Source: Myxococcales bacterium
GTDB lineage: Bacteria; Lernaellota; Lernaellaia; Lernaellales; Lernaellaceae
Direction of reading: 5' to 3'
DNA: 50,518 nucleotides
Assembly: GCA_012517325.1 (NCBI GenBank)
Contig: JAAYVF010000097.1
Coordinates: forward strand, 1 to 50,518
Part shown: in pieces, positions 1 through 50,518 of the stretch
Numbering within the stretch: position 1 is the first letter of the stretch
How the letters are laid out: each line of letters starts with the position of its first letter
The notes under the pieces: generated by a model
What the model was told of the DNA's origin: nothing
The model's database searches: none
What the model saw: only the letters and a program-made list of their open reading frames with translations
Translations under genes and position numbers: made by a program

Positions 1-84
1 AAAGCCCGATGCAAAACGGAAAATCGAAAGGGAACAACCAACTGGACGTGGGTCTATCAGGCCTCGGCTCCGAACTCTACGTAA
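1..84 (+). CDS. Transposase C-terminal tail (partial, frame uncertain)
   Basis: The frame beginning at base 1 is open and ends in TAA at 82-84, five bases before the first terminal GGGGACA repeat, which is where transposases of this IS type usually stop. It gives a basic, Trp-containing tail (NWTWVYQASAPNST). A second frame (from base 2) is also open, to TAA at 130, but it runs through the terminal repeats. The identity rests on position inside the IS, not on recognisable homology. Confidence 0.35.
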   Translation, partial: KARCKTENRKGTTNWTWVYQASAPNST

Positions 85-139
85 CCAAGGGGACATTTTT
101 GCTGCACAGTTGAGGGGACATATTGCCTAAGTATAAACA
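1..139 (+). mobile_element. Right end of an ISNCY-like insertion sequence
   Basis: The inner part of this end shows GGGGACA at 89-95 and again at 114-120. The same double GGGGACA pattern, inverted, occurs at the other edge of the window (50381-50432), and the two ends align base by base through the outer TAAG..ATA.ACA tract. By that alignment the element ends in CA at 139. The reading frame of the neighbouring aldehyde dehydrogenase stops making sense at exactly this point, which supports 139/140 as the junction. Only the terminus is in the window; the bulk of the element lies to the left. Confidence 0.7.
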
Positions 140-1365
140 CCGGCTTCCAGCTCACCGGCGATCCGGCGCGCCTTGGCCTGGTTTTGCGTCCACAGCGAGG
201 CGCCCAAGCCGTATGGCGAGGCGTTCGCGAGACGGACGGCTTCCGCGTCGGTCTCGACGACGAGCACCGGCGCGACCGGGCCGAAGGTTTCCTCGGCCGC
301 GACCGGCATTTCGGGGCGGACCTGGGTCAACAGGGTGACCGGATAAAAATAGCCGCGCCCGGCGGGGATTTCGCCGCCCAGTTCAAGCCGCGCGCCGGCG
401 GTCACCGAACGCGTGATCTGGTCGTGCAGCAGAAAACGCAAATCGCCCCGCGCCAACGGGCCGATCGCGGTTGTCTCGTCCAGCGGATCGCCCACCTTCA
501 GTTGCCGCAATTGCGCCTTGAACAGCTGCAGGAACGGTTTGGCGACGGTTTCCAAAACGATGAATCGCTTGGCGGCGATGCAGCTCTGGCCGGCGTTGAT
601 CGTCCGCGCCTGCGCACCCGCCGCGGCGGCCCGTTCGAGGTCCGCGTCGTCCAGGACGATGAACGGATCGCTGCCCCCCAACTCCAGCACTGATTTTTTC
701 AAGGCCGCGCCGGCCGCGGCGGCCACGCGACGGCCGGCCGTTTCGCTGCCGGTCAGCGTCACCGCGGCGACCGCCGGATGGGCGATCAGCGTTTCGGCCG
801 TGGCGGCGGAAATGAGCAGGTTGGTGAAAACGCCGTCCGGAAAACGGCAATCCCGAAACAGGTCCTCGATCGCCATCGCGCATTGGGGCACGTTGGAGGC
901 ATGTTTGAGCAACGCCGCGTTGCCGGCCAGCAGCGCCGGCGCCGCGAACCGGAAGATCTGCCAGAACGGGAAATTCCACGGCATGATCGCCAGGACAATA
1001 CCCAGCGGGTCGTAACGGACGTAACTTTCGGCGGCATCGGTCGCGACCGCCCGCGTTGGCAGGAATTCCGCCCCGTGCGCGGCGTAGAATTCGCAGACCC
1101 AGGCGCACTTTTCGATTTCGGCCCGCGCTTGCGCGATCGGCTTGCCCATTTCGAGCGTCATCAGCGCGCCCAACCGTTGGGCGTCCTGGCGCAGCCGCGC
1201 GGCCAGGCCCCGCAGCAGGGCGGCGCGCTTGACGAAACCCAGCCCGGCCCAGGCCGGAAACGCCCGTTGGGCGCGCGCCAGCCGTTGCTCGATTTCCGCC
1301 GGCGAAAGTTCCGCGAAAGTTCTGATCAACTGGCCGTTGGACGGATTGGTGCTGGCGATGGTCAT
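127..1365 (-). pseudogene. sad: Sad/YneI-type succinate-semialdehyde dehydrogenase, 3' end removed by IS
   Basis: This NAD(P)-dependent aldehyde dehydrogenase would oxidise succinate semialdehyde to succinate, or act on a related aldehyde. The N-terminal MTIAST start follows GAGGAAA at good spacing. MPWNFPFW (128-135), the catalytic Glu228 in VLELGGSDPF and the nucleophile Cys262 in NAGQSCIAAKRF are all present, and long stretches match E. coli Sad as I remember it. The protein has only 412 residues where the family has about 455-460. It ends EAGVYT-stop, and the last residues are encoded by IS sequence. The missing part normally holds the conserved PFGG-K-SG-GRE segment and the C-terminal oligomerisation strand, so the product is probably inactive. 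The lost codons should lie on the far side of the IS. Confidence 0.88.
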
Positions 1366-1556
1366 CGAACCGTTTCCTCTCGAATGAATCGGGAATTAAC
1401 ATAGCACCGTCGGCGCGGAAGAAAACCGACGAAATGGATTTTTTCCGATCTTTCGCCGGCGGAAAATAGTTTGCGCCGGGTCTCTTTTTCAACACGGACG
1501 GTTGGTCTAGAATCACCGCCTGATTTTTTGTCTTTCAACAGCGAAGGTGAACCTAC

Positions 1557-2903
1557 ATGAATATCGGTCCGAACGATCCGTGCCCGTGCGGGTCGGGAAA
1601 AAAGTACAAGAATTGTTGCGCCGGCAAGGTCAAGGTGTTGCCGATCCGGCCGATCCCGCGGATCGTGCCGTCCGACGAACGTTGCGTCATTCCGGCGACG
1701 GCGAGCGGTAAGGCTTGCCGCGAGGTTTTTACCCGTTTGTGGAAATGGCTCGACGCCGCGGAAAACCAGGCCGAATGGCGGGAAATCTATCAGGACATCC
1801 CCGGATTTCTGGATGAGGATTCGGCCGCCGGCGATCCGGTCGGCGATATCCGGCACGATTGGCTGCTCTTTTTCTATCACGATCGCAACGGCCGGAGTTT
1901 TGCCGACAAATTCCTCGGCCAATTCGGGTCCGGGCTGACCGCCGAGGAGCGGGCGATTCTCCTGGCGCTGGCGGCCGAGCCGATCCGCCTGGTCGAATTC
2001 CGGGCAATCCGGCCGAATGGCGAGGCCCTGATCAGCGACATTTTTTCCGAAGAGGAATTCACGGTGCGGTTCGAAGGCGAACCGGGCCGGTTCCGCAAGT
2101 GGGAGCTGCGGCTGGTCCACCTGTGCGTGTTTGCGGACCGGATCGAATTCCTGGCCTGGGAACCGGTCGATCGTTTGTCGCGCGATGTCGTGCTGGACAC
2201 CATCGAGGATTATCTCTTCGAGCTCGAAAGCGAGGATCCGCACGCCGATCACGTCGATGCGATTCACGAGTATTTCCCGGAAGTGCTGGCCGCGGTTGCC
2301 GATGGTTTTCAGGCCCCGGGCCCCGAGGAAGCGGACGAAGCCGCGCTCGACGGGGATCTGATTCTCTATCAAGCTTACTACCAAATGACCGCGGAAGGTG
2401 AAATCCGGCGGCTGCTGGCGGAACAGCGCGATTTTTGCCCGGACGAGGAAACCGAAAACGGCTTTTTATGGCTGGAGCGCCCCAAGGCGAAGGGCGCGAA
2501 GAGCGCGGAACCGCGCATCCTGGGCCGTGTCGTTTTCGAGGAGGAGGGACTGATCCTGGAAGCACCGTCGCGCGAGGATCTGGTCAAGGGCAAGAAGATG
2601 CTGGACAAGACCTTCGGCGATCGCCTCCGCCATGTCGAGGATTCCGAAATGGACCTCAATGAGCTGTTGCAAGAGGACGGCGCGGAACCCGATTTCGAGG
2701 ATATGAAGCAGTACCTGGCCTCCTGGGTCGATGCGCCCATGGAGGAATTGGACGGCATGTCGCCGCGCGTCGCCGCCCGCGATCCCGAATTGATCGGCGT
2801 TTTGCGGGAATATTTGAAAGACCTCGAATACGCGGCCGAGAACCAATCGGATATCGTCGCCGACATCGAGCGGATTCGCCGGGAATTGAATCTCGCGGAG
2901 TAA
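1557..2903 (+). CDS. SEC-C motif protein
   Basis: The protein has 448 residues. It opens with a textbook SEC-C zinc knuckle (NDPCPCGSGKKYKNCC, residues 5-20), the metal-binding motif found at the C-terminus of SecA and in many proteins of unknown role. The rest is acidic, with no signal peptide or membrane segment, and I do not recognise a catalytic domain. The start follows AAGGTGA at 6 nt spacing. A weak TAGAAT -10 lies at 1508-1513. The gene is divergent from the aldehyde dehydrogenase and convergent with the secreted-protein gene downstream, with a shared terminator between them. The function is unknown; SEC-C proteins often bind nucleic acids or ribosome-associated partners. Confidence 0.8.
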   Translation: MNIGPNDPCPCGSGKKYKNCCAGKVKVLPIRPIPRIVPSDERCVIPATASGKACREVFTRLWKWLDAAENQAEWREIYQDIPGFLDEDSAAGDPVGDIRHDWLLFFYHDRNGRSFADKFLGQFGSGLTAEERAILLALAAEPIRLVEFRAIRPNGEALISDIFSEEEFTVRFEGEPGRFRKWELRLVHLCVFADRIEFLAWEPVDRLSRDVVLDTIEDYLFELESEDPHADHVDAIHEYFPEVLAAVADGFQAPGPEEADEAALDGDLILYQAYYQMTAEGEIRRLLAEQRDFCPDEETENGFLWLERPKAKGAKSAEPRILGRVVFEEEGLILEAPSREDLVKGKKMLDKTFGDRLRHVEDSEMDLNELLQEDGAEPDFEDMKQYLASWVDAPMEELDGMSPRVAARDPELIGVLREYLKDLEYAAENQSDIVADIERIRRELNLAE

Positions 2904-2913
2904 GCCCGGATAA

Positions 2914-2946
2914 AAAAACCGCCCGCTTTTTCGGCGGGCGGTTTTT
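2914..2946. terminator. Bidirectional intrinsic terminator
   Basis: A perfect 13-bp inverted repeat (AAAAACCGCCCGC and its complement) encloses a 7-nt loop. It is A-rich on the left and T-rich on the right, so it works in both directions. It sits between two convergent genes, the SEC-C gene and the minus-strand gene ending at 2968. Confidence 0.93.
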
Positions 2947-2967
2947 CGTTTAACCATCCGGAAGAAT

Positions 2968-3672
2968 TTATTTCGCGTTCGGGAACGCTTTCTTCACTTC
3001 TTCCATCTTCACGCGCTTGCCGGTGTTGTCGGCGTTTTCGTTGCGCATTTTCATCATGGCGAGGGTCTTTTTGGCCACCCACCAACGGGTCAACGAGGTG
3101 CCTTCGACGATGTTGTAAACGCCGGCGTCGATGTCGTTGCCCTGGACCTGAATTTTCTCGGAGCCTTCGTTCTTGTAGGTGACTTTCACGACCTTCATCT
3201 CTTTGAAGCAGAAGATTTTGAATTCTTTGGCCTGCTTTTCGGGCACGTTGTTCAGAATTTCCTGCTCGTCATAGCTGAAATAGTCGAAATCGCCCTTTTT
3301 CAACATGATCTTGTTGGCGCCGTCCATGATCTCGTAGCCGCCTTCAACCGGTTTGCCGGTGACGGTCTTGCCTTCGACCTTCATTGTGAAGGAGTGCATC
3401 GGCTGGTTGGTCGAACGGACGAATTCCATTTCGACGGTCTTGTTGCCTTTTTTCTCGAACAGGGTGCGGGTGGTTTTGATCGCCGTGGTGCCGTCGACGG
3501 TCACCTTGGTGTTTACGTCGTGCTGCCAGCCGGTCGCTTCGCCGGCCTTGTTGCTGTACAGCCACCACCAATTGCCGCCGTCCAGTTCCGAGAGCGGGCC
3601 CGCGAACGCCAGGGTGGCAAAACCCAAAACCATCGCGAACGCCATTACCATCGTCAATTTGGACAAACGCAT
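2968..3672 (-). CDS. Secreted protein, possibly LolA-like fold
   Basis: The 234-residue product has a clear Sec signal peptide (MRLSKLTMVMAFAMVLGFATLAFA, given here only as residues 1-24) with cleavage predicted after AFA. The mature part is Lys-rich, with beta-strand patterning (TVEMEFVRS, KVEGKTVTGK, KVVKVTYKN) and a WWW cluster near its start. This resembles small periplasmic lipoprotein-sorting or LolA/LolB-like proteins, but no diagnostic motif is visible. I chose the start at 3672 because AAGGAGG stands 6 nt before it; the longer frame upstream has no such site. It is a single gene with its own terminator downstream. The function is not known. Confidence 0.72.
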   Translation of the reverse strand: MRLSKLTMVMAFAMVLGFATLAFAGPLSELDGGNWWWLYSNKAGEATGWQHDVNTKVTVDGTTAIKTTRTLFEKKGNKTVEMEFVRSTNQPMHSFTMKVEGKTVTGKPVEGGYEIMDGANKIMLKKGDFDYFSYDEQEILNNVPEKQAKEFKIFCFKEMKVVKVTYKNEGSEKIQVQGNDIDAGVYNIVEGTSLTRWWVAKKTLAMMKMRNENADNTGKRVKMEEVKKAFPNAK

Positions 3673-3801
3673 GAATTTCCTCCTTCTTGCTTTTGTGTTG
3701 TCGGTACGGATAACAGGTACCGCAAGTTTTTCGGAAAGAGCCAATAGACTAATCGTTTTCACCGTAATTTCAACATCCCTCGGCGACGAGGGCGAGTCGA
3801 C

Positions 3802-5892
3802 CTAATTTCCGCCCCCTGGCGGGTTCAAACCCTCGATCAATCCCGGCACCTGCGCCGCACCTTCCGGCACGGCGATGCTCGAACCGGCGAAATCCTTGCC
3901 GATCGGCTCGGCGCGGCCGCCCAGGCATCCGGCGAGAAACAGTTCGGTCACCGCGAAAAACGACAGCCGGTTTTCCGGCCGGGCGAAACCGTGTCCTTCA
4001 TCCGAATAGAGCACGTAGGTCACCGGGATATTGCTCAGCTTCATCGCCTTGACGATCTGGTCCGACTCCGCCTGCTTGACGCGCGGGTCGTTGGCGCCCT
4101 GGCCGATCAAAAGCGGCCGGCGGATCTGGTCGGCATGCGTCAGCGGCGAACGCGACGCGAGAAAGAGCACGCCTTCGTCGGTGCGCGGATCACCGACGCG
4201 CGTGTAGAAAACGTCGAGCATCGGCTTCCAGTAGGGTGGGATCGATTCCAGCAGCGTCTCCAGGTTGGACGGCCCGACGATGTCGACGCCGCAGGCGAAC
4301 GCCTCGGGAGTCAGGGTCATACCCGCCAATGTGGCGTAACCGCCGTAACTGCCGCCCATGATCGCGACCTTGGCCGGATCGGCGATGCCCGCCTGGACGG
4401 CCCAGGCTACGGCGTCCATGAGGTCGGTCTGCATCTTGCCGCCCCATTCCTTGTTGCCCGCGTTGATGAAGTTCTTCCCGAATCCCGTCGAACCGCGGAA
4501 GTTTACGTCCAGCACCGCGTAACCGCGATTCGCCAGCCATTGGTGCATGGAGTTCAGACCCCACGACGTGCGCGACCAGGGGCCGCCGTGAACGTACAAC
4601 ACCAGCGGCAGCGGCGCCGCCGGCCGGGCGTCGCCGTCCGGGTCCGATTCTTGCGGCAGCGTCAGGTAGCTGACCAGCGACAGGCCGTCGCGCGCCGGAA
4701 TGCTGACCGGATGCATCTTGACCAGCGGCAGATGTTCCAGGGCTTGCAGATTGGTAAAGAGAAATTTCGCCCGGCGGGCGCGATGATCGTAAAGGTAATA
4801 GCGCACCGGCCCGTCGTCCTTGACGTACGCCACGATCCAGCGGGCGTCGTCGACGGTGCGGTCGGTTACTTCCACGTCGCCGTCGTCGAGGCCGCGCAGG
4901 TATTCCAGGTCGGGGGCGATGGCCTGGTCCAGAGTCCGCCAGTGCTTGCGCTCGAAATTCGCGGCGACGGCCTGTACGGTTTTCTCGGTGGGATGGACCA
5001 GCGCGTCGCTGATGTCGGCGCGCGGATCCTCGGCCAGCAATTTCCGTTCGCCCGAGGCGACGTTCTGCCAGTACAACGCGGCGGTGTCGCGCTGGCGGCT
5101 GTCGAGCAGGTAAATGCCCGCGGTGGTTTTGTCGAAGCCGACCAGGTGGGTGGTCATCGCGTCGTCCGCCCCGATTTGCAGATACGGCTGCCACTGGCCG
5201 TCATCGGCCAATTTCAGGTATTCGAGTCCGCCGTCGGGGGTGATGCGGTCGGCGAAGCGGATGCGGTAATCGTCGTCGGTGACGAAATCGGCGAAACCGG
5301 GGTTTTGCATCGCCAGGGACAATTCGCCGGTCAGCAGATCGACGCGGTAGAGGTCGTGATATTCCGGCACGCGATTGTTGAGCGCGATCAGGATCGACGT
5401 CGGGAATTTCGGGCTGACGGCCTGGATGTCCGCGCGCACGCCGGGGTAGGGCGTCAGGTCGCGGTCGGAACCGTCGCGCAGATCCACGACGTGGACGCGC
5501 CAGTTTTCGTCGCCGTCCTTGTCTTGCAGATAGAGAACGTGCTCGTTGGTGTAGGCCCAGAAATAGTTGCGGATGCCGCGCTTTTTATCGCTCGTCACCG
5601 GCTTGGCCGTCGTGAAATCGTCGGCCGGACCGACCCAGACGTTCAGCACGCCGTCCACCGGCGCCAAAAAGCTGATCTTTTGCCCGTCGGCGCTGAGTTG
5701 CACGCCGGCGCGATCCGGGTTGCCGAACAACACCTGCCGCGGAATCAGCGGCGGGATGACCGGTTTGGCGGCGATCGCCGGAACGACCGGGGCCGTTTTC
5801 GCGGCCGCGCAGCCGAAGGCCGCCACGGCAAGAAGGAGCAACGAGAGCCAAAAAATGATCCGCCGGCCATGACGGCCCGAAAGCAAAGACAT
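3802..5892 (-). CDS. S9 family prolyl oligopeptidase-like lipoprotein
   Basis: This is a 696-residue serine peptidase of the prolyl oligopeptidase/acylaminoacyl peptidase family. An N-terminal lipoprotein signal (hydrophobic stretch, then AAFGC with Cys28) places it on the periplasmic face of a membrane. A beta-propeller-like region (about 50-390) precedes an alpha/beta hydrolase domain. The nucleophile Ser lies in GGSYGGYA, the Asp in GANDPRV and the His in DEGHGFARP, so the triad is complete. The ATG at 5892 has GGAGG 7 nt upstream; a TTG two codons earlier is less likely. It stands alone on the minus strand between two other secreted proteins. Confidence 0.9.
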   Translation of the reverse strand: MSLLSGRHGRRIIFWLSLLLLAVAAFGCAAAKTAPVVPAIAAKPVIPPLIPRQVLFGNPDRAGVQLSADGQKISFLAPVDGVLNVWVGPADDFTTAKPVTSDKKRGIRNYFWAYTNEHVLYLQDKDGDENWRVHVVDLRDGSDRDLTPYPGVRADIQAVSPKFPTSILIALNNRVPEYHDLYRVDLLTGELSLAMQNPGFADFVTDDDYRIRFADRITPDGGLEYLKLADDGQWQPYLQIGADDAMTTHLVGFDKTTAGIYLLDSRQRDTAALYWQNVASGERKLLAEDPRADISDALVHPTEKTVQAVAANFERKHWRTLDQAIAPDLEYLRGLDDGDVEVTDRTVDDARWIVAYVKDDGPVRYYLYDHRARRAKFLFTNLQALEHLPLVKMHPVSIPARDGLSLVSYLTLPQESDPDGDARPAAPLPLVLYVHGGPWSRTSWGLNSMHQWLANRGYAVLDVNFRGSTGFGKNFINAGNKEWGGKMQTDLMDAVAWAVQAGIADPAKVAIMGGSYGGYATLAGMTLTPEAFACGVDIVGPSNLETLLESIPPYWKPMLDVFYTRVGDPRTDEGVLFLASRSPLTHADQIRRPLLIGQGANDPRVKQAESDQIVKAMKLSNIPVTYVLYSDEGHGFARPENRLSFFAVTELFLAGCLGGRAEPIGKDFAGSSIAVPEGAAQVPGLIEGLNPPGGGN

Positions 5893-6012
5893 CGGCAAAC
5901 CTCCGCCTGATTCAATGCAGGGTTAGATCAAGGGAAACAACCAGAAGTTAAACCCGTCGCGCCCGAAGCGCAACTTTGGGGATCGGAAGCGACCGGAGTG
6001 AGCGGCCGGTTC

Positions 6013-6537
6013 TTACTCGGGAATCACGGTCGATTCGGTGATCGCCAGGGCGCCGTTGACCCAAGCCTCGACGGTATAAGTTCCGGGGGCAAGGCCGGCG
6101 ATCCGAGTGGCGACATCGAACGGGCATTCGCACCAGCAGGGTTCGGGAGTATATTCCACCTCGTCCAACCGGATGACATTGCCCGATATTTCCAGGGTGA
6201 CATCGACGCGTTCCAGGCAGCAGTTGAAAACCGCGTTGACGTGCGTCACGGTCAGAATGCCGCCCTCGTAGCTGAAGACGAGATCCTGCGGCCAGTCCTC
6301 TTTGCCGGCTCCCGATCCGTCCTTACAAGAGCCGGTTTGCGTGTCGACGATCGAGGGGCCTTGCGTATCGTCATCGCCGTTGTCGTCATCGCTCTGATTG
6401 TCGTCATTGTCGTCGTCAGCGGCGGTGCCGCTGTCGTCATTGTCATCATTGTCGTCATCGTCGCCGCAGGAGAAGACAAACCAACCGATCGCGCCGACCA
6501 GCAGGGTCAGGATCAATAAAAAAGATTTTTTATCCAT
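6013..6537 (-). CDS. Lipoprotein with Asp/Asn-rich linker and Cys-rich domain
   Basis: The 174-residue protein starts with a lipoprotein signal (MDKKSFLLILTLLVG, then FSC with Cys24) and continues directly into a low-complexity Asp/Asn linker (residues 26-57). The remaining 115 residues form a beta-rich domain with clustered cysteines (NCC, CWCECPF) that could be disulfides; it ends in a strand-loop pattern (APGTYTVEAWVNG) like carbohydrate-binding or Ig-like folds. The ATG at 6537 is 7 nt from AGGAGG, while another ATG two codons upstream overlaps that site. The function is unknown. The linker type recurs in the GH79-like protein at 48604. Confidence 0.75.
   Translation of the reverse strand: MDKKSFLLILTLLVGAIGWFVFSCGDDDDNDDNDDSGTAADDDNDDNQSDDDNGDDDTQGPSIVDTQTGSCKDGSGAGKEDWPQDLVFSYEGGILTVTHVNAVFNCCLERVDVTLEISGNVIRLDEVEYTPEPCWCECPFDVATRIAGLAPGTYTVEAWVNGALAITESTVIPE
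6367..6462 (-). repeat. Asp/Asn codon repeat (lipoprotein linker)
   Basis: Codons 26-57 of the lipoprotein are almost all GAC, GAT and AAT/AAC, forming a degenerate trinucleotide repeat right after the lipidated Cys. It probably acts as a flexible, acidic spacer between membrane and domain. Length variation by slippage is plausible. Confidence 0.8.
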
Positions 6538-6628
6538 GGTCATCCTCCTGAAGAACGAAACCCTGTTCCTATCAATACTACTTTTTAATCGAAAAACCAA
6601 TATTCCGGTTCCGGCGCGGCCGTGATAA

Positions 6629-6645
6629 TTTGGCCGGGAGCCAAA
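6629..6645. promoter_or_regulatory. Inverted repeat before dinB
   Basis: TTTGGC and GCCAAA form a perfect 6-bp inverted repeat with a 5-nt spacer, ending 15 nt before the dinB start. It partly overlaps a possible -10 (GATAAT, 6624-6629). It could be an operator for an SOS-type repressor or a short 5' mRNA hairpin. I see no known LexA consensus here. Confidence 0.35.
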
Positions 6646-6660
6646 CGGAAACGAGGAGCC

Positions 6661-7842
6661 ATGCCGCGCCTGATCATGCACCTGGATATGGATGCGTTTT
6701 TCGCCGCCATTGAGCAGCGCGATCATCCGGAATACCGCGGCAAGCCGGTCGTGGTCGGCGCGCAGCCGGGCGGGCGCGGCGTCGTCGCGACGTGTTCCTA
6801 CGAGGCGCGGCGCTACGGCATCCATTCGGCGATGCCGATTTCGCAAGCTTACAAACGTTGCCCGCAGGCCATTTTCGTCACCCCCGACCATCACCGATAC
6901 GTCGACGTTTCGCGGCAAGTGATGACGCTGCTCGAAACCATTTCGCCGCTGGTCGAACCGATTTCCATCGACGAGGCGTTCGTCGATATCACGGGGCTGG
7001 AAAAATTGTTCGGCTCGCCGGCGGACATCGGCCGCCACGCCAAGGAACTGATCCGCCGCGAAACCGAACTAACGGCCTCGGTGGGCATCGGCCCGAACCG
7101 GCTGATCGCCAAGATCGGCTCGGACCACCGGAAGCCCGACGGCTTGACCGTGGTCGCGCCGGAAGAGGTGTTGGATTTCCTGGCGCCGCTGCCGGTTTCG
7201 CGCTTGCGCGGCGTCGGCCCGCGCGCGCTCAAGGAATTGCAGCAACTGGGCATCCGCACCGTCGGCCAATTGCGCGCCTGGCCGCCGGCGGCGCTGGCCG
7301 AACGGTTCGGCGAACGGTGGGCCGCGGAGTTGCACGCGCAATCCCGCGGCATCGCCTCGGCGGAAATCGGCGGCGAGGAACAACGCAAACAGGTGTCGAA
7401 GGAAACCACGTTCATGGCCGACGTCGACGAGCCGGCGATCATCCGCGACACCCTGCTGGAGTTGTCCACCGGGGTGGGTCGCGCGGCGCGCGGTGAGGAG
7501 CTTTGCGGCCGGGTGGTGACCTTGAAAATCCGCCTGGAAGGATTCGAAACGCATACGCGGCAAACGCGGCTGGATCACGCGACCAACAGCGATCGGCGCA
7601 TCTTCGCCGCCGCGATGAAGCTGTTCGCCGCGAGCGGTTTTGCCGGGCGGAAAATTCGCCTGCTCGGCGTCGGCCTTTCCGATTGGGAAAGTGCGCCGTG
7701 CCGGCAACTCGATCTGGATTTTGTCGCCGATACCAAAGAAGCGAAGTTGTTCGCCGCGGTGGATCGGCTGACCGATCGTTTCGGGCGCGGCGTCATCGGC
7801 CTGGGCGGCGCCGGATTGAAAAAGCCTTCGCGCGAGGAATGA
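6661..7842 (+). CDS. dinB: DNA polymerase IV
   Basis: This 393-residue Y-family polymerase carries out error-prone translesion synthesis. The catalytic metal-binding residues are visible: Asp9 and Asp11 in MHLDMDAFFA, and Asp104/Glu105 in SIDEAFVD. The YEAR-RYGI finger motif, the helix-hairpin-helix (VSRLRGVGPRALKELQQLG) and the little-finger domain follow in order, ending near the usual family length. No beta-clamp motif is obvious at the very C-terminus. The ATG at 6661 is preceded by GAGGAG; an upstream in-frame ATG at 6622 lies before the inverted repeat and is less likely. Confidence 0.96.
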   Translation: MPRLIMHLDMDAFFAAIEQRDHPEYRGKPVVVGAQPGGRGVVATCSYEARRYGIHSAMPISQAYKRCPQAIFVTPDHHRYVDVSRQVMTLLETISPLVEPISIDEAFVDITGLEKLFGSPADIGRHAKELIRRETELTASVGIGPNRLIAKIGSDHRKPDGLTVVAPEEVLDFLAPLPVSRLRGVGPRALKELQQLGIRTVGQLRAWPPAALAERFGERWAAELHAQSRGIASAEIGGEEQRKQVSKETTFMADVDEPAIIRDTLLELSTGVGRAARGEELCGRVVTLKIRLEGFETHTRQTRLDHATNSDRRIFAAAMKLFAASGFAGRKIRLLGVGLSDWESAPCRQLDLDFVADTKEAKLFAAVDRLTDRFGRGVIGLGGAGLKKPSREE

Positions 7843-7851
7843 ACGACCCCT

Positions 7852-8157
7852 TAAAAAGGAAGCGGGGGTGCGGGACCAAAAACCACACCCCCCTTTGAGG
7901 AAGAAGCCTTTGTCTATCTCACCATTGACCTTCGCAGGTCAACAGAACGAAACCGCGAACCAACCTTTATCAAAGGTGGCGAAAAAACATTTCGATTTGA
8001 TAACAACCCCGTCGATGAGAAGATGCTAGCCGAGTTTCGAAATCGATGTCAATCAATTCCTGGCGAGGCGATGTTTTTTTCGGCGATCGTTCGGCCGGTG
8101 GTCGGAGATGCATTTAAAATTGTAACTATCGGTAATGGAAGAATAATAGTCGCATAA
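7852..8157 (+). pseudogene. Start-less open frame, possible gene remnant
   Basis: An open frame ends in TAA at 8155-8157 and is open back to a TAA at about 7850. It has no ATG or GTG near its beginning; the first ATG is at 8029. The encoded sequence (for example EAFVYLTIDLRR and MFFSAIVRPVVGDAF) looks protein-like rather than random. Its base composition is clearly less GC-rich than the flanking dinB. It may be the C-terminal remnant of a gene lost by deletion next to dinB. I do not recognise the family. Confidence 0.3.
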
Positions 8158-8168
8158 GAAAAAATGTA

Positions 8169-8193
8169 AGGAATGCCCTGGCATCCCTTTTTC
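8169..8193. terminator. Hairpin with T-run between remnant and flavodoxin
   Basis: AAGGAATGCC and GGCATCCCTT can pair (one A-C mismatch) across a 2-nt centre that would open to a small loop, followed by five T on the plus strand and preceded by A-rich sequence. It lies just beyond the flavodoxin stop on the minus strand and after the remnant on the plus strand, so it could end transcription from either side. Confidence 0.5.
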
Positions 8194-8211
8194 GCTTGAA
8201 TTATTAGGAAT

Positions 8212-8715
8212 TTACTCGGCCAGGGAATTCCTGATTTGCGCTACCCAATTCCGGATGCGAACCGGGGATTGTTCGGGCTGATTGTCCTGATCCAGCGCCA
8301 GTCCGACGAAGCGGCCACCGCTCACGGCATCCGAGGCCATAAAGCCGAAACCTTCGGTCGAAAATTTCCCGATGATCGTTGCCCCGCGAGCCAACAGGCG
8401 GTCATAGAGATAGCCCATGGTGTTCAGAAATTTATCGGGGTATTCCTTTTGATCGCCGAGACCGAATAAGGCGAATTTGGTGTCGTAGCGCTCCGGATTA
8501 TCCAGCTTGGCCAGGAAATCCTTCCATTCTTCCACTTCCCCGATATCCCACGTGGATGTCCCCAGGATAACCAGGTCGTAGTCGTCCAGATCTACTCGGT
8601 CGACTTCATTGATGTCCTGCACGATGGCATTTCTTCCGAATTCGGATCGAATCGCCTCGGCTATTTCCCTGGTATTGCCGGTGATCGAGCCGAAGAAAAC
8701 GCCGATGTTTTTCAT
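8212..8715 (-). CDS. fldA: Flavodoxin
   Basis: A 167-residue long-chain flavodoxin, an FMN electron carrier that replaces ferredoxin when iron is short. The FMN-phosphate loop (GSITGNTREIA, residues 9-19), the 50s-loop segment (GTSTWDIGE) and the 90s loop (FGLGDQKEYPDKF) are all present, as is the GLALD segment typical of long-chain forms. AAAGGAG stands 7 nt before the ATG. A good sigma-70 promoter lies 72-107 nt upstream. The gene neighbours a TetR regulator and the iscS-iscR-iscU operon, which fits an iron or oxidative-stress role. Confidence 0.95.
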   Translation of the reverse strand: MKNIGVFFGSITGNTREIAEAIRSEFGRNAIVQDINEVDRVDLDDYDLVILGTSTWDIGEVEEWKDFLAKLDNPERYDTKFALFGLGDQKEYPDKFLNTMGYLYDRLLARGATIIGKFSTEGFGFMASDAVSGGRFVGLALDQDNQPEQSPVRIRNWVAQIRNSLAE

Positions 8716-8793
8716 CTGGCTTCTCCTTTTTTTAAAAGCGGTTTCATTCCCATGAACAACGCCATTTCAAGAAGTTCCCGTGTCGCTGTTTAT

Positions 8794-8822
8794 AATATAG
8801 GTGCGGCCGTTTAGCCGGTCAA
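8794..8822 (-). promoter_or_regulatory. Sigma-70 promoter of flavodoxin
   Basis: Read on the minus strand: TTGACC (8822-8817), 17 nt, TATATT (8799-8794). Spacing is optimal and both hexamers match five of six consensus bases. The expected transcript start is near 8787, giving a leader of about 70 nt. Confidence 0.7.
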
Positions 8823-8843
8823 GCATTGGAGTTGATAAAACAT

Positions 8844-8863
8844 TGTAATATCAATATATTACA
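8844..8863. promoter_or_regulatory. Palindromic operator candidate upstream of flavodoxin promoter
   Basis: TGTAATAT, 4-nt spacer, ATATTACA: a perfect 8-bp inverted repeat. It is centred about 32 bp upstream of the flavodoxin -35 box, a position suited to an activator or to a repressor that also reads the tetR side. The size fits a TetR or Fur/Rrf2-type dimer. Confidence 0.5.
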
Positions 8864-9057
8864 GATATTGAGAATGAGTATAAATATTGCTTTTGAATAT
8901 TTCCCAAAATCCCGGAAGGCTGAATATTTTTGAATCGGTATTGAAAAACCGCTGGAATATTTTTTCAAAATCAAATTAATTCGATGAAGATTCAAGATGT
9001 TACAAAATAATGAGGAATGATGTTGCAAAAGCATTTTTCTTGAATAGAATGGGCGCA

Positions 9058-9072
9058 CAATTCATTGAATTG
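9058..9072. promoter_or_regulatory. Palindrome at the tetR ribosome-binding region
   Basis: CAATTCA-T-TGAATTG is a perfect 15-bp palindrome ending 8 nt before the tetR start codon and touching its Shine-Dalgarno (GAGGAA). The position suggests an autoregulatory operator of the TetR protein. Confidence 0.45.
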
Positions 9073-9080
9073 AGGAATCA

Positions 9081-9725
9081 ATGCCAAAAAAACCGTTTGA
9101 GCAACTTGCCGCGCGGCAAAAGCAGAAAATTTATAAAATCAGCCTCGAGTTGCTGGCCAATAACGGCTATGACCGGACCAGCATCAAGATGATCACCAAG
9201 CGGCTGAAAGTCGCCGACGGCTATCTGCATTATTACTTTTATGGCAAGGAAGACCTGGTCAAATGGGCCTTGGAAAACGGGCTGGATAGTTGGATGGATC
9301 ACTTCCGAGTCCATGTCGAGCAACGGCATCCGAAAGACTTGTACGAGTTGTATAAATATTCGATCGCGCAGATGATCCGTTTCACGCGGACGCACCACGA
9401 TCTTTTCGCCGCCTATATGCGGTTGGTGGACGAACCCCATACCGCATTGGCCAAATACCTGTACGAAAAAATCTCCTGGATCGATAAATTGTACATCAAG
9501 GCCATCGAGGACGAGATGGAAAAGGGCACCCTGCGAAGCGACGTGCCCGCGCCGTTGATCGCCGCGATTCTCGATGTGATCAACACCCGTTTTCAGGAGT
9601 ATTGTTACAACCCTGGGCTCGACCCCATCGGGGTGTCGAAAATGGACGATTCCCAGGTGAACGAGCTGACGGATAAAGTGCTGTCGATCCTGCGACACGG
9701 TCTGAATCCGCAACCGGCCGGCTGA
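9081..9725 (+). CDS. TetR/AcrR family transcriptional regulator
   Basis: A 214-residue regulator. The N-terminal helix-turn-helix shows the TetR pattern: KIYKISLELLANNGYDRTSIKMI..RLKVADGYLHYYFYGKEDLV in pieces (about residues 12-57), with YLHYYF in place of the usual LYYHF. The C-terminal ligand domain is unclassified; Phe, Tyr and Trp residues are frequent. The ATG follows GAGGAA at 4-5 nt. It lies between flavodoxin and the Fe-S cluster operon, all separated by regulatory gaps, so it may control one or both. The inducer cannot be read from the sequence. Confidence 0.9.
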   Translation: MPKKPFEQLAARQKQKIYKISLELLANNGYDRTSIKMITKRLKVADGYLHYYFYGKEDLVKWALENGLDSWMDHFRVHVEQRHPKDLYELYKYSIAQMIRFTRTHHDLFAAYMRLVDEPHTALAKYLYEKISWIDKLYIKAIEDEMEKGTLRSDVPAPLIAAILDVINTRFQEYCYNPGLDPIGVSKMDDSQVNELTDKVLSILRHGLNPQPAG

Positions 9726-9801
9726 AATTTTCTTTTGATCCGGCAAGCGGCGGGTCAGATCGAAAAACTCGCCTGGCCCGCGGTAAAAAATCGTCCGACC
9801 C

Positions 9802-9829
9802 TTGACTTGTCTCTTTAATTCAATATATT
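9802..9829 (+). promoter_or_regulatory. Sigma-70 promoter of the isc operon
   Basis: TTGACT (9802-9807), 16-nt spacer, TATATT (9824-9829). The expected start is around 9836, about 49 nt before the iscS start codon used here. Confidence 0.7.
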
Positions 9830-9836
9830 TGCAATG

Positions 9837-9853
9837 CCTACCATAAAGGTAGG
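9837..9853. promoter_or_regulatory. Operator-like inverted repeat at the iscS transcription start
   Basis: CCTACC-ATAAA-GGTAGG is a perfect 6-bp inverted repeat sitting on the predicted transcription start. A repressor bound there would block the operon. The IscR-like protein encoded two genes on is the obvious candidate, but the sequence is not the E. coli IscR consensus. Confidence 0.5.
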
Positions 9854-9884
9854 GATTGTTTTGCAAAGGAAAGGCCTGCCGGGA

Positions 9885-11129
9885 ATGGAATCGATTTATC
9901 TGGATCACAATGCCACCACACCGGTCGATCCGCTGGTTCTCGAAGCAATGTTGCCCTACCTTCAGGGCTCGTTTGGAAATGCCAGCAGCATTCACAGCTT
10001 CGGCCAGGCGGCGCACAAAGGCGTGGAAGGAGCGCGTGAAAAAGTCGCGCATTATCTCGGCTGCGAACCCAAGGAAGTGATCTTCACCTCCGGGGCGACC
10101 GAAAGCGACAACCACGTGCTCGTCGGCGTCTCCGAAGCCATGAAGAAGAAGGGCAAACACCTCATCGTCAGCGCGATCGAGCATCCGGCGATCCTCAGCA
10201 CGGCCGAGCGGCTCGAAAAAATGGGCTACGAGGTCACGCGGGTCGGCGTCGATTCGCGGGGTGTCGTTTCGCCCGAAGCCGTGCGCGCGGCCTTGCGCGA
10301 CGATACGATTCTGGTTTCGATCATGTACGCCAACAACGAGACCGGCGCGATTCAGCCGATTGCCGACATCGGCCGGATCGTCAAGGAGCGCGGCATTCTT
10401 TTTCACACTGATGCCGTGCAAGCCGCGGGGAAACTCTTGTTGCGGGTCGACGACCTGGGCGTGGATTTCATGAGCCTGTCCGGCCATAAAATTTACGGAC
10501 CGAAGGGCATCGGAGTGCTGTACATCCGGCGCGGTTCGTTCATCCGGCCGTTGCTGACCGGCGGCCACCACGAATTCAATCGGCGGGCCGGCACCGAAAA
10601 CGTGCCGGGGATCGTCGGCTTCGGCAAGGCGTTCGAACTGGCGCATGAACGGATGGCGACCGACGGGCCGCGGATCGGGGCGTTGCGCGATCGCCTGCAA
10701 AAACGATTGCTGGAGACGGTGCCGAACATCTATCTGACCGCCGCCGACGCGCCGCGCGTTCCCAATACCTTGCACGCGCTCTTCCATTTCGTGGAAGGCG
10801 AGGGCCTGCTGCTGAAATTGACGATGCTGCACGGCATCGCCGTCAGCACGGGGAGCGCCTGCACCTCCGGCACCCTGGAACCCAGCCACGTTCTGGCGGC
10901 CATGGGCATCAACAAGCAACTCGGCAACAGCGGCGTGCGCATTTCGTTGGGCCGGAGCAACACCGAGGCGGAAATCGATAAAACCGCCGAAGCGCTCGCC
11001 AAGGAAATCGCCGGCTTGCGTAACATGAGCCCGTTGTTCGAGGCTTATCGGCGCGGCCGGATGAGCGACACGGATCGCGCTGTCTACGACACCTGGGTGA
11101 CGCGTCCGGCGCCGAACGTCGGCGGCTGA
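9885..11129 (+). CDS. iscS: Cysteine desulfurase
   Basis: A 414-residue PLP enzyme that takes sulfur from cysteine for Fe-S cluster assembly. It starts with the family's ESIYLDHNATTPVD; the PLP lysine is Lys202 (SLSGHKIYGPKG), and the persulfide Cys326 lies in the loop STGSACTSG. RRAGTEN (233-239) is also typical. The C-terminus extends about 20 residues beyond the usual domain. An earlier in-frame ATG at 9834 lies at the predicted transcription start and would add 17 unrelated residues, so I prefer 9885. It is followed by iscR after 10 nt and then iscU. Confidence 0.95.
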   Translation: MESIYLDHNATTPVDPLVLEAMLPYLQGSFGNASSIHSFGQAAHKGVEGAREKVAHYLGCEPKEVIFTSGATESDNHVLVGVSEAMKKKGKHLIVSAIEHPAILSTAERLEKMGYEVTRVGVDSRGVVSPEAVRAALRDDTILVSIMYANNETGAIQPIADIGRIVKERGILFHTDAVQAAGKLLLRVDDLGVDFMSLSGHKIYGPKGIGVLYIRRGSFIRPLLTGGHHEFNRRAGTENVPGIVGFGKAFELAHERMATDGPRIGALRDRLQKRLLETVPNIYLTAADAPRVPNTLHALFHFVEGEGLLLKLTMLHGIAVSTGSACTSGTLEPSHVLAAMGINKQLGNSGVRISLGRSNTEAEIDKTAEALAKEIAGLRNMSPLFEAYRRGRMSDTDRAVYDTWVTRPAPNVGG

Positions 11130-11139
11130 CGGAGCGAGC

Positions 11140-11589
11140 ATGGCGCTGAAAATCTCCACCAAGGGGCGCTACGGCCTGCGGGCGTTGATCGATCTGGTGA
11201 TGAACAGCACGGGAAAACCGGTGCTGCTGGCCGATATCGCCCGGCGTCAGGGGCTCAGTAAGCGATACCTGGAGCGGCTGTTCACCCAGATGCGGTCGGC
11301 CGGCATCATCCGCAGCGTGCGCGGCGCGGCGGGGGGATACCTGCTGAACCGTCCCGAGCAGGAGATTCTGATTTCCGAGGTCATCGAAGCGTTGGAAGGG
11401 CCGATTCGCGCGGTCGAGTGCGCGAAAAATCCGAGCCGGTGCGCCCGCGCGGCCGGTTGCGCGACGTTGGAAATCTGGCAGATGGTGGGCGAAGCCATCA
11501 AGGAAAAACTGAATGGCATTACGTTGGCCGATTTACACAAACGGCAGCTTGAAAAGGGCTGCTCAACCACCGAGATGTATTACATCTAG
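11140..11589 (+). CDS. iscR: Rrf2 family Fe-S regulator (IscR-like)
   Basis: A 149-residue winged-helix regulator. It begins KISTKGRYGLRALIDL, the classic Rrf2 opening, and the recognition helix region reads LSKRYLERLF. Three cysteines, Cys94, Cys101 and Cys107, occupy the places that bind a [2Fe-2S] cluster in IscR. GAAGGYLL forms the wing. It sits between iscS and iscU rather than ahead of them, and a palindrome at the iscS start could be its target. Autoregulation by cluster status is the expected role. Confidence 0.92.
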   Translation: MALKISTKGRYGLRALIDLVMNSTGKPVLLADIARRQGLSKRYLERLFTQMRSAGIIRSVRGAAGGYLLNRPEQEILISEVIEALEGPIRAVECAKNPSRCARAAGCATLEIWQMVGEAIKEKLNGITLADLHKRQLEKGCSTTEMYYI

Positions 11590-11628
11590 CGCCGGCGACG
11601 GACGGCGCGCGGGGATCGAGAGGCGGCG

Positions 11629-12285
11629 ATGTACACGGATAAGGTAATGGATCATTTCGGCAACCCGCGCAACGTGGGCGTGATCGAAAACGCGGACGGC
11701 ATCGGCGAGGAAGGCAATCCCGTTTGCGGCGACATGATGACGTTCTATATCAAGGTGGAAGACGGCCGCCTGAAGGACGTGCGCTTTCAAACCTTCGGTT
11801 GCGGCGCGGCGATCGCCGTTTCAAGCATGGTCAGCACCATGGCGATCGGCAAGACGCTGGCCGAGGCGATGCAAATCACCCGCAACGACGTCGCGAAGGA
11901 ACTCGGCGGATTGCCGGCGCAGAAAATGCATTGCTCCAACCTCGGCGCGGACGCCTTGCACAAGGCCATTCAAAATTACCTGGATAAAAACGCCGCGGCC
12001 GACGCGACGGTAAAAATCCCGGAGAAGAGCCGCGAGGATATCTACGCCGAGCGGTTCGGCGGCCCGCTGCCGCAAGCGGCGCCGACCGCGCTGCCAACGG
12101 TAAAAAGCAAGGGTTGCTCGGCGAAAGAGGGCTTTGCCTGCTGTCCGTTCTGCGACGCGGAAATCCCGAAGGACAGCCCGATTTGCGAGCCGTGCGGCAA
12201 GGAACTGGCCCATTGCCCGAAATGCGGCGCCATCATGCCCAAAGGCGCGCACGACTGCCCGACCTGCGGTTTCGAAATGAACTGA
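11629..12285 (+). CDS. iscU: IscU/NifU-type scaffold fused to a double zinc ribbon
   Basis: Residues 1-128 are the Fe-S scaffold: it starts MYTDKVMDHFGNPRNVG, with the three cluster cysteines Cys33 (NPVCGD), Cys58 (FGCGAAIA) and Cys102 (KMHCSNLG). The sequence has GGLPAQK in place of the IscU LPPVK that HscA recognises, so it is nearer to the NifU N-domain. After a linker (about 129-160), residues 165-218 hold four CxxC pairs (CPFC, CEPC, CPKC, CPTC), a double zinc ribbon. Scaffold proteins usually end at about 130 residues, so this tail is unusual. No hscA, hscB or fdx follows. The start has an SD-like GAGGCGG upstream. Confidence 0.92.
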   Translation: MYTDKVMDHFGNPRNVGVIENADGIGEEGNPVCGDMMTFYIKVEDGRLKDVRFQTFGCGAAIAVSSMVSTMAIGKTLAEAMQITRNDVAKELGGLPAQKMHCSNLGADALHKAIQNYLDKNAAADATVKIPEKSREDIYAERFGGPLPQAAPTALPTVKSKGCSAKEGFACCPFCDAEIPKDSPICEPCGKELAHCPKCGAIMPKGAHDCPTCGFEMN

Positions 12286-12351
12286 TTTCGTGCCGCCGAA
12301 TATTCGCATTGAATAATCGTCCGCGGACGTTTTCCTTTTCCAAGAAGCTGC

Positions 12352-12380
12352 TTGACCGGCATCGGGAATCCCCCTAAACT
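12352..12380 (+). promoter_or_regulatory. Sigma-70 promoter of the small membrane protein gene
   Basis: TTGACC (12352-12357), 17 nt, TAAACT (12375-12380). It lies 50 nt before the chosen GTG start and gives the next gene its own transcript after the isc operon. Confidence 0.6.
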
Positions 12381-12430
12381 ACCGTGTCCTTAAAATGGTC
12401 AGAATCACTGAGGAAAGGAGCAGCCGGATC

Positions 12431-12898
12431 GTGCGTACCCTGCTGACGACCTTGTTATGCCTGGCTCTGCTCGCCAGCCCGCTCGTGGGCTATGCGCAGG
12501 AAAGTTCCTTCACCTTCGACGAAGACAACGACCGTTGGCTCAGTAACGCGGCGATCGAGCCGGGGCGCGGCCGGACGCTGGCCTTGGCGACGATGATGGG
12601 AACGGTGACCGGCCTGATCTTCAGCGGATTGGTTCTGACTTTCTACTGGAACCCGGAAGCCGACGTCAATTTCGACACGGTATTCATCGTTACGACGATC
12701 TGCGGCACCGCGGGCGGCGTCGTGCTCGGCATGACCTTGCCCGTGTCCACCTCGAAACTCGATGCCGCGGCCAGCATCAAATTCGACAAAATGCCCGAAT
12801 GGAACATGCAAGCGCCGCGGGTTTCGATGATCTCCGAAACCCTGCCGCAGGGCATCAATCGCATCTGGCACACCAATCTCCTCGGATTCAGCTTTTAA
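12431..12898 (+). CDS. Small exported membrane protein, unknown function
   Basis: The product has 155 residues. A signal peptide (VRTLLTTLLCLALLASP, cleavage near GYAQ) is followed by a short acidic segment and two membrane helices (about 48-70 and 85-107) joined by a loop containing WNPEADVNFD. The C-terminal third is soluble. The GTG at 12431 has AAAGGAG 10 nt upstream; the in-frame ATG at 12395 lacks a ribosome site and would put 12 charged residues before the signal. No family is recognised. Confidence 0.68.
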   Translation: MRTLLTTLLCLALLASPLVGYAQESSFTFDEDNDRWLSNAAIEPGRGRTLALATMMGTVTGLIFSGLVLTFYWNPEADVNFDTVFIVTTICGTAGGVVLGMTLPVSTSKLDAAASIKFDKMPEWNMQAPRVSMISETLPQGINRIWHTNLLGFSF

Positions 12899-12940
12899 GG
12901 CGAGTTCGCGCGCCGAACCGGTATACGGAGCAAGTCATCC

Positions 12941-15472
12941 ATGCTGATGGATAAGCTACTCGCCCAGGTCGAGCGCCCGTCGCGGTATATCGGCGGAGAG
13001 ATCGGCGCGCGCCGCAAGGATCCGGCGAGCGTCGAATTCCGCGTGGCGCTGGCTTTTCCCGACGTCTACGAAATCGGGATGAGCCACCTGGGATATCAGC
13101 TTCTCTACGGCATTTTGAACGACCTGCCCTGGTGCGCCGCCGAACGGGTGTATTCCCCTTGGCCGGACATGGAGGCGTTGCTGCGCCGGGAAGGGCTGCC
13201 GCTCGGTTCGCAGGAAACCGGGACGCCGCTGGCCGCGTTCGATCTGGTCGGCTTCACGCTGCAATACGAACTTTCGGCCACGGGCATCCTGCAAATATTG
13301 GATCTGGGCGGCATCCCTTTACGCGCCGCCGACCGCGGTGAGGACGCGCCGCTGGTCATCGCGGGCGGTCCCTGCGCCGCCAATCCGGAACCGTGGGCGC
13401 TTTTTTTCGACGCGGTGTTCATCGGTGAGGGCGAGGACGCCATCGTCGAGATCGCCCGGACCTTGCGCGACGCGAAACTGGGCGGCGCCGACCGGCGGGA
13501 AAAATTGGCGCGATTGGCCGCCATTCCCGGCATGTATCTTCCGCAGGCGCGGCTACCGGTGTTTCGTGATCGTCGCCTGGAAGGATTTCAACTCGCGCCG
13601 GGGCAGCCCGCGCGCGTCCGGCGCCGCCTGGTGACGGATCTCGGGGCCGCGCCGCGACCGACCGCGCCGATCCTGCCCAGCGCGCCGGCCGTCCACGACC
13701 GTCTGGCCATCGAAGTCATGCGGGGCTGCCTGCGCGGTTGCCGCTTCTGCTTCGCGGGATTTTTCTATCGGCCGGTGCGGGAACGCGAGGGCGAACAGGT
13801 CATCGACCTGGTCCGCGCGGGACTGGCCGAGAGCGGGCACGATGAAGTGAGCCTGCTGTCGCTTTCCACCGGCGATTGGTCGCCGGTTCAGTCGGTACTG
13901 CCGCGGCTCATGCGCGAGCTGGCGCCGGCGCGGGTGGCGTTGTCGCTGCCCAGCCTGCGCGCCGAATCCTTGCGCGGCGAACTGGCCGCCGCCATCCGCC
14001 AGGTACGCCGCACCGGTTTTACCATCGCCCCCGAGGCGGCGACGGAGCGGATGCGGCGGGTCATCAACAAACCGATCGGCGACGAACCGATCCTCGAAGC
14101 CGTGCGACACGTCTTTACGATGGGCTGGGAGCTGATCAAACTGTACTTCATGATCGGCCTGCCGACGGAAACCGAGGCGGATGTCGCGGCCATCGGCGAT
14201 TTGGTGCAGCGCGTCTGGCGGACCGGCAACCAGGTGGACCGCCGGGCCCGGGTGAACGTCACCGTGAGCACGTTCGTTCCCAAACCGCACACGCCGTTCG
14301 AGCGCTTCGGCATGTTGCCGCCCGCCGACCTGGTCGGACGGTTGAAGCGCTTTCCGTCGAAGGCGCAGCGCGGCGCCATCACGTTCCATACCAATCCGGT
14401 GCTGGCCAGCCTCGTCGAGGGCGCGATCACCCGCGGCGACCGCCGGACCGGCGAAGCCATCGAGGCGGCCTATCGCGGCGGCGCCCGGTTCGACGGCTGG
14501 CGCGAGCATTTCAAATACGGCGTTTGGGAAGCCGCGTTTCTTCAAGCCGGCCTCGACCTGGTCGCCGAGGCGACGAAGACGTACGCCGACGACGAGATCC
14601 TGCCGTGGGACGGCGTGGACATCGGCATCGATCCGGCCTATTTGCGGGCGGAACGGGACCGCGCCTTGCGCGGGGAAACCACCGCCGATTGCCGCGACGG
14701 CATTTGCAAGGAATGCGGCAACTGCGCGGCCGAGATTCGGACGCGGTTGGCCGCGGCGGAAATCGCCGCGCCGGCAAGCGAACCGGCCCCGCCGGCGACG
14801 ACGACAACGCCACCGCCGCTGTTTCGCTATTGGATCTGCTTCGCCAAGGCGGGGACGGCCAAATGGCTGGGCCACCTGGATCTGGTGCGGCTTTTCGGCC
14901 GCGCCATGCGCCGGGCGGGGTTGCCGGTCGCCTACAGCCTCGGCTATCACCCGATGCCGCGCCTGTCGTTCGGACCGCCGCTGGCCATCGGCATCGCCGG
15001 CGACGAGGAATGGCTGGAAGCCTGGCTGACCGAAACGACGGGCCCGGCCGAAATCCAATCGCGCCTGCAATCCTCGCTGCCGGAAGGGTTCCGGCTCATT
15101 GCGGCGAAACAAATGCCCAACGAAGCGCCGAGCCTGTTCGAGGCGATCGCCGGCTGGGAGTACGAGATCGAATTGACCGAACCGGCAGGGGAAACCGCGG
15201 CGGCCGCGGCGATCGAGCGGTTTCTGGCGCTGTCCGAATACCCGGTGACGGTGGTGAAAAAAGGGCGCGACCGCGTGCTGGACGCGCGGCAACTGGTGCG
15301 CTGGGCGCGACTGGAAAACGGCCGGCTGCGGTTTTTCGCGCTCAATCCGCCATCCGGGATGCTCAAGCCGACGCACCTCGGGGCGCTTTTGCTTGGTTTG
15401 CCGGAGGAACGGATTCCGGCTTATCACGTTTTTCGGCGGCGCACGGTGATGGCGGCCGGCGAAAAAACCTAA
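12941..15472 (+). CDS. Fused radical SAM protein (TIGR03960 + TIGR03936 type)
   Basis: An 843-residue protein of unknown substrate. Residues 1-200 resemble a B12-binding-like Rossmann domain. The radical SAM core follows, with its [4Fe-4S] motif at Cys263, Cys267 and Cys270 (RGCLRGCRFCFAG). About residue 585 a CRDGICKECGNC cluster could bind another metal. From about 627 on (FRYWICFAKAGTAKWLGH) comes the separate 'radical SAM-linked' domain (DUF2344). In many bacteria the two parts occur together next to RNase E/G, as here, so a role in RNA or ribosome maturation is a reasonable guess. GGAG precedes the ATG by 10 nt. Confidence 0.9.
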   Translation: MLMDKLLAQVERPSRYIGGEIGARRKDPASVEFRVALAFPDVYEIGMSHLGYQLLYGILNDLPWCAAERVYSPWPDMEALLRREGLPLGSQETGTPLAAFDLVGFTLQYELSATGILQILDLGGIPLRAADRGEDAPLVIAGGPCAANPEPWALFFDAVFIGEGEDAIVEIARTLRDAKLGGADRREKLARLAAIPGMYLPQARLPVFRDRRLEGFQLAPGQPARVRRRLVTDLGAAPRPTAPILPSAPAVHDRLAIEVMRGCLRGCRFCFAGFFYRPVREREGEQVIDLVRAGLAESGHDEVSLLSLSTGDWSPVQSVLPRLMRELAPARVALSLPSLRAESLRGELAAAIRQVRRTGFTIAPEAATERMRRVINKPIGDEPILEAVRHVFTMGWELIKLYFMIGLPTETEADVAAIGDLVQRVWRTGNQVDRRARVNVTVSTFVPKPHTPFERFGMLPPADLVGRLKRFPSKAQRGAITFHTNPVLASLVEGAITRGDRRTGEAIEAAYRGGARFDGWREHFKYGVWEAAFLQAGLDLVAEATKTYADDEILPWDGVDIGIDPAYLRAERDRALRGETTADCRDGICKECGNCAAEIRTRLAAAEIAAPASEPAPPATTTTPPPLFRYWICFAKAGTAKWLGHLDLVRLFGRAMRRAGLPVAYSLGYHPMPRLSFGPPLAIGIAGDEEWLEAWLTETTGPAEIQSRLQSSLPEGFRLIAAKQMPNEAPSLFEAIAGWEYEIELTEPAGETAAAAAIERFLALSEYPVTVVKKGRDRVLDARQLVRWARLENGRLRFFALNPPSGMLKPTHLGALLLGLPEERIPAYHVFRRRTVMAAGEKT

Positions 15473-15474
15473 AC

Positions 15475-15503
15475 TTGCGATTACCGGTCGCTTTGCCTAC
15501 AAT
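15475..15503 (+). promoter_or_regulatory. Sigma-70 promoter of RNase E/G
   Basis: TTGCGA (15475-15480), 17 nt, TACAAT (15498-15503), placed in the 59-nt gap after the radical SAM gene. It would allow RNase E/G to be made separately from the upstream gene. Confidence 0.55.
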
Positions 15504-15531
15504 CGGTCGTGCTTTTGGCAATGGGGAAATC

Positions 15532-17109
15532 ATGCCCGGCAGCGAATTAGTGATCAATGTGACGCATCAGGAAAAGCGCGTGGCGTTGTTGGAAAACGGC
15601 CACCTGGTCGAGTTGCACATCGAGCCGGTGCGCGAGCGCGGCATTGTCGGCAATATTTACAAGGGAAAGGTCATGCGCGTCCTGCCGGGGATGCAGGCGG
15701 CCTTCGTCGATATCGGGCTGGATCGCGCGGCCTTTCTCTACGTCGCCGACGTCCGCGACCCCGAGAAGGAAGTCGATCTCTACGAGGAAAAGGCCGAGGA
15801 GGAGGCGGAGGCTTTCGCCGGGATGCAACCGGACGGCGGGGGCGATGCGTTCGATCAGGAGATCAACGCTTCCCCGGTCGCGGCGGCGGTCGCGCCGGCG
15901 GCGGTCGGCCAACCGATCGAGGAACTGCTGCGCGAAGGTCAGGAGATCATGGTCCAGGTCGCCAAGGAGCCGATCGGTTCCAAGGGCGCCCGCATCACCA
16001 GCCACGTCAGCCTGCCGGCCCGCAACCTGGTGTTGATGCCGTTCATGGATCACGTCGGCGTGTCGCGCCGGATCGAGGACGAGGAAGAGCGGACGCGGCT
16101 CAAGCAATTGGTCGACGGCCTGCGCCCGGAAGGAACGGGTTTCATCATCCGCACCGCCGCACACGGGAAGGACCGCGAGACGCTGGCCAACGATGTCGAG
16201 TTTCTCAACGGCCTGTGGCAGAACATCCACAAAAAGTACAAATCCTCGCGCGCGCCCTCGCTCATGCACAGCGACCTGAGCATCACCCTGCGGGCGATCC
16301 GCGACCTGTTCAACACCGATATCGAGCGGGTGATGATCGATTCGCCGGAGGAATACGAAAAGATTCTCAACTTCTTCGGCAAGCACATGCCGCGGATGAA
16401 CTGCCGGATCGACCTCTACGAGGGCGAGGAGCCGATTTTCGATTACTACGGGCTGGAAGTCGAAATCTCGCGCGCCTTGCAGCCCAAGGTCTGGCTGAAG
16501 AGCGGCGGCTACATCGTCATCGAACAGACCGAGGCGCTGATCGCGGTCGATGTCAACACCGGGCGCTACGTCGGCAAGCACAACCTCGAGGACACCATCC
16601 TGAAGACGAACCTCGAGGCGGTGAAGGAAATCTGCTACCAGTTGCGGCTGCGCAATCTCGGCGGGCTGATCATCATCGACTTCATCGACATGGAGAAGGA
16701 AGCCAGCCGGGAAAAGGTATTTGCGGCGCTGCAGGAGGAACTGACCAAGGACCGGGCCAAGACCAACATCCTCAAGATTTCCGAACTGGGCTTGGTCGAG
16801 ATGACGCGCAAGCGCACCCGCGAATCCATCGCGCGGGTGCTCAGCGAACCGTGCCCGTATTGCGACGGCAAGGGCTATGTGAAAAGCAAGATCAGCATCT
16901 GCGGCGAGATCTTCCGCGAGATCAAGAAAGAGTTCAAGAAGGCGACCGGCAAGAACATCGTGCTGCAGGTGCACCCGGAAATCGCCGACCTGCTCTACGA
17001 AGAGGAGCGGGCGGGGCTCGAATATCTCGAACAACTCAGCGGGCGCCGGATCACCATCAAGGACAATTCCACCTTCCACCTCGAACAATTCGAAGTCATC
17101 TATTCCTGA
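15532..17109 (+). CDS. rng: Ribonuclease E/G
   Basis: A 525-residue endoribonuclease of the RNase G/E catalytic type, acting in rRNA and mRNA processing. The S1 domain near the N-terminus begins GNIYKGKVMRVLPGMQAAFVDIG (in part) and is split by an insertion of about 50 acidic and Ala-rich residues (roughly 85-135). The 5'-sensor and DNase-I-like regions follow, with catalytic metal site VDVNTG and IIIDFIDM, and the zinc-link CPYC close to the end. The long RNase E C-terminal scaffold is absent, so it is RNase G-like. GGGGAAAT precedes the ATG; in-frame codons further upstream overlap the radical SAM gene. Confidence 0.95.
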   Translation: MPGSELVINVTHQEKRVALLENGHLVELHIEPVRERGIVGNIYKGKVMRVLPGMQAAFVDIGLDRAAFLYVADVRDPEKEVDLYEEKAEEEAEAFAGMQPDGGGDAFDQEINASPVAAAVAPAAVGQPIEELLREGQEIMVQVAKEPIGSKGARITSHVSLPARNLVLMPFMDHVGVSRRIEDEEERTRLKQLVDGLRPEGTGFIIRTAAHGKDRETLANDVEFLNGLWQNIHKKYKSSRAPSLMHSDLSITLRAIRDLFNTDIERVMIDSPEEYEKILNFFGKHMPRMNCRIDLYEGEEPIFDYYGLEVEISRALQPKVWLKSGGYIVIEQTEALIAVDVNTGRYVGKHNLEDTILKTNLEAVKEICYQLRLRNLGGLIIIDFIDMEKEASREKVFAALQEELTKDRAKTNILKISELGLVEMTRKRTRESIARVLSEPCPYCDGKGYVKSKISICGEIFREIKKEFKKATGKNIVLQVHPEIADLLYEEERAGLEYLEQLSGRRITIKDNSTFHLEQFEVIYS

Positions 17110-17145
17110 TTTCGCCGCCCGGGCGGGCGCGGGAAAACCGGCGGG

Positions 17146-18933
17146 TCAGTTCCACGAATTGTGTTTCGCTTCCGGGTTGAACTCGTCCGGGAACTCGCGG
17201 TGCATATAACTGACGATGAACTGGTCGACCTCGCCGGCGGTGGTCAATTGCAGGGCGCTGGTGGCCAGCGCGCGCGCCTGATCGGTCGTGAACCGGCTGA
17301 GCAGCCGTTTCACGTGCAGGGCCTTGCTCGGCGTCATCGACAGCTCGTCGAGGCCCAGGCCCAGCAGCGCCATGACGTATTCCGGCTGGCCGGCCATTTC
17401 GCCGCACATCGCCACCGGAATGTCGGCGTTGTGGCCGGCGATGACGACCTGCAGAATCGCCCGCAGGATCGACGGGTGCAGCGGGTGGAACAGGTAGTTG
17501 ACGTGTTCGTTGCTGCGGTCCACGGCCAGCGTGTATTGGATCAGATCGTTGGTGCCGATCGAGAAGAAATTGACTTCCTTGGCCAGCAGGTCGGCGATCC
17601 AGACAGCGGCGGGCGTTTCGATCATGATGCCGATTTCGATGTTTTCGTCGAAGGGAATGCCCTCGCGACGCAGCTCGTCCTTGGCCTTGGCCAACAGCGC
17701 CTTGGCCTGTCGCAACTCGTCCATGCCGCTGATCATCGGGAACATGATGCGAGTCTTGCCGTGCGCGCTGGCGCGCAGGATCGCCCGCAACTGGGTGTGA
17801 AAGACGTCGGGGTGGGCCAGGCAGAGCCGGATGGCGCGCAGGCCCATCGCGGGGTTGGCCTCGTTCTGGCAATCGGCCGCCGCGAAACTGACCTTGTCGC
17901 CGCCCAGGTCGATCGTGCGGATGGTGGTGACGCCGCGCGCACCGAGTTTTTCAATCACGCCGCGGTACACGTCGTACTGCGCCATTTCGTCCGGCAGGTT
18001 CGCCGAAAAGAGGAACAGGAATTCGGTCCGGAACAGGCCGATGCGTTCCACGCCGTTGGTGCGCATGATCTCCAACTCGCTGGGCAATTCGATGTTGGCG
18101 GCGAGCACGACCGGCACGCGATCGGCGGTTTGGGCGGGGAGGTCGCGAATCTTCCGGAGGTCTTCCTCGAAGCGCTTGTGTTGCCGCCGGCGCGTGTCGA
18201 AATCGGTGATCAGTTCCATCGACGGCCGCAGGTAAACCTTGCCTTCGAAGCCGTCGACGATGATCAGGTCGCCGGTTTTCACTTCTGCGGTCACCGCGTC
18301 CAGACCGACGACCGTGGGGATCGTCAGCGCGCGCGCCAGAATCGCCGTGTGGCTGGTGGTGCCGCCGAGGTCGGTGACGATGCCCAGGATTTTGTCGCGG
18401 TTGATTTGCGCCAGATCGGCCGGCGAAAGGTCGTGCGCGACGAGCACGACCGGGTCGGTGATGCCTTCGAGGCCCGATGAACTGACCCCCATCAGGTTCA
18501 TGACCAACCGGCGTTCGACGTATTCGAAATCGCGCCGCCGCTCGCGTAGGTAGGGGTCCTCGACGTGATCGAACAGATTGGTCACCTCGGCGATGATCTG
18601 GGTGACCGCCCATTCGGCGTTGATCGAAAGATCCTGGATGCGCTGGCGGAGGCGGTGGAAGAATTCCGGATCCTGGTACAGGCTCAAGTGGGCTTCGATG
18701 ATCTGTTTGTGCTCGTCGAGTTGCAGCTTGCCCGAGGCTTCGACCAATTGGTGCTGCGAGAGGAGGATCGCCGAGTTCAGGCGGGTGATTTCCTGGTCGA
18801 TTTCGCTGGGCGCCAGCTTGTGGTGCGGCACCCGGATGTTGGGATGGTCGTAGTGATAGGCGCGGCCCAGCGCGATGCCGGGCGCGCCGGAGGCGCCGGT
18901 CATTTCCAGCACGTGTTCGTTGTTTTTAACCAA
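17146..18933 (-). CDS. ptsI: Phosphoenolpyruvate-protein phosphotransferase (Enzyme I)
   Basis: A 595-residue EI, which autophosphorylates from PEP and passes phosphate to HPr. The active His195 lies in GGTTSHTAILAR; the PEP-binding barrel follows, with GLFRTEFLF, MFPMIS and the Cys of VAMCGEMAG. The length is normal. It is the last gene of the lptC-to-ptsI minus-strand run, 5 nt after the HPr gene. As no EIIB/EIIC sugar permease is nearby, its likely use is regulatory phosphorylation through the two EIIA proteins in the same operon. Confidence 0.96.
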   Translation of the reverse strand: MVKNNEHVLEMTGASGAPGIALGRAYHYDHPNIRVPHHKLAPSEIDQEITRLNSAILLSQHQLVEASGKLQLDEHKQIIEAHLSLYQDPEFFHRLRQRIQDLSINAEWAVTQIIAEVTNLFDHVEDPYLRERRRDFEYVERRLVMNLMGVSSSGLEGITDPVVLVAHDLSPADLAQINRDKILGIVTDLGGTTSHTAILARALTIPTVVGLDAVTAEVKTGDLIIVDGFEGKVYLRPSMELITDFDTRRRQHKRFEEDLRKIRDLPAQTADRVPVVLAANIELPSELEIMRTNGVERIGLFRTEFLFLFSANLPDEMAQYDVYRGVIEKLGARGVTTIRTIDLGGDKVSFAAADCQNEANPAMGLRAIRLCLAHPDVFHTQLRAILRASAHGKTRIMFPMISGMDELRQAKALLAKAKDELRREGIPFDENIEIGIMIETPAAVWIADLLAKEVNFFSIGTNDLIQYTLAVDRSNEHVNYLFHPLHPSILRAILQVVIAGHNADIPVAMCGEMAGQPEYVMALLGLGLDELSMTPSKALHVKRLLSRFTTDQARALATSALQLTTAGEVDQFIVSYMHREFPDEFNPEAKHNSWN

Positions 18934-18938
18934 CGCCG

Positions 18939-19220
18939 TTAATCCTCTTCAAACTTGTTGCGGAACAGCTTTTCCAATTCCACGGCGGCGCGATAGGCGT
19001 CGGGGCCCGTGGTGCGGAGTTTCAAAACGCTGCCCGGCGGGGCGATCAACTGGGTCAGGCTCATGATGCTTTTCGCATTGGCTTCCCGCCCGTCGAAGAA
19101 GATCGTCGCGTCACATTGAAAATCGTTCAGCAATTTGACGATTTTGCTGGCGACGCGCAGATGCAGACCGGCCTGGTTGATCACCGTCAACTCTCGTTCC
19201 ACGAACATGCGTTCATCCAT
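18939..19220 (-). CDS. ptsH: HPr phosphocarrier protein
   Basis: A 93-residue HPr. The phosphorylated His20 sits in NQAGLHLRVAS, and Ser51 (AKSIMSL) is where HPr kinase acts in the family. The N-terminus is about five residues longer than usual; a second Met at residue 5 is an alternative start. It overlaps the end of the upstream EIIA gene by 8 nt, suggesting coupled translation. With hprK present two genes further upstream, both His and Ser phosphorylation are likely. Confidence 0.94.
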   Translation of the reverse strand: MDERMFVERELTVINQAGLHLRVASKIVKLLNDFQCDATIFFDGREANAKSIMSLTQLIAPPGSVLKLRTTGPDAYRAAVELEKLFRNKFEED

Positions 19221-19617
19221 TCCGCAGATATTCGCTCGCCAGGCGGATGCTGCTGCGCCCGATTTCGGCCAGTTGCTGGCTCAGTTCCCGCAGGGATTTG
19301 CCTTCGCGCGAATACACCATGTCGACCAACATGGGAAGATTGAAACCGCTGACGACTTCCACCTTGTCTTCCTTCAGGAAGGAAAGGGCAATGTTGCTCG
19401 GCGTGCCGCCGAACATGTCGGTAAACACCATGACGCCATGGCCGGCGTTGACTTCCTTGATCGCCGCCTCGATGCGCTCGCGCACCTCGTCCGGTTTTTC
19501 CTGACCGGTGAGCGAGACGCTGCTCACCCCTTGCAGCGGGGAGCCGACGATCAACGAGGCCGTCTTGAGGATTTCTCCGCTCAAATTGCCGTGCGCGACG
19601 ATCACTACTCCGACCAT
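19213..19617 (-). CDS. PTS EIIA component, mannose/fructose type
   Basis: A 134-residue EIIA(Man)-fold protein: MVGVVIVAHGNLSGE places the phosphorylatable His at position 9, and DMFGGTPSN is the family's second signature. It is a free-standing EIIA with no EIIB, EIIC or EIID. In related bacteria such lone EIIA(Man) proteins sit between rapZ and ptsH exactly as here, and they are thought to be regulatory. It overlaps HPr by 8 nt. Confidence 0.93.
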   Translation of the reverse strand: MVGVVIVAHGNLSGEILKTASLIVGSPLQGVSSVSLTGQEKPDEVRERIEAAIKEVNAGHGVMVFTDMFGGTPSNIALSFLKEDKVEVVSGFNLPMLVDMVYSREGKSLRELSQQLAEIGRSSIRLASEYLRNG

Positions 19618-19631
19618 GATTGCCTACCTGT

Positions 19632-20498
19632 CTATTTTTTGACGTCCCGATGCTGAACCGTGACGATCATTCCCTGATGCTTCAATTGCCGGGCGACGTT
19701 TTCGGTGATGGCGACGGACCGATGCTTGCCGCCGGTACACCCGATCGCCAGCGTTAGATAGCTCTTTCCTTCGCGTTGGTAAAGCGGGAGCAGGAACGAG
19801 AGCAAATTAAAAAACTTTTCCAGAAACGAATGGGAGATGTCGTTTTCCAGCACGTACTTCGCGACGTTCTCGTCCAGACCCGAGAACGGCCGCAATTCCT
19901 CGATGAAGAAGGGATTGGGCAGAAACCGCACGTCCATCACCAGATCGGCGTCGCCCGGCAGGCCGAATTTAAAGCCGAAGCTGACCAGGCGCATGACCAT
20001 GGTCGGCTGCAAGTTCCCGGCGGCGAACCGCTCCTGGATCAGGCTCCGCAGTTCGTGCGGCGTGAGGGCGGAGGTGTCCACCACCCAATCGGCGCTTTTT
20101 TTCAGCTCGCTCAGGCTTTCGCGTTCCTTGCCGATGCCCTCCAGAACCGAACCGCCGCTCGCCTGCGGATGGCTGCGGCGCGTTTCGGAAAAACGCTGGA
20201 TGAGGATGCGGTCATCAGCCTCGAGAAAGACGATTTCGAGGTGATAGGCGTCATCGCGCAGCCGCTGGAACGTTTCGGCGGCGCGACCGGGGAAATTCGG
20301 ATCGCGGGTATCCATGACCACGGCGATCCGGCTGATGTCGCCCGGCCGGCCGAGCGTCGTGAGCTGGATCAGTTTTTCCAGCAGTTCGACGGGCAGGTTG
20401 TCGATGCAGAAATAGCCCAGGTCTTCCAGGGCCTTGCTGGCGATCGATTTGCCGCTGCCGCTCAAGCCGCTGATGATGACAAGGCGGGTGTCTCTCAT
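19632..20498 (-). CDS. rapZ: RNase adapter/nucleotide-binding protein RapZ
   Basis: A 288-residue member of the YvcJ/RapZ family. The Walker A motif GLSGSGKS is at 11-18; the C-terminal domain carries GCTGGKHRSV, typical of RapZ. In enterobacteria RapZ binds small RNAs and guides RNase E; the role elsewhere is less clear. The start at 20498 overlaps the hprK stop by 4 nt (ATGA) and has GGAGAGG upstream. A longer in-frame extension into hprK is not real. Confidence 0.95.
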   Translation of the reverse strand: MRDTRLVIISGLSGSGKSIASKALEDLGYFCIDNLPVELLEKLIQLTTLGRPGDISRIAVVMDTRDPNFPGRAAETFQRLRDDAYHLEIVFLEADDRILIQRFSETRRSHPQASGGSVLEGIGKERESLSELKKSADWVVDTSALTPHELRSLIQERFAAGNLQPTMVMRLVSFGFKFGLPGDADLVMDVRFLPNPFFIEELRPFSGLDENVAKYVLENDISHSFLEKFFNLLSFLLPLYQREGKSYLTLAIGCTGGKHRSVAITENVARQLKHQGMIVTVQHRDVKK

Positions 20499-21454
20499 TC
20501 GGTTTCCTCTCCGGGTAAGCCCGCTTCCTGGCTCAACTTGGAGAGCAACTGTTGTTGAAATTCCTTCGCCGCGTTGTAGCCTTCCAGTTTGAGCAACTGA
20601 TTGCGCGCCGCCACTTCGATGATCGTCGAGAGGTTGCGGCCGGGCCGCACCGGCAGCACGATCAGGGGTAGTTCCACTCCAAGGATGGTGTATTTCTTGT
20701 CGTCCAGCCCGATGCGGTCGTAATCGATGTCCTTCTCCCAGGTGACCAGCTTGACGACGAGTTGGACCTTCTTCCGGTCGCGGATGGCGCTGATACCGAA
20801 CAATTCCTTGATGTTGATGATGCCCAGGCCGCGGATTTCCATGTGGTATTTGATGATTTCCGGCCCGCGGCCGTAAATGGCGGTCGGGCCCTGGCGCACC
20901 AATTCCACCGTGTCGTCGGCCACCAGGCGGTGACCGCGGGCGATCAGATCGATCGCGCATTCGCTCTTGCCGATGCCGCTGTCGCCCAAGAGCAGAACGC
21001 CCACGCCGAAGGTGTCGAGCAACACGCCGTGCAGGCTGGCGCTCTTGGCGAAATGAGCCTCGAGCAGCTTGGTCAGCCGTTCGATCAAGGCCTGCGTCGG
21101 CAGCGCGGTGCGCAGCACCGGGGTTTGGGTCCGCTCGGCATGGGCGAGAAAGATCGGCGGCACGGGCAGGTCGCGCGAGATGATGCAGCAGGCCACGTGC
21201 TGGTCGAAATATTTTTCGCAGACGCGCTCCTGGTCTTCCGCCGGCAGGCCGGCCAGATACGACATTTCGGTCTGGCCGAACAACTGAACGCGGTTGCGCG
21301 CGACGAAGGAAACGTAGCCGGTCATCGCCAGGCCGGATTTCTGCACGTAAGGGGTGCGGATTTTGTTGTCCAGGCCCGCTTCGGAAGTCAGCAGATCCAG
21401 CGATAGGTCGATCCGCCGATGCTCCAGAATTTCACGGACGGTGATGGCCGACAC
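20495..21454 (-). CDS. hprK: HPr kinase/phosphorylase
   Basis: A 319-residue HprK/P that phosphorylates and dephosphorylates the serine of HPr. The P-loop GDSGIGKS is at 157-164, and the signature region MEIRGLGIINIKELFG is present. The start codon is GTG with GGAGAG just before it, inside the end of ptsN. The gene begins 2 nt after the ptsN stop and overlaps rapZ by 4 nt. Confidence 0.96.
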   Translation of the reverse strand: MSAITVREILEHRRIDLSLDLLTSEAGLDNKIRTPYVQKSGLAMTGYVSFVARNRVQLFGQTEMSYLAGLPAEDQERVCEKYFDQHVACCIISRDLPVPPIFLAHAERTQTPVLRTALPTQALIERLTKLLEAHFAKSASLHGVLLDTFGVGVLLLGDSGIGKSECAIDLIARGHRLVADDTVELVRQGPTAIYGRGPEIIKYHMEIRGLGIINIKELFGISAIRDRKKVQLVVKLVTWEKDIDYDRIGLDDKKYTILGVELPLIVLPVRPGRNLSTIIEVAARNQLLKLEGYNAAKEFQQQLLSKLSQEAGLPGEETE

Positions 21455-21456
21455 TT

Positions 21457-21913
21457 CTACTCTCCGTCGGTCGCGCCTAACAGCGCGGGCAATTGTTCGG
21501 GCGCCGCTTGCAGCAGTCGTTCGCGATTGGCCGGGTCGTGCAGCAACCGCGCCACCCGTTCCAACGCGGCCAGGTAATCAGTGATCTTTCCCTCCGGCGC
21601 GACCAGTACGAAAAAAAAGCCGCGTCGGTTCGCCGTCCGGATCGTCGAAATCGATGCCGGCCGGGCTGCGGCCGAAGACCGCGTAAATTCGATGCAGCCC
21701 ACTGACTTTGGCGTGCGGGATCGCCACCCCGTCGCCGATACCAGTGCTGCCGAGTTGTTCCCGCGCCAGCAGCGCCGCAAACAGCCGGTCTTCCTCCACC
21801 TCGGGCGCGGACCAGGCCAGTCGCTGCGTCAACTCCCGGAGTACGCTCGTTTTGTCCGCGGCGCGCAACTCCGGGATGACGGCGCGCGGATCCAGAAATG
21901 ATGTCAAATCCAA
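21457..21913 (-). pseudogene. ptsN: PTS EIIA(Ntr), interrupted by a frameshift
   Basis: Two overlapping frames together give one normal EIIA(Ntr) of about 151 residues. The first part (from ATG 21913) carries the active His67 in GDGVAIPHAKV and runs to GEPTRLFF. The second part resumes with VLVAPEGKITDYLAALERVA in the other frame and ends in a normal C-terminus. The change of frame falls at a run of eight T on the coding strand (21611-21618); seven T would restore one continuous frame. The cause may be a sequencing error, a real mutation or slippage during expression. The stop at 21457 leaves 2 nt before hprK. Confidence 0.88.
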
Positions 21914-21918
21914 GGGGG

Positions 21919-22476
21919 TTATTCCCCTTGTGTCTGGATCAGGCCGAAGTCGCCGCTTTTACGGCGGTAGAGGACGTTGATCCGCTTACTGTCGACCTCG
22001 GTGAAGACCAGCAATTCGGACGCCGGGTTGGCGTCCATCCAAACGACCGCTTCCTGGACGCCGATGGGTTTGGGCATCGCGCCCTCGGTTACGGCGATCC
22101 GTTTCATCCATTCCGGCTGGTGCGCGGCCTCCTCGTCGATGTCCTCCACTTTTTGCACAAAAGCGTCATGTTCCGGCTTGGAACGGCCCTTTTTGGAGCG
22201 GGTCTTGTCCTTCTGTTTTTTGATCTGGCGCTCCAACTTCGTCAGGGCGTTGTCGATTGAGCTATAAATGTCGTCGGTTTCCTCGGTGCAGTTGATGCTG
22301 CTGCGGCCCGCGGTCAAAGTCATTTCGGCGATGTTGCGGTGCTTTTCGATCGACAAAACGATGTTGGCTTCGATCGGTTCGTCGAGGTAGCGCTTTACCT
22401 TCGCCAGTTTGCGTTCGGCGTATTCCTTGATTGCCTCGGTCGGTTCCATGTGCCGGAAGGTCACGCTGATTCTCAT
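21919..22476 (-). CDS. hpf: Ribosome hibernation promoting factor, long form
   Basis: A 185-residue long HPF. The N-terminal domain (MRISVTFRHMEPTEAIKEY, with AERKLAKVKRYL) binds the 30S subunit. After a charged linker (about 95-125) the C-terminal dimerisation domain begins near MPKPIGVQEAVVWMD and ends GDFGLIQ. Long forms make 100S ribosome dimers on their own. It lies between rpoN and ptsN, its usual place. Confidence 0.94.
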   Translation of the reverse strand: MRISVTFRHMEPTEAIKEYAERKLAKVKRYLDEPIEANIVLSIEKHRNIAEMTLTAGRSSINCTEETDDIYSSIDNALTKLERQIKKQKDKTRSKKGRSKPEHDAFVQKVEDIDEEAAHQPEWMKRIAVTEGAMPKPIGVQEAVVWMDANPASELLVFTEVDSKRINVLYRRKSGDFGLIQTQGE

Positions 22477-22497
22477 GCTCCATCCCCCGTGCCGCGC

Positions 22498-23928
22498 CTA
22501 ATACAGGCGCTTGCGTTTGTTAGATGGCAAAATGCCCAGCATCTCGCGGTATTTGGTTACCGTGCGCCGCGCGATGTTGAGCCCCTCACGCTCGGATAAC
22601 AGTTGAACGATCTTTTGGTCCGAATATGGTTTGCGCGAATTTTCCTCCGCGATAATTTTCGTGATCATGTTCTTGACGCTCTCGGAGGCGACCGAGCCGC
22701 CGTCGTCGGAGCCGATGCCGCTGTTGAAGAAGTATTTGAGCTCGAAAATGCCCTGCGGGGTATGCACGTATTTGTTGGTGGTGACGCGGCTGACGGTCGA
22801 TTCGTGCATGCCGATGTCGTCGGCGACGTCGCGCAGGATCAGCGGCCGCAGGAAATTGATGCCCTTATCCAGGAACTCGCGTTGGAATTTGACGATGCTT
22901 TCGGTGACGCGGTAGATCGTCCGCTGGCGTTGGTGAATCGAGCGGATCAGCCAGACGGCGCTGCGCAGCTTGTCCTGGATGTAGTCGTGCTCGATTTTGT
23001 TCTTCGTGCCGCCGCCCTGCAAAATCTGCTTGTAGTAATTGCTGATTTTCAGCTTCGGCAGGCCGTCGTCGTTCTGTGTGATGACGTATTCGTCGCCGAC
23101 CTTCTGGATGTAGATGTCGGGAATGATGTACTGGGTCCGCTCGCTGCCGAAGGGACGGCCCGGCTTCGGTTCCAGTTGCGAGATGATGTGCAGCCGCGCC
23201 AGGACGTCTTCCACGGAACAGGACAAGGTCTTGGCGATCTTTTTATAGTCGCGCCGCTCCAGGTCGGGCAGATGATGGGTGATGATCGCCTCGATCAACG
23301 GTTCCTCGATTTCCAGGGCGCGCACCTGCAGCATCAGGCACTCGACCAGGTCGCGCGCGCCCACGCCGGTCGGATCGAAGGATTGGATGTGTTCGAGAAC
23401 CCATTCGGCATTCTCGTATTCCAGATTTTCCTTCTCGCAGATTTCCGCCAGCGGCGTTGCCAGGTATCCATCGTCATTAATATAACCAATTAAAACGGCG
23501 CCGACGGCTTTGGTTTCCGGATCCAGGTCGGCCAACTGCAATTGCCATTCGAGATGGGTCGGCAAATCCTCGCGCCGCACCTGGACCGCCTCGGCCGCTT
23601 CGCGGTCCTCGTCCTCGAAACCGCCGCCGCCCTGATAATCGGACACGCTGCGGCGGGATAGGTAAGTCGCCCAGTCGATATTTTGGTCGGGACCGGTTTC
23701 GGCGGCTTCGACATCGGATTTGATTTCCGGGCCGGAATCGGGCAACTCGCGCGGGTTTTCCACGGCCTCCGGTAATTCTTCAAGTACTGGATTTTCAACC
23801 ATTTCCTGCTGGATGTGGTCGACCATTTCGAGGTGGTTGAGTTGCAGCAATTTGATGGCCTGTTGCAATTGCGGCGTCATGATGAGCTGCTGCGAGAGCC
23901 GCAAATTCATCTTCATTTCGAGGGCCAT
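22498..23928 (-). CDS. rpoN: RNA polymerase sigma-54 factor
   Basis: A 476-residue sigma-54. Region I opens MALEMKMNLRLSQQLIMTPQLQQ in pieces, the Gln/Leu-rich activator-responsive part. An acidic region II follows, then the core-binding domain and, near the end, the RpoN box ARRTVTKYRE that reads the -24 element. The start with MALEMK fits the family; GAGGT is 11-12 nt upstream. It follows lptB by 17 nt. The operon's own promoter region contains a -24/-12 type sequence. Confidence 0.97.
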   Translation of the reverse strand: MALEMKMNLRLSQQLIMTPQLQQAIKLLQLNHLEMVDHIQQEMVENPVLEELPEAVENPRELPDSGPEIKSDVEAAETGPDQNIDWATYLSRRSVSDYQGGGGFEDEDREAAEAVQVRREDLPTHLEWQLQLADLDPETKAVGAVLIGYINDDGYLATPLAEICEKENLEYENAEWVLEHIQSFDPTGVGARDLVECLMLQVRALEIEEPLIEAIITHHLPDLERRDYKKIAKTLSCSVEDVLARLHIISQLEPKPGRPFGSERTQYIIPDIYIQKVGDEYVITQNDDGLPKLKISNYYKQILQGGGTKNKIEHDYIQDKLRSAVWLIRSIHQRQRTIYRVTESIVKFQREFLDKGINFLRPLILRDVADDIGMHESTVSRVTTNKYVHTPQGIFELKYFFNSGIGSDDGGSVASESVKNMITKIIAEENSRKPYSDQKIVQLLSEREGLNIARRTVTKYREMLGILPSNKRKRLY

Positions 23929-23945
23929 CGGTCCGTTTTACCTCG

Positions 23946-24677
23946 TCAAAGCCGGAACTTGTCGCCCAGGTAGATTTCCCGCGCCTGGGGGCTGTTGGCG
24001 ATCGTTTGCGGATCGCCTTTTTCCAGTATTTTCCCTTGGTGAATAATATAAGCCCGATCGCAGATGGTTAACGTTTCGCGCACATTGTGATCGGTGATCA
24101 GTACGCCGATGCCGCGGTCGCGAAGCTGGGCCACGATGTTCTGGATTTCGTTCACTGCGATCGGATCGATGCCGGCGAACGGCTCGTCCAGCAGCAGGAA
24201 TCGGGGCTGCGTCACCAGCGCCCGGCTGATTTCCACGCGCCGCCGCTCGCCGCCCGACAGCGAATAGGCCTTGTTTTTCCGCAAATGCGTGATGCCCAGA
24301 TCGCCCAGCAGGGATTCCAGCCGGTTGGCGCGCTCTTCCTTGGAAAGGTCCATGGTTTCGAGAATCGCCAGGATGTTTTCCTCGACGGTCAACTTGCGAA
24401 AAACCGACGGTTCCTGCGCCAGGTAGCTGATGCCGTGGCGCGCGCGGCGATACATCGGCATATCCGTGAGATCCAGCTCGCCCAGCAGAACCCGCCCTTC
24501 ATCGGGGCGGTACAAACCGACCACCATGTAGAAATTGGTCGTTTTCCCGGCGCCGTTCGGTCCCAACAGGCCGACGACCTCGCCCTGGCGCACCTCGATG
24601 CTGCAATGATCCACCACCGCTCGTTTGTGGAACGATTTGCAGAGGTTTTCGGTGTGCAAGACGAGTCGTTCCGGCAT
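23946..24677 (-). CDS. lptB: LPS export ABC transporter ATP-binding protein
   Basis: A 243-residue ABC ATPase of the LptB2FG complex that drives lipopolysaccharide from the inner membrane. Walker A GPNGAGKT is at 39-46, the signature LSGGERRR follows, and Walker B is [13 protein letters not shown]. It comes directly after lptA (3-nt gap), and AGGAACG precedes its start. Its identity as LptB rather than another ABC protein is secured by the lptC-lptA-lptB order. Confidence 0.96.
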
Positions 24678-24680
24678 CGG

Positions 24681-25283
24681 TTATCGTTCCTGATCTTTCT
24701 GATCGGATCCTTTTTGTTTGTCTTGAAGTTTCTTCGCCTCGCCGGGATTGATCGTCACGGTGACCCGGCCCGTGGAAGCGCCCAGAATTTCGATCTGCCG
24801 GCTCGGCAGGTGAATCACGATGGCCGACCCGCGCAGGGCGTTGGAACCCTGGGTGACCAGCGGATTGCCGCTCAGGGCGATGGTCTGGGCTTCGTTGTCG
24901 AACTCGGCCCGGTCGCAGGTGGCGCGGCGGTCTTCCTGCACTAGTTGCACGCGTCCCAGGGCGATCAGCCGCCGGATCTGGCCGCCGGCCTCGGGCAAGC
25001 CGCCCAGCGGTTCGCTTGGCTCATTACCCGTTTCTTTTTTGGCCGCCGGTTGATAGTGGATCAGCAGGATGTCGCAATTGAGCACCGATTTGTCCTGCAC
25101 GCCGACGACGTTGCCCTCGAAGCGGATGACCTGACTGCCGTTGTCGGCTTCCAGCCGATCGGCCTGGATGTGAATCGGCTTGTTGGGGTCGAAATCCGGC
25201 GGCATGACGCCGTTGTTCTGGCTGAAGGCCGCGGCCGGCCACAACCCGAGAAACAGCAACGCGATGAAGGCCCATTTTTTCAT
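24681..25283 (-). CDS. lptA: LPS transport periplasmic protein LptA
   Basis: A 200-residue protein. A signal peptide (MKKWAFIALLFLGLWPAAA) precedes an OstA-like beta-jellyroll with paired strands such as KPIHIQADRLEADNGSQ and VIRFEGNVVG. The very C-terminus is charged (KLQDKQKGSDQKDQER). The start at 25283 overlaps the lptC stop (ATGA). LptA forms the periplasmic bridge that carries LPS to the outer membrane. Confidence 0.9.
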   Translation of the reverse strand: MKKWAFIALLFLGLWPAAAFSQNNGVMPPDFDPNKPIHIQADRLEADNGSQVIRFEGNVVGVQDKSVLNCDILLIHYQPAAKKETGNEPSEPLGGLPEAGGQIRRLIALGRVQLVQEDRRATCDRAEFDNEAQTIALSGNPLVTQGSNALRGSAIVIHLPSRQIEILGASTGRVTVTINPGEAKKLQDKQKGSDQKDQER

Positions 25284-25837
25284 GGCTTGCTCGCCGCCCA
25301 CCAATCGGCTTCCACGTTTTGCTTCAGCCGGATTTTTTGCTCGTCCAGGTCCAACTCCATGCCGACCCCCTTCACGCTGAAAAAGGGCCCGGTCAACAAC
25401 ACTGCCTGATCGGTCGTCGCTCGCCGGGGATCGGCGGTGAAATCCAGCCGCGCGGTGCGGAAAACCATCCCGTCGTCGGTTTCGCCATGGACATCGCCTT
25501 CCATCCGACCTTGGCGGGATTGCACGTCAACATTGGCGCGTTCGCCCTTGATCTCGATCCGCCGGCCGTTTTCCCAGAGCAGGGCGTCCACCTGGTTGAA
25601 TCGCGCCTCATTCGCCACGGCAAAGTATTGCGCTTGCGCGGCTCGCACCTGCCACCGCATTTGGCCGTTCATCGTTCGAGTATAGATGAAGTCGTCCATT
25701 TTACCGAAGGGGGATTCTTCCTTGTTGTCGCCGCGCGGCAGGTCGGTCTTGTCCGGCATCGAGGCCCACCAAACCAGACCGGCGGCGATCAGCAATCCGA
25801 CTAGAATCCCAAGGTGTTTGGCCGGGTGATTTTTCAT
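25280..25837 (-). CDS. lptC: LPS export protein LptC
   Basis: A 185-residue bitopic membrane protein. One N-terminal helix (about residues 9-25) anchors a periplasmic jellyroll with the LptC pattern (FIYTRTMNGQMRWQVRAAQAQYF, in part, then VDVQSRQGRMEGDV). It is the first gene of the operon. No Shine-Dalgarno precedes the ATG, and predicted transcript starts fall only about 4-6 nt before it, so it may be translated from a leaderless mRNA. No internal start would keep the anchor. Confidence 0.9.
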   Translation of the reverse strand: MKNHPAKHLGILVGLLIAAGLVWWASMPDKTDLPRGDNKEESPFGKMDDFIYTRTMNGQMRWQVRAAQAQYFAVANEARFNQVDALLWENGRRIEIKGERANVDVQSRQGRMEGDVHGETDDGMVFRTARLDFTADPRRATTDQAVLLTGPFFSVKGVGMELDLDEQKIRLKQNVEADWWAASKP

Positions 25838-25847
25838 TGGCGCGTCT

Positions 25848-25869
25848 ATTATAGCATATTCTGTGCCAA
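25848..25869 (-). promoter_or_regulatory. Overlapping sigma-54 and extended -10 promoter of the lpt-rpoN-pts operon
   Basis: Read on the minus strand, TTGGCAC-AGAAT-ATGCT (25869-25853) matches the sigma-54 consensus TTGGCAC-N5-TTGCW except for one base in the -12 part; the GG and GC doublets are exactly 10 nt apart. Overlapping its end, TGC-TATAAT (25848-25853 for the hexamer) is an extended -10 for sigma-70. Both would start transcription at about 25841-25842, a few bases before the lptC ATG. Confidence 0.6.
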
Positions 25870-25921
25870 GGCAAGATGAAACTTTATCGCCGCGCCGCTT
25901 CCGGGCGGGTGAAAATACAAA

Positions 25922-25950
25922 TTGCGGTTCCGGTTGTGAAGCGGTAAACT
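25922..25950 (+). promoter_or_regulatory. Possible promoter of the glycosyltransferase operon
   Basis: TTGCGG (25922-25927), 17 nt, TAAACT (25945-25950). It is divergent from the lptC promoter and lies 38 nt before the first glycosyltransferase start. The hexamers are moderate matches. Confidence 0.45.
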
Positions 25951-25987
25951 ACTAGAAATTTATAGATTTTTCACTGGAGACGTCGGC

Positions 25988-28054
25988 TTGGGCGACAACC
26001 CTCGGGCGACACGTATTATCCTTTGGACACTGGGCCTGACGGTGATCTTCCGCCTGTTGTTGCCGCGTCTTTTCGGCCTGCTGGACGGCGACAGCGTCAG
26101 CCTGTTCATCGACGCCGAAAAACTACTGCGGACCGGCGTCCCAAGCATCACATCCACCCTGCAGGTTTATCTGATTTCCCTGGCCTATCGGATCGGCGGC
26201 ATGAAACTGACCGTGGCGCGTTACGTGCCGCTGCTCGCCGGTTGGGGAACGATGTTGTTGCTCTATCTGCAAGGCGACGACCCGAAGGAACGAACGGGCA
26301 TCTGGGCGGCGCTGCTTTACGGCGTTTTGCCGATTTCGGTTTTTTTCAGCGTCAGCGAGTTGCCTTACGGCACCATGACCTTTCTGGCGGTGCTGGCGCT
26401 TTGGTCCCTGGTGCAAGCTCAAGGGAAGGGGATGGCCTGGCTGGGGATCGTGGCCGGGCTCGCGCTCGGCGGCGCATTTTTATGCAAGACCTTCGCCGCG
26501 GTTTTCGTCCTGCCGGTTTTTTATTCGCTGGTTTCCCATTTACGAAACGAACGGGAGCGGCGGGAGAAGCGCTGGACGCCGGACTGTCTGGCCCTGGCGG
26601 TTTGGGCCTTGATCGTCGGCGGAGTGATCGTCTGGCGATTACCGGTTTTCGGCTGGTCGATCTTCAACGATTACCCGACCGATTGGCGATTCGACCTGGC
26701 GACCCAGATCTGGTCGGCGCGTTGGTTCGACCTGATCAATCTGCATTCGCTGGCGCTGCCGATCCTGGCGCCCGGCGTGGTCCTGGCGATTCTCCGCCGC
26801 AACGCCGAGCCGTTCGTCCGGCTGAGCGTCTGGCTGATCGCGGCCGACGTGGCCGTCTATCTGTTCAACCCGGTCAATCATTTCCCGCGGGTTCTGCTGC
26901 CGGCGATGCCTTTCCTGGCTTACATCGCCGCGGTAGAAATGACACACGCCGTGGAGGCCAAACGCTTTCGGGTATTGGCATCCTGGGCTTTGATGGCTTT
27001 TCTGCTGCTGGTGGTCCGGCTTTCCTGGCCGGATTGGTGGCTGAACGCGCGGCCGTGGACGCTCGTTGCGGAAACGCTGGCCGGCCTCGCGGTATTAGCG
27101 ATCCTGGCGGTTCTTTGGCCGCGCCGGGTGGAGATCGACGGCGAATCGGCGGTGGCTTTTCTCCTGGTCGCGACGAGCATTTTCGGTTTTACGGCAGCGT
27201 ACCGCGATCTGGATCGGGTCGAGCGGTTGTCGATGGCCCGGATCGAGGCGGTGCGCTATGCGGATGTCACCAGCGGCCTGCTGGGCGGCGGTGACGTCGT
27301 TTACCTGCTGATGCGCGATCTGCCGAACGTTTCGATTCTTACCGATCTGCCGCGTGAACGGCTGCTGCAAATGCTGCGCGAAGGATTGCCGGCGACCATG
27401 CGCGCGCTGGGGATGACGACGGCGATCGAGGATCGCGCCGACACCGAGGGCATTCTGGCCATGGTGAAAAACCTGGCCGCGGAAGAGGGCATCGCCCTGC
27501 CGCCGGACTATTCGCCCTTTACCAAGCTGGCGGCCGATCCGCTGACCGAACGGCTGTTCGACAACGGCCTGTTCAGTTTGTACCGCCTGACCGACGTTCC
27601 GCCCGCCACGACCGCCGCCTGGCCCGAATGGAGCCGCGTGGAACCGGAACTGGATCGCTCGGGCCTGGGACTGATTCAACCGCTGCCGGCGCGATTGGCG
27701 GTGACGCAGCGTCCCGGACCGCGGACGCCGGGCGGCGCCGTCGATCGCTTGATTACCGCCGAATTGACCGTCTGGCCTGATCGCCGGAGGTTTTTCGAGA
27801 TCCGCGTGCGCGCCTTGAATCAAGCCAATGAAGCGCTCTGGGAGCAACAGGAGGTCGTCGCCTTTCCCGCCGCGCCCGATTCGCCGGGGGTCCATTGCCG
27901 GATCATCGCGGTCGATCGCGAGCCGGTCGCGGGCCAGGAGACCGTCATCGTGCCCAAGGGCATTCGCGATGTCGCGACCATGGAAATCAGCGTGCAGCCG
28001 GAAGAGAGCGACCAGCCTTTGATCGCCTTGGTGCGCACACCCTCGTGGTGGTAG
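25988..28054 (+). CDS. GT-C type membrane glycosyltransferase (PMT/ArnT-like) 1
   Basis: A 688-residue polytopic protein. A first helix precedes an extracytoplasmic loop with Asp residues (LLDGDSVSLFID), then about ten more helices up to residue 400, and a soluble C-terminal domain of some 280 residues. The layout is that of GT39-like enzymes that use polyprenyl-phosphate sugars. The start is TTG at 25988 with GGAG 8 nt before it. It heads a tight four-gene operon. The acceptor is unknown. Confidence 0.75.
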   Translation: MGDNPRATRIILWTLGLTVIFRLLLPRLFGLLDGDSVSLFIDAEKLLRTGVPSITSTLQVYLISLAYRIGGMKLTVARYVPLLAGWGTMLLLYLQGDDPKERTGIWAALLYGVLPISVFFSVSELPYGTMTFLAVLALWSLVQAQGKGMAWLGIVAGLALGGAFLCKTFAAVFVLPVFYSLVSHLRNERERREKRWTPDCLALAVWALIVGGVIVWRLPVFGWSIFNDYPTDWRFDLATQIWSARWFDLINLHSLALPILAPGVVLAILRRNAEPFVRLSVWLIAADVAVYLFNPVNHFPRVLLPAMPFLAYIAAVEMTHAVEAKRFRVLASWALMAFLLLVVRLSWPDWWLNARPWTLVAETLAGLAVLAILAVLWPRRVEIDGESAVAFLLVATSIFGFTAAYRDLDRVERLSMARIEAVRYADVTSGLLGGGDVVYLLMRDLPNVSILTDLPRERLLQMLREGLPATMRALGMTTAIEDRADTEGILAMVKNLAAEEGIALPPDYSPFTKLAADPLTERLFDNGLFSLYRLTDVPPATTAAWPEWSRVEPELDRSGLGLIQPLPARLAVTQRPGPRTPGGAVDRLITAELTVWPDRRRFFEIRVRALNQANEALWEQQEVVAFPAAPDSPGVHCRIIAVDREPVAGQETVIVPKGIRDVATMEISVQPEESDQPLIALVRTPSWW

Positions 28055-28064
28055 GATCGACGCC

Positions 28065-29558
28065 ATGCGCCGACTGTCCTTTTCCTGCTTCTGGTATCCG
28101 CTGCTCCTGTTCGGACTGGCGTTGGCGGCGCGTTACGTCTTTTTCCGCTACTTCGGAAACGAATTTTCCCATGAAGGCGAGAGCTACAGCAAAATCAACC
28201 TCGTGCGCGTCTGGCTCGATCAGGGTAAGCCGTATCCGGACCCCAATTTCGGGCCGCTGCACACCTGGCTGATTTACCTGCTGGTCCGGATCGGCGGCGA
28301 TTGGATTCTGCCGGTGCGCGTTTTCGGGCTGCTGGTCGGTTCGCTGACCGTGCCGATCTATTATTTCTTCCTGCGCGCGGCGACGGACGAACGAACGGCG
28401 ATCCTCGCCGCCCTCCTGTTCGCCTTGTTCCCGACTCATCTGCGCGCCAGCCCGACCGGCTTGGCGGAAGTGCCGTACCTGTTTTTTTTCGTCGGCGGCC
28501 TCTGGATGTATTTTCTGGCCTGGAATCGGCGCGACCGCCGGACGTGGGTCTATTTCTCACTGGCGGCCCTGGGTTGGACCGCCGCCGGAATGCTGCGCTT
28601 CGAGGCGTGGCTGTATTACCCGGTGCTGTGCCTGGCGCTGCTGGGGCGGCGCCGCATCGGCGAGGCCTTCGGCTTCGGGGCGATGCTGGCGGTCTTTCCC
28701 CTGATCCACATGGGGATCTCCTGGCACGATTTCGGCAACCCGACCAATTTCGCCGCGACCAGCGCGTCGTCGTTCCTGCAGTACATGCCCGACATGCCGT
28801 GGGCGGACAAGGCGTTCGGTTGGTTTTATTCGCTCGAACTGGGCATGGGCTGGCCGGCGGCGATTCTGGCGGCGGCCGGCCTGGTGTCGGCGTTGATCCG
28901 GCGGCGTTTTCTACTGCCGGCCGCGCTCCTGATTTTCCCGCTTGCCCTGCTGGAATACAAAGCGATCAGCAATACGCTGGACCCCAGCCTGGAGCGATAC
29001 ATCGTCGGCCTGGCGGCGCTGCTCTACGCCTTCGCCGGATTTGCCCTGTCGTCCTTCGGAGAGCATTTGCAGCGGATTCGGACGCCGCTCCGGCACGCGG
29101 TGACGGTCGCCCTGGCGGCCATCCTGGTATTTCAGGTGGTGCATGCCTGGAACGAGGCGGTGGAGAACCGCTATCCGGCTGACGTCAGGCAGGTGGTCGA
29201 TTGGCTGCGGCGTTACACGGGCCCGGCGGATCGGGTGCTGCCAGATCAGCGGTTTCATCCGTACGTCGAACTGGAAAGCCGGCTGCCGATCGGCGCTTTC
29301 GTCAATTTGCAATGGCGGCCGGATCGCAAGGCGCTCGATCCGCAGGCTTTCGCGCTGCTCCTGGCCGAGACGCCGCCGACGATCGTCATTTTCGACTACC
29401 TGCTGGCCGATACGCCGTACGTCAATTCCAATCTCGACGTTTTTCCGGTGCCGCGCGACGCGCCGGAATACGAGCAGTACGGCTTGCGGCTGACCAAGGT
29501 TTTCGCGGCGGGCGATTTCGTGATCTACCGTTCGACGAAGAAGGAAGCGGACTCGTGA
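28065..29558 (+). CDS. GT-C type membrane glycosyltransferase (PMT-like) 2
   Basis: A 497-residue polytopic protein. After the first helix, the loop FSHEGESYSKINL holds the acidic residues expected of the GT-C catalytic site, followed by PDPNFGPLHTWLIYLL. About ten membrane helices and a short periplasmic tail (from about 380) follow. The PD-NFGPLHT motif is shared with the next gene, so the two look like a tandem duplication. The next gene overlaps its stop by 4 nt (GTGA). Confidence 0.78.
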   Translation: MRRLSFSCFWYPLLLFGLALAARYVFFRYFGNEFSHEGESYSKINLVRVWLDQGKPYPDPNFGPLHTWLIYLLVRIGGDWILPVRVFGLLVGSLTVPIYYFFLRAATDERTAILAALLFALFPTHLRASPTGLAEVPYLFFFVGGLWMYFLAWNRRDRRTWVYFSLAALGWTAAGMLRFEAWLYYPVLCLALLGRRRIGEAFGFGAMLAVFPLIHMGISWHDFGNPTNFAATSASSFLQYMPDMPWADKAFGWFYSLELGMGWPAAILAAAGLVSALIRRRFLLPAALLIFPLALLEYKAISNTLDPSLERYIVGLAALLYAFAGFALSSFGEHLQRIRTPLRHAVTVALAAILVFQVVHAWNEAVENRYPADVRQVVDWLRRYTGPADRVLPDQRFHPYVELESRLPIGAFVNLQWRPDRKALDPQAFALLLAETPPTIVIFDYLLADTPYVNSNLDVFPVPRDAPEYEQYGLRLTKVFAAGDFVIYRSTKKEADS

Positions 29559-31012
29559 AGCGGCGCGCCGAAATTTTCGCCCTGGCGCTGATTCTGGCGA
29601 CGGCCTTGGGAGTGCGGCTCTATTTCCTGACCGCCGGTCCCAACGCGCTCTCCGACGAGTACGAGGGCTTCAGCAAACTGCATCTCATGCTGCAATGGGC
29701 CGATCAGCCGTCTCATTACCCGGACGTCAATTTCGGCCCCTTGCACACAGTGCTGTTATGGCTGCCTTATCGCTTGACGGGCCACGTGGTTTTTCCCGGC
29801 CGCTTGCTGACTTTGTTGTTCGGCCTGCTGCTTTTCCTGCCGGCCTATCGGCTGATCGGCCGCCATTGCGGGCCGGTCGCGGCACTGGCGGGCGCGTGGC
29901 TGCTGGCGTGGCTCTATCCGCTGGCGGCGGCCAGCGTCGTGACGTTGGCCGAGGTGCCGTTTGTCTTCTTCACTCTGCTGGCGATCGATCTGTTGGACGA
30001 TTTCACCGCCGATCCGGCGGGCAAACGGCCGCTGTTGTTCGGGGCGGCGCTGGCGGCGACTGCGGCGGCGGCCTGTCGCTTCGAGGGCTGGCCGCTCCTG
30101 CCGCTTTACGCGGTTTATCTGGGCTGCGGCCGGCGGCGGCGCGAGTTCTGGTGGTTCGCCGCGGCATTGGCCGTTTTTCCGTTGGCGCACCTGGTTGTTT
30201 CCTACCGCGATCACGGCGATCCGCTCGGCTTCATCAAGATCAGCGCCGCCGTGACGGCGATCAACGCGGCTCGCGTGCCGCTGGCTGATCGCGTCTGGCT
30301 GTTGCCCAAGGCTTTGACGGAGACGATCGGGTGGCCGGGCCTGGTATTGGGCGCGGCCGGCGCGTCGGCGGCGCTGTGGCGGCGAAAGATGATCTTGCCG
30401 TTGGCGGCGCTGGTCGTGCAGTTCGCCCTGCTGGAAAAGAAAAGCATCGACGCCTCGCTGGATCCGACCTTGCTGCGCTACACCACGCTGCTGGGCGCGT
30501 TGCTGGCCCTGTTCGTCGGGGTTTTGCCGGCGGCGGGGCGCTGGTCGACGGACCGCGGCCGGCGGCTGGCGGTCGTGGCGGTGTTCGTCCTGGCCGGTTG
30601 GGCGGCGTGGGCCACCCAGCAGAATGCGCTGCGGGAATCGCATCGCCTGGCGCAATCTTTCGAGGTGTTCGAACTGACGGCCCGTCTGCGCGCCGAGTTA
30701 TCGCCCGACGACCGCGTCCTGCTGGGCGACGAATACCATCCGGTGATCGTCGTGGATTCCGAGCGCTCCTGGCGGTGCTTCCGGCGGCTGGTGGTCACGA
30801 ACGAGGGGCATGATGTGCCGCCGCAGATTTCCCTCGCGGACGTCGCGGCCTGGGCGCCGACGGCGATTTTGCTCGATCGCACGGAAGCGAAATTTCAAAA
30901 CGCGTTGCGGATCGGCGACGAACCGGAAATCAATCTGGGCGGCCGGACCTACCGACGTCTCTGGCAGATCAAACGCTGGTCATTTTTCCGCGTGATGGAG
31001 GGCGGGGCGTGA
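29555..31012 (+). CDS. GT-C type membrane glycosyltransferase (PMT-like) 3
   Basis: A 485-residue protein starting at GTG 29555, inside the end of the previous gene, with GGAAG upstream. It parallels glycosyltransferase 2: acidic loop LSDEYEGFSKLHL, then YPDVNFGPLHTVLLWLPYRL, then many Leu/Ala-rich helices and a periplasmic tail (VLLGDEYHPVIVVDSE). The two are clear paralogues, while the first gene of the operon is more distant. The stop overlaps the next GTG start by 4 nt. Confidence 0.8.
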   Translation: MKRRAEIFALALILATALGVRLYFLTAGPNALSDEYEGFSKLHLMLQWADQPSHYPDVNFGPLHTVLLWLPYRLTGHVVFPGRLLTLLFGLLLFLPAYRLIGRHCGPVAALAGAWLLAWLYPLAAASVVTLAEVPFVFFTLLAIDLLDDFTADPAGKRPLLFGAALAATAAAACRFEGWPLLPLYAVYLGCGRRRREFWWFAAALAVFPLAHLVVSYRDHGDPLGFIKISAAVTAINAARVPLADRVWLLPKALTETIGWPGLVLGAAGASAALWRRKMILPLAALVVQFALLEKKSIDASLDPTLLRYTTLLGALLALFVGVLPAAGRWSTDRGRRLAVVAVFVLAGWAAWATQQNALRESHRLAQSFEVFELTARLRAELSPDDRVLLGDEYHPVIVVDSERSWRCFRRLVVTNEGHDVPPQISLADVAAWAPTAILLDRTEAKFQNALRIGDEPEINLGGRTYRRLWQIKRWSFFRVMEGGA

Positions 31013-32010
31013 AGATCGGCAAACGACTGTTTTTCGCCGGTTGCGCCGTCCTGATGGTTTTGGGCGCGGCGGAACTGGCGGTGCGGCTGCTTTTTCCGGG
31101 AATCGCGGCCAAGGCGGCGTCGATGCAATTCGCCAATCCGCACCGCGACCAGCCCGAGAGTTTCGTCCGCGATCCGTTGCTGTTCTGGCGGTTGAAACCC
31201 GACAACGCGGCCTGGGAAGTCAATGCGGACGGCTATCGCGGCCCCCGGCGCGCCAAGGACAAATCCGCGGGGACGCTCCGCGTCTGTTGCCTGGGCGATA
31301 GCTGCACCTTCGGCCTGAGCGCCCGGCCGCTCGCTTACGCCGATACCTACCCGGCGGTCCTCGAAAAATTGCTGGCGGCGCGGTTGGGCCGGCCGGTCGA
31401 GGCACTGAATTTCGGTTGCCCGGGTTACACCAGTTGGCAGGGGCTGCGCCAGTTGGAAACGGTCGTGCTTTCCTACCGTCCCGATATCGTCACCGCCTAT
31501 TTCGGCACCAACGACGGTTACGAGGCGATCGGTTATCCGGACGCCGAGCAGCGGCCGCTGGACCGAATCCCCGGCGGCCGAATCGCCGGCCTGCAGGTGA
31601 TTCTCTGGCACAGCGCGAGTTACACCCTGCTGACGCGCGGCGTCACCTGGGCCAAGCGGGCGACCGCCGCCGCCGGGTTGCCGCGGGTCAGCTTCGAGGC
31701 GTTTCGCGTCAACGCCGCCGCGATGCGGTCCGTGGCGCGGGAGCGGGGTTTTCGACTCTACTTCATTCCTACTTACTATATCGAAAATAACGGAGTGTTG
31801 ACGCGCGAGGAAATCTCGGCGGTGGAGCCGCTGGTCGATCCACGGGAGGCGTTCTTCGGCCGCGGCTATCCGCCGGACGCGCTTTTCTCGCCGCCGCCGG
31901 ATCGCGTACACCCGACGCGCCTGGGGCATCTATTAATAGCCGAAGCCGTGGCCGATCGGTTGGTAAGCGATCTCAACAACGCGTCATCGCAAGACAAAGT
32001 GGTCGATTGA
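31009..32010 (+). CDS. SGNH/GDSL hydrolase, membrane-anchored
   Basis: A 333-residue protein with one N-terminal helix (about 8-29) and a periplasmic SGNH hydrolase domain. Block I is GDSCTFG with Ser98; the block II glycine is in NFGCPGYTS; block III is FGTND with Asn168; block V is DRVHP near the C-terminus. Such enzymes add or remove acyl groups on glycans. GTG start at 31009, coupled to glycosyltransferase 3. It may edit the product of the three transferases. Its end is followed by the metK leader. Confidence 0.85.
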   Translation: MKIGKRLFFAGCAVLMVLGAAELAVRLLFPGIAAKAASMQFANPHRDQPESFVRDPLLFWRLKPDNAAWEVNADGYRGPRRAKDKSAGTLRVCCLGDSCTFGLSARPLAYADTYPAVLEKLLAARLGRPVEALNFGCPGYTSWQGLRQLETVVLSYRPDIVTAYFGTNDGYEAIGYPDAEQRPLDRIPGGRIAGLQVILWHSASYTLLTRGVTWAKRATAAAGLPRVSFEAFRVNAAAMRSVARERGFRLYFIPTYYIENNGVLTREEISAVEPLVDPREAFFGRGYPPDALFSPPPDRVHPTRLGHLLIAEAVADRLVSDLNNASSQDKVVD

Positions 32011-32028
32011 GCGAAATTTGGGAGTCGA

Positions 32029-32057
32029 TTGACACCGGGTTTTGCGTTCTGTAAGTT
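32029..32057 (+). promoter_or_regulatory. Promoter of metK
   Basis: TTGACA (32029-32034, perfect), 17 nt, TAAGTT (32052-32057). Transcription would start near 32064, upstream of the terminator hairpin at 32072. Confidence 0.6.
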
Positions 32058-32071
32058 TCCCTTGCCTTTTA

Positions 32072-32105
32072 CTTTGGCGGCCCGAATGCCGCCAAGGATT
32101 TTTTT
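32072..32105 (+). terminator. Intrinsic terminator in the metK leader
   Basis: CTTTGGCGGC pairs with GCCGCCAAGG (one T-G wobble) across a 6-nt loop, followed by A and seven T. It ends 17 nt before the metK start. It would stop read-through from the glycosyltransferase operon, but it also lies downstream of the likely metK promoter, so attenuation is possible. Confidence 0.8.
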
Positions 32106-32122
32106 GAGGGAAGGAGTATTTC

Positions 32123-34620
<2,498 letters not shown>

Positions 34621-34652
34621 TCGTTCGGCCTTAACCCGATAACGGCACTTCC

Positions 34653-35573
34653 ATGAAAAGATGGTTGCGCGCCATCGGCTTCTACCGCGGCTTCCTGCTG
34701 GTCAGCTTTATGCCGATGGGCCTGGGTACCGTGCTGGCCTGGCAGGCGGGCGCGCCTTTCAACGGCCGGATTTTTCTCGCCACGATGGTCGGCGTCTGGC
34801 TGCTGCATGCCGGCAGCAACCTGTTGAACGACTACTTCGACCACCTTTCGGGCACCGACGATCGCAACCCGATCCAGACGCCTTTTTCCGGCGGCACGCG
34901 GGTGATTCAGGAAGGCTTGCTGCCGCCGGCGGCCATTCGCACCGCGGGTTTCATCGCTTACGGGGCGGGGATTGTGGTTTTTCTGGCGCTGGCGCCGTGG
35001 GTCGGCTGGCGCTTGCTCGGGCTGGCCGCGTTCGGCTTGCTCGTCGGTTGGAGTTACACGGCGCAGCCGATCCGCCTGGCGTACCGCGGCTGGGGCGAGC
35101 TGTTCATCGGGCTGGTGTTCGGCCCGGCGATCGTCCTGACCGGCTACTACGTGCAGGCCCGCGAATTTTCCCTCGTCGCCGGCTGGACGGGCGCGATCCT
35201 GGGCTTGTGGACGGCGGCGATCATCACGATCAACGAACTGCCCGATTACGACGCGGATCGGCAGGCGGCGAAGCGCAACCTGGTAGTGCGGTTCGGCCGC
35301 CGTTTCGGACTGCGCTTGTGGGCGGCGCTGCTGTATGTCGGTTTCGCCGCGCTCGTGGCGGGAATTTTTCTCGGCGTGCTGCCGGCCGGCATGGTCCTGG
35401 GTGTCCTGGCGCTGCCGCTGGTCGTCCGCCTGGTGGACGGCGCGAACCCGGCGCTGGACAATCTGGACGACAACATCCGCGTCTGCGCGCGCACCATCCA
35501 ATATGAAATCGTTTTTTGGGCCTTGCTGGTCGGCGGGTTGATCGTCGGCCGCCTGTTCGGAGCCGGGGCATGA
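34653..35573 (+). CDS. menA: UbiA family prenyltransferase (MenA-like)
   Basis: A 306-residue membrane protein with eight or nine helices. The first Asp-rich motif is NDYFDHLSGTDD (59-70) and the second is NELPDYDADRQAAKRN (about 196-211). Together these give the prenyl-diphosphate and magnesium sites. The sequence is closest in style to MenA (1,4-dihydroxy-2-naphthoate prenylation), though other UbiA substrates are possible. No strong ribosome site precedes the ATG. It overlaps the next gene by 4 nt, so the two probably act on the same isoprenoid product. Confidence 0.83.
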   Translation: MKRWLRAIGFYRGFLLVSFMPMGLGTVLAWQAGAPFNGRIFLATMVGVWLLHAGSNLLNDYFDHLSGTDDRNPIQTPFSGGTRVIQEGLLPPAAIRTAGFIAYGAGIVVFLALAPWVGWRLLGLAAFGLLVGWSYTAQPIRLAYRGWGELFIGLVFGPAIVLTGYYVQAREFSLVAGWTGAILGLWTAAIITINELPDYDADRQAAKRNLVVRFGRRFGLRLWAALLYVGFAALVAGIFLGVLPAGMVLGVLALPLVVRLVDGANPALDNLDDNIRVCARTIQYEIVFWALLVGGLIVGRLFGAGA

Positions 35574-36679
35574 AAATCGCGGTGGTCGGAGCCGGACCGG
35601 CCGGTTCCTTCTGCGCTTACCACCTCGCCAAAGCCGGCGCCGACGTCACCTTGATCGATCAATTCCCCGCCGCCTGGGAAAAACCCTGCGGCGGCGGCGT
35701 GCCGCCGAAGGTCCGCGAGCGCTTCGCCGAAATCGACAGCTACGACGGGCCGCGCCGGCCGGTGGCGGTCGGCAATTTCGTTTCGCCCGACGGGCAGGCG
35801 GTGCGACTGGTCAGCGGCCGGCCGATGTGGGTCGTCGCGCGGCGCGATTTCGACGGTTACCTGCGCCGCCTGGCGCTGGGGGCCGGCGCCAAATTCGTGC
35901 GCGGCCGCGTGCGACGCGTCGCGCGGGAAGGGGCGGCGTTTCGATTGGCGGTCGGTGAGGGCCTGCAGTGCGATTATCTCATCGGGGCCGACGGCGCCAA
36001 ATCGGTCGTCCGTCGCGACCTCTTCGGGCCGATCCCGCGCCACCTGCTGACCTCGACAGTCGGCTATTTTTTGCGCGCCGCGGCGACGGACGCCACGAGC
36101 TGGTTTCTGCCGCGCCCCGGCTACATCTGGGCGTACCCGCGGCCCGATCACTTGTGCCTCGGCGGCGGCAGCGCCGACACGGCGCTCGACATCTGGGGCC
36201 AGGTCGACGAGATCCGCCAGCGTCACTTCGCCGCCGATCCGATCCTGAAAAAATGGGCGGCGCCGATCCCGTTCATCCGCGAACCGGACTTTTACGACGG
36301 CCCGACGGCCGGCGAAGGCGCGGCGGTGATCGGCGATGCGGCGGGACATGTCGACGCGCTGACGGGCGAAGGCATCCTCTACGCGCTGTGGGACGGCAAA
36401 CTATTGGCCGAAGCGTTGCTGGCCGGGCGTCCCGGCGACTACGACCAGCGCTGGCGCGCCGAATTCGGCCGGGAACTGGGCAAGGCGACGAAGCTGTCGC
36501 GCTGGTTTTACGATCCGCCGACGATCCGCCGCGTCTTTGGAGTGGCGACGCGCAGCGAGACCATGCGGCGCTTTTTGATGGCCATCATGACCGACCAGCC
36601 GAGTTACCTCCAGACCGGCAATCTGTTCCTGCGCCAATTGCCCGCCATCGGGTGGGAAGTGCTGCGGAGCCTCTGGTAA
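35570..36679 (+). CDS. Geranylgeranyl reductase family flavoprotein
   Basis: A 369-residue FAD protein. The Rossmann motif GAGPAG is at 7-12; the PCGGGVPPKVRERF region and the second FAD motif (GDAAGHVDALTGEGILYA) are typical of geranylgeranyl reductases that saturate isoprenoid chains. Coupled to the prenyltransferase upstream (ATGA overlap) and to the membrane protein downstream (TAATG overlap). It may reduce the side chain of menaquinone or another prenylated lipid. Confidence 0.85.
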   Translation: MKIAVVGAGPAGSFCAYHLAKAGADVTLIDQFPAAWEKPCGGGVPPKVRERFAEIDSYDGPRRPVAVGNFVSPDGQAVRLVSGRPMWVVARRDFDGYLRRLALGAGAKFVRGRVRRVAREGAAFRLAVGEGLQCDYLIGADGAKSVVRRDLFGPIPRHLLTSTVGYFLRAAATDATSWFLPRPGYIWAYPRPDHLCLGGGSADTALDIWGQVDEIRQRHFAADPILKKWAAPIPFIREPDFYDGPTAGEGAAVIGDAAGHVDALTGEGILYALWDGKLLAEALLAGRPGDYDQRWRAEFGRELGKATKLSRWFYDPPTIRRVFGVATRSETMRRFLMAIMTDQPSYLQTGNLFLRQLPAIGWEVLRSLW

Positions 36680-37746
36680 TGCGCCCCGCCGGCCGCACGG
36701 CTGCCGCGGGTTGGCTGGCAAGCGCCTGGTTGCTGGGCGCCAGTTTTTTATTTTATGTCACCTTCGTGCAATACGGTTTGCTGCGCCATGCCCAACTGAA
36801 CCTGGGGTTGGCGGAGAGCGACCTCATGCCCGGGTTCGGCTTGTTGGCCGGGCTGGGCATCGCCGGCAGTCTGCTGGCGGGATGGCTCATCGATCGGCTG
36901 CGGCCGGCGGCGTTCCGGCTGGCCTGGCTGGCGGCGACGCTGTCGGGTCTGCTGGCGGTCGTCGCGTCGCTCTCCCTGCTGGCGACCAGCCGGATGTGGT
37001 TGATCGTCTGTTTCGCGCCGCTCGGCCTGCTGCTGGGATTGCTGATCGTCGTTTTGCTCTACTTGTTCACGTGGTTTATTCCGCCGGCGGCGCGCGGCTG
37101 GTGCGCCGGCGGCGCGGCGGCGTTTGCCTACCTGGCGGCCAACGTGATCGCGATTTTCAGCGAACGGCCGCAGATCATCGGCCGGTTCGACATTCTGCTG
37201 ATGGTCGTCAATATCATGATCGTGCTCTTCTGCGGCCGCGCCTGGCGGCGGCTGGCGCCGGTGCCGGCCGGCCGCGCGGTCGGGCTTTTCGCCATGCTGC
37301 GCGGTTTGTGGCCCCTGGCGCTGGTCGTGCTGATCGACACCGCGCTGTTCGTGCTCGTCTCGCGCGATCCCGGTCCGACAGCGATTCTCGCCGGCCCCGG
37401 CGACTGGCTGGCCAACGGGGGCGAACATTTCCTCGCGGCGCTGCTGGCGGGCGGTCTGTATTCGCGCCTGGGCTGGCGAAAAATCACGCGACTGGCCGCG
37501 GGGGCGCTGGTGGTGCTGGTGGCGCTGTACGCAGTCCATCGCGGGAGCGCGACGGATTTGTCCGTGGCGATCCAGGCGGTCTACAGCCTGATCGTCGGGT
37601 TTTACACCGTGTCGCTGTTCACGTTGTTCGGCGAGGAAATTCCCCGCGACCGGCCGGCGCTGGGCATCGCGGCGGGGATGGTGTTCGTCGGCTGGCTGGC
37701 CAGCCCGGCGGGCATCGCGCTGGGAACCGCGTTGTTGCCGCGCTGA
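36679..37746 (+). CDS. Polytopic membrane protein, MFS-like
   Basis: A 355-residue protein with ten to eleven hydrophobic helices. A loop GWLIDRLRPAAF between early helices resembles the MFS G-x-x-x-D-R motif, and FTLFGEEIPRDRPALG lies between late helices. It is shorter than standard 12-helix transporters. It starts within the stop of the reductase gene, so it belongs to the same operon. A lipid or quinone-related transport role is only a guess. Confidence 0.65.
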   Translation: MRPAGRTAAAGWLASAWLLGASFLFYVTFVQYGLLRHAQLNLGLAESDLMPGFGLLAGLGIAGSLLAGWLIDRLRPAAFRLAWLAATLSGLLAVVASLSLLATSRMWLIVCFAPLGLLLGLLIVVLLYLFTWFIPPAARGWCAGGAAAFAYLAANVIAIFSERPQIIGRFDILLMVVNIMIVLFCGRAWRRLAPVPAGRAVGLFAMLRGLWPLALVVLIDTALFVLVSRDPGPTAILAGPGDWLANGGEHFLAALLAGGLYSRLGWRKITRLAAGALVVLVALYAVHRGSATDLSVAIQAVYSLIVGFYTVSLFTLFGEEIPRDRPALGIAAGMVFVGWLASPAGIALGTALLPR

Positions 37747-37756
37747 GCGGCGGCGC

Positions 37757-38752
37757 CTACCAACGCATCAGAATGGTGCCCCAGGTGAACCCGGCGCCGA
37801 ACGCCGAGAAACCGACCAGCATTCCCGGTTTGATCAACCCTTTTTCCAAGGCTTCGGTCACCACGGTGGGCAGCGTGGCGGCGGTGGTGTTGCCGAATTT
37901 TTGGATGTTGTGCAGGGTTTTTTCGGGGGGGATGTTCAGCGCCTGGCAAGCGAATTCGTTGATTCGCAAATTGGCCTGGTGGAAAACCCAGAAGTCGACG
38001 TCGGCGACGGCCACGCCGGCCTTGTCGCAGCACGCCTTGATGGATTCGGGCAGGCGGCGGATCGCGTGGGAAAAGACCAACTGGCCCTTCATCTGCGGGT
38101 AGATGCGCCGCTCGTCGAGCATTTTGTGGGTCAGGCGCGGGTGGAAGACCGAGCCCTCGGCCTCGACCCAGAGCGCCTTGAAGTATTTGCCGTCGCCGTG
38201 CAGATCGGTCGCCAGGATGCCTTTGCCTTCCTCTTCGGTCGCCTGAACGATAAAGACGCCGGCGCCGTCGCCGAAGATGACCGTCACGTCGCGGCCGCGG
38301 GTGCTGAAGTCCAGCGCGGTCGAATGAATTTCCGTGCCGGTGATCAGAATCGTCTTGTACAGGCCGGTTTTGATCCAGGCGTCGGCGATGGCCATGGAAT
38401 AGAGGAACCCGGTGCACTGGTTACGGATGTCGACGATCGCGCATCCGTTGAGGCCGAGCTTGTCCTGGATCAGCGGGGCCATGCCGGGGAAGGTGTGATC
38501 GGGGCTGAGGGTCGCGGCGATCACGGCCTCGATTTCCTTCTTGTCGATCTTCGCCTGGGCGAGCGCGGCCAGGGCGGCCTTTTCGGCCATGTCGGTGCCG
38601 GTCATGCCTTCGGGAATATAGTGGCGTTCCTTGATGCCGGTGCGTTGCTCGATCCACTCGTCGTTGGTGTCCATGATTTTGGACAAGTCGTCGTTGGTGA
38701 CCACGCGGTCCGGAATGTACATGCCGGCGCCGATGACTTTCATGCTGGGCAT
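37757..38752 (-). CDS. fabH: 3-oxoacyl-ACP synthase III family protein
   Basis: A 331-residue KAS III-type condensing enzyme. The triad is visible: Cys113 (RNQCTGFLYS), His258 (VFHQANLRI) and Asn288 (FGNTTAATLP). The ATG at 38752 has GGGAG 7 nt upstream. FabH starts fatty acid synthesis from acetyl-CoA and malonyl-ACP, but close relatives make other short beta-ketoacyl products. The placement after galT, away from other fab genes, leaves the substrate open. It is convergent with the MFS-like gene, 10 nt apart. Confidence 0.9.
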   Translation of the reverse strand: MPSMKVIGAGMYIPDRVVTNDDLSKIMDTNDEWIEQRTGIKERHYIPEGMTGTDMAEKAALAALAQAKIDKKEIEAVIAATLSPDHTFPGMAPLIQDKLGLNGCAIVDIRNQCTGFLYSMAIADAWIKTGLYKTILITGTEIHSTALDFSTRGRDVTVIFGDGAGVFIVQATEEEGKGILATDLHGDGKYFKALWVEAEGSVFHPRLTHKMLDERRIYPQMKGQLVFSHAIRRLPESIKACCDKAGVAVADVDFWVFHQANLRINEFACQALNIPPEKTLHNIQKFGNTTAATLPTVVTEALEKGLIKPGMLVGFSAFGAGFTWGTILMRW

Positions 38753-38763
38753 CTCGGGGCTCC

Positions 38764-39756
38764 CTATAATTTGATGTTCCGCAAGTACTGGGCCACTTCC
38801 TCCGGCGGGGTGGGGTTGATGAAGAACCCGCTCGCCGCCTCGAAACCGCCGAACCGGGTCAGGCGCGGCGCGATTTCGATGTGCCAATGATAATAAGAGA
38901 GGAAGCCGACTTGAAGGGGGGCAGTGTGAATCGCGAAATTGTAGCTGAAGTTGCCCAGCGCTTTGGCCAGAAGGCGCATGGTGCGCGAGAAAATCTTCGC
39001 CAGGAAGGTGAGCTGGTCGTCCCGGATGTCCTGGTAGGACGGTTGATGATTGCGCGGCAGGATGGTCAGTTCGAACGGGACGCGGCTGGCGAAGGGCGCG
39101 ACGACGATGAAGTCGGGGTTCTCGGTCACCAGCCGTTCGCCGTAGCGCAATTCCTGGTTGATGATGTCGAGGTAGACGTTGCGCTCCTTGAATTCGTAGT
39201 AATCGCGCGCGCCCTGCAATTCCTCCTGCACGTTTTTCGGGATGATCGGCAAGGCGATGAGCTGGCTGTGGCTGTGTTGCTGCGTGGCGCCGGCCAGCCG
39301 GCCCTCGTTTTTGAAAATCAGGATGTACTTGAGCCGCACGTCGTTCTGCAGATCGCGGATCCGGTCGCGGTAGGCCCGCATCACCAGCTCGATCTCGTGC
39401 TCGTTGAACGCGGCGAAATCGCGCCGGCCGTCGCGCGTCTCGATGATCACCTCGTGCGCGCCGATGCCCGACATCTTGTCGTAGAGGCCGACGCCCTCGC
39501 GGGTCAGTTCGCCTTCCACCCGCAGCGCCGGAAACTTGTTGGGGATCACGCGCATGATCCAGGGCCGCTCGGGCTGACTGTCGTCGCGGTAGGTCAGGAT
39601 GTCCGGCGGCGTCAGGTGTTCGTTGCCCGGCGCGAACGGATCCACCTCCAGTTGCGGCGGCTCCGGTTCGAGACTCAGGCCCAACGGACGCTTGGCCCGC
39701 TCATCGGAAATGATCACCCAGCGACCGGTAATCGGGTCCTTGCGCAACTCGTGCAT
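38764..39756 (-). CDS. galT: Galactose-1-phosphate uridylyltransferase-like protein
   Basis: A 330-residue HIT-superfamily protein of the GalT branch. The catalytic segment reads QQHSHSQL with His161, His163 and Gln165, and a late YHWHIEI supplies further His residues. The opening LRKDPITGRWVIISDERAKRP is typical of GalT. The zinc-binding CxxC that normally stands in CPFCPGNE is replaced by DPFAPGNE (Asp39, Ala42), so that zinc site is lost. It may transfer UMP or another nucleotide between sugar phosphates. It begins 108 nt after the GH57 gene. Confidence 0.88.
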   Translation of the reverse strand: MHELRKDPITGRWVIISDERAKRPLGLSLEPEPPQLEVDPFAPGNEHLTPPDILTYRDDSQPERPWIMRVIPNKFPALRVEGELTREGVGLYDKMSGIGAHEVIIETRDGRRDFAAFNEHEIELVMRAYRDRIRDLQNDVRLKYILIFKNEGRLAGATQQHSHSQLIALPIIPKNVQEELQGARDYYEFKERNVYLDIINQELRYGERLVTENPDFIVVAPFASRVPFELTILPRNHQPSYQDIRDDQLTFLAKIFSRTMRLLAKALGNFSYNFAIHTAPLQVGFLSYYHWHIEIAPRLTRFGGFEAASGFFINPTPPEEVAQYLRNIKL

Positions 39757-39864
39757 AGTGCTTGTTCCATTCCCTGGGGAACCTCGCGGTTCCGCGTATT
39801 TACATCCGTTTCCAACCGACGCCGTGGGCCGCGCGAACGGCCGTCGTCCCGCCACGCCGGCGAA

Positions 39865-41985
39865 TTACCGCCTTTCCGTCATTGAAATTTCCACCGTCAG
39901 GGTCCGCGCTTCGCCTTGCCGCAGGAAGAAGCGGTTGGAGAGCGCCACCGCGGTTCCTTGATAGGTGCGCTCGAACCCGCCTTCGCTCTGGCTGACGGTC
40001 TCCACCGGGAAGTGCCACAACTCGAACGGGTCGGGGCTGCGGAATTCCGCCCGCAGGTTCTGCCAGTCATCGTGGACGGCGAAGGCCGACACGCTTTCGT
40101 GCAGGCCGCTTTCGTTCATTTTGAATTGCTTTTCGCCCACCGCCAGCCAGCGGTCCGGCGCGTCGGCCGCCAACAGGGTCAGGTTCCATTGGCGGGCGAG
40201 CCAGAATTCGAGGTCGCCGCCGTGATTGGTGACGGTGGTGGCGACGCTCATCGCCGCGCGGTCCAGCGGAATGACGAACCGCTTGTGCAGCGTGACCGGC
40301 GTCTTGACGCCGCCCGGATACAGGCCGCCCTGGCGCTCGAATTCGACGACCAGTTCGTCGCCCTCGCGCGCGGCGCGCAGCACGCGGAAGGGTTGATTGA
40401 TGAAGTCGCCCAGCTCGCCGTAGCGGCAGGTGGCGAAGCTGGCGGCGTTCGACCACGGCGCCAGGAAGTGGTCCAGTGAACTGTAGCGCGTGAACCAATC
40501 GTAGAAGAGGAGGTTGGCCAGCCCTTCTTCCTTGGTGCGCACGATGTCGTGAATGCTTTTCGGCTGCCCGTTGGTCGTCGGCGTGATGGTGATCTTGTCG
40601 TGATAAATTTCGCGCCGGCGGGTGAGGACGTCGGTCAGGTTGTGGCCGGTGCGGCGATCGACGAATTCGTAGACGCTGCCGCCGTATCCCGGCTTGAGCA
40701 CGACCAGCAGGTGCGGCGTGTCGATCACGATCTCCGGCACGCCGTCGCCGTCGTGATCGACCGTCTCGAGGTTGGGCAGGCCGAGGATTTGATCGGCCTT
40801 CTTTTCCGCCGCGTACAGTTCGCTGGCGACGCCGCGGCGCAGATAGTTGAGATACAGGCCACCGAACAGGCCGTGCCAGTAGGCGCAATTGCATTGGCCG
40901 CGCAGGGCGTCGCGGCGCGCGGCCAGCGCCGCCGGATCCTGCGGCGCTTTTTTCAGCGCGGCGACCGTCTTGCGCGAGGCGCGGACCATGCGTTTGTGCA
41001 GGCGGTTGGCTTCCTGATATTTCGAAAGGAAATTGTCCCAGAAGCCGCCGCGGATGAACGGGGAAATGTGTTCCCAGGAGCCGTCGCGCTTGGCCTCCTG
41101 GTGCAGCTTGTTCAGTTCGATGCCCGCGTCGACCGGCAGCGACCACTCGGTCATTTCATGATAGCTGGCCGTCGGCAGGTACATCCGGCCCGTCGGCGGA
41201 TCGTTGTCGAGCACGGTGGAAAAATGCACGGTTTCCAGGTCGCCCGATTCCTCGACCGCGGTGAGAAATTTCTCGAGCCAGCCCTTTCCGTAGACCCATT
41301 CGTAGGTTTCCGGCCAGACGCCGAATTTTTCACCGTCGTCGGCGTAGGTCGCCACGGGATTGTTGAAGCGGTTTTTCAGGTCGCGCAGGTAGGCGACGAT
41401 CTTGTCGGGCATGTCGAAGGGGATCTTGTAGCGCAGTACGCGGTCGATCGGGAAAATGGCCGTCGTGTAGCCGTGCCGCTCGGTGACGTAATAGCCGATG
41501 ATTTTTTCCTTGGGGATGCCGGCGAAACGGAAATGGGTTTCGTCGACGATGGTGAATTCCACACCGGCCTGCCGCAGCAGGACGGGCAGGGAAGGCTCCC
41601 AAATGCGCTCGGTCAGCCAGATACCGCGCACGTTGTGCCCGAGCCGTCGCTTCGCCCAATCGTTCATCAGCGTGAGCTGCTCGACGGCGTCGTCGAAGGG
41701 GACGGCGGAGAGAATCGGCTCGTAAAAGCCGCCGCCGAGGATTTCGACCTGGCCGTTTTCGACCAGTTCCGCGAGGCGATCCACGTATTCGGGATGATTC
41801 TGCTCGATCCATTCGAGCAGGCAACCGCTGTGATGCAGCGAGGTGCGGATGGTCGGATGAAGCTTCAGAATTTCCAGAAAGGGCCGGTAGCATTTTTCGT
41901 AGGCGTCTTCCAGGACGTGGCCGAAATTGCCGACCGGCTGGTGATCGTGGATGCCGAAAGTCAGGCGAATCTTGTCATTCTGCAA
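39865..41985 (-). CDS. GH57 4-alpha-glucanotransferase/alpha-amylase-like enzyme
   Basis: A 706-residue glycoside hydrolase family 57 protein. It begins with the family's FGIHDHQPVGNFGHV. The nucleophile Glu126 is in IWLTERIWEP and the acid Asp (216 or 217) in ATYADDGEKFGVWPET. The C-terminal half has the DUF1925/DUF1926 beta domains seen in 4-alpha-glucanotransferases of the Thermococcus type. No signal peptide, so it acts on glycogen or maltodextrin in the cytoplasm. One nt separates it from the second GH57 gene. Confidence 0.9.
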   Translation of the reverse strand: MQNDKIRLTFGIHDHQPVGNFGHVLEDAYEKCYRPFLEILKLHPTIRTSLHHSGCLLEWIEQNHPEYVDRLAELVENGQVEILGGGFYEPILSAVPFDDAVEQLTLMNDWAKRRLGHNVRGIWLTERIWEPSLPVLLRQAGVEFTIVDETHFRFAGIPKEKIIGYYVTERHGYTTAIFPIDRVLRYKIPFDMPDKIVAYLRDLKNRFNNPVATYADDGEKFGVWPETYEWVYGKGWLEKFLTAVEESGDLETVHFSTVLDNDPPTGRMYLPTASYHEMTEWSLPVDAGIELNKLHQEAKRDGSWEHISPFIRGGFWDNFLSKYQEANRLHKRMVRASRKTVAALKKAPQDPAALAARRDALRGQCNCAYWHGLFGGLYLNYLRRGVASELYAAEKKADQILGLPNLETVDHDGDGVPEIVIDTPHLLVVLKPGYGGSVYEFVDRRTGHNLTDVLTRRREIYHDKITITPTTNGQPKSIHDIVRTKEEGLANLLFYDWFTRYSSLDHFLAPWSNAASFATCRYGELGDFINQPFRVLRAAREGDELVVEFERQGGLYPGGVKTPVTLHKRFVIPLDRAAMSVATTVTNHGGDLEFWLARQWNLTLLAADAPDRWLAVGEKQFKMNESGLHESVSAFAVHDDWQNLRAEFRSPDPFELWHFPVETVSQSEGGFERTYQGTAVALSNRFFLRQGEARTLTVEISMTERR

Positions 41986-41986
41986 T

Positions 41987-44155
41987 TTATACGCTCCAGT
42001 TGATGCTGTCGTAATTGCGGTCGGGAACCTTCAGATTGATCCGGCCGTTTTTCGGGAAGCGGTCTTCCTCCACGCTGCCTTTCATGATCCGGACCACGAA
42101 GGAAAGGGGATCGCCGGCGGCGATCTGCAGGAACGAGATGGGCAACGCCAGTTCGATGATTTCCTGCATGCCCAGTTCGTGGTGTTCGCCGATGCTGCGC
42201 CAATCCTCGCCGGAATCGGGCGCCCAGATCTGGTAGCGGGTCGCCGCCCGGGCGCCGAAGCGCAAGGGGAAGCGGATTTGCCGCTCGACGCGGCCGGCGA
42301 TCTGCACTTGCACCTGCAATTCGCTGCCGAAGGCCAGCAGTTCGTCGGACGGGTCGAGCCGCAGGTAAAGTTTTTGTTCGTCGAAGCCGAACATCAACCG
42401 CGCCAGCAGGTTCTTCGAAAGGTGCATGCTGCCGCGGACGCGGGTCAGGTCGATGTAGCCGGCGTCGGCCCATTCGTAGAAATTGGTGATGTGGCCGTCG
42501 ATCGTCGGGTGCAACAGGGCGAGCGGCTGGGTGATCAGCAGGTTCGCCTTGTCGACGTGAATCGGCTCGGACAGCACCGCCGGCGGGTTCTCGTCGAGCG
42601 CCAGGTAGACATTGACCAGCTTCTGGCGGAACAGCCGGTCGAAATCGGAATCGTTTTCGCTGTTGAAATCGTCGTCGTACCACCAGAACCAGTCTGAACC
42701 TTCGGCCTGGAAAAGCTGGCGGCGCGCCGCGGCGATTTTTTCCGGCGGCATGTTGCCGGCCTGGCGGACGGTTTCGAAATGGCTGCGCGTCCGGTCGACC
42801 AGCGACCAGGCGCGGTTTTCCTCGGGCCCGCCGATCCAGATCCGGTAATTGGCATTGATCCAACTGCCGCTGTGCAGCTTGGTCAGGGTCTGTTTCGGCG
42901 GCGCCTCGCGTAGCGCCTGGCCCATCGACACCGGCCGGAAGCGCTTGTCCTGCAACAGCGTCTGATACAAACCGTCGAGGAACGCTTCGCCGCCGTCGCG
43001 GTAGTATTCCCAGGGGTTTTCGCCGTCGAGCACGACGTTGACCAGGCCGTCCGGCGCGCTTTCCGCGATGCGGCCCAAATGACCGGCGAAATCGAGAATC
43101 GCCGTCCGCGGATCGTTTTTCGCGTAAGTGAAGCCGATCAAATCCGACAAGTAACGATCGCGGAAAAAGACGCAGATCTGCGAGCCCTTGTATTCGGCCC
43201 GGTACGGCTCGAACAACCGCTGTCGCGAGGAGCCGTCGCCCAGGCTGCGGAAGAGGATGGCCTCGTCGGTGGCGATCCATTCCAGACCGGCGTCGGCGAG
43301 GTGTGGAATGATTTCCGGGCAGACCGAACCTTCGCTGGGCCACATGCCGCGGGCGGCCTGGCCGAAAATGCTTTCGTAGTAGGCGACGCCTTCGCGGATC
43401 TGGTCGCGCGCGTCTTCCTCGAAGGAAAAATCGCCGTGCAGGGTGACCTCGGGCATGCTGCGCCGGACCACGTGCGAACCGACGAGAATCGGCAGGATCG
43501 GGTGGTAGAACGGGCTGGTGGAGATTTCCACGCGCCCGGCCTCCAGCAGTTTTTTCCACAGCGGAATGATCTGCTTGAGGATTTCCAGCTGCACGTCGAG
43601 CAGCAGGCGCTTGTCGGGCTCGGTGAAACTCATGCCCTTTTCGAGCAGCGGGACGATGCGCGGATCGCGCCGCGCGGTAAACCCGAACCACGCCAGGTTG
43701 AACCAGACCTGCAAGTCCAGAAAATCCTGGTTCGAAAACAGCTTGAGCGCCCGGTCGAGCGATTCCTCGTCGGTGCGGATGCCGCGCCGGTCCAGTAGGC
43801 GCGAATAGCCGGGGTAGGGGCGGATCAGCGTTTCCCAGTTGGCCATGAAGAAATAGCGCAGGACGAACCGGCGCTCCTCGTCGTCGAGTTCGGCCGCCGG
43901 CTTGCGGGACAGGGCGAGGAACGAATCGTCGATGTCCGGCCGCTCCGCGTAGGCCTTGAGCTGCGCCAGCAGGCTGGGCACTGCATTGATGGTGCAGGCC
44001 ATCTCGGGATGGCGCAGCAGCATCGCGCTCATGTCGTAGTAGGCCTTGGTGGCGTGCAGCCGCACCCAGGGTAGGATGATTTTTCCGGAGGTATCATCCA
44101 GGTAATAGGGCTGGTGCATATGCCACAAAAAGGCGACGCGTAACGGCTTGCTCAT
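41987..44155 (-). CDS. GH57 alpha-amylase/amylopullulanase-like enzyme
   Basis: A 722-residue cytoplasmic GH57 protein. It opens VAFLWHMHQPYY; the nucleophile Glu275 is in MWPSEGSV, and the acid Asp377 in VVLDGENPWEYY. The C-terminal region (from about 510) has a beta-rich domain (MHLSKNLLARLMFG) of the kind attached to amylopullulanase-like members. It differs clearly from the neighbouring GH57 and probably cuts glycogen while the neighbour transfers chains. It overlaps glgC by 4 nt. Confidence 0.9.
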   Translation of the reverse strand: MSKPLRVAFLWHMHQPYYLDDTSGKIILPWVRLHATKAYYDMSAMLLRHPEMACTINAVPSLLAQLKAYAERPDIDDSFLALSRKPAAELDDEERRFVLRYFFMANWETLIRPYPGYSRLLDRRGIRTDEESLDRALKLFSNQDFLDLQVWFNLAWFGFTARRDPRIVPLLEKGMSFTEPDKRLLLDVQLEILKQIIPLWKKLLEAGRVEISTSPFYHPILPILVGSHVVRRSMPEVTLHGDFSFEEDARDQIREGVAYYESIFGQAARGMWPSEGSVCPEIIPHLADAGLEWIATDEAILFRSLGDGSSRQRLFEPYRAEYKGSQICVFFRDRYLSDLIGFTYAKNDPRTAILDFAGHLGRIAESAPDGLVNVVLDGENPWEYYRDGGEAFLDGLYQTLLQDKRFRPVSMGQALREAPPKQTLTKLHSGSWINANYRIWIGGPEENRAWSLVDRTRSHFETVRQAGNMPPEKIAAARRQLFQAEGSDWFWWYDDDFNSENDSDFDRLFRQKLVNVYLALDENPPAVLSEPIHVDKANLLITQPLALLHPTIDGHITNFYEWADAGYIDLTRVRGSMHLSKNLLARLMFGFDEQKLYLRLDPSDELLAFGSELQVQVQIAGRVERQIRFPLRFGARAATRYQIWAPDSGEDWRSIGEHHELGMQEIIELALPISFLQIAAGDPLSFVVRIMKGSVEEDRFPKNGRINLKVPDRNYDSINWSV

Positions 44156-45402
44156 TCGATCTTGGCTCCTCGCGGCACGACGGTAATGCCTTCCGGGGTC
44201 ACAGTAAAGCCGCGTTCGAGATCCAGTTCGTGATCGTAACCGACTTCCACGTGCGCGGGGATCTTGACGAATTTATCGATGATGGCGCGCCGTACCCGCG
44301 CGAAGCGGCCGATTTCGACGCCCTCGAACAGTAGGCTTTCGTCGACCTGGGAGTAACTGTTGATCCGCACGAACGGACCGAGAATGGTCCGGTCGATGTG
44401 ACCGCCGGAGACGATGCAGCCCTCGCTGACCATGGAGTCGGTGGCGATGCCGATGCGGCGCGATTTCTCGTCGGCGAAGACGAATTTCGTCGGCGGCCCC
44501 TGGCGCGAGTAGGTGTGCAGCGGCCAGTGGCGGTTGTAGAGGTCGATGACCGGGGCCACGCTGACCAGGTCCATCGAGGCGCGATAGTAGGAATCGATGT
44601 CGCCCACGTCGCGCCAGTAACCCCGCTCGCGTTCGCTTTGCCCGGGAACGGCGTTGGTGGCGAAGTCGTAAACGAAGACTTTCTTGTTGCGGCCGACCAT
44701 CGGGATGATGTTTTTGCCGAAATCGTGCGCGCTGTTCGGATCGCGGCTGTCGGTCTCGACCGCTTCCATCAGGCTTTCGGTGGTGAACACGTAATTGCCC
44801 ATGCTGGCCAGCGCGCGCGTCGGATCGCCAGGCATGTGTTTGGGTTTGGCGGGTTTTTCCGCGAAGCCGACCAGCCGCCAGTCGGCGTCGACCTCCATGA
44901 TGCCGAAGGCCGGGGCCTCCTCGATCGGCACCGGAATCGCGGCGATCGTCACATCGGCTTCCTTCTGCAGATGGTAGGAGACCATCTGCCGCACATCCAT
45001 TTTGTAGATGTGATCGGCGCCGAAGACGCAGACCTGGTACGGGTTTTCGTCCATGATCGCGTGGAAGTTCTGGAAAATGGCGTCGGCGCTGCCCTTGTAC
45101 CAATCGGGGCCGGTGCGCATCTGCGCCGGGGAGATATCGGTGAAGTAACCGAATTGCGAATTGAGGCGGTAACCGCGGGTGACGTGCTTGATCAGGCTGT
45201 CGGCTTTGTATTGGGTCAGGATCTTGATTTTGAAGAAGCTGCCGTTGATGAAATTCGACAGCACGAAATCGACGATGCGGTAGCGGCCGCCGAAGGGCAC
45301 TGCGGGTTTGGCGCGGTGCGCGGTCAACGGCATCAGGCGTTTGCCCTCGCCGCCGGCCAGGATCATCGTGAGGATGCGGTTTTGGTTGAAATTGGGCGCC
45401 AT
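44152..45402 (-). CDS. glgC: Glucose-1-phosphate adenylyltransferase
   Basis: A 416-residue ADP-glucose pyrophosphorylase, the committed step of bacterial glycogen synthesis. The nucleotide loop is ILAGGEGKRLMPLT; the catalytic region YKGSADAIFQN and VFGADHIYKMD follow, with the sugar site FAEKPAKP. The C-terminal left-handed helix domain is present. A strong GGAGGT stands before the ATG and overlaps the end of the ROK gene. No glycogen synthase or branching enzyme is in the window. Confidence 0.96.
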   Translation of the reverse strand: MAPNFNQNRILTMILAGGEGKRLMPLTAHRAKPAVPFGGRYRIVDFVLSNFINGSFFKIKILTQYKADSLIKHVTRGYRLNSQFGYFTDISPAQMRTGPDWYKGSADAIFQNFHAIMDENPYQVCVFGADHIYKMDVRQMVSYHLQKEADVTIAAIPVPIEEAPAFGIMEVDADWRLVGFAEKPAKPKHMPGDPTRALASMGNYVFTTESLMEAVETDSRDPNSAHDFGKNIIPMVGRNKKVFVYDFATNAVPGQSERERGYWRDVGDIDSYYRASMDLVSVAPVIDLYNRHWPLHTYSRQGPPTKFVFADEKSRRIGIATDSMVSEGCIVSGGHIDRTILGPFVRINSYSQVDESLLFEGVEIGRFARVRRAIIDKFVKIPAHVEVGYDHELDLERGFTVTPEGITVVPRGAKIE

Positions 45403-45407
45403 GTCCG

Positions 45408-46379
45408 TTACCTCCCTTCCGCCGGCGTCAATTCGGCGAAAGCCAGCATTCCCGCGCCGATCATGCCCGCGTCGTTGCCGAGAATCGCGCGTTGAATGGC
45501 GACGTTTTCACCCGGAATGCGGTAGGCGCGGCGGCGAATTTCGTCGCGCATCGGTTCGTAGAGCAGATCGAAAGAAGCGCTGACGCCCCCGCCGATGACG
45601 AACAAGGGCACGTTCAGCAGATTCAGCACCGACGCCATCATATTGCCCAGATAGCGCGACGCCTTTTCGAAAACCGCCCGGCTGACCGGGCAGCCCTGTT
45701 TCGCGGCGTCGTAGATCAGCTTGGGCGTGATCCGGTCGGGATCGCCGCCGGCCAATTGCAGCAGCGGCGCTCCGGGTTCGCGCGCCAGCGCTTCCTTCGC
45801 CTGCCGGACCAGCGCCGGCCCGGACGCGTAGGCTTCGATGCAGCCGCGGTTGCCGCAGCCGCAGAGCACGCCTTCGGGTTCGATAGTGATATGGCCGATT
45901 TCGCCGGCCATGCCCCATTGGCCGCGCCAGATGCGGCCATCCAGGATGATCCCGCCGCCGATGCCCGTTCCCAGGGTGATCAAAACCATCGAATCGACCG
46001 CCTTGCCGGCGCCGAATTCGAACTCGCCGAGCCCGGCCACGTTGGCGTCGTTGTCGATCGCGACCGGCAGGCCCGTTTTCTGCATCAGCGGGCTGACCAG
46101 ATCCACGTCGTACCAACCGGGGAAATTGGGGGCCTGGCTGATTTTTTTCGAGTCGGGATAAACGCCGCCGGGAACGCCGATGCCCACCCCGAAAGCCGCG
46201 CCGCCCGCCGTCTTTTGCAAGCCGTCGATCAAATCCGCCAGCCGATCCACGACCTTGGCCGGCGAGCGATCCTCGCCGGTCGGCACTCGGCGGGGCGAAT
46301 GCAGACGCCCTTCGCGGTCGAGCAGCGCTCCCTTGATGTCGGTTCCGCCCAGGTCGATGGCAATGGCTACCCGGTTCAC
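45408..46379 (-). CDS. ROK family glucokinase
   Basis: A 323-residue sugar kinase. The ATP-phosphate motif DLGGTDIKG is at 9-17, the catalytic Asp lies in IDNDANVA (about 109-111), and the ROK zinc signature CGCGNRGCIE has Cys173, Cys175 and Cys180 with His163 in GEIGHIT. It probably makes glucose-6-phosphate from glucose freed by the GH57 enzymes. Start is GTG at 46379 with AAGGAG upstream, overlapping the hpt stop by 4 nt; the longer upstream frame is not real. Confidence 0.92.
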   Translation of the reverse strand: MNRVAIAIDLGGTDIKGALLDREGRLHSPRRVPTGEDRSPAKVVDRLADLIDGLQKTAGGAAFGVGIGVPGGVYPDSKKISQAPNFPGWYDVDLVSPLMQKTGLPVAIDNDANVAGLGEFEFGAGKAVDSMVLITLGTGIGGGIILDGRIWRGQWGMAGEIGHITIEPEGVLCGCGNRGCIEAYASGPALVRQAKEALAREPGAPLLQLAGGDPDRITPKLIYDAAKQGCPVSRAVFEKASRYLGNMMASVLNLLNVPLFVIGGGVSASFDLLYEPMRDEIRRRAYRIPGENVAIQRAILGNDAGMIGAGMLAFAELTPAEGR

Positions 46380-46903
46380 GTGTGATTCTCCTTCGCATAG
46401 ATGTCGGGCAGATGGCGAAAGCGGCCTTCCCAATCCAGACCGTAACCGATCACGAAACGATCCGGGATGGTAAAACCGATTAATGGCTCTTCTATTTGAT
46501 AAGCGTAACCACGATTTTTCGCAAGCAGGACAACAGGTTGGACGCGGGCCGCGCCCAGCGAAAGCAGGTGCTCGATGCAAAAGGCGAGGGTCTTGCCGGT
46601 ATCCAGAATATCATCCACCAGGACCACGTTCCGGCCGTGCAGATTCCAGGTCAGGCCGTCGACCAGCTTCAGCTCGCCGCTGCTCGTCCCGCCGCGGTAA
46701 CTGCTGACGCGCAGGAAGTCGATCTGGACGTCCAAATCGATCGCGCGGATCAGATCGGTCAGGAAGAAGAGGGCGCCGTCAAGAATGCCGACGAAAGTGA
46801 CCGGTTTCCCGACCAGGGCGGGTCGCAGACTGTCGGCGATCTCTCGAACCCGAGAGCGGATTTTGTCTTGGTCAATGATTATGTTAAAATCGTTTGGAAT
46901 CAT
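46376..46903 (-). CDS. hpt: Hypoxanthine phosphoribosyltransferase
   Basis: A 175-residue purine salvage enzyme. The PRPP-binding motif VVLVDDILDTGKT is at 93-105, and VGILDGALFF and the flexible-loop SSYRGGTSSG (67-76) are typical. It heads the glycogen operon, coupled to the ROK kinase. No Shine-Dalgarno is visible, and the likely -10 (TAAGAT, read on the minus strand) ends 9 nt before the ATG, so the mRNA may be leaderless. Confidence 0.94.
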   Translation of the reverse strand: MIPNDFNIIIDQDKIRSRVREIADSLRPALVGKPVTFVGILDGALFFLTDLIRAIDLDVQIDFLRVSSYRGGTSSGELKLVDGLTWNLHGRNVVLVDDILDTGKTLAFCIEHLLSLGAARVQPVVLLAKNRGYAYQIEEPLIGFTIPDRFVIGYGLDWEGRFRHLPDIYAKENHT

Positions 46904-46915
46904 TATGTTAACATC
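46878..46915. repeat. Direct repeat across the hpt start
   Basis: ATTATGTTAAAATC (46878-46891) and ATTATGTTAACATC (46902-46915) differ at one base and are 24 bp apart. They flank and overlap the hpt start codon and its putative -10, so they could bind a regulator as two half-turn-spaced sites. Confidence 0.4.
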
Positions 46916-47208
46916 TTACAATTAAAGTAGTGGTTTAGGCAATCCGTTGGCCGGCAACGATCTCGCACAACAGGCCTCGCTGATAAAACTATAAGTATTT
47001 TCGACGCTTTCTACTAAAACTTAATCATTTTTCCGCGAACTAGCCAAACTTTCAAGGAAAATTCAAAAATTCCGAACGGTCGCCATTGCGAATAGCCGGT
47101 GTTCGTTCAAGCAGTTTTCGATTGCTTGTCTCCGCGACGGCGACAGGGTAAAAATGGCGAATCCATTCGAGGTGGACCATCGATCATCGCGCCAATGAAA
47201 CGCCTCCA
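46904..47208. other. Divergent intergenic region
   Basis: This 305-bp gap lies between hpt and the SGNH gene. It is AT-rich near hpt, with a possible minus-strand promoter (TTGCCT, 18 nt, TAAGAT) directed to hpt. A tiny frame ATG-AAA-CGC-CTC-CAG-TGA (47193-47210) overlaps the GTG start of the next gene. I see no other gene and no clear terminator. Confidence 0.5.
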
Positions 47209-48552
47209 GTGAAATCGCCGGCGTCCGGCATCCGCCGCCGCGTCGCCGCGTTTGTTTTCGGTTTGATTCTGGCTTTGTTGCTCGGCGAATTATCGCTGCG
47301 CTGGTTCGTGCCGGCGCCGAGCGTCACCCGTGTATCCGCCGGATTGGTTCATCTATCCGACGACCTGGCGCTGCGCTATGAATTGACGCCGTTCGGCACG
47401 GACGGGAAGGTGGCGATCAACGGCGAGGGGCGGCGCGATTTTCATTATCCCCAAACAAAGGAGCCCACCGTTTTTCGCCTGGCCTTGCTCGGCGATTCGG
47501 TGACTTTCGCGGCGGCCGTGCCGCTGGCCGAGACGTTCGCCAAGCGCCTCGAGTATCTGCTCAATCGCTTTCAGGCTTCGCCGCGCATCCGGTTCGAGGT
47601 CTGGAATTACGCGGTTCCCGGTTACGGTATTCGCGAAGAAGCGCGGTGTCTGGAAAGCAAGGTCGGCCGCGATCGGCCGGACCTGGTGCTGCTCGCCTAC
47701 TGTTTGAACGACCCCGATCCGTTCACGATCGACCTGGCGCTTTTGTACCAGAACCTGAAGGCGGCGGACAAACGGCGGATCGGCCGGTTGCTGGGCGCTC
47801 CCTCGGATTTCGGATCGGTCCTCGTCGAGCGCAGCCGGCTGCTGCAGCTCGTCGCCCCGTTGTTTTTGCCCGCCGGCCATCGCGCTGCCGAACGGCAGGC
47901 GAACGAATACATTCGCGGCTTCTGGGAAGCCGATCGGCGGTCTCGCGAAAGCAACCGGTCGCGGTCCTACCAGGAGTATGTGCGCGTGGTGACCGACCGG
48001 AACTGGTCCGCGGTCGAAAGCGGGATGCGGCAACTGCGGTCGTTTGCCGAGGCGAACCGCATCGCGGCCGGCGTCGTGATTTTCCCGGTTCTGTGGCATC
48101 TGCCGAACTACGATTTGCAACCGGTGCACGAGCGGGTCGCCGCCGCGGCCGAAAAAGAGGGGCTGCCGGTGCTTGATCTGTTACGCCTGTTTCAGGATGC
48201 GGCGGTGCGGTTGCGCTGGCCGGACGAGCCGCCGGACCCGATTCACCCCGATCTGGCCGGAAACCGCCTGGCCGGCGCCGGCATCGCCGCTTGGCTGGTG
48301 CGGCGGAATCTGCTGCCGATTCGCGAAGCGGACATGCAAAGCGGCTTTTTCGAGCTGGCGACCGTCACCGCCGCTGCGCCGCCCGATTGGTGGAACCGCT
48401 ACGATATGCTCTGGCTGGAGCAGGCGGTGCGGCAGGCCGCCGCCGGCCGCTGCCGGGAAGCGCAAGAATCCTACGCCGCGGCGGTGAATCTCAACCCGGC
48501 CGTCCAGGCGTTGCGTCCGGCGGTCAACCGCTGCCGGCCGGTTGCCGAATGA
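47209..48552 (+). CDS. SGNH hydrolase-like membrane-anchored protein
   Basis: A 447-residue protein with one N-terminal helix (about 12-30) and an SGNH fold: block I GDSVTFA with Ser97, block II in YAVPGYGI, block III CLNDPDP with Asn167, block V DPIHPD around residue 345. Beyond about 370 a tail ends in a single TPR-like repeat (CREAQESYAAAVNLNP). The GTG start has no good ribosome site. It is a distant relative of the SGNH protein at 31009. Likely acts on envelope glycans. Confidence 0.75.
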   Translation: MKSPASGIRRRVAAFVFGLILALLLGELSLRWFVPAPSVTRVSAGLVHLSDDLALRYELTPFGTDGKVAINGEGRRDFHYPQTKEPTVFRLALLGDSVTFAAAVPLAETFAKRLEYLLNRFQASPRIRFEVWNYAVPGYGIREEARCLESKVGRDRPDLVLLAYCLNDPDPFTIDLALLYQNLKAADKRRIGRLLGAPSDFGSVLVERSRLLQLVAPLFLPAGHRAAERQANEYIRGFWEADRRSRESNRSRSYQEYVRVVTDRNWSAVESGMRQLRSFAEANRIAAGVVIFPVLWHLPNYDLQPVHERVAAAAEKEGLPVLDLLRLFQDAAVRLRWPDEPPDPIHPDLAGNRLAGAGIAAWLVRRNLLPIREADMQSGFFELATVTAAAPPDWWNRYDMLWLEQAVRQAAAGRCREAQESYAAAVNLNPAVQALRPAVNRCRPVAE

Positions 48553-48603
48553 TCAATCGCCGACGGGCGTCGTCGTCGAGCGGTTGGTCGATTGGGGTGG
48601 GGG

Positions 48604-50181
48604 ATGCGGCACAATTTCATTCGTTTCATTTTCTGGCTGTCGATCGGTCTTTGCCTGGTCATGGCTCTGGCTTGCTCGGGATCCGGAAACGAGGATGACG
48701 CCGAGAACCAGGCCGGCGACGACGAGAGCCCGGGGCCGGAGCAAGATGACGACAATAACGACAACGACGACAACGACGACAACAACGACAACGATAATGA
48801 CGCATTGTCGGCGGATGTGATCGTCGACCCGGATTCGCCCGGCGCGACGGTTCCGAACACCTTCCTCGGCATTTCCGTCGAATGGACGCACATCGTCGAT
48901 TACCTCGGCGAAAATTCGGGCGAGGCGCGTGCCGCCACCGTGCAGTTGCTGCGCAATTTCGAAGCCGAGGGGCACCGGCCGGTCGTGCGGATCGGCGGCA
49001 ACAGCCAGGATCGAGCCTGGTGGAATCCGGACGGCCTGCCGCGGCCGCCAGGCGTCGAAGTCGATCTCGATCCCTTGCCGGTCTCGATTCTGGCGGCGCT
49101 GAACGAGGCGGCGGGCACTTCCTTGGTGTTGGGTTTGAACTTGGTGCTCGGCGACGCCGCCAACGCGGCGGCCGTGATTGCGGGCCTCGATGACCGGATA
49201 TCTCGCGACGCCGTCGCGGCTTTCGAATTGGGCAACGAGCCGGATTATTACTGGACCGAAGGGCTTCGCCCGCTGTTCTATCGTTACGACCATTACCGCG
49301 GCGAACTGGAAACCTTTCACGACGGGCTTGCCGCGTTGGTCTCGCCGGTCCCGCCGTTTGCCGCGCCGGCGTTGGGAAGCACTTTCTGGCTTCGCCGCCT
49401 GGCCGATTTTTTCTCCGCGGAAAGTGACTGGGTGGCGATGATCACCACGCATGTCTACCCATTTACCGTTTGCTACGACCTGCCGCCACCGGCGCCGGCC
49501 AGGTTGCTCGACGATTTTGCCACCGTGGACATCGGCGTCGTTTACGAACCGGTCGCGACGGCTGCGCACGCCGCGGGGTACACCTATCGGATGGATGAAC
49601 TCAACAGCGTTTCCTGCGGCGGCGCCGACGGGGTGAGCAATGCCTATGTCGCCGCTCTCTGGAGCGCCGACGTGGCTTTCCGCCTGGCTGCCGCGGGCCT
49701 CGACGGCCTCAACTTTCACACCCCGGGAACCTATTACGGAGTTTTCAACTACGACGAGACCGGCGCCTTGGTCGTGATGCCGCTTTACTATGGGATGCGC
49801 TTGTTCTCATTGGCGACCGCCGCCAACGGCCGATTGCTGCCGGCCGTCAGTTCGCTGTCGAAACGGGTCCGGGTTTGGGCCACGCTCGGCGATGACGGCG
49901 CGGTGCGTGTTTTATTGCTCAACGAGGAACTGACCGGCGATTCATTGGTGAAGGTGCGGGTGAAAGGCCGCCCGGCAGCGGCGAAACTGATCCGTTTGCG
50001 GGCGCCGGCGATCGATGCCCAGACCGGGCTGACGCTCGGCGGACAGACCTGGGACGGTTCGAGCGACGGCCTGCCGCTCGGCGATCCGGAATACGAAACG
50101 CCGCCGCGGAAGGGCGACACCTATTATATTTCGCTGCCGGCGTTGCAGGCGGTGGTGGTGACGGTTCCGCCGGTCGAATAA
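48604..50181 (+). CDS. GH79-like lipoprotein glycoside hydrolase
   Basis: A 525-residue lipoprotein: hydrophobic signal, then VMALAC with Cys24, then an Asp/Asn linker (48-66). The catalytic (beta/alpha)8 domain resembles clan GH-A family 79 (heparanase, beta-glucuronidase): acid/base Glu212 in FELGNEPDYY and nucleophile Glu332 in RMDELNSVSCGG, with a beta-domain of about 120 residues at the end. The ATG at 48604 is preferred over TTG at 48592. It would remove uronic-acid or related sugars outside the cell. The 51-nt gap from the SGNH gene suggests one operon. Confidence 0.78.
   Translation: MRHNFIRFIFWLSIGLCLVMALACSGSGNEDDAENQAGDDESPGPEQDDDNNDNDDNDDNNDNDNDALSADVIVDPDSPGATVPNTFLGISVEWTHIVDYLGENSGEARAATVQLLRNFEAEGHRPVVRIGGNSQDRAWWNPDGLPRPPGVEVDLDPLPVSILAALNEAAGTSLVLGLNLVLGDAANAAAVIAGLDDRISRDAVAAFELGNEPDYYWTEGLRPLFYRYDHYRGELETFHDGLAALVSPVPPFAAPALGSTFWLRRLADFFSAESDWVAMITTHVYPFTVCYDLPPPAPARLLDDFATVDIGVVYEPVATAAHAAGYTYRMDELNSVSCGGADGVSNAYVAALWSADVAFRLAAAGLDGLNFHTPGTYYGVFNYDETGALVVMPLYYGMRLFSLATAANGRLLPAVSSLSKRVRVWATLGDDGAVRVLLLNEELTGDSLVKVRVKGRPAAAKLIRLRAPAIDAQTGLTLGGQTWDGSSDGLPLGDPEYETPPRKGDTYYISLPALQAVVVTVPPVE
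48745..48801 (+). repeat. Asp/Asn codon repeat (lipoprotein linker)
   Basis: Nineteen codons in a row encode only Asp or Asn (GAC, GAT, AAC, AAT). It follows the lipidated N-terminus of the GH79-like protein and parallels the linker at 6367-6462. Confidence 0.85.
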
Positions 50182-50204
50182 AATTCGTGACGCGGTAAAA
50201 AACA

Positions 50205-50237
50205 AAAACCCCGTACCTTGACGGTAAACGGGGTTTT
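50205..50237. terminator. Terminator between GH79-like gene and tRNA-Trp
   Basis: AAAACCCCGT and ACGGGGTTTT form a 10-bp stem with a 13-nt loop. On the minus strand the stem is followed by a T-rich tract (TTTTTGTTTTTT), making it a good end for the tRNA transcript; on the plus strand it may also end the GH79 transcript. Confidence 0.8.
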
Positions 50238-50245
50238 GCCTGTCG

Positions 50246-50318
50246 CACGAGTGGAGGGAATCGAACCCCCAACCCCCGGTTTTGGAGACCGGTGCTCTGC
50301 CAATTGAGCTACACTCGC
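50246..50318 (-). tRNA. trnW: tRNA-Trp (anticodon CCA)
   Basis: A full cloverleaf of 73 nt on the minus strand: acceptor GCGAGTG pairing with CACTCGT (first pair G-T), D-stem GCTC/GAGC, anticodon stem CCGGT/ACCGG around CTCCAAA, T-arm GGGGG-TTCGATT-CCCTC, discriminator G. The anticodon loop and the stem around it match E. coli tRNA-Trp. The 3' CCA is not encoded. A weak promoter (TTGCTG, 17 nt, TAGCAA) lies upstream, 17 bp from the IS end. Confidence 0.95.
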
Positions 50319-50380
50319 TCAAAAAAAGCGGCTTATTGCTATCATAAATGACTAGGTCCAGCAATAGGAAAATGTCACGC

Positions 50381-50518
50381 TGTATTAGCTTAGCGACTTT
50401 GTCCCCTGTAACTGCTTAGCGATTATGTCCCCCATGAAGAAGGACATGATTTCGATGACTCCCAAGGAGTTACAGCGGATGAGGTTGCTGGTCTGCGTCC
50501 TGGAGGGGCAGCTGCCCC
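50381..50518 (+). mobile_element. Left end of an ISNCY-like insertion sequence
   Basis: The terminus begins TG at 50381 and carries TGTCCCC at 50400 and 50426, inverted copies of the pattern at the left edge of the window. A transposase start follows directly. The rest of the element lies outside. Confidence 0.72.
50434..50518 (+). CDS. ISNCY-like transposase, N-terminal fragment
   Basis: The open frame from ATG 50434 reads MKKDMISMTPKELQRMRLLV and continues VCVLEGQLP to the end of the window. The M-T-x-x-E-L-x-R-x-x-x-L-x-x-V-x-x-G-x-L pattern is the usual N-terminal helix region of ISNCY-family (ISDol1-type) transposases. An internal Met at codon 8 is an alternative start. The family assignment rests on this short piece plus the terminal repeats. 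Confidence 0.6.
   Translation, partial: MKKDMISMTPKELQRMRLLVCVLEGQLP

Follow-up and report, generated by a model that had tools for sequence, protein, structure and literature searches.

Across many Gram-negative bacteria, the gene for sigma-54, rpoN, has lpt and pts genes as its neighbours. In Rhizobium leguminosarum, rpoN is under negative autoregulation. The prxS-rpoN2 genes of rhizobia are driven by NifA and RpoN (PMC3538637). Autoregulation of rpoN is also indicated by computational enrichment across many classes, and the rpoN gene of G. sulfurreducens is listed in the sigma-54 regulon (PMC12316311). For the Geobacter-type rpoN cluster, tight control of RpoN has been inferred (PMC2725144).

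Promoters shared by sigma-54 and sigma-70 are described for the small RNA genes glmY and glmZ. In the Enterobacteriaceae, the two kinds of promoter overlap perfectly at these genes (Reichenbach 2009 and Goepel 2011, as cited in PMC6075780 and PMC3844500). In E. coli, sigma-54 binding at the overlapping promoter of glmY represses the sigma-70 promoter (PMC6075780). In Salmonella, the sigma-54 and housekeeping holoenzymes compete at glmY and glmZ (PMC3844500). The sigma-54 holoenzyme is inactive when it binds a promoter (PMC4591121).

The locus described here is the head of an lpt-rpoN-pts operon in a member of the Lernaellaia. The window is the whole stretch of DNA that was analysed (50,518 nucleotides). 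As at glmY and glmZ, a sigma-54 -24/-12 and sigma-70 elements lie on the same bases, and the target pathway of glmY and glmZ (RapZ) is also related to the cell envelope. The promoters there serve small RNAs, whereas the one here would serve an operon that encodes sigma-54 itself (and rapZ). Mapped QseF sites are present at glmY, but no activator sites are visible here, and the proven -35/-10 there contrasts with an extended -10 here. As at the autoregulated rpoN genes, sigma-54 is predicted to feed back on its own gene. Unlike those genes, the site here heads an lpt-rpoN-pts operon, three genes before rpoN, coincides with an extended -10 and is documented for one class-level lineage. The gene order is similar to that of the Geobacter-type cluster (ABC ATPase, rpoN, HPF, hprK). 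Sigma-54 autoregulation and overlapping sigma-54/sigma-70 promoters are each known; their pairing at an rpoN operon looks new.

The rpoN operon

The predicted operon is on the minus strand and has the order lptC-lptA-lptB-rpoN-hpf-ptsN-hprK-rapZ-EIIA(Man)-HPr-EI, with the site at its head. The first gene is lptC (25280..25837; Pfam LptC, 3e-20). It is followed by lptA (24681..25304; Pfam LptD_N / LptA, 1.6e-17) and by a gene for an lptB-type ABC ATPase (23946..24677; Pfam ABC_tran, 2.6e-36), which is placed between lptA and rpoN. In rpoN (22498..23928), all three sigma-54 domains are intact (Pfam AID, CBD and DBD) and the translation contains the RpoN box ARRTVTKYRE. By their coordinates, the genes from lptC to rpoN form a compact same-strand string in which neighbours overlap or are a few bases apart. 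Downstream of rpoN are a long-form hibernation promoting factor gene, hpf (21919..22476; Pfam Ribosomal_S30AE and its C-terminal domain), a ptsN-like EIIA gene (21457..21913; PF00359), hprK (20495..21454; Pfam Hpr_kinase_N and _C), rapZ (19632..20492; Pfam RapZ N and C domains), EIIA-Man (19213..19617; Pfam EIIA-man, 3.5e-26), HPr (18939..19220; Pfam PTS-HPr, 3.1e-21) and PTS enzyme I (17146..18933; Pfam PEP-utilizers). The Pfam assignments of these eleven genes agree with the sequence-only reading, which had placed LPS export, rpoN and PTS genes in the operon.

The frame of the ptsN-like gene is broken at a run of eight T at about 21611-21618 (minus strand). Its two frames overlap, with matches to PF00359 profile positions 2-97 and 95-134, and together make up one EIIA domain. 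This gene is unbroken in two other genomes of the class, G001 and G002, the latter with six T. The break could reflect misassembly, a phase-variable tract or a site of slippage. Divergent from the operon is a run of PMT_2-type glycosyltransferase-like membrane proteins (25988-31012, plus strand), the first of which lies at 25988..28054 (Pfam PMT_2, 1.2e-11). G001 and G002 also seem to retain a homologous gene that diverges from the operon.

Sequence and position of the site

The site, TTGGCACAGAATATGCTATAAT, occupies 25869..25848 of the minus strand. In the sequence it is followed by AGACGCGCCA and then by the ATG of lptC at 25837. The -24 element TTGGCAC (25863..25869) and the -12 element TGC (25854..25856), the latter with A instead of T at -15, are those of a sigma-54 promoter. 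The same TGC is the TGn of an extended -10 whose sigma-70 hexamer is TATAAT (25848..25853). On this strand, TTGGCAC-N6-TGC overlaps the perfect extended -10 (TGCTATAAT), whose end is 10 nt from the start codon of lptC. The distance from GG to GC in TTGGCACAGAATATGCTATAAT is exactly 10 bases. The exact GG-N10-GC spacing and the overlap with a TGC-TATAAT extended -10 had both been proposed, the strand unnamed, and both hold on the minus strand.

The predicted transcription start, shared by both holoenzymes, lies at 25840..25842 (minus strand) as judged from the element positions. The -12 rule gives 25842 and the -10 rule about 25841, for a leader of approximately 3-5 nt in the window.

Compared with YTGGCAYRNNNNTTGCW, the site has one mismatch, the A for T at -15, and it is the sole such site in the window (0.52 expected). 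TGCTATAAT has one exact copy in the whole window. The exact pattern TTGGCACN6TGC occurs once in the window versus 0.10 expected and is present in 10 of 100 shuffles; across the window's genome it occurs 11 times versus 9 for the reversed-pattern control. The lptC site matches 11 of the 13 sigma-54 consensus positions in the window and 11-12 in relatives. Because the counts from the window and the genome are close to chance for this loose pattern, they are not taken as proof, and the case from the sequence alone is suggestive only.

Sigma-54 machinery in the genome

The window's genome (5.25 Mb, 134 contigs, 97% complete) contains one complete rpoN and 20 strong matches to the AAA+ domain of enhancer-binding proteins, together with two weak ones. 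Sigma-54 regulation is therefore expected to operate. In the genome domain search, there is no strong match to this AAA+ domain in the window's contig.

A stricter sigma-54 consensus has 19 matches in three genomes of the class versus 6 in the reversed control. Many other intergenic TTGGCACN6TGC sites in the class match the sigma-54 consensus. For most of these sites, the nearest downstream start, as called by a simple ORF rule, is tens of bases away. Several of the other intergenic sigma-54-like sites, such as L175 (G000:C8:55227), precede predicted membrane or secreted proteins. Such sites could be of use in outlining the sigma-54 regulon of this lineage, about which little is known.

Conservation across the class

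Conservation was assessed in seven genomes of the class, each a separate genus. Identity to the window's protein is 52-71% for RpoN and 21-41% for LptC, so intergenic DNA should be saturated with change. TTGGCAC-N6-TGCTA is found immediately upstream of lptC in six of the seven genera. The sequences are TTGGCACAGAATATGCTATAAT in the window, TTGGCACGAATTGTGCTATAAT in G001, TTGGCACAAAACGTGCTATGAT in G002, TTGGCACGCGAAGTGCTAGGGT in G004, TTGGCACGGAATCTGCTATAAC in G005 and TTGGCACGGAAAGTGCTAACTT in G006. When these six sites are aligned, 12 of the first 18 columns are invariant. In G004, G005 and G006, the lptC site is the sole TTGGCACN6TGCTA in each genome (about 5 Mb). In G003, no site is found at lptC, which is directly behind another gene within a longer gene string.

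The 100 nt upstream of the lptC sites have a gapless identity of 0.29 (29%), which is near random. The evidence for the site is strong because the same place is kept in six genera while the flanks are near random. Conservation of the -24/-12 in relatives had been named beforehand as a check on the site, and the result is positive: all seven bases of TTGGCAC and the TGC are invariant in the six genera of seven that carry it. A chance match with no role would fit the near-chance level of the pattern in the window and genome alone, but its recurrence at one position in six genera, amid random flanks, contradicts it, and this explanation is the barest of possibilities. TTGGCAC-N6-TGC is, with high confidence, a real sigma-54 element on these sequence comparisons.

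The conserved bases could also fold into an RNA hairpin (UUGGCAC-loop-GUGCUA) within the leader of a transcript begun further upstream, where it would control lptC translation. There are six potential pairs, and 94% of cells are paired. However, no pair shows a compensatory change, though the surroundings are saturated with change, and two of the six sites have lost the closing pair. The site has no Rfam match, and the invariance of its primary sequence suggests sequence-specific recognition of DNA. A hairpin of this kind is very improbable.

A probable overlapping extended -10

The background set consists of 29 hand-picked other intergenic TTGGCACN6TGC sites in the class genomes, intergenic by a simple ORF rule. 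The lptC sites differ from this set in three ways, with Fisher p-values that overstate independence because the six lptC sites share ancestry: T at -15 is present in none of the six versus 19 of the 29 (p = 0.005), TA follows TGC in all six versus three of the 29 (p = 5e-5), and TAnnnT is present in five of the six versus none of the 29 (p = 2e-5). A purine is ahead of TG in five of the six lptC sites; the extended -10 consensus is TRTGn. The lptC sites differ exactly where an extended -10 requires, so the extended -10 seems to be kept on the same bases.

The -10 hexamers at the six lptC sites are TATAAT, TATAAT, TATGAT, TAGGGT, TATAAC and TAACTT, and the hexamer is poor in G004 (TAGGGT), G005 (TATAAC) and G006 (TAACTT). 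The best -35 matches have 3-5 of 6 bases at varying spacing, and no good -35 is common to the sites. An extended -10 may not need a -35. On this pattern, the overlapping -10 is probably a real element.

The missing T at -15 in all six lptC sites would also fit a pure sigma-70 extended -10 promoter in which another DNA-binding protein uses TTGGCAC as its operator, perhaps as an imperfect inverted repeat, TTGGCAC-N5-GTGCTAa. Four of the six genera have GCAC-N5-GTGC as a perfect inverted repeat. However, the repeat lacks symmetry at invariant positions (G3 versus T17) and is broken in G000 and G005. TTGGCAC-N6-TGC is also the exact sigma-54 consensus and spacing, and other intergenic sites in the class carry it too, mostly without the inverted repeat because they mostly have T at -15. 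An operator is thus an improbable reading. Since the extended -10 does not explain TTGGCAC, it is simplest to suppose that the same bases retain both elements. The sequence-only reading had suggested that both factors might drive the operon, and the departures of the lptC sites at -15 and in TAnnnT lend it support.

Leader and upstream region

In five of the six genera (window, G001, G002, G004 and G005), only 14-18 nt separate the promoter's TGC from the inferred start codon of lptC, so a nearly leaderless message is predicted. With start codons inferred, the predicted leader is unusually short in these five genera (3-7 nt) and is longer only in G006.

In the 250 nt upstream, no inverted repeat or conserved block is common to the genera, so a dedicated activator site is not visible. 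A lineage-specific or distant one may exist.

These observations bear on a reading in which the site is an ordinary activator-dependent sigma-54 promoter, with a dedicated enhancer-binding protein, positive autoregulation and incidental TATAAT-like bases. The lpt genes need expression even when no activator is active, which argues against this reading, as do the lack of a conserved upstream activating site or common dyad and the absence of an enhancer-binding protein from the contig. The retention of TAnnnT in five of the six lptC sites compared with none of the 29 others is also unfavourable to it. In its favour, conservation is highest at the -24/-12 bases, the G004-G006 family has a degenerate -10 hexamer, and the genome has about 20 strong enhancer-binding-protein matches. 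The rpoN gene is also among the sigma-54-transcribed genes in many classes (PMC12316311). Taken with both sets of points, this reading is unlikely.

rpoN loci of other phyla

The scan covered 80 named rpoN loci of Deltaproteobacteria, Myxococcota, Bdellovibrio relatives and Desulfobacterota. Sites matching at least 11 of 13 positions upstream of rpoN number 6 in these loci versus 6 in the reversed control. The full site is absent from 79 of the 80 deltaproteobacterial-type loci scanned. In the Geobacter-type loci scanned, there is no strong -24/-12 site upstream of rpoN.

Among the 80 loci, the full TTGGCACGTTTTGTGCTAT is found only in Desulfurivibrio (L123), upstream of lptA. In this locus (Desulfurivibrio sp. 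AMeS2), TTGGCACGTTTTGTGCTATCC is at 3380-3400 between divergent argB-like and lptA genes. It is about 230 nt before lptA, the head of lptA-lptB-rpoN, with a terminator-like hairpin in between; there is no Rfam match. It is a possible independent case. Because the scan is at control level and yields one full site, the arrangement appears to be lineage-specific with one possible parallel.

Discussion

The preferred reading is a genuine promoter on which two holoenzymes would use the same bases, with sigma-54 competing with the housekeeping polymerase and feeding back on its own operon. This reading as a whole is favoured, with reservations. Sigma-54 RNA polymerase would recognise TTGGCAC-N6-TGC, and the housekeeping polymerase would recognise the extended -10 TGnTAnnnT, in which the TGC is common to the sigma-54 element. 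Both holoenzymes would start at about one base, 3-5 nt before the lptC start codon. Basal expression of lpt and rpoN would come from the housekeeping polymerase. The sigma-54 holoenzyme would form an inactive closed complex when it lacks an enhancer-binding protein and would compete for the same DNA. Rising sigma-54 would lower transcription of its own operon because the inactive holoenzyme would compete for the shared promoter. If any of the cell's roughly 20 enhancer-binding proteins were to act at the site, the same sigma-54 complex would fire instead. That either polymerase occupies the site, where transcription starts, that the two compete and which way the feedback runs are all predictions from sequence.

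With both sites on the same bases in six of seven genera, sigma-54 probably tunes its own synthesis along with the LPS export and PTS genes. Whether the net feedback at the rpoN operon would be negative is an evenly balanced judgement. A more specific proposal is put forward tentatively: in this class-level lineage, the shared TGC and start may serve as a sigma-54 homeostat that has no dedicated activator. Sigma-54 polymerase would then act mainly as a repressor of its own operon and would tie LPS export and PTS levels to sigma-54 abundance through a nearly leaderless message.

If true, this would be a case of sigma-54 polymerase repressing itself through occupancy of a promoter that it shares. 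With a conserved feedback site in front of the operon, expression of envelope and PTS genes would be directly linked to sigma-54 abundance.
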